A DNA stretch of 25,441 nucleotides from the IMG/VR virus record IMGVR_UViG_3300047354_000050, positions 1 to 25,441 of that record, one strand, 5' to 3'. Positions 1 to 25,441 of the stretch are shown piece after piece. The first letter of the stretch is position 1. Each line of letters starts with the position of its first letter. This stretch comes from a virus. The notes under the pieces were generated by a model. It was not told the origin of the DNA. It made no database searches and saw only the letters and a list, made by a program, of their open reading frames with translations. Both the position numbers and the translations under genes were made by a program.

Positions 1-1332
1 GACGCCAAACTTGAATCCATTAGCAGTGAATGGGTCGCCACCACCAGCTACGCTGATAACACCATTGCTATCAACAGCGATGGTTGTGCCATCTGGTTGT
101 ACAACACCAGTAGAAGATGTGGTTGCGATACTACCTGCAGTGAATGGAGAACCACCAATGGTAAATGCTGCTGCATCAACAGTTCCAACAAAAGTGGCAT
201 CGCCGTTAGCTTGTAAAGATACTTTTTCAACCTTCGTTCCACCAATATCAGAAAACAGTTGGAAAGTTTTCGATCCTGTGTTTGTTGTTTGAGAGTAAAG
301 ATCTACTGTAGAATCAGTTAGGTCTACGTTGCCACCAACCTCTACACCACTAGAAGTGGTTTCAAACTTCGTAGCACCAGCATAATTAAGCTTAACACCA
401 GCATTTGGTAAGCAATGAATCCATGCTTCATTAGCATTGGCAGTGTCTTGAATGTATAGTTCTGTACCTCTTAAGTAAAGATCACCAGTGCTACTATTTG
501 CAAGCATTGTATGATATCCACCAGCACCATCAGAATTGCTTGTGATAGATGTATTACCAGTTGGTCCAAGATTCAAGGTTCCTGCAAACGTGGCATTACC
601 AGGAGCATCGATTTCTGATGTGATTCCAGCAGTTCCTACTTGTCTACCCTTCCAGAGAGAACTTCCACTAATGTTAGCAATATAAATCTGTCCACCGTTG
701 CTTACACTAAATCCAGCATTAGTAGATGTCTCGTTGATACTACCACCAGGGAAGTCGCCAATAGGATATGTACTGAAACCGTATGGTACATACATTGATC
801 CACCAAAAACAGCTTCGGTAACCATCTGACCAGGAGTTATCTGATCTGCCGTTTTTAGAATAAAAGTTCCAGATGCAGAATGTAACTCGTCATTAACTTC
901 AAGATCTCCTAAAACTGTCGCACCTGTAAGACTAGTTGCAATTTTTTTAGCACCGTCATAGTAAAGTTCGACAGGACCATCTTTGAGAGCTGTGACATAC
1001 AGTTCACTAGTATCAGTCTTTGATCTGATCTGCAAAGCATCAGAATCAATGAACGATGTTAGGACACCTACCGAACCATCATAATAAATTTTTAGATCAG
1101 CATCATCACCAAAGTTCGCTGCTACATTATCAGAAAAGGTAGGACTGCTATTGAATGTTGCAATGTCGTCAAAGTCTACGGTGCCTTGGAATGTTACATC
1201 ACTAGAGAATGTTTTACTCCCACCAAATGTTTTTGCACCATCGACAGCGGTATCCAAATCTACAGCAATTTCGTTAATCTCCAAGCGTTGCTGCTCAAGA
1301 GTGTAAGACTTTGGTACGTTACGTAGTGTCAT
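1..1332 (-). CDS. Tail-fibre-like structural protein, N-terminal part (runs off left edge)
   Basis: The minus-strand frame is open from an ATG at 1332 to the window edge, giving 444 residues without a stop. The start MTLRNVPKSYTLEQQRLEIN, followed by NEIAVDLD, resembles the N-termini of cyanophage tail-fibre-like proteins. The rest is beta-rich with no cysteine-rich or enzymatic motif, and has recurring units of the type L-x-(I/L)-Y-Y-D-G: around residue 75 (LKIYYDG), 119 (VELYYDGAKK) and a degenerate copy near 312 (VKLNYAGATK), each of the last two followed by a T-x-x-G-x-x-V-x-G strand. Such repeats are typical of long phage fibres that reach the host surface; that role is inferred. The ATG overlaps the stop of the upstream 61-aa gene by 4 nt (ATGA), so translation is probably coupled. 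The C-terminal, receptor-binding part is outside the window, so specificity cannot be judged. Confidence 0.85.
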   Translation of the reverse strand, partial: MTLRNVPKSYTLEQQRLEINEIAVDLDTAVDGAKTFGGSKTFSSDVTFQGTVDFDDIATFNSSPTFSDNVAANFGDDADLKIYYDGSVGVLTSFIDSDALQIRSKTDTSELYVTALKDGPVELYYDGAKKIATSLTGATVLGDLEVNDELHSASGTFILKTADQITPGQMVTEAVFGGSMYVPYGFSTYPIGDFPGGSINETSTNAGFSVSNGGQIYIANISGSSLWKGRQVGTAGITSEIDAPGNATFAGTLNLGPTGNTSITSNSDGAGGYHTMLANSSTGDLYLRGTELYIQDTANANEAWIHCLPNAGVKLNYAGATKFETTSSGVEVGGNVDLTDSTVDLYSQTTNTGSKTFQLFSDIGGTKVEKVSLQANGDATFVGTVDAAAFTIGGSPFTAGSIATTSSTGVVQPDGTTIAVDSNGVISVAGGGDPFTANGFKFGV

Positions 1333-1514
1333 TTGATTAGCTGCTTAAGGAGGGACTTGATTTCGGACATTTCTTCCTTCAAAGTATTTATTTCGCTTAC
1401 TACATTCTTAAATTCATTGGAAAATGATTTACGAGGTTTGTTGGTGCAAATAATTGCACCAGTTTCCATATCTCGCACAAATCCTTCTTGTCCTTCGACT
1501 TTTACATATTTCAT
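1329..1514 (-). CDS. Small coiled-coil protein, 61 aa
   Basis: A 61-residue protein starting MKYVKVEGQEGFVRDMETGA and ending in a heptad-like, Glu/Lys-rich stretch (about residues 33-61, containing VSEINTLKEEMSEIKSLL) that should form a coiled coil. I chose the ATG at 1514 because it follows the stop of the 2703-aa gene by one base; a TTG at 1529 would add five residues and overlap that gene, with no better ribosome site. Small proteins with a V-R-D-x-x-T-x-A-I-I-x-T-N type start and a C-terminal coiled coil are familiar from T4-like marine phages, placed before fibre genes. No function is established to my knowledge. The position between a giant structural gene and a fibre gene suggests a role in fibre assembly or trimerisation, which is inference only. 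Confidence 0.75.
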   Translation of the reverse strand: MKYVKVEGQEGFVRDMETGAIICTNKPRKSFSNEFKNVVSEINTLKEEMSEIKSLLKQLIK

Positions 1515-1515
1515 A

Positions 1516-4500
1516 TTAGAAGGATGCAACTGCTCTCATGTCTTGGATTTTAGGGACATATGCAGGATTATCAGATTTCATAACAATTTTAATTGCAAAG
1601 GAAGAGAAGTCAGGTAAGTCTTCTTTACTGAACTTCAATTCTTGATATGAAGACTGGGATTCAAACTGACCCGAGATGCTATTTTCTGCTGTTGCAATAA
1701 CATCATCATCGGAAGCACCGTTATTATTGAAGTATTCCCAGTTAAGGTCATCAAACTTTTGTTGGGATGCTTCAGGTTTAACTTTATATAGAACTTGCAA
1801 GTTGCTGACATCACTTACATTAACCGTGAGATTAACATTGATTCCAGAAGCAGGAGCGTTTAGAACAATTTCTCTAGTAACATACTTGGCAACACCAGAA
1901 GTATTTACAGATCCAGATTCATTAACATAATCAACACCTACTGTGTATGTCATAGATCTAATCTCTGCATACTTGGAAGTTTCAAACGAAGCTCCCTCAA
2001 AGTCAATAAGATCTCCTACTCTGAATACATCAGCAAGTTGCTCACTTGTGGTGCTATTTCTTGCATAATCACTACCCAGTGTAATCTCACTGGTGTAATT
2101 GTTATTAATGGGATTCTTATCATTTTCAAGAGTCAGAGTTTTGGTCTTGCTATCCCAAACAACTACCTTACCGCTGATCTTGTTCTCATACTTATCTACT
2201 CTTTGTGCAGGATTGAATGCAGTTACTGTAGTTCCAGCAACAAAATTAGGATTCTGGTCAAAGATACCGTCATTAGAAATAGTAACCGTAATGCCTTCTA
2301 GATCTCCACCAGCAGCAGACTGTGTGCTAAAGAACAATTGCTCGCCAATATCAAAGTTTACCGAGTTCTTAATCTTTACGTATACATCACTACCAATGAC
2401 ACGAAGAACTTCTGATTGTGCTCCTGATGTTACACCAGTAACATTTTGATTGATAACAATAGGAACTTCAGTACCAGAGTCTTCATTGCCACTAACAGTA
2501 AACTTATAGACAGGGAAGAGTTGAATCTGTTGATATCTCTTTCCATATCTGTCTTCACTACCAACCGCACTCTCAATTCTGTTAGTGATTGTTTTAACAG
2601 AAGCAGATCTCAAATCAATGACAGGTGATAGATAAGATTGCTCTGAAGACAACTTAAGTTTGTATGCTAGAGAAGTGTCTAGATTATTCAAGCTTTCATT
2701 GATGGTAGAAGCAACAACCTTTTGATTCAAGAAATACTGCTCTTCGTTCAAGAAAGTAGTTTCAAAGTCAGAGATAGAATAAGAAGTAAAATTAGTAGTA
2801 TTACTATCAACAGGAACAATATTAGTAGTTCTTACCATGCTGTCGATCTTTGTACCAGAAACTTGTAGATATGGAATCTGTGCATAGAGTTTCTCGTACT
2901 TTCTATTGTACGATGCTAGTACAGTTGAACCACCAAAGAATCCAGTGTCTGCTGCTCTAGTAGGACCATAGATGTTATAAGTATCAATACCAACATTAGA
3001 TACCTGGAACAACGATGATTCTACTGTGTTGGAATCATATCCAGCAAAATCTTCTAGACCTCTGAAGAATACTTTGGAGTCTCCGCCAGTTTCAAACCCA
3101 TGATCTCTATGGTATACCTTAATAACAGAACTGTTATTTTTGAAAAGACTAGATGTTGCTGTGCTATTTGCAAGCGCATATGTCTCCATTGGATTGTTTT
3201 CTAGCTTTGTGTATCCAGGATCTTCGTTTTTAATTAGAATTTCTCCAGATCTAGAGTTATCAAATTCTGCTCTGTATAGAGTAAACTTAATATCCTCAAA
3301 CAGATCTTCAGTCCAGTTATCTACATTTTGTGATTTGAATACAGAACCAAGTAACGGTTGTGCATTAACAACGATACCAGAAGAGATGTCAGTATCACCT
3401 AGTCTAGATGCCCATAGTTCATATTCAATACTGTCACACTCGATGTTGAGTGCATATTCAGAATTGTTTTGTAGGTATACTGGATACTCGAAGTTGAATC
3501 TAGTAGGAGTTGTAGATTGAATTGATCCTGCTTCATCAATGGCAATACCCATTCTGACTGCTGGTTCATCAAGTTCAATTTCTGATTCAATCACAGCACC
3601 GTTGTTTCCAGCACCAGTTCCTCTAATAACAATAGATGGTGCTTCAGTATATCCTCTACCTGCTAGCGCAACTTCGCTAAAGAAGATTTGACCGCCAGAG
3701 ACTTTAACAGATCCAGTAGCATTACTACCACCAGGTAGTTGAGGACTCTCTATAGTAATAGTTGCACTTTCGTATCCAGATCCAAGATTGGTAATATTGA
3801 GTTTAGATACACGACCAGAGTCTTTTGCGATCTTCAATCCAATAGTGGCATTGTTTGCATTGTTGTATGTGGTTACAGAATTTAAAGTCAGATCTTCATT
3901 AGCAATAAAAGAACTGCCATTGTGATTACTCAATACAAATGTATATACTTGCTCATTAGTGAGGAAGATGTCTCCATTAGAAGAAGGAACAACTTCAAAG
4001 TTATTTCTATCCAAAATTTTAGCAATAGGACCAGACGCAAGGCTCTGTCTACCAGTTATTGACTCGTCCTTTTTAATAGTGATGTTTCCAGAAGAATATA
4101 CCTTGATAAAAGTATCAGGATATAGAGTGGTTTGAGTTCCAGGTAGAATATACTTGCCAGGTTTGCCACTCTCTACATTAGTGACGTAGACTCTCAAAGG
4201 AATAGTTGAACTCTTCTTATTGAAGAATAGATCAACACCAGTTGTAAACATACCACCTTCAAAGTTTTCCACAGTGAAAGTCTGTGCCATTGGATTTGGT
4301 CTTGCACTATTCTCTGTATTGCTATCAATAGTTTGAACGCCCTCGTTTGCCTTGAAAATAGCAGGTGCTGTAGAGATGATGGACACAGGTGCTTCGGGTA
4401 GAAGACCTGTAGCATAGAACTTAACTTCTGCGAAAGAATCCACAGTAGTGATATCAGAGTCACTAGAACTAGAAGTAAATCTAATTGTTTTTGCACCTGT

Positions 4501-7500
4501 AGAGAAATACAATTCTTCTGAAGTGTCATCCATAATCACTGTATTGACATCACCTGTCCAAGAAGTGTTTTCCTTTGGAGCATATCCTGATGGGACTAGA
4601 ATAATTCCACTAGCATTACCATACTCATCGGTAGTAATATTGCCACTGAATACCGTTAGAGAGTTTCCTGCAATACCTGTAAATCTAGAGTCTGGATTAA
4701 CCCATCGTCCAATGTCTCTCTTCTCCATAAAGACACTCAATTGTGTCTTTGGCTTCATTCTTCTAATGATAAATTTGATTGGGATAGATCTAGCAAAGAA
4801 CTTAAGAGCATTTGCTACATTAGTACCATTAATAGTTTTGTATCCTACACCCTTCGCAATCTCATTATTTTGTGGACTGATATTAGAAGAAGTTGATGTA
4901 GTCGCACTCTGCACAGTTGCCTCTGCAGTTCTAGTATTATTTTCAGCAAAACTCTTCAGGTTGTAGAATGACTTATCTACACCAACCCAGTTAATAATAA
5001 ACGAATTATAGATACTTGAGAATGCAACACGAACATCTTGCTTACCAAGGAATACAGAGAACAAATTGGTATTGTTATCTGTAACTAAAGGTGCCACAGT
5101 GTCATTGTACCACTGATCAACATTAGGATGAACAGCAGCATCACCCACATATTGTAGGACAACAAATGGGTTTGGATTTAAAGTTTTTGTAGCAAAATCA
5201 TTATTTGCATATGAAACATTAGAGAACGGTAGTGTTATAACACCATTAGAATTAGTATACCCAGCAATTCTTCTTTGGTCGGATCTTGTGTTAACTTCCT
5301 TTAGTGCAAAATTATCCTCTTTGGACTGTGGTCTCAATACAGATTGTTGTGCATCGATAGAACACAGATAATCAATAGATTTGACATTACCTACAGCATG
5401 AGTCTCGTAGTTATCAACTAGGAATCCACTCTTGGTCTTATCAATACCTAGAGTATCTTTAACTTGCATGTTGAGAGCTTGTTGCTCAAGAATGCTCAAC
5501 GTGGTGTAATACTCAAGACGCTCAATACGCTTCTCTAGTTTGCCGATGTCACGCATCGTAAAACGACGATTATCAACAGAAGTGATTCTTACATCTTTGC
5601 TCGACTTGGTGAATGCAGGAATAAAGATATAGTAGAGAGGAATACCATCCTCAATGATTTCTGGCTTGCTTGGGTTAAGTGAAGAATTACCTTGCTTGAT
5701 AATAAACTCACCTTTCTTGTTCAGGAATACACCATCAATTCTATCCAGATACTGTGATTCAGTAAAGGAAATAGTATATGGTAGAGATCTAGCAGAAGAT
5801 GGTGTACTGGATACAGAACCACCTGCACCAATAAAGTTGATGTATTCTGCTTGTGAGAGTAATGAAGTATCTTGGAAACCAGTGATAATAGCAGTAGAGT
5901 CTACCTTCGGTCTGAAGTCAATGACGTTCTTCAAACTCAAGTTACCATGGACGGCAGAGTTGAAATCAGGGATCTCATCTGCTACAACACCTGCCTCATG
6001 AATATATGAGTCAACTGTATAGAAGTCACCTTGAGAATGCTCGAAGTAATCAAATGCTACAACTACTTGTCCTGTAGGTGGAGTAAAACCAGGTTTTAGT
6101 ACAATTCTAGATACATCATAGAATGTATCTCTCTGTCCATCATCAAAAGTAAATCTATCAGTTAGATCAGTACCAACAACCAGATTACCATTAACGTCAA
6201 CTGTTGGAGGAGCAGATGTAGACCCTTCGTAAATGTATCTTACTTTAAATACATCGGAGTAAGATAGAACTTCACTGCTGTCACTATCGTAATCAAGACC
6301 ACGTAGAGGCAATACCTGATCGCCAGCAGAGGTGATGACAACTCTCTTGTTTTTAATTGCTGTCTTGAGCTTGGGTCTACCTTTAGAAACTTCAATGGTA
6401 GCAGTCAACTTCAGTTTGGGGAAGTTAGTTACATTATTACCAAAATAGTTACCAGGGAAGGTAAGTGTGATACTACCAGAAGATAGACCAGATGTAGCGT
6501 CAGTAGTATTAAGGATGCTGACAAAATCTGGAGACACATAAACAACATCACCAGTTTCAACTAGATCAGAACCACCCTTGTCTAGAACAGTGATTAGGAA
6601 ATCTTTTTCTGTGAAAGGAACAAATCTCTGTGTACCAAAATCTAATTGAGCAGCAAATGTAATGTTGCCACCATTGTCACTACCAGTAGTTACAAAATCT
6701 CTTCTGATGTAATAACTAATCTTGGTGTCTTCTGTGGACTTGACAAGACTACCAACTTCTTTACTACCAGTTGGGAACAGAAGTGTAGATGTGGTTCCAT
6801 TTGTAATAATAGGACGCAATCTAACAACAGCTACTGATGTTACTGTATCAGGCAGGGCACTGTTGAAATAAATTCTGGACTTATCAGTTCCTTTTGGAAT
6901 AGTTACTAGATCTACAATAAATTTGTTTAGTCTACCAGTATCATCATTAAATTGAATAACGTCACCTTGGACGAGCATGAGTGATGCATCTGCACCAAAT
7001 CCATTACACTCAATATATTTGTAACCTTTAGTTCCACTAAATGTGTATTGGGTTACAGCTTTTGTTTCGGAGAATTCTGTATCTTGAGTTTCGATATCAG
7101 CAGAGAACTTACTGGAAGATCCAAACTCTGAATATAGAGACTTAACATTCTGTGCTGTATAAGTCAGAACAGTGTTCTTGAATAGAACAGGAATAACATT
7201 AGCAACAATCGTACTAGTTCCTTCAATGTCAATAGTTGGAGGTGCAGAATATTCTGTCTGCAAAACATCTCTATTTAAAATTTCGATCTTATAAAGTGTT
7301 CCACCATTGATGCCTACATTGACATCTTTAAGCTCGAAGCGAGTGCCATTGACAGAAACTCTGGATCCAGCAGTATATCCAGTCCCTTGTCTAGAAACAA
7401 CAAAGTGAGAAATAGTATTTTCACCTGCAATACGTAGGAGATCTCCCTCTTCACTTGTAATTGTCTCACCAGGCAAGAAGGTCCCGTACAAAGTCTTAAC

Positions 7501-9627
7501 GTAAAGACTCTTACCAAGAGACAAGAATCCATTTGTATTGCCTTCTACAACCCCATAGGCACCGCTGGTAGAACCTGTGATATATTTACCAGGTGCAAAT
7601 CCGTTGCTAATAGTAGAATCTACAAGCAAACGAGTAAAGAATACTGGATTGAAATAGGATAGATTAAATTTACCATTGTAAATTGCTGTTCCATCAGCAA
7701 GTTTACCGCGAGAAATAACAATATCGGTATCTGCATTAAATCCATCAGGTCTGCCAACTAGGCTGACATCTTTTGGTTTTGCTATACCAACCAAAGGTAC
7801 AATAGTATTGCTATAGTCAACAATGTAACCTACATCATTAATCTCTTGCTGAACTTCTGCTAAAGACTTATAAAGGAATCTTCTTTTTGTGGATACATTA
7901 TCATCATACTCAAGGAAGAGATTATCTAGAAAATCTTTTCTACCAAGAACAGTTAATTGCAAATACTGTGCGTTAACATCTCCAACTTCTGGTCTGGTTA
8001 CTTTTGCAAAAGAAAGAACTTTTACGGATTCGGTAGACGCTACACCATTAGCAGAAGTTCTAGAAGAAACAAAGTAGAGAGTTTTGATATCTGCTTTATT
8101 AGAAGGAGTATTTGGTTCAATACTTGACTCATCAATAAGACCTAGATCAATTGCTGCTTGCAAGTAGATAGTCTTGATAGCATCATCTTTTCCATATCCA
8201 AGACCTCTTCTTTCGATAGTTTGGATGTAGTCAGTAGAAGACTCTAGATCATTGCTACCATTGACTCCATCATTATATGTGGAGTTTAGGAAGATAGTTG
8301 GATATGCAGTTAGATCAGCACCTTCGGCATTAAGAGGAAGAGTGTTGAATACATTGGTAATAGTAAACGATGCGAGACCGTTCGACTTGATTGTTACATT
8401 GTCTCTAGAAAGCGTATCTCTCGCTTTATCAACGTCAATATACTTTGTTTCTTTATTGACAATCTCAAAACCACGGACATATGCTTTACCAGGTCCGATA
8501 GTAGCAACCATCGTATTCGCTGCTTCAGAAGCACTCAATCCGTTAGGACCAATAAGTCCATTGACACCTGGTGCATATACACCGCGATTACCTGGTCTTT
8601 GATAAAACTCTCTGATGTCAAAGTCAAAAGAATCTACAACATAGTCACCAGACTCGTCATAAGTTCTTCTAGCAAGAGTATTCTCAAGTGTATTATATGC
8701 AGCTTGTCTTACCTGCTTTTGGATAACTCCATTCTTAATAGAAAGAAGTTGAATAAAATTCTTGTCTGTAGTTTCTTCAAAAGAATATCGTACTAGACTT
8801 AAACTAATTTTTAGACGATGTGCTCCAGGAGCAGCATAGTTGGAAGATCCAAATGCATTATCATATAGTGTGGGATCTTCTTCTGGAGTTACTAGAGTTT
8901 CAGTAACCTTAAAACCAACTTTTACAGAAGGATTGTCACTATAACCATCAACAACAATTAAATCGGCAGAATTTCTTACAAAATATCCATTAACAAAATA
9001 TACACCTTCTTCTACTTGTACAGCAGAAGCAAATCCCATGGCACCACTTTCTACAAATGTAGTAACTTGTGTGTCTGGGTCGGTTACCGCAACGCTAGTA
9101 GGTAGAACACTGCCGTCAGTGCCAACAACGAGAAGAGGGCTGTTAATGCCATCCACAACTTCGAGCGTTTCTCCTTGACGGAACCTTTCTTCGTTTCCTC
9201 CATCACCAGCATTTAAATATTTTACGTAAAGAGTGTCGGCATTATTATCGGTTGCACTTACAATAGATTGTACAAGAGCAACAACACCAGAAGATAATCC
9301 ATTGATCTTTTGACCAATTAGATTATTGATATCATATTTTTGGTAAATGATTTCGTCATCTACACTTACAGCAACTTCAGAAACAGACGATAGTTTTACA
9401 AAGTCAAGTTTTTTATTCAGACCAACTTCACCAGGGACAACTAGGTCGCCCTGTTTGAAAGCATATTTACCATAACTTTCAATCTGATTCTGTAGGATCG
9501 ACTGGGTAGTATTCAGCTCCCTCCCTTGAACAGGATAGGAAGGTCTGAATAATACCTTATAGAAGTCGTTCCCAGAATCGTAGTCGTCAAAATATGGTGC
9601 GGCTTTAAGATTAGTCTTCTGTGGCAT
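1516..9627 (-). CDS. Giant virion structural protein, DUF4815 family, 2703 aa (gp9/gp10 position)
   Basis: The N-terminus (TNLKAAPYFDDYDSGNDFYK, then VLFRPSYPVQGRELNTTQS and ILQNQIESYGKYAF) matches the start of the DUF4815 family of phage structural proteins. A charged helical segment at about residues 1352-1388 (IGKLEKRIERLEYYTTLSIL) is the likely coiled coil typical of this family. Most of the remainder is beta-rich, with three G-x-G-Y-type modules near residues 742-763, 1940-1960 and 1980-2004. The C-terminus (NPAYVPKIQDMRAVASF) resembles other marine phage baseplate or fibre proteins. It follows gp8 after 33 nt, the place of T4 gp9 and gp10, and at 2703 aa is far longer than either (about 290 and 600 aa). 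It is probably a peripheral baseplate or fibre-attachment protein. ATG start at 9627; no convincing Shine-Dalgarno sequence. The exact role is unknown. Confidence 0.9.
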   Translation of the reverse strand: MPQKTNLKAAPYFDDYDSGNDFYKVLFRPSYPVQGRELNTTQSILQNQIESYGKYAFKQGDLVVPGEVGLNKKLDFVKLSSVSEVAVSVDDEIIYQKYDINNLIGQKINGLSSGVVALVQSIVSATDNNADTLYVKYLNAGDGGNEERFRQGETLEVVDGINSPLLVVGTDGSVLPTSVAVTDPDTQVTTFVESGAMGFASAVQVEEGVYFVNGYFVRNSADLIVVDGYSDNPSVKVGFKVTETLVTPEEDPTLYDNAFGSSNYAAPGAHRLKISLSLVRYSFEETTDKNFIQLLSIKNGVIQKQVRQAAYNTLENTLARRTYDESGDYVVDSFDFDIREFYQRPGNRGVYAPGVNGLIGPNGLSASEAANTMVATIGPGKAYVRGFEIVNKETKYIDVDKARDTLSRDNVTIKSNGLASFTITNVFNTLPLNAEGADLTAYPTIFLNSTYNDGVNGSNDLESSTDYIQTIERRGLGYGKDDAIKTIYLQAAIDLGLIDESSIEPNTPSNKADIKTLYFVSSRTSANGVASTESVKVLSFAKVTRPEVGDVNAQYLQLTVLGRKDFLDNLFLEYDDNVSTKRRFLYKSLAEVQQEINDVGYIVDYSNTIVPLVGIAKPKDVSLVGRPDGFNADTDIVISRGKLADGTAIYNGKFNLSYFNPVFFTRLLVDSTISNGFAPGKYITGSTSGAYGVVEGNTNGFLSLGKSLYVKTLYGTFLPGETITSEEGDLLRIAGENTISHFVVSRQGTGYTAGSRVSVNGTRFELKDVNVGINGGTLYKIEILNRDVLQTEYSAPPTIDIEGTSTIVANVIPVLFKNTVLTYTAQNVKSLYSEFGSSSKFSADIETQDTEFSETKAVTQYTFSGTKGYKYIECNGFGADASLMLVQGDVIQFNDDTGRLNKFIVDLVTIPKGTDKSRIYFNSALPDTVTSVAVVRLRPIITNGTTSTLLFPTGSKEVGSLVKSTEDTKISYYIRRDFVTTGSDNGGNITFAAQLDFGTQRFVPFTEKDFLITVLDKGGSDLVETGDVVYVSPDFVSILNTTDATSGLSSGSITLTFPGNYFGNNVTNFPKLKLTATIEVSKGRPKLKTAIKNKRVVITSAGDQVLPLRGLDYDSDSSEVLSYSDVFKVRYIYEGSTSAPPTVDVNGNLVVGTDLTDRFTFDDGQRDTFYDVSRIVLKPGFTPPTGQVVVAFDYFEHSQGDFYTVDSYIHEAGVVADEIPDFNSAVHGNLSLKNVIDFRPKVDSTAIITGFQDTSLLSQAEYINFIGAGGSVSSTPSSARSLPYTISFTESQYLDRIDGVFLNKKGEFIIKQGNSSLNPSKPEIIEDGIPLYYIFIPAFTKSSKDVRITSVDNRRFTMRDIGKLEKRIERLEYYTTLSILEQQALNMQVKDTLGIDKTKSGFLVDNYETHAVGNVKSIDYLCSIDAQQSVLRPQSKEDNFALKEVNTRSDQRRIAGYTNSNGVITLPFSNVSYANNDFATKTLNPNPFVVLQYVGDAAVHPNVDQWYNDTVAPLVTDNNTNLFSVFLGKQDVRVAFSSIYNSFIINWVGVDKSFYNLKSFAENNTRTAEATVQSATTSTSSNISPQNNEIAKGVGYKTINGTNVANALKFFARSIPIKFIIRRMKPKTQLSVFMEKRDIGRWVNPDSRFTGIAGNSLTVFSGNITTDEYGNASGIILVPSGYAPKENTSWTGDVNTVIMDDTSEELYFSTGAKTIRFTSSSSDSDITTVDSFAEVKFYATGLLPEAPVSIISTAPAIFKANEGVQTIDSNTENSARPNPMAQTFTVENFEGGMFTTGVDLFFNKKSSTIPLRVYVTNVESGKPGKYILPGTQTTLYPDTFIKVYSSGNITIKKDESITGRQSLASGPIAKILDRNNFEVVPSSNGDIFLTNEQVYTFVLSNHNGSSFIANEDLTLNSVTTYNNANNATIGLKIAKDSGRVSKLNITNLGSGYESATITIESPQLPGGSNATGSVKVSGGQIFFSEVALAGRGYTEAPSIVIRGTGAGNNGAVIESEIELDEPAVRMGIAIDEAGSIQSTTPTRFNFEYPVYLQNNSEYALNIECDSIEYELWASRLGDTDISSGIVVNAQPLLGSVFKSQNVDNWTEDLFEDIKFTLYRAEFDNSRSGEILIKNEDPGYTKLENNPMETYALANSTATSSLFKNNSSVIKVYHRDHGFETGGDSKVFFRGLEDFAGYDSNTVESSLFQVSNVGIDTYNIYGPTRAADTGFFGGSTVLASYNRKYEKLYAQIPYLQVSGTKIDSMVRTTNIVPVDSNTTNFTSYSISDFETTFLNEEQYFLNQKVVASTINESLNNLDTSLAYKLKLSSEQSYLSPVIDLRSASVKTITNRIESAVGSEDRYGKRYQQIQLFPVYKFTVSGNEDSGTEVPIVINQNVTGVTSGAQSEVLRVIGSDVYVKIKNSVNFDIGEQLFFSTQSAAGGDLEGITVTISNDGIFDQNPNFVAGTTVTAFNPAQRVDKYENKISGKVVVWDSKTKTLTLENDKNPINNNYTSEITLGSDYARNSTTSEQLADVFRVGDLIDFEGASFETSKYAEIRSMTYTVGVDYVNESGSVNTSGVAKYVTREIVLNAPASGINVNLTVNVSDVSNLQVLYKVKPEASQQKFDDLNWEYFNNNGASDDDVIATAENSISGQFESQSSYQELKFSKEDLPDFSSFAIKIVMKSDNPAYVPKIQDMRAVASF

Positions 9628-9660
9628 TGTATTAAACTACCGTCTTGTTTTCGTTTATAA

Positions 9661-11526
9661 TCAGAATTCGATGACTAACTTGATATCCTCAATTTGGTCA
9701 GCTGCTCTAGTGATTAGTCTTCTGTTCTCTATGTATATGAGGTCTCCCGAGTTGTTTTCAATCTCTGGAGATGCAAGACCATCAGTAAAGATAGCACCCA
9801 CCAATTGAGTTCCATCTGCCAAGGCAACTTCAACTGTTCCTTGTGAAGCAGAAGCAGCACCAGTGATTGCATTTGCAGCATCAGATGCGAAGTCTCTTAC
9901 GATTCCGTTACCATCTGTATGATACTCTGGACTCTGGATATACTTCAGAACGCCGCTACCAGGGGTTCCTGGTGTTGGAGTTGGAGATCCAGCATCTAGG
10001 GTCCAAGAGACTACAGTGCCCATTGCAGTACCACCAGCAACGGTCTGGGAGATCATCTCATCTGGAGTAAAGTTTCCAGTTGCTCCAGTCAATTTAACTG
10101 ACTTTAGACCAGAAAGAGTATCTGCTGTAGCGAAGGTAGTTGTACCGTACTCAAGAGGATCCTTGATAATACCGATACGACGGAAGTCGTTATCTACAGG
10201 GAAGTCACCAGCATTCTCAACAAAGGTGAGACGAATATTCGTCATGACACGCTTTGTATTAAGTTCAGTTTCAAAGTCGGATCCGTGACCACCTTGAGGA
10301 GGAAGAATGACCTCTAGTGCTGCAGATGACGTTCCTGCAACTGCTTGAGATACGGTCAATGCTGTATCAGTAAAGAGACCAATTGCTTCAGTGCTTCCAG
10401 AAACTCCAGAAGGAACACCAGTTACAACTGGAACAGATGCATAAGTGTAACCAGATCCTGCTACTTCAAGTTCTGCAGCAGAAATAGCGCCAGCAGCAAC
10501 TGTTAGTTTGACAACACCACCAGAACCGTCTCCCATGATAGGAGCATAGAAAGTACCGTTGGTAAGACCTGTGCCAGCATCTTTGATAAGAGCGACGTTA
10601 ATAGAACCAGCAACAGCAGCAGTTTCAGTTGCAACTCTAGATGTTTCTCCTGCTGCAGCAATAGGCATGAAGTCAGAAGAAAGGAATGCTAGTACATCAT
10701 CGGTAGGCATGGTATACATGTACTTCCAGATGTAAGAAGCATCAGGAGCAGTAAAGATTCCAGCAGCATATGTACCTAGACCTGCTGAAGGGTTGGTCTT
10801 TGGTTCATGAACTACGTTAACACCAGTTGGGTTAGCGATGCTTTCACCATTATAAAGGCACTTGAATACTTCATAGTTCTGATTCATTACATAGAACTTT
10901 GAAGAACCAATGCCAGTTGCACCCGTAGCAGTAGAAACACCAATCTGTCCACCACCAGCTGGGGTAGCTGAATAATTTGGTTTCCACATATCAAACTTGG
11001 GATTGTTTGCTGTATCCCAGTTGTATCTTCTTACAACAGATCTTGCATAAGAAGAAGTAATTCTTTTTGCTGCAATAATATCGTCGTAAACGCTAAATTT
11101 CTCGGTTTGGTTGTCAAGGGGTACAGGAGGAACGTTCTCTGTAGAATATCTGTAGACACCTGTGGTTGCGGTAACACCCGTATCTGCCGAACCATCAGAC
11201 TCTTTTAGTGCTGACCCCAAAGCAGGAGCAGCAGTTGGAAGAGGACCAACTGATTGAATTAGTAGACTATTAGGACAAACCTTTGCGATAGTCCCTTTGA
11301 ATGTAGCAGAACCTAGTGCGGCACCTACATATACCTGATTACCAGCGGTAAAAGATCCGCCATCTGTTGCGTAAACTTCTAGATATGAATCCCATGCTTG
11401 GGGTCGGCCGACAAAGAAGTACATACGACTTCGGTCGGCACCAGTATCACTAGCGCCTTCAGTAAGAGACTCTAGGAACTGCTTTGCATTAAAAATTCTA
11501 AACTTTTCCGAGATAATAGCAGCCAT
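9661..11526 (-). CDS. 8: Baseplate wedge subunit gp8, enlarged, 621 aa
   Basis: Recognised as gp8 by three blocks that line up with T4 gp8: the N-terminal FRIFNAKQ and FFVGRPQAW (around residue 40; T4 has FGRSEPW), IWKYMYTMP near residue 267 (T4 VWEYLFEIP), and the C-terminal GDLIYIENRR plus ADQIEDIKLVIEF (T4 GEMIYMENRP, MDQTEEINILFTF). RRIGIIKDPLEYG near residue 450 matches T4 RQISIITNPLEA. T4 gp8 is about 334 aa. The extra length lies mainly between residues about 280 and 430, which include a GSGYT module near 355, and between 465 and 590, with a Pro/Thr linker (SPTPTPGTPGSG). In T4, gp8 is a dimer that binds gp7, gp10 and gp6 in the wedge. Here it follows the giant gp7-position gene by 55 nt, with its own late promoter in that gap. 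ATG start. Confidence 0.9.
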   Translation of the reverse strand: MAAIISEKFRIFNAKQFLESLTEGASDTGADRSRMYFFVGRPQAWDSYLEVYATDGGSFTAGNQVYVGAALGSATFKGTIAKVCPNSLLIQSVGPLPTAAPALGSALKESDGSADTGVTATTGVYRYSTENVPPVPLDNQTEKFSVYDDIIAAKRITSSYARSVVRRYNWDTANNPKFDMWKPNYSATPAGGGQIGVSTATGATGIGSSKFYVMNQNYEVFKCLYNGESIANPTGVNVVHEPKTNPSAGLGTYAAGIFTAPDASYIWKYMYTMPTDDVLAFLSSDFMPIAAAGETSRVATETAAVAGSINVALIKDAGTGLTNGTFYAPIMGDGSGGVVKLTVAAGAISAAELEVAGSGYTYASVPVVTGVPSGVSGSTEAIGLFTDTALTVSQAVAGTSSAALEVILPPQGGHGSDFETELNTKRVMTNIRLTFVENAGDFPVDNDFRRIGIIKDPLEYGTTTFATADTLSGLKSVKLTGATGNFTPDEMISQTVAGGTAMGTVVSWTLDAGSPTPTPGTPGSGVLKYIQSPEYHTDGNGIVRDFASDAANAITGAASASQGTVEVALADGTQLVGAIFTDGLASPEIENNSGDLIYIENRRLITRAADQIEDIKLVIEF

Positions 11527-11559
11527 TGAAATTAAGAGATACGGGTTGGATTTCTGTGT

Positions 11560-11573
11560 TATTTATATTTATA
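11560..11573 (-). promoter_or_regulatory. Tandem T4-like late promoter upstream of gp8
   Basis: On the minus strand the intergenic gap reads TATAAATATAAATAAC, holding two overlapping perfect copies of the T4 late promoter box TATAAATA (11566-11573 and 11560-11567). The box is 34 to 47 nt upstream of the gp8 ATG, which leaves room for a short leader. In T4-like phages such boxes are read by host RNA polymerase with the phage late sigma factor gp55. Neither of those proteins is in this window, so use of the site is inferred. Confidence 0.7.
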
Positions 11574-11581
11574 CGGTGTTT

Positions 11582-14500
11582 TTAGAGAGTTGTCTCTAGA
11601 CCGATAGTTCTGATGAACTGACCAGCAGTATGTGCTGCTGCTGTTGTGTTGTCAACACCTCTTGTAACACCAATAAGACGATCAGATAATTTAGATGTGT
11701 AGGTTACAAGTTCTTTACCGACAAGTAATTTACCACTATCAGGGAAATTAGTGGTATCTGGAATATAGATTACAATAGAAGATGCAGTCAACGGTGCATC
11801 TAGATAAGACATCAGCTCTTGGATAGATGGAATTCCAGGATTGAATAGAGTTCCATCAGTTGTTAGTGATGTATTATTCAATGCCATATTATCCATCCAA
11901 GTATCAACACCTTCGCTGATACCCTTGAATTGTGTATATGTCAATTCAAGTTGCTCAAGAGTAATACCTGATACATTTGCATAACCAACATCTATGTACA
12001 AGTAATCAATAAAGGAAGCTACAGTACCTCCCAATTTACCTTGTGAGTAGAATTGTGGATAAGTAACTGGATTTTCATCCAAGGCAATAACACCAGAATT
12101 AAAATATCTGGTCTTATCTGCTCGGAATGATGCAAATCCAATATCCTCTACTTCAAGGAACACTCTAATAAAAGTTGGTTGCTCAATAGCAGCAGGTGAT
12201 TGTGTTGCTACAACACATTGAATACGTTTAATAATATCCTGCTCGGATGGGATTCCCATTCCAATTTCAGGAGTAACTAAATCCATTCTCCTACCAATCA
12301 ATCTCGCGGTTCCAAGAGGATTAGGAGATTGTATAATAGCAACATGCTCAAGCAAGTTACGTCGATATAGATCAATAACAGATGATGTAGTTTGAATAGT
12401 TGCATTCAACCCTTCACCTTGACCTCCAAAAATAGTTCTAATTAAAGAAAATTCTGGATGGTTATTTTCACGAAGAATATTATATCCTCTAGAAATAACA
12501 ACTCTTGGAGGAGCAGTATATCCAGAACCACCATCTACTAAAATGATGTCAATAATTTGACCACCATATACCAAAACTTGTGCTCTAGCACCGCCACCCT
12601 CACCATTCGTAGGAATGAAGTTTAATACTGGTGGGGTATTATAGTTATAGGCAGTAGGATTGATAAGAATACTATTTTGGAAGAAATATGTTAGTTCCCT
12701 CCTATTCCAATTCAAAGAGGTTACCTTACCAGTATCAATGGTTGTTGTAACTGACAGACCTTCACCAAGAACATCTCCGTTATAATCAGAAGAAGCAACT
12801 TTAGCAAAGAAGTTAGCAGAAGCATTACCGCCTTTACGATAATCAGTTGTTTTGGCAAAAAGTGGAGAACTAATAATATTACGATATTCACTTTCACCGT
12901 CAATCATGATCTTATCTCCTCTACGGAGAGTTGGATGCTCTTTCAGAATCTCACCACGATAGTCATAACTATCAAAAGAATCATTAGTAGGCAAGAAAGG
13001 AATATAGTTAGCTTCTACACGATTGAGAATACGTTCTCCAGCAACATTTGTTGTATATGCAATTGAGAAGTCTGTAAAACTAATTGTCAAAGGATCTCCA
13101 TCAAATCTATCAAAAGTGACATCAGATCCAGCAACAAAATCAATATTTTGTGATTTTAATACAGCAATCCATTGATTTCCAGTGCCCTTTTGGATACTGA
13201 TAAGTTCACCCCAAACTCTATCTCCTTGAACAACACTAGTTCTATCACTAGTATTTAAAACATACCAAGAAGACATGGTATCATATGTACCTACGCCATC
13301 AAAAGTTACAGTTGCTCTGTTATAGAAAGCATCCTGTTCATAATTAAAGATATTAAGAGTAGATTGATAGTTCTTACCATACAAACGGATAATATCTACT
13401 CTTGCACAAGTATAAGATCCATCTGCCTGTTCCGAATATTCCAATGGTTGCATAAAAGTAATTGAAGCTCCATTGATCTTGTATGACAGATCTTGCTTTT
13501 GGAGAACGCCATCCACATAAACATATGCATATAATGGATTGTCAATAGTTTTTACATTATTGTTTGAGTCATAGATTAGGTATTGATTGTTTTGAGTATA
13601 AGGAACTATTCTCTTGTCGATACCAAGTCTTTCGTATAGACCTACACCAAATCCATAAAAATATGTTTCGTTCTGCAGTTCTTGTGGAAAAGCATCTGCA
13701 TCATAAAGATCTTTGTAGTTTTTGGGTGCTTTGACAAAAGCGATACGATCTGTTTTGTTTGCACTCGAAAATCTTCTGATCTCATAAGAACCTTGCTGCA
13801 ATACTCCATCAAGATATACAAACAAGTCTTCGTTGACCTGTGTTTTTACAACACTACCATCTTCCCAGTTCAAATCAAAGATTCTAGTTCTGCCATCGAA
13901 AGAATCTGCAATATTTTTTAAACGCTTTAGATAACGTGCATTATCTGTATCTTCTCTGAACTTAAATGCTCTAATATATGCATTCTGTGGGGGAACAAGC
14001 TGATCTTCGGTAACTCTTGGACCAAGTGGTGGTTCAAAGAAGGAAAGTTGATTACCTACTACTTTAAAAGAATATCCTGGTCTTTGTGCAATGCCATCAA
14101 TGGTCATTAAAATTTCTTGCTCATTATATGGTGTGTATGCAGTGCCAGTTGCAGCATCAGTAATGGTAAACTGTTTGTTGCCAATTTTCAGACCAGTCTG
14201 TGGGTCATATCTACCGTCAAAAGCAGGAGACAACTTAAGTTCTCTTACTCTGGTAAGAGTTTCGTCAAAATCGGATACAGAAACTGATCCTTCGCCTCTA
14301 ACAACTCTAGAGTCTTTTACTTTAATTACCTGTTGCTGGATAGTTCTCTTTGTAGACAAAGAAGAAACTGCAAGAGGAGGACCACACAAATACATGGTGG
14401 ACTTAAATGCTTTTTGACTAGAAGGCATATTAGATACACCTTCAGATTCCAAATAGACTTCACCAAACATCTTAAATCCAGCTGGATGTGTGGTATCCTT

Positions 14501-17500
14501 AATTACATCACGCCACTGGTTGATTGGTGTCCTAGATCTAACAACATAGGAATAATCTTGATAGAAATTAGAATCATGGATTCTTTGATTGCTAGAACTT
14601 ACCTTTCCTCTGTCGGAAGTAAATCTACCAATTGTTTTTTCTCTAGTAACAATGTTAGGAATAAACGAAGATCTACTGATTGTCTTGATACGAGCAGTTT
14701 TCTTTCTACTCTTTCCAATGATAGTCTGTCCCTCTTTAAAAACACCGACAATATCTTCCAAACGTAGAATATTAGATCCTACTCTCCATCCATTTTGAGC
14801 AACTATGCCTTGAGCAACAATAATACCATTTACTTTCTGTTCAATAGTTTCGCCAGGTCTAAATGCATCTAAATCAAAGCTATCAAGAATAAAAACATTA
14901 GGTGAATAGTAATTTGATCTAATCGTACTATCACTATGGAATCCAGATCCATTTCTTACAAAATTAACGTTTTGTGGACGACCAATATTATCAGACACAA
15001 AAAACATCTTATTGTCTGTTTCAATAATTTCTAGTTCTGGTGTGGTGGTATAATTACCAGGATCAGTAATTCTAACTTGAGTGATGATACCATCCTTTAC
15101 ATCAGCAATTGCTTTAAGACCACTTCCTAGACCAGAAGCAACAACAACTTCTGGTTTGGAATATCCTTGACCTGGAGTAACAATATCAATTGAAATAATG
15201 TTATTAGTGGCTATATCCCTAATAGCAGTAACGACTGCTTTGTATCCATCTGCAGGGACTACACCTTTAATAATTGGCAACTTATCATATTCAGATCCAA
15301 GATTGTCTAATTTGATAGAATGAATCTTACCAACTGACCTACCTGTATATCTAATCTCTCCAGTTCCATCATATTGAGGAACATCAGAAAGTTTGTAGAC
15401 AACTTTTTTGTCTGTGGTATATGCAACTTCTTTTCTACCCGATAGAGGGTCATCAACAATACGAAGATAAGATCCTTCAGTATCAGTTGTGGAAGAAGTC
15501 AAGAAATAGTAGTAACTTGTGAAGTTAACATCTTTTCTTGTTTGTTCTCCAATGTTTGCGCCATATCCAAGTCTAATTCTCACAAACGCACCAGCATTAC
15601 CAGGTTCATTCAAACCAACTTCTTTTTCTTCAGTAAAGACATTGAAGTTTGGACTGGTTGAAATATCAAGGTAAGAGTTCAACATCGAAGGATGACTTAC
15701 ATCAAACTTGTAGAAATAATACTTTTGAATATCTACAATAGGATTAGTGAGGAAACTTGTGTTATCTGTAGAGAATAGAAGCTTATCAACAACATCACCT
15801 ACTGAACCGACAGTAACGATTTTTTGTGGACTACTGGTATCAACAATTGAAGATACTGTAGTCAAAGCAACAGGACTAGTTGCATTGTAATCCCAGTTGA
15901 CAATTAGTTTTTTAGTTTCCTTATTGTAAGAAACAACTACTGGTGCATTGACGCCAGTTCCAATTCTTGTACCCTCTGCAAATCGGTAATTCGGCAAATA
16001 AGATACTAATTCTTTATCATTAGAATGGTTAACTTTAATAGTTCCTTCTTGAGCTCTTGCTACCGAAATATTTTTATTATCTGTATCTACAGCAGTAATT
16101 TTAATAATTTCGTTACCAATAGATACAAGATCGTCAACTGATGCTGCAAAAGTATTAGTAACGTTTACGTCTGTTCTATCAACACCAAAACCAACAGCAT
16201 CAACGTTAATTAGTGGACCAGCAGCACTTGGTGCAGGATACACTGTGATAGTTCCACGAGCTTCTGGATGAGTTACACAGACATATTGATATACACCAGG
16301 AACTGTAGGTACAAAGACAATAGGATCTGTTACAGATCCACTGTTAGTAACACCAGCAGCAACTGTATAATCGACAGTAAATTGAGCACGACCATCATCT
16401 TTGAGTCCCAACTCAATGTCAGATACAACATGCACTGCATGACCAGGCATTGGTTGTAAAGTAAGAGTAGATCCTACTCGTATTTCATAATCTGGGTTTC
16501 GCTCACCTTGATCATCTTCAAATCTGTATTGGGGTTTAAGACTACCTGGAGGGCTGTATATGTCAACACTAGTAATTGCAACACCACTAATAGTATCTGA
16601 AGTAGTTAAATCTTCACCTTCAGTATCAGCAACAAAGTAAGTGATGGAAAAATTTGCATCATCTTTAGAAATATAGATGAGATTAGTGCCACCAGAATCA
16701 TTTTGGAAGAATCCGCCAGGAGTGCCCAGTGCTGTTACAACAGTTGGATAATCTGCTTCAGCAACGAAGAATCTTTTCTGTGCATAAGAATCAACTTCTG
16801 TTTGATTCAAATACACCATCGATAGAATCGGAGAGATGTCTGAATCAGCTGCATCTACTTTAGCAATAGCAGATGGATCAATTGTTAAGATATCGTCTGC
16901 TTTATAATTTGCACCAGCACTAGTGATGGTAATATTACCAATATTACCGCTATTATCAAAATTAGCAGTATCTACACTTACAGATGCCTTTGCTGCTACT
17001 ACGTCAGATCTCGACAAAGCAGAATTAGCAAATACAAGAGGGACATCAGTATACTCCCCAGAAATGTAATCTTTACCTAAACCAAGTACAGTAGACTCAC
17101 CAACACCAGTATCATCAACCTTTGCACTATATTCATTTGGAAGTAAAGTGATCTCTTGAAACTTTTTCTTCGTTACATAATAAGTTGTCTCTGTAGTAGC
17201 AGGATCAGGATCTACTGTGATATTAATAATATCTCCAGTACCAAAGTCATGATTTTCAGTTGTTTCTAGAATAGCAATAGACTCATCAACATCAGTAATA
17301 TTAATATCTCTACTCAATTGATTGATAATTACAATCTCTGTTCCTGCAGTATTACCTAGGTCAGAACTTTTAAGAATTACTTCACCTTCATTATAATTGA
17401 GATAATCAGCAAAATCACCACTCGTAACCTTCAGACGAACTGAATTTTGGTCAATAGTTTGATTTAGGATTTCTCCAGTAGCAATCTCTGTTGTTGGATC

Positions 17501-20500
17501 CTCAAATAGAACTAAAGCAAGAGTTTCTCCTAAAGTGTAAGAACTGTTTTGAGATAGTAGTAAATTGATTACTTGAGTAGAAGAATTGATTTCATATCCA
17601 GACTCGAAAGATCCAGTGATATTTCTGACACCAATTTCATTTTCTTCTGAAATGTCTCTAATAACTTCACCAGTTGCACCTGTAGTTTCTTGAGTGATAA
17701 TATCACCCTCAAATGCAAAGAAGCTAGAAAGAGATGTCAATAGAGCTGCTTTGGTCTCTTTAGACTCAATACCAGAGACAGTCTTACCAAATGTAGATGC
17801 AACAATACCAGCAGCACCAGATCCACCAGTGCCACTGTCATCTACATATATTCTTGATCCAATTTGGAACGTAGGTTGAGAATCTTCAATATCTACTGTA
17901 TTAACAAATCCTTTACTTACAGTATCAATATACGCAATTTCTTCAGAACCATTCTTCAACGTTCCTGGAATGAATAAACGTTCAGATGTGATGGGAATAG
18001 ATCTTTGAGTTACTTTACTTTCGTAGTTAGACCTAACTGGTAGAGAATAGAAGTTCTCTCCAAGGATATAAGGGTACGCAGGAGTATTAGTAGCATCAAT
18101 AGTCACAAAGTATGCATATGTACCTTGTGGATATTCTGGTGTTACACAGAATCTACCATTATTAACATCAAGACGAGTCTTACCAGTATCAACAGTAGCA
18201 ATCCATTCATAGTCATCTACAAACGTTCCCATGTCATATGGAGCGTCTACTGGACCATCAGTTCGACTGGATTTAAGCTGATATCCACTATTCATCCTTG
18301 CAATAGAAGATTGATCAGATAGTGGGTTGCTGTAACCGTAAGGACCGTAAATCGGATTGCCATCATAGGCATAACCTAGGATGGGCGAGTGTGTTAAAGT
18401 AGGAGTCTCTTGGAATTGAGTTGGTGTTAAATTGTCCCCTAGTCTAAAACGAAGACGTTTGGGGTTTGCAACCACACCATAGTAAAATTCATTTTCTATG
18501 AGGTCTTTTATTGCAAGACCACCGTTATCATCAATGAAATTAGAATTATTAAAATATCGGTCTTTTACCCACCTGTAAATCGTGGCAGTTGCTGCTGCAG
18601 GATTGTTTCTTGCCTCTTCTACAATTTGTACTCGTACATTCTCTTGAGTATAGAATTTACCACCATCAACTTGTTCAAATCCAGTAATCTTACCTTTGGT
18701 ATCAACAGTCGCTCTAAATTCTGCAAATCTACCTTTTCCTGCCAAATCGGTAATAACAACAACTGGGGGTGCTGAATAATATTCTCCAGCATTAATTAGA
18801 CGAATACTAGTAATTTCTCCAGAAGTTACAATAGCTTCTGCTACACCATTTCGTCCACTAACAATTTCTACTAGAGGATCTGCTGTATAATTCTTATCGA
18901 GACGAGTAAATACAGAGTTTACAGTATCACCGACTAAAGTTGACAAAGCTAGTTGCTCTTCACCATTAATAAGAACAAAAGGAGGTTTTGTGTATCCAGA
19001 ACCTCTGGAGGTCAATGTGTAAGATTGGATGTTGCCATATGCAATCTGATCCTCGCTTTTATATCCAAAAGCAATACTACCGTCTACAAATACACCGATG
19101 TCTCTAAATGGGGTTTTATAGACTTCAGTGGTCGTACTAGTAGTTTTGGGAATAAGCTTGAGTTGATTTCCATCAACCAAGTTAGGTTGATCTTGACCAG
19201 TAAGAATAGGTGTAGATGGATATGAGGAAGTAGCAATATAGTAATACTGACCGTCTTGATAGACAGCACTGACATCAGCCAAATATTTTTGAAGTGGGAG
19301 ACCTACACCAGGATTAAGAGGAACCGAAGCATAAGCACCTGTGGTATTTACTTTCCACCTTACAGATCTAGATGATTCGTCATAAATGATGGTATTTCTA
19401 GTTTCAAATCCAGGTTTAGAAATCTGAATCTTATCTCCTGTTTGTGAGTAAGGATATACTACATCTGGAGAAAGTTTTGTTAGAATACCATATAGAAGCA
19501 AACTAACATCGTCACTTCTTACATTAGAGTAACTAGTTACAATGTCACCGACATTGTGAATTCTCGTGACAGTTCCACGTTCTTTGATAACAAACTGTCG
19601 TGCTGTTTTTCCTTCGTACTCAATGATCTCACCATTGATCTGCACAAACCCTTCTTGGGAGCTCCAACCTAAAGTAGAGTCTACAGTGATTGTATCGTTA
19701 GTTGTAAGAGAGGTCCCCAAAACCCTGTCCAGCACTGTCTTTTGGGGGATGTTAAAATTGCCATTTACAGAAACAGGGTCGATAATTAAATTATAAAGAC
19801 CATAGTCTCCTACTTTACCAATTTGGATTATATTCTCTACATTAGCAGATGCATATGAAGATCCAATAGAATTCTTATCCTCTTGCTGGATAATAGTCTT
19901 ACCAATCAATTTATTGGCATCACCACTCAAAACGATTGCTTGTACTGCAAATACAGCAGACCAATCAGATTCCGATACCTTTACTGTGCTATCTTTTGGA
20001 AAGTATGTAGTTGGAATATCATCAGATCTCTTTGATACAATAGTATTGAAGATGAATCTGATAGATTTGTTGCCACCTTTAGTTTTGTAGAAGTCTCCAA
20101 TGTTCTTGATTAGGAGTCTCTTGTCTACATCATCCTTCAAGTATGCTTCTGGGAAGTTAACTAGGTACTCTCGCTCAAATGCCCTTACAAAGGCATACAA
20201 GAACAGATGACTTAAGTTATGTACATCTTCACCAACATAGTGGTCTACTGCTGATGTAGACACAAATGTGGACTCATTGTGTAGGTCTCCGAGAATGGTT
20301 GTACCACTCACTCCTCTAGAGACATCTAAAAATTCTGTATCTGTTCTCTCTTTGTAGAAACAGATTTCTGTTCCAACTCTAATATATCCGTTCTTCTCTG
20401 GAAATGAACTAGCATCAGCGACTACCAAAGTCGTGGAGGATGCATTTACAGTCAAAGCAACTGTAGTAGATTCTTTCAGTAAATTCTTCTCATAAAAATC

Positions 20501-20662
20501 AACATCACGATATTTCGTAATGTTGCTGATGATATCAAGAGGTTGACCGACCGATTCCTGTTGTCGATAGTATGCTTCTAAAATACTCGAAAAGTTTTCG
20601 TATTCAGAAACAATAAACCCAGGAAGTTGGTCTTCAATTAGAGCCGAAATCTGTGTACTCAT
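11582..20662 (-). CDS. Giant baseplate-wedge-position structural protein, 3026 aa (gp7 position), with YHYH-like and cupredoxin-like domains
   Basis: A single open frame of 3026 codons, starting three bases after the gp6 stop and ending before gp8, the slot of T4 gp7 (about 1032 aa). The N-terminus (MSTQISALIEDQLPGFIVSE, with FSSILEAYYRQ and RDVDFY) resembles marine T4-like structural proteins; I see no clear sequence match to T4 gp7, so the equivalence is positional. Visible parts: an I-G-x-E-(I/V)-x-Y module at about residues 76-134, 321-374, 1500-1555 and 2960-3020; a YHYH-like domain at about 740-865; a cupredoxin-like domain at about 1385-1475; and about eight G-x-G-Y-type modules (near 550, 620, 665, 1245, 1785, 1825, 1865, 2705). 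No signal peptide, membrane segment or protease motif is seen. It probably forms an extended outer arm of the baseplate. ATG start with a weak AGAG ribosome site. Confidence 0.9.
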   Translation of the reverse strand: MSTQISALIEDQLPGFIVSEYENFSSILEAYYRQQESVGQPLDIISNITKYRDVDFYEKNLLKESTTVALTVNASSTTLVVADASSFPEKNGYIRVGTEICFYKERTDTEFLDVSRGVSGTTILGDLHNESTFVSTSAVDHYVGEDVHNLSHLFLYAFVRAFEREYLVNFPEAYLKDDVDKRLLIKNIGDFYKTKGGNKSIRFIFNTIVSKRSDDIPTTYFPKDSTVKVSESDWSAVFAVQAIVLSGDANKLIGKTIIQQEDKNSIGSSYASANVENIIQIGKVGDYGLYNLIIDPVSVNGNFNIPQKTVLDRVLGTSLTTNDTITVDSTLGWSSQEGFVQINGEIIEYEGKTARQFVIKERGTVTRIHNVGDIVTSYSNVRSDDVSLLLYGILTKLSPDVVYPYSQTGDKIQISKPGFETRNTIIYDESSRSVRWKVNTTGAYASVPLNPGVGLPLQKYLADVSAVYQDGQYYYIATSSYPSTPILTGQDQPNLVDGNQLKLIPKTTSTTTEVYKTPFRDIGVFVDGSIAFGYKSEDQIAYGNIQSYTLTSRGSGYTKPPFVLINGEEQLALSTLVGDTVNSVFTRLDKNYTADPLVEIVSGRNGVAEAIVTSGEITSIRLINAGEYYSAPPVVVITDLAGKGRFAEFRATVDTKGKITGFEQVDGGKFYTQENVRVQIVEEARNNPAAATATIYRWVKDRYFNNSNFIDDNGGLAIKDLIENEFYYGVVANPKRLRFRLGDNLTPTQFQETPTLTHSPILGYAYDGNPIYGPYGYSNPLSDQSSIARMNSGYQLKSSRTDGPVDAPYDMGTFVDDYEWIATVDTGKTRLDVNNGRFCVTPEYPQGTYAYFVTIDATNTPAYPYILGENFYSLPVRSNYESKVTQRSIPITSERLFIPGTLKNGSEEIAYIDTVSKGFVNTVDIEDSQPTFQIGSRIYVDDSGTGGSGAAGIVASTFGKTVSGIESKETKAALLTSLSSFFAFEGDIITQETTGATGEVIRDISEENEIGVRNITGSFESGYEINSSTQVINLLLSQNSSYTLGETLALVLFEDPTTEIATGEILNQTIDQNSVRLKVTSGDFADYLNYNEGEVILKSSDLGNTAGTEIVIINQLSRDINITDVDESIAILETTENHDFGTGDIINITVDPDPATTETTYYVTKKKFQEITLLPNEYSAKVDDTGVGESTVLGLGKDYISGEYTDVPLVFANSALSRSDVVAAKASVSVDTANFDNSGNIGNITITSAGANYKADDILTIDPSAIAKVDAADSDISPILSMVYLNQTEVDSYAQKRFFVAEADYPTVVTALGTPGGFFQNDSGGTNLIYISKDDANFSITYFVADTEGEDLTTSDTISGVAITSVDIYSPPGSLKPQYRFEDDQGERNPDYEIRVGSTLTLQPMPGHAVHVVSDIELGLKDDGRAQFTVDYTVAAGVTNSGSVTDPIVFVPTVPGVYQYVCVTHPEARGTITVYPAPSAAGPLINVDAVGFGVDRTDVNVTNTFAASVDDLVSIGNEIIKITAVDTDNKNISVARAQEGTIKVNHSNDKELVSYLPNYRFAEGTRIGTGVNAPVVVSYNKETKKLIVNWDYNATSPVALTTVSSIVDTSSPQKIVTVGSVGDVVDKLLFSTDNTSFLTNPIVDIQKYYFYKFDVSHPSMLNSYLDISTSPNFNVFTEEKEVGLNEPGNAGAFVRIRLGYGANIGEQTRKDVNFTSYYYFLTSSTTDTEGSYLRIVDDPLSGRKEVAYTTDKKVVYKLSDVPQYDGTGEIRYTGRSVGKIHSIKLDNLGSEYDKLPIIKGVVPADGYKAVVTAIRDIATNNIISIDIVTPGQGYSKPEVVVASGLGSGLKAIADVKDGIITQVRITDPGNYTTTPELEIIETDNKMFFVSDNIGRPQNVNFVRNGSGFHSDSTIRSNYYSPNVFILDSFDLDAFRPGETIEQKVNGIIVAQGIVAQNGWRVGSNILRLEDIVGVFKEGQTIIGKSRKKTARIKTISRSSFIPNIVTREKTIGRFTSDRGKVSSSNQRIHDSNFYQDYSYVVRSRTPINQWRDVIKDTTHPAGFKMFGEVYLESEGVSNMPSSQKAFKSTMYLCGPPLAVSSLSTKRTIQQQVIKVKDSRVVRGEGSVSVSDFDETLTRVRELKLSPAFDGRYDPQTGLKIGNKQFTITDAATGTAYTPYNEQEILMTIDGIAQRPGYSFKVVGNQLSFFEPPLGPRVTEDQLVPPQNAYIRAFKFREDTDNARYLKRLKNIADSFDGRTRIFDLNWEDGSVVKTQVNEDLFVYLDGVLQQGSYEIRRFSSANKTDRIAFVKAPKNYKDLYDADAFPQELQNETYFYGFGVGLYERLGIDKRIVPYTQNNQYLIYDSNNNVKTIDNPLYAYVYVDGVLQKQDLSYKINGASITFMQPLEYSEQADGSYTCARVDIIRLYGKNYQSTLNIFNYEQDAFYNRATVTFDGVGTYDTMSSWYVLNTSDRTSVVQGDRVWGELISIQKGTGNQWIAVLKSQNIDFVAGSDVTFDRFDGDPLTISFTDFSIAYTTNVAGERILNRVEANYIPFLPTNDSFDSYDYRGEILKEHPTLRRGDKIMIDGESEYRNIISSPLFAKTTDYRKGGNASANFFAKVASSDYNGDVLGEGLSVTTTIDTGKVTSLNWNRRELTYFFQNSILINPTAYNYNTPPVLNFIPTNGEGGGARAQVLVYGGQIIDIILVDGGSGYTAPPRVVISRGYNILRENNHPEFSLIRTIFGGQGEGLNATIQTTSSVIDLYRRNLLEHVAIIQSPNPLGTARLIGRRMDLVTPEIGMGIPSEQDIIKRIQCVVATQSPAAIEQPTFIRVFLEVEDIGFASFRADKTRYFNSGVIALDENPVTYPQFYSQGKLGGTVASFIDYLYIDVGYANVSGITLEQLELTYTQFKGISEGVDTWMDNMALNNTSLTTDGTLFNPGIPSIQELMSYLDAPLTASSIVIYIPDTTNFPDSGKLLVGKELVTYTSKLSDRLIGVTRGVDNTTAAAHTAGQFIRTIGLETTL
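16238..16510 (-). other. Cupredoxin-like domain inside the 3026-aa protein
   Basis: Residues about 1385-1475 resemble a small blue-copper domain, closest to amicyanin. PMPGHAVHVV places His1408 like the first copper histidine of amicyanin (MPHNVHF), and PGVYQYVCVTHPEARGTITV supplies Cys1462 and His1465 in the C-x2-H-P arrangement (amicyanin CTPHPFMRG). The axial methionine is replaced by Ala1468. The distance between the first His and the Cys is 54 residues, against 39 in amicyanin. The pattern match is seen directly; copper binding is inferred and uncertain without the Met. Plastocyanin spacing (C-x2-H-x4-M) fits less well. Confidence 0.65.
18068..18445 (-). other. YHYH-family-like domain inside the 3026-aa protein
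   Basis: Residues about 740-865 carry HSPILGYAYDGNPIYGPYGY (from His758) followed about 70 residues later by LDVNNGRFCVTPEYPQGTYA. This is the signature order of the YHYH protein family (an HSP-x-x-G-(Y/F)-A-x-D-G-x-P-I-Y-G-P block, then L-D-x-x-N-G-R and T-P-E-Y-P-x-G-T-Y). In this copy the stretch that I align with the eponymous tetrad reads Tyr849-Ala-Tyr-Phe852, so its histidines appear to be missing. The biochemical role of the family is not settled; in a virion protein a surface or binding function is a guess. Confidence 0.65.
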
Positions 20663-20665
20663 CTA

Positions 20666-22468
20666 TTACTCTGGATATACCGCGAACTTGCTATTTGCAA
20701 CATCTAAATCTAGATACATGTGTCTAGATGCACTGATGTCATTGTTACGTGGGATCACTCGAACCGAGATTCTGTTGTCAAAGAAGGTTCCCTGTAAGAT
20801 GGTTACATCATATAATTTGATTTCGCCTTCCTCATAATCAACATCGCCAATATTGTCGTTCAGGACAATCTTTTCACCTGTACCAGGATCCAATCTATAT
20901 AGGACGATTTTACCATCCCTGTCTTCAAAATAAACGACAACATTGGGATAAGCAGTGACCTTGAATCCTGTTGACATAACAACAGGTCCATCTTCAGGAC
21001 ATGACAACTTAAATGGGTTCTGGAAACAAAGTTCGTAGTAAGTAGTAGTATTGATTTGTGGATAGAAATCCTTCCTCATCATTACTGTCGTAGTGTTGGA
21101 AGTAACTGAACGATCAGCGTTGTCAATTACTCCAACATACTTACTATATCTAAATTTGCCGTTAAATTTCTCGGTATCAGATAGTTTAGTATACTCTTCT
21201 ACTGAATTAGTGACTTTAGTTTTAACATCAGTAGGGAATTGATTTGTAATACGTGTATTGAAACTGACTCTACTGTCTAGTTCTAGATACAAGATTGATG
21301 GATCCTTGATTTCTGGAGTGACTGATGCTACAGCATAGTCTTTCAATCTAGCAATAATTTGCTTTTTAGTCACACTAGAAAGTGTAGCACCACTATCTGG
21401 TTTGATGACAATCTTGACTTTACCAAATTCAGGGTATCTCTCCTCTTCACCACCATATGTAATGATGTCAGATACTGCAGGATAAATTTCTCTTACAATA
21501 GCACCATAGTCCATTGCAGTAACTGCTCTGTTCTGTGTGGCATATAGTTTAGGAGCATTGAACTTAATCTTATCAATACTTTCAATTCCCGCTCCACCAT
21601 CAGCTGCAGAAACTGTTGTAATGTTAGTTACCGTAAGTGGGTATGCAGTACCGTTATTATCCTGTAGAACACCACTAAATGTAAATACACTAGCGCCATT
21701 TGCTGCAGCACCACCAGAAATTAAGTATGATACCTCAACAAAGTTATCATTCTCTAGCGCAGATCCAACTACACCATCACCAAAAAAGAGTTGATATTGC
21801 TCATCAGCGTTTTCATCTACGTAATAGATCTTGTCAGATGCTCCAATATCAATGATATTGTTGATCTGATTGTAGTATGCAAACTCTGATGCTCCCTCGA
21901 TGGGGAATACCTTGACACGCAGTGTGCTTGTGTCCGCACCACTGTTCTTTAGAATGAACTTTTGATTTTTTAATACCGTAGACTTGGTATAAGTCTCTTC
22001 AATGAGAGTACCTTCTTGGAGTACAACGTTCTCAAAAATTGCTTGACCGTTAACAACCCCCGCTTTGTAATCATCAATTACGACAAAACGATATAACTGA
22101 TCATCAAATGTAGTAACAAATCCCGTGCCTTTCTTCAAGGTAATGACACTTGGGTATGTTCCTGTAAAATTTACTTGAAAATTAACTGTTGCTTGCGGAG
22201 AAACAATAGACTTTGGTTTATATCCTAATTGTTTCGCAAGAGATACAACGTTATCACGGAGTGTTGCTGACTCCAAAAACAACTCATTAGCCACCATGTT
22301 CGTGTTGAACGCGGTGTAATACGTATTATATGCTAGTACATCTAGCAAATTACTCCAGGCAGACCCTTCAAAATCAAAATCGACAAAATCAGTCTGCGCT
22401 CTTAAGTAATCTTTGAGCGCAGTCTTGATATCTGCAAAATCTAAATTATTTACTTGAATGTACTTCAT
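20666..22468 (-). CDS. 6: Baseplate wedge subunit gp6 (baseplate J-like), 600 aa
   Basis: The N-terminus (DIKTALKDYLRAQTDFVDFD, then GSAWSNLLDVLAYNTYYTAF and ANELFLESATLRDNV, then LAKQLGYKPKS) is characteristic of the T4 gp6 / baseplate J family: a helical start, a wedge-core loop and an LGY-x-P motif at about residues 80-90. The length of 600 is close to T4 gp6 (660). In T4, gp6 dimers link neighbouring wedges and form the inner ring of the baseplate around the hub. Start and upstream stop overlap (ATGA at 22465-22468), so gp6 is probably translated by coupling to gp25, as expected for subunits of the same complex. An AGAGAA stretch about ten bases upstream could act as a ribosome site. The giant gp7-position gene begins three bases after its stop. 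Confidence 0.95.
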   Translation of the reverse strand: MKYIQVNNLDFADIKTALKDYLRAQTDFVDFDFEGSAWSNLLDVLAYNTYYTAFNTNMVANELFLESATLRDNVVSLAKQLGYKPKSIVSPQATVNFQVNFTGTYPSVITLKKGTGFVTTFDDQLYRFVVIDDYKAGVVNGQAIFENVVLQEGTLIEETYTKSTVLKNQKFILKNSGADTSTLRVKVFPIEGASEFAYYNQINNIIDIGASDKIYYVDENADEQYQLFFGDGVVGSALENDNFVEVSYLISGGAAANGASVFTFSGVLQDNNGTAYPLTVTNITTVSAADGGAGIESIDKIKFNAPKLYATQNRAVTAMDYGAIVREIYPAVSDIITYGGEEERYPEFGKVKIVIKPDSGATLSSVTKKQIIARLKDYAVASVTPEIKDPSILYLELDSRVSFNTRITNQFPTDVKTKVTNSVEEYTKLSDTEKFNGKFRYSKYVGVIDNADRSVTSNTTTVMMRKDFYPQINTTTYYELCFQNPFKLSCPEDGPVVMSTGFKVTAYPNVVVYFEDRDGKIVLYRLDPGTGEKIVLNDNIGDVDYEEGEIKLYDVTILQGTFFDNRISVRVIPRNNDISASRHMYLDLDVANSKFAVYPE

Positions 22469-22860
22469 CGGGTTCTCTGTAAGAGGAAGTTGACGTTTTG
22501 AGGTGGTTCGTCTTGACGACCACGAATTATAAACTCAATAGCAACGTCAAAGGCATTATCATCAAAGTTTGGGTCAACTGCCAAATCTGTCAATGTGACC
22601 CTAGACTCGTATTTCCTCAAAGTGGTTCTGATTTGGTCTTCAATCAAACCCGCTGTACCAAAATCAAGTGGTTCAAATAGTAATTCAGAAATACCACAAC
22701 CCAACTCATCGTCGAAGAATCTTTCTCCAGGAGTAGTCAATATAAGATTAACAACTGACTGCTTAACAGATGCATCGTCTTTAGTTACTAGTAAGTCACC
22801 CGTAATTGGATGAGGCTTCATAGTAACCTTTAAATCTTTAAAAGACTGTTGATTGGGCAC
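22465..22860 (-). CDS. 25: Baseplate wedge subunit gp25 (lysozyme-like fold), 131 aa
   Basis: The 131-residue length equals T4 gp25 (132). The GPW/gp25 family signature is clear: KPHPITGDLLVTKDDASVKQ near residues 16-35, NLILTTPGERFFDDELGCGI at about 38-57, then LLFEPLD and a helical ...LIEDQIRTTLRKYE segment followed by a strand-rich end. gp25 is a conserved wedge component in phages and in type VI secretion, linking gp6 to the sheath; it has no required enzymatic activity. The start is a GTG at 22860, giving MPNQQSFKDLK, which fits the usual N-terminus; the next in-frame ATG would remove the first 13 residues. No Shine-Dalgarno sequence is seen. A late promoter-like CATAAATA lies 20 bases upstream, and the stop overlaps the gp6 start. 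Confidence 0.95.
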   Translation of the reverse strand: MPNQQSFKDLKVTMKPHPITGDLLVTKDDASVKQSVVNLILTTPGERFFDDELGCGISELLFEPLDFGTAGLIEDQIRTTLRKYESRVTLTDLAVDPNFDDNAFDVAIEFIIRGRQDEPPQNVNFLLQRTR

Positions 22861-22878
22861 AATAACACGATTTATTGT

Positions 22879-23007
22879 TTATTTATGGTCCTTTTTCTTA
22901 TCTTCTGTCTTGATCTTTTTTAAGATCCTATCAGACTCTATTTGAGTGATAAGAGTCATTCCTGATTTGATAAAATCTTTACTCTTATCAGTTGGTGAAT
23001 TACCCAT
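22879..23007 (-). CDS. Small hydrophilic protein, 42 aa
   Basis: A 42-residue ORF, MGNSPTDKSKDFIKSGMTLI followed by TQIESDRILKKIKTEDKKK, between the 217-aa gene and gp25. The best evidence that it is expressed is a strong Shine-Dalgarno sequence (AAGGAGA at 23014-23020), six bases before the ATG, the clearest in the window. The start overlaps the end of the upstream gene by 8 nt, so coupling is likely. The protein is Lys-rich with a short amphipathic helix (about residues 10-34) and a basic tail. I do not recognise a family with certainty, though similar small proteins with E-S-D-R-I-L-K-K occur near baseplate genes of marine T4-like phages. Function unknown; the location suggests a baseplate assembly factor or minor component. 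Confidence 0.7.
   Translation of the reverse strand: MGNSPTDKSKDFIKSGMTLITQIESDRILKKIKTEDKKKDHK
22880..22887 (-). promoter_or_regulatory. Late promoter-like box upstream of gp25
   Basis: The minus strand reads CATAAATA, seven of eight bases of the T4 late box, and fits the looser NATAAATA form described for cyanophages. It lies 20 nt upstream of the gp25 GTG and overlaps the stop codon of the 42-aa gene. The leader would be very short. Its position at the head of the wedge module supports a role, but the match alone is weak. Confidence 0.45.
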
Positions 23008-23653
23008 TTTCTTTCTCCTTTGGTGTTTGCCAGAAATAATCGTCAGTGTCTCCTAGGCGTCCCCAGTCAATTCCTGCCTCTACTTGGTATTCTATAGTGG
23101 ATACCTTAAAGTCAGGGAATTGAGGGTCCTGGGGGGTTATAGAGAGGTCATACAAGCGCATTCTATTATTAGGATATAGTGCATACTGACCGTTGTTTAG
23201 AGCGATACAATTATGCGACTTGTGCTCTTGTGGCACCTCACTTACATTATTATCTATAACATCGATGTTTGCATGATAGTTATCTAATGTAAACAAGTAT
23301 TGACCTTTCATCAATCCATGGTCTCTTGTAAAGACTTCACAGTCCATTGATGATACAAATCCCTTGTTCATACATGCTACCCCATAATCCATACAATTCC
23401 AAAATTGTAGATTCTCCAGACTCATATCAACATCTGGTGTTTTAGGTGATCTTACAAATGCACTGATAGGTAGCTTGTCATACATTGCTCCATATGTAGG
23501 CAAGTATGTCTCAAAGTAAAAAGCACGCCCAGGTATGCTTTTAGCACATACCCAGACGCCCTCTACAAACTCCCCATGCCCGTCTTGATGATCTCGTAAG
23601 TATTCCTTACGAACCCACACCTTCTCTGCAGGAAGATTGCAAATTAAATTCAC
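23000..23653 (-). CDS. Conserved hypothetical protein of T4-like marine phages, 217 aa
   Basis: The protein begins MNLICNLPAEKVWVRKEYLR and contains SIPGRAFYFETYLPTYGAMY, LQFWNCMDYG, HGLMKGQYLFTLDNYHANID, HKSHN, NGQYALYPNNRMR and a C-terminal WGRLGDTDDYFWQTP. I recognise this pattern as a family widely present in marine T4-like phages without an assigned function. It is rich in Tyr, Trp and His, has no signal peptide or membrane segment, and looks like a compact globular protein. I see no known catalytic motif; the clustered His and Cys residues (five Cys) could bind metal, but no standard motif is formed. The start is a GTG that overlaps the stop of the 48-aa gene (GTGA, 23650-23653). Its place between PAAR and gp25 suggests a virion or assembly role, by inference only. 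Confidence 0.85.
   Translation of the reverse strand: MNLICNLPAEKVWVRKEYLRDHQDGHGEFVEGVWVCAKSIPGRAFYFETYLPTYGAMYDKLPISAFVRSPKTPDVDMSLENLQFWNCMDYGVACMNKGFVSSMDCEVFTRDHGLMKGQYLFTLDNYHANIDVIDNNVSEVPQEHKSHNCIALNNGQYALYPNNRMRLYDLSITPQDPQFPDFKVSTIEYQVEAGIDWGRLGDTDDYFWQTPKEKENG
23014..23020 (-). promoter_or_regulatory. Strong ribosome-binding site of the 42-aa gene
   Basis: AAGGAGA on the minus strand, six bases before the ATG at 23007 and located inside the last codons of the 217-aa gene. It stands out because most other starts in this window have weak or no Shine-Dalgarno sequence, and it decides that this short frame is a real gene. Confidence 0.75.
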
Positions 23654-23796
23654 TTACCCTGTCCACGATAACGCTTCTTCGCACTGTTTCGACTTGTTGC
23701 TGCATACTTGGTGTTCTTACCATTGCCTTGACGACTCTTCTTGGGAATTGGTTCAATGAACGAATTACCCGTCAACGCTCGATTAAACTTTGCCAT
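23650..23796 (-). CDS. Small basic protein, 48 aa
   Basis: A 48-residue ORF beginning MAKFNRALTGNSFIEPIPKK and ending SAKKRYRGQGK. It has many Lys and Arg residues and few acidic ones, so it may bind nucleic acid or an acidic partner; it has no recognisable domain. The ATG at 23796 is preceded by TTAGAATA rather than a clear Shine-Dalgarno sequence; the same 16-bp start region occurs before the 276-aa gene. Its stop overlaps the GTG of the 217-aa gene. Short basic proteins with the block F-I-E-P-I-P-K-K followed by N-T-K-Y-A-A-T-S-R-N are, as I recall, found in several marine T4-like phages, which supports a real gene. Function unknown. Confidence 0.7.
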   Translation of the reverse strand: MAKFNRALTGNSFIEPIPKKSRQGNGKNTKYAATSRNSAKKRYRGQGK

Positions 23797-23833
23797 TATT
23801 CTAATGATGAACTTCTAGTATTATACCACAGAT

Positions 23834-24133
23834 CTACAATCCTGCCAATACCGTATGAGACCCTTCTGTCATCACTGCACCATAGGATAACAGATCACCT
23901 ATACGCATAGTATCCATCTTGTTGATTCGGACTCTTTTAGACCCCTTCACACACTTATCAGTATGTGGTGGTTTATTTCCACATACATGAACTGCAGTTA
24001 CATCACCAACTCTTACTGCTGCAATCTTATTCACAAAAACATTCAATGAACCAGTAATTACAGGTACAGGTGGCCAACACTGATGACCACTCTCCAAATC
24101 CTTCATTCGACTGATTCCACTTCCTGCTGGCAT
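23834..24133 (-). CDS. PAAR-type spike tip protein, 99 aa
   Basis: The length and layout fit a PAAR protein, the sharp metal-bound cone that caps the central tail spike (T4 gp5.4) and type VI spikes. Visible repeats of the family are SGHQCWPP near residues 15-22, FVNKIAAVRVGDVTAVHVCG at 33-52, and VRINKMDTMRIGDLL near 67-81: three hairpins with the recurring (V/I)-N-x-x-x-x-x-R-x-G-D strand. Candidate metal ligands are His17, Cys19, His49, Cys51, His57 and Cys61; PAAR tips normally hold one zinc or iron through three His and one Cys, so there are spare residues here. The ATG shares one base with the stop of the 276-aa gene (TAATG) and is preceded by AAGGA, a usable ribosome site. Role in membrane piercing is from the family, not shown here. 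Confidence 0.88.
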   Translation of the reverse strand: MPAGSGISRMKDLESGHQCWPPVPVITGSLNVFVNKIAAVRVGDVTAVHVCGNKPPHTDKCVKGSKRVRINKMDTMRIGDLLSYGAVMTEGSHTVLAGL

Positions 24134-24963
24134 TATCCTTCTCTTGCTTCGGTTTGCTTACTTAAACGATATTTAGTACGCTTCGTGTGATTTTGCCAGT
24201 TGTTATCTACATCGATAAATGCTGGGAACTTCCAGATGTATGGTGGACATGTACTCGTAACTGTAATCTCATAATGAAAACGCAGAGTTTTGATCAGAGA
24301 CGGTTTATAAGCATGTACATAGTTACTACCCCTCTGTGCTATATCATGTACAAAAGGTCCAACAAACTCCCTACCTTCAGGTGTTGCCTGATATGCAGAG
24401 AGCCTTCCCGATCCACTGATTCTTTTTAACTTCTCATCACGCTTAAAGGTTTTCTGCACTCCAAGTCCTCCCTGAAATGTGACACCCCTCATATTGTCCC
24501 TGGTACGTGGTATTGTACTACCTTTGTAACTTTCTCCAAAACCTGCCTGCATATCATACATCCACTTCTCCGTGTAATTACCAATGAGTGGGATTGGCAA
24601 TACTAATGTGGTGACTCCAGGTGCTACACTGATACTCCCGAATGTCACAGCATCAGTGCCTACTAACATCTCTGGTATAGTCGGTACACCACCCGCTAGT
24701 ACAATACAACCAGGTGGCATGATACCAATACTGATACCTGTGATTAACTCGGGACTCGGCTGTGAGGGACCAGGTGTTCCTCCAGGACATACCAAGTTTG
24801 CTTGAGCAGTGACATTCACTACCCCCACGTTCTCATAGATATTCAGATTTATACCATCTCGAAACATTCCAGGTATCACAAAGTTACTCGGAGGCGGCAA
24901 CATCCTCCACCCAGGTCCAGATCCTAAAGTAAATGATGTTCCTGCAGGTATGAGAATTGCCAT
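24133..24963 (-). CDS. Gly/Pro-rich putative virion protein, 276 aa, upstream of PAAR
   Basis: I do not recognise this protein with certainty. The N-terminal half (about residues 1-130) is unusually rich in Gly, Pro, Ile and Val (for example PGMFRDGINLNIYENVGVVN and GGTPGPSQPSPELITGISIG) and looks beta-stranded. The second half is more polar and basic (KTFKRDEKLKRISGSGR) and ends in a Lys/Arg-rich tail. No signal peptide is evident, but residues 72-130 are hydrophobic enough to deserve a check. It shares a base with the start of the PAAR gene and with the stop of the coiled-coil gene upstream, so all three are probably co-translated. Close pairing with PAAR suggests a spike or hub component, though this is inference. 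The ATG at 24963 has only an AGAATA ahead of it. Confidence 0.75.
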   Translation of the reverse strand: MAILIPAGTSFTLGSGPGWRMLPPPSNFVIPGMFRDGINLNIYENVGVVNVTAQANLVCPGGTPGPSQPSPELITGISIGIMPPGCIVLAGGVPTIPEMLVGTDAVTFGSISVAPGVTTLVLPIPLIGNYTEKWMYDMQAGFGESYKGSTIPRTRDNMRGVTFQGGLGVQKTFKRDEKLKRISGSGRLSAYQATPEGREFVGPFVHDIAQRGSNYVHAYKPSLIKTLRFHYEITVTSTCPPYIWKFPAFIDVDNNWQNHTKRTKYRLSKQTEAREG

Positions 24964-25166
24964 TATTCTAATTTCTTTAGTCGTTTATCTACATCATCCA
25001 AGTAATCTGTTATCTTCTCATGTGCGACAGCACCAGGGCGTCTATACATGAGACTTGGAGACTTTAGACGCTCGACTTCAGCTTTCAGTTCCCGTATCTC
25101 CTGGAATGCTATCGATAGCACCTCTTCCAGGTTCGCTGATTTCTCGGAGGAGTTCAAATCTTTCAT
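24963..25166 (-). CDS. Coiled-coil protein, 67 aa (start uncertain)
   Basis: The C-terminal portion is convincing: LEEVLSIAFQEIRELKAEVE shows heptad spacing of Leu/Ile/Val and should form a coiled coil, followed by SPSLMYRRPGAVAHEK and a second charged helix ending DDVDKRLKKLE. I chose the ATG at 25166 (MKDLNSSEKSANLEE). An ATG at 25238 would give 91 aa, but the extra 24 residues (SANNSRNVLPRTLRTQTNK) look like an out-of-frame reading of the overlapping 68-aa gene and use GC-rich codons unlike their neighbours. The stop shares a base with the next gene (TAATG). No good ribosome site is visible before either ATG. Function unknown; by position it belongs to the same transcript as PAAR. Confidence 0.65.
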   Translation of the reverse strand: MKDLNSSEKSANLEEVLSIAFQEIRELKAEVERLKSPSLMYRRPGAVAHEKITDYLDDVDKRLKKLE

Positions 25167-25284
25167 CTTGTTTGTTTGGGTTCTTAAAGTTCTCGGCAGC
25201 ACGTTTCTCGAATTGTTCGCAGAAATCATCGAACTCATTCAATACTTCTGCTTGCTTATTAATAAAGCGATCGTAGTCTTTCAT
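25078..25284 (-). CDS. Small charged protein, 68 aa, overlapping the next gene out of frame
   Basis: The frame starts with an ATG at 25284 (MKDYDRFINKQAEVLNEFDD) and continues with FCEQFEKRAAENFKNPNKQD and ERFELLREISE. The first 50 residues look like a genuine, acidic helical protein with AT-rich codon use. The last 18 (EPGRGAIDSIPGDTGTES) look less natural and overlap the well-supported coiled-coil frame, which is shifted by +1. Either two genes overlap by about 89 bp, or the true product continues in the other frame. Function unknown. Confidence 0.55.
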   Translation of the reverse strand: MKDYDRFINKQAEVLNEFDDFCEQFEKRAAENFKNPNKQDERFELLREISEPGRGAIDSIPGDTGTES

Positions 25285-25287
25285 GAT

Positions 25288-25401
25288 TCAACTATTTTGG
25301 GGAAATTTTTTCTGGGGAAATTTTTTTATTTCCTTGGAATATTTATCTTGCTTGGGTAACACTTTGTAGGTTAGAGTAGTGGTAGGAGTCCCGCTCGGCA
25401 T
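25288..25401 (-). CDS. Possible small protein, 37 aa
   Basis: An ATG at 25401 opens a 37-codon frame, MPSGTPTTTLTYKVLPKQDK followed by YSKEIKKFPQKKFPQNS, ending three bases before the start of the 68-aa gene. For it: the tight spacing, and the 15-bp-period repeat in the DNA, which keeps the frame and yields KKFPQ twice. Against it: no Shine-Dalgarno sequence, very short length, and a late promoter-like box inside it, which would instead make this stretch a leader. I cannot decide. Confidence 0.3.
   Translation of the reverse strand: MPSGTPTTTLTYKVLPKQDKYSKEIKKFPQKKFPQNS
25299..25327. repeat. Short tandem repeat, GGGGAAATTTTTT twice
   Basis: Two copies of GGGGAAATTTTTT (plus strand, 25299-25311 and 25314-25327, the second with one extra T) are separated by CT, so the period is 15 bp. 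It lies just upstream of the 68-aa gene, between it and the late promoter-like box. It could be a duplication or a leader element; the unit is also read as KKFPQ twice in the small minus-strand frame. Confidence 0.7.
25340..25347 (-). promoter_or_regulatory. Late promoter-like box upstream of the right-hand gene cluster
   Basis: The minus strand reads GATAAATA, matching the NATAAATA form of the T4-like late box, 55 nt upstream of the 68-aa gene and downstream of the hairpin terminator. The order terminator, late box, gene is what a new late transcript would need. The match is short, so this is a candidate only. Confidence 0.45.
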
Positions 25402-25418
25402 TCGGGGGTATACAATAA

Positions 25419-25440
25419 AGGGGGCGTTTTACTGCCCCCT
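25419..25440 (-). terminator. Rho-independent terminator-like hairpin at the right edge
   Basis: The sequence AGGGGGC, an 8-nt loop and GCCCCCT form a perfect 7-bp GC-rich stem. On the minus strand it is followed by TTATTGT, a weak U-rich tail, so it most likely ends a transcript arriving from beyond the right edge. The plus-strand sequence after the stem is cut off by the window, so a bidirectional role cannot be excluded. Confidence 0.6.
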
Positions 25441-25441
25441 G

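Follow-up and report, generated by a model that had tools for sequence, protein, structure and literature searches.

A cupredoxin-like domain inserted into a giant protein at the gp7 position of the baseplate wedge cluster of a marine cyanophage

A giant protein encoded among the baseplate wedge genes of a marine phage contains two short motifs, GHAVH and YVCVTHPEARG, that resemble the ligand loops of a type-1 copper protein. This raises the questions of whether the surrounding residues form a cupredoxin domain, how such a domain came to lie in a virion protein and whether it could still hold a metal when the usual axial Met is an Ala. The stretch of DNA analyzed here (25,441 nucleotides; hereafter the window) is a 25.4-kb piece of the genome of a marine T4-like cyanophage, and its features are listed in Table 1.

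Table 1. Features of the window and of the giant protein discussed in the text
Feature	Residues of giant	Position in window	Strand	Basis or remark
Giant virion structural protein, 3026 aa		11582..20662	(-)	ORF; between gp6 and gp8 (T4 gp7 position)
YHYH domain of giant	748-859			Pfam YHYH, 1.1e-26
Inserted module	about 1277-1479	16226..16834	(-)	BLASTP breaks, junction alignment, presence/absence on tree
Cupredoxin (type-1 copper) domain, very probable	about 1372-1482	16217..16549	(-)	PDB profiles, AlphaFold, Foldseek
First type-1 copper ligand position	His1408	16439..16441	(-)	Kept in 24/25 giants; invariant in 49-sequence alignment
Copper-thiolate position	Cys1462	16277..16279	(-)	Kept in 24/25 giants
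Second His ligand position	His1465	16268..16270	(-)	Kept in 25/25 giants
Axial-Met position	Ala1468	16259..16261	(-)	Ala in 15/25, Met in 10/25 giants; Met in S-CAM1
gp8 baseplate wedge protein		9661..11526	(-)	Pfam Phage-Gp8, 9e-10
gp6 baseplate wedge protein		20666..22468	(-)	Pfam Gp6-like, 2.9e-16
gp25 baseplate wedge protein		22465..22860	(-)	Pfam GPW_gp25, 1.1e-14
PAAR-motif protein (spike tip type)		23834-24133	(-)	Adjoins wedge genes
DUF4815 protein, 2703 aa			(-)	Same strand as gp25, gp6, giant and gp8

The giant protein and its inserted module

Genome comparison revealed that the order gp25-gp6-giant-gp8 is common to the window, S-CAM1, S-CAM3, and S-RSM4, and it is also found in S-PM2 and Syn1, but with one additional small gene ahead of gp8. 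The giant is thus encoded between gp6 and gp8 of the wedge cluster in the window and in five phage genomes, and consequently holds the position of T4 gp7. It shares with T4-like gp7 both this flanked position and PHROGs matches to a baseplate wedge family (phrog_2885), together with one to a virion structural family (phrog_4406), and its length is roughly threefold that of T4 gp7. Pfam Baseplate_wedge matched the giant weakly (0.0048), and a PDB sequence search with the whole giant produced no match; homology with T4 gp7 is therefore not established.

The cupredoxin domain forms the C-terminal half of a module of approximately 200 residues; a Pfam search with the first ∼95 residues of this module matched no family. 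The giants of S-PM2, Syn1, S-RIM32, S-RSM4, Sf-CH11, and AG-345-P14 are collinear with that of the window but lack the module, with the two flanks directly joined in pairwise BLASTP comparisons and in the junction alignment. In a tblastn search of 465 phage records that contain the giant, the module was found only in S-CAM1 and S-CAM3 isolates, and it is also present in several dozen IMG/VR contigs. Its distribution on a tree built from the downstream flank is most parsimoniously accounted for by one gain, in a clade with 100/100 support, and one subsequent loss. Collectively, these data make it very likely that a single module was inserted, in one event, into the giant of one cyanophage clade comprising S-CAM1, S-CAM3, and their relatives. 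The giant of one lineage (locus L048) has more than 100 additional residues immediately upstream of the cupredoxin module, a sign that this junction tolerates insertions.

Fold and ligand residues of the domain

With the window sequence alone, the best evidence was suggestive at most, with a phmmer match to the M98A mutant of amicyanin in the PDB (E = 0.12) and a Pfam match to Copper-bind (E = 0.01) below the family cut-off. Neither match is decisive, and profiles of relatives were therefore used. A 49-sequence profile matched NirK (2e-9), auracyanin A (1.7e-7), amicyanin (4e-7), and plastocyanin (6e-7) in the PDB, and a profile of the 17 copies from giant proteins only matched NirK (1e-5) and amicyanin (6e-5). 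For both, every PDB match listed was a blue-copper or CuA cupredoxin, and the relation is therefore well beyond chance. When the profile was restricted to Ala-bearing copies, the top match in the whole PDB was the M98A amicyanin mutant (1e-3). By sequence profile, with PDB matches ranging from 2e-9 to 1e-3, the domain belongs to the cupredoxin superfamily.

The cupredoxin fold is a Greek-key β-sandwich of seven to eight strands that holds the metal at one of its ends. AlphaFold models were obtained for residues 1341–1492 (pLDDT 79 overall and about 90 in the core) and residues 1371–1482 (pLDDT 88.5), and in Foldseek searches with both the first matches were rusticyanin, amicyanin, pseudoazurin, AcoP, plastocyanin, and laccases, with a few Ig-V matches further down the list for the model of residues 1371–1482. 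The TM-scores to known cupredoxins are modest (0.3–0.53, with large r.m.s. deviations), which may be due to loops and to the length of the local alignments. The model puts the first His immediately before a strand, the Cys at the end of the last strand but one and the second His in the loop that follows; this is the arrangement characteristic of cupredoxins. The strand pattern and the leading Foldseek matches of the two models, at TM-scores of at most 0.53, both indicate a cupredoxin fold, and taken with the profiles leave little doubt that residues 1372–1482, approximately, are a cupredoxin domain.

The GHAVH motif begins at residue 1407 and YVCVTHPEARG at residue 1460, and the ligand codons were verified in the DNA. 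The two His and one Cys of a type-1 copper site are present as His1408, Cys1462, and His1465, and the axial Met is replaced in the window by Ala1468. An axial Met is usual in type-1 copper proteins but absent from some members. In the alignment, the spacing Cys-X2-His-X2-[Met/Ala] equals that of amicyanin, and the likeness extends to the first His in the matching strand (MPHNVH in amicyanin and MPGHAVH here), the β-sandwich and, for the M98A mutant (PDB code 2idq), the Ala at the axial position. Amicyanin is a free periplasmic electron carrier with methylamine dehydrogenase as its partner; the window domain is embedded in a phage structural protein of 3026 residues and carries additional residues between its first His and the strand with the Cys.

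The first loci had been fetched partly with Cys-containing patterns, which biased the apparent conservation; a second scan was therefore keyed on the downstream flank only, with no selection on the ligands. It confirmed the pattern, and also found a module-bearing giant (L256, IMGVR_UViG_3300020478_000060) in which the first His is replaced by Asp and the Cys by Val. The resulting census of 25 non-redundant module-bearing giants comprised 10 copies with His/Cys/His/Met, 14 with His/Cys/His/Ala, and one with Asp/Val/His/Ala. No copy in the census had lost just one of the first His and the Cys (n = 25), and this joint pattern, in which the two are lost together or not at all, counts in favor of a metal site. 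Cysteine is otherwise scarce in these proteins (3–8 per ∼3000 residues in the ten giants compared), and only two Cys columns are invariant among the ten, Cys1462 and Cys839 of the YHYH domain. Among the Ala copies alone, 38 of 103 columns are invariant and three invariant ligand columns would arise by chance with a probability of about 0.05; this statistic is weak, and a functional site in the Ala form is therefore argued from the joint pattern. A replacement axial ligand was not found among the Ala copies, where no other column gains a Met or His together with the Ala. Glu1467 was considered as a substitute and rejected, as it occurs in both Met and Ala copies.

At least three Met/Ala changes are needed on well supported branches of the tree, with His/Cys/His retained throughout. 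Met is probably ancestral at the axial position, because nearly all distant phage copies carry it, and its absence from the window is a lineage-specific replacement, not a family trait. The Asp/Val copy groups with giants that lack the module (support 88/91), as if loss of the ligands might have preceded loss of the whole domain. The dN/dS of the domain, about 0.1–0.3 in pairs with informative dS, reveals purifying selection, which is mostly weaker than in the neighboring regions, and the domain evolves faster; weaker constraint of this kind would be expected for an exposed appendage.

The preliminary description of this DNA had proposed a cupredoxin-like domain within a giant baseplate-position protein, and that proposal is borne out by the PDB profiles, by Foldseek, in which cupredoxins top the lists for both AlphaFold models, and by the gp6-giant-gp8 order. 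Its assignment of His1408, Cys1462, and His1465 to three of the four amicyanin ligands also agrees with the verified codons and the aligned spacing. Its statement that the axial Met is missing holds for the window, but does not extend to the family, as Met is present in S-CAM1, its relatives, and nearly all distant phage copies. It had further asked whether homologues carry Met, Gln, or Glu at position 1468: Met is found in 10 of 25 and the remaining 15 have Ala, with neither Gln nor Glu in any.

Relatives in phages and cells

A search with a fibre-type copy of the domain as query found the family in at least 70 phage records, at 83 places. The hosts of these phages are mostly Synechococcus and Prochlorococcus, and two of the phages are podoviruses. 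The matched proteins are annotated as tail fibre, tail spike, baseplate wedge connector or hypothetical, and none of the fibre and baseplate annotations inspected names a copper protein. The majority of the phage copies form part of long proteins of structural type, and an hhalign comparison of the Ala-bearing giant copies with the phage fibre copies (99.2%, E = 1.5e-19) places them in the same family. The fibre, spike, and baseplate-connector domains of P-SSM2, P-HM2, S-CAM4, P-TIM68, P-GSP1, and others thus share both family and virion-type context with the window domain; those of the P-SSM2/P-HM2 type differ from it in that His/Cys/His/Met is nearly always complete and in that they often lie at the C terminus of the protein. 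Two fibre copies are reduced: in a tail fibre of Synechococcus phage S-B05 (L125, 3501–3749) the His/Cys/His ligands are gone (GGFPF and YYQASNVAGM), making it a natural ligand-free copy, and a tail fibre of S-CAM1 (SXBG_00005; L120, 3501–3758) includes only the N-terminal half of the domain, without the Cys/His/Met loop.

Outside phages, the closest relatives of the fibre form are proteins of marine Bacteroidota (L128–L146), with up to 60% identity, and further relatives are found among the cupredoxins of Thaumarchaeota. The Bacteroidota proteins and one from Prochlorococcus are the closest cellular kin, and several have the domain at the C terminus. The Prochlorococcus protein (Prochlorococcus sp. 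AG-670-O13; L147, 3917–4333) is a 139-residue, exported, free-standing relative of the phage domain, encoded by a cyanobacterium of the host type. The idea that the phage domain mimics a host protein was weakened by the rarity of this free copy, which is found in just 2 of 151 genomes of its family. In a tree of all domains with the cellular relatives, the cupredoxin copies of the giants form one clade; the tree is built on few columns and does not fix the donor.

These relatives alter two points of the preliminary description. It had treated a blue-copper-like fold in a virion arm as an unusual case, but many marine phages carry such a domain in their tail-fibre or baseplate proteins; and it had turned to phage plastocyanin for comparison, whereas the closest relatives outside phages are the Bacteroidota proteins. 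A literature search, whose reach left out most subscription journals and bioRxiv preprints, returned no report of a cupredoxin or blue-copper domain as part of a phage virion.

Possible roles of the domain

Taken together, the results lend moderate preference to the view that the cupredoxin domain of the giant is an accessory part of the baseplate, gained from elsewhere, likely to bind copper without an axial ligand and serving stability or host contact. The domain would have been acquired horizontally, from a family widely used in marine phage tail fibres and baseplate proteins, and would have entered the gp7-position wedge protein once, inside the ∼200-residue module, where it probably protrudes from the baseplate. 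In the window lineage the axial Met would then have changed to Ala as the two His and the Cys stayed, and the likeliest state of the Ala site would be a trigonal His2Cys copper site like that of amicyanin M98A. The PDB entry of this mutant is titled 'Structure of M98A mutant of amicyanin, Cu(II)', and an axial Ala is therefore compatible with copper. Judged from sequence, the Met-bearing relatives probably bind copper, and the Ala form of the window may well do so, with somewhat less assurance. Any bound metal would most likely stiffen a surface domain for adsorption or baseplate packing, a role that would not require electron transfer. The grounds for surface exposure are just two, that the domain is an insertion and that it evolves faster than its neighbors, and they suggest an exposed position; a surface or adsorption role is accordingly put forward tentatively, at a little short of an even chance.

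The main rival, although a rather unlikely one, is that only the fold matters: the domain would be an Ig-like β-sandwich serving as spacer or binding module, with the site of the Ala lineage metal-free in the virion and its His and Cys either relics or structural. The repeated loss of Met on the tree fits this reading, as do the Asp/Val giant, which retains the domain although the first His and Cys are gone and is sister to a lineage without the whole module (88/91), and the two reduced fibre copies of S-B05 and S-CAM1. The ligand-free copies (the Asp/Val giant and the S-B05 fibre) demonstrate that a bound metal is not needed for the fold to be retained. Against this reading, His/Cys/His is retained in 14 of the 15 non-redundant Ala-bearing copies of the census, single losses of the first His or the Cys do not occur there, and elsewhere in the protein Cys is very scarce and poorly conserved. 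A more radical doubt, that this is not a cupredoxin but a generic phage Ig-like domain with ligand-like residues by chance, could draw on the sub-threshold Pfam score of the single sequence, the low ceiling of the TM-scores and the few Ig-V matches; three profile searches that match blue copper proteins first, and a ligand motif that aligns in the expected positions and with the expected spacing, render it very unlikely.

A copper site, if present, could also do more than stabilize. A tail copper center might exchange electrons with a partner in the host envelope, or sense redox state, at adsorption, and the distant relatives of the domain are indeed electron-transfer proteins, with cellular copies in Thaumarchaeota and one Prochlorococcus. 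Such a redox role, although conceivable, is unsupported and improbable: no partner is known, the axial ligand that tunes redox properties switches freely between Met and Ala, the phage copies lie mostly within long, structural-type proteins and the free copy of host type is as rare as noted above. Least probable of all is the capture of a plastocyanin gene (petE) that is retained to support photosynthesis in the host and became joined to a structural gene by accident. Cyanophages do carry petE as an auxiliary gene, described as metabolic (PMC3037559), and its product shares the cupredoxin superfamily with the window domain. PetE is nevertheless free-standing, outside the virion and equipped with the longer copper loop of plastocyanin, whereas the window domain has the short, amicyanin-type C-X2-H-X2-M loop (with Ala for Met) inside a virion structural protein, and its nearest relatives are fibre and baseplate domains in phages and Bacteroidota proteins in cells.

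If copper is bound, abundant ocean phages would bear redox-capable copper sites on the organ that contacts the host. A broader claim is doubtful: that marine cyanophage virions are copper metalloproteins, with type-1 centers akin to those of cellular cupredoxins in tail fibres and baseplates, some lineages retuned to a Met-free trigonal site, and the copper helping the virion to adsorb or to engage the host envelope. Copper borne on the tail would in that case be a counterpart to the iron-in-tail (Ferrojan horse) proposal, which several papers cite. Switching between Met and Ala against a fixed His/Cys/His, with a ligand-free copy beside a module-less lineage, amounts to a set of naturally occurring mutants of the type-1 copper site. 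For annotation, domains of this kind on viral contigs could pass for metabolic genes such as those for plastocyanin or nitrite reductase. A label of a different sort attaches to a 217-residue protein of the window (23000–23653, minus strand), whose counterpart is called 'ferredoxin' or 'PurM' in S-CAM1 records, neither name having support from Pfam. This protein is 97.7% identical to that of S-CAM1, as compared with just 68% for the giant two genes on, which suggests recent exchange.
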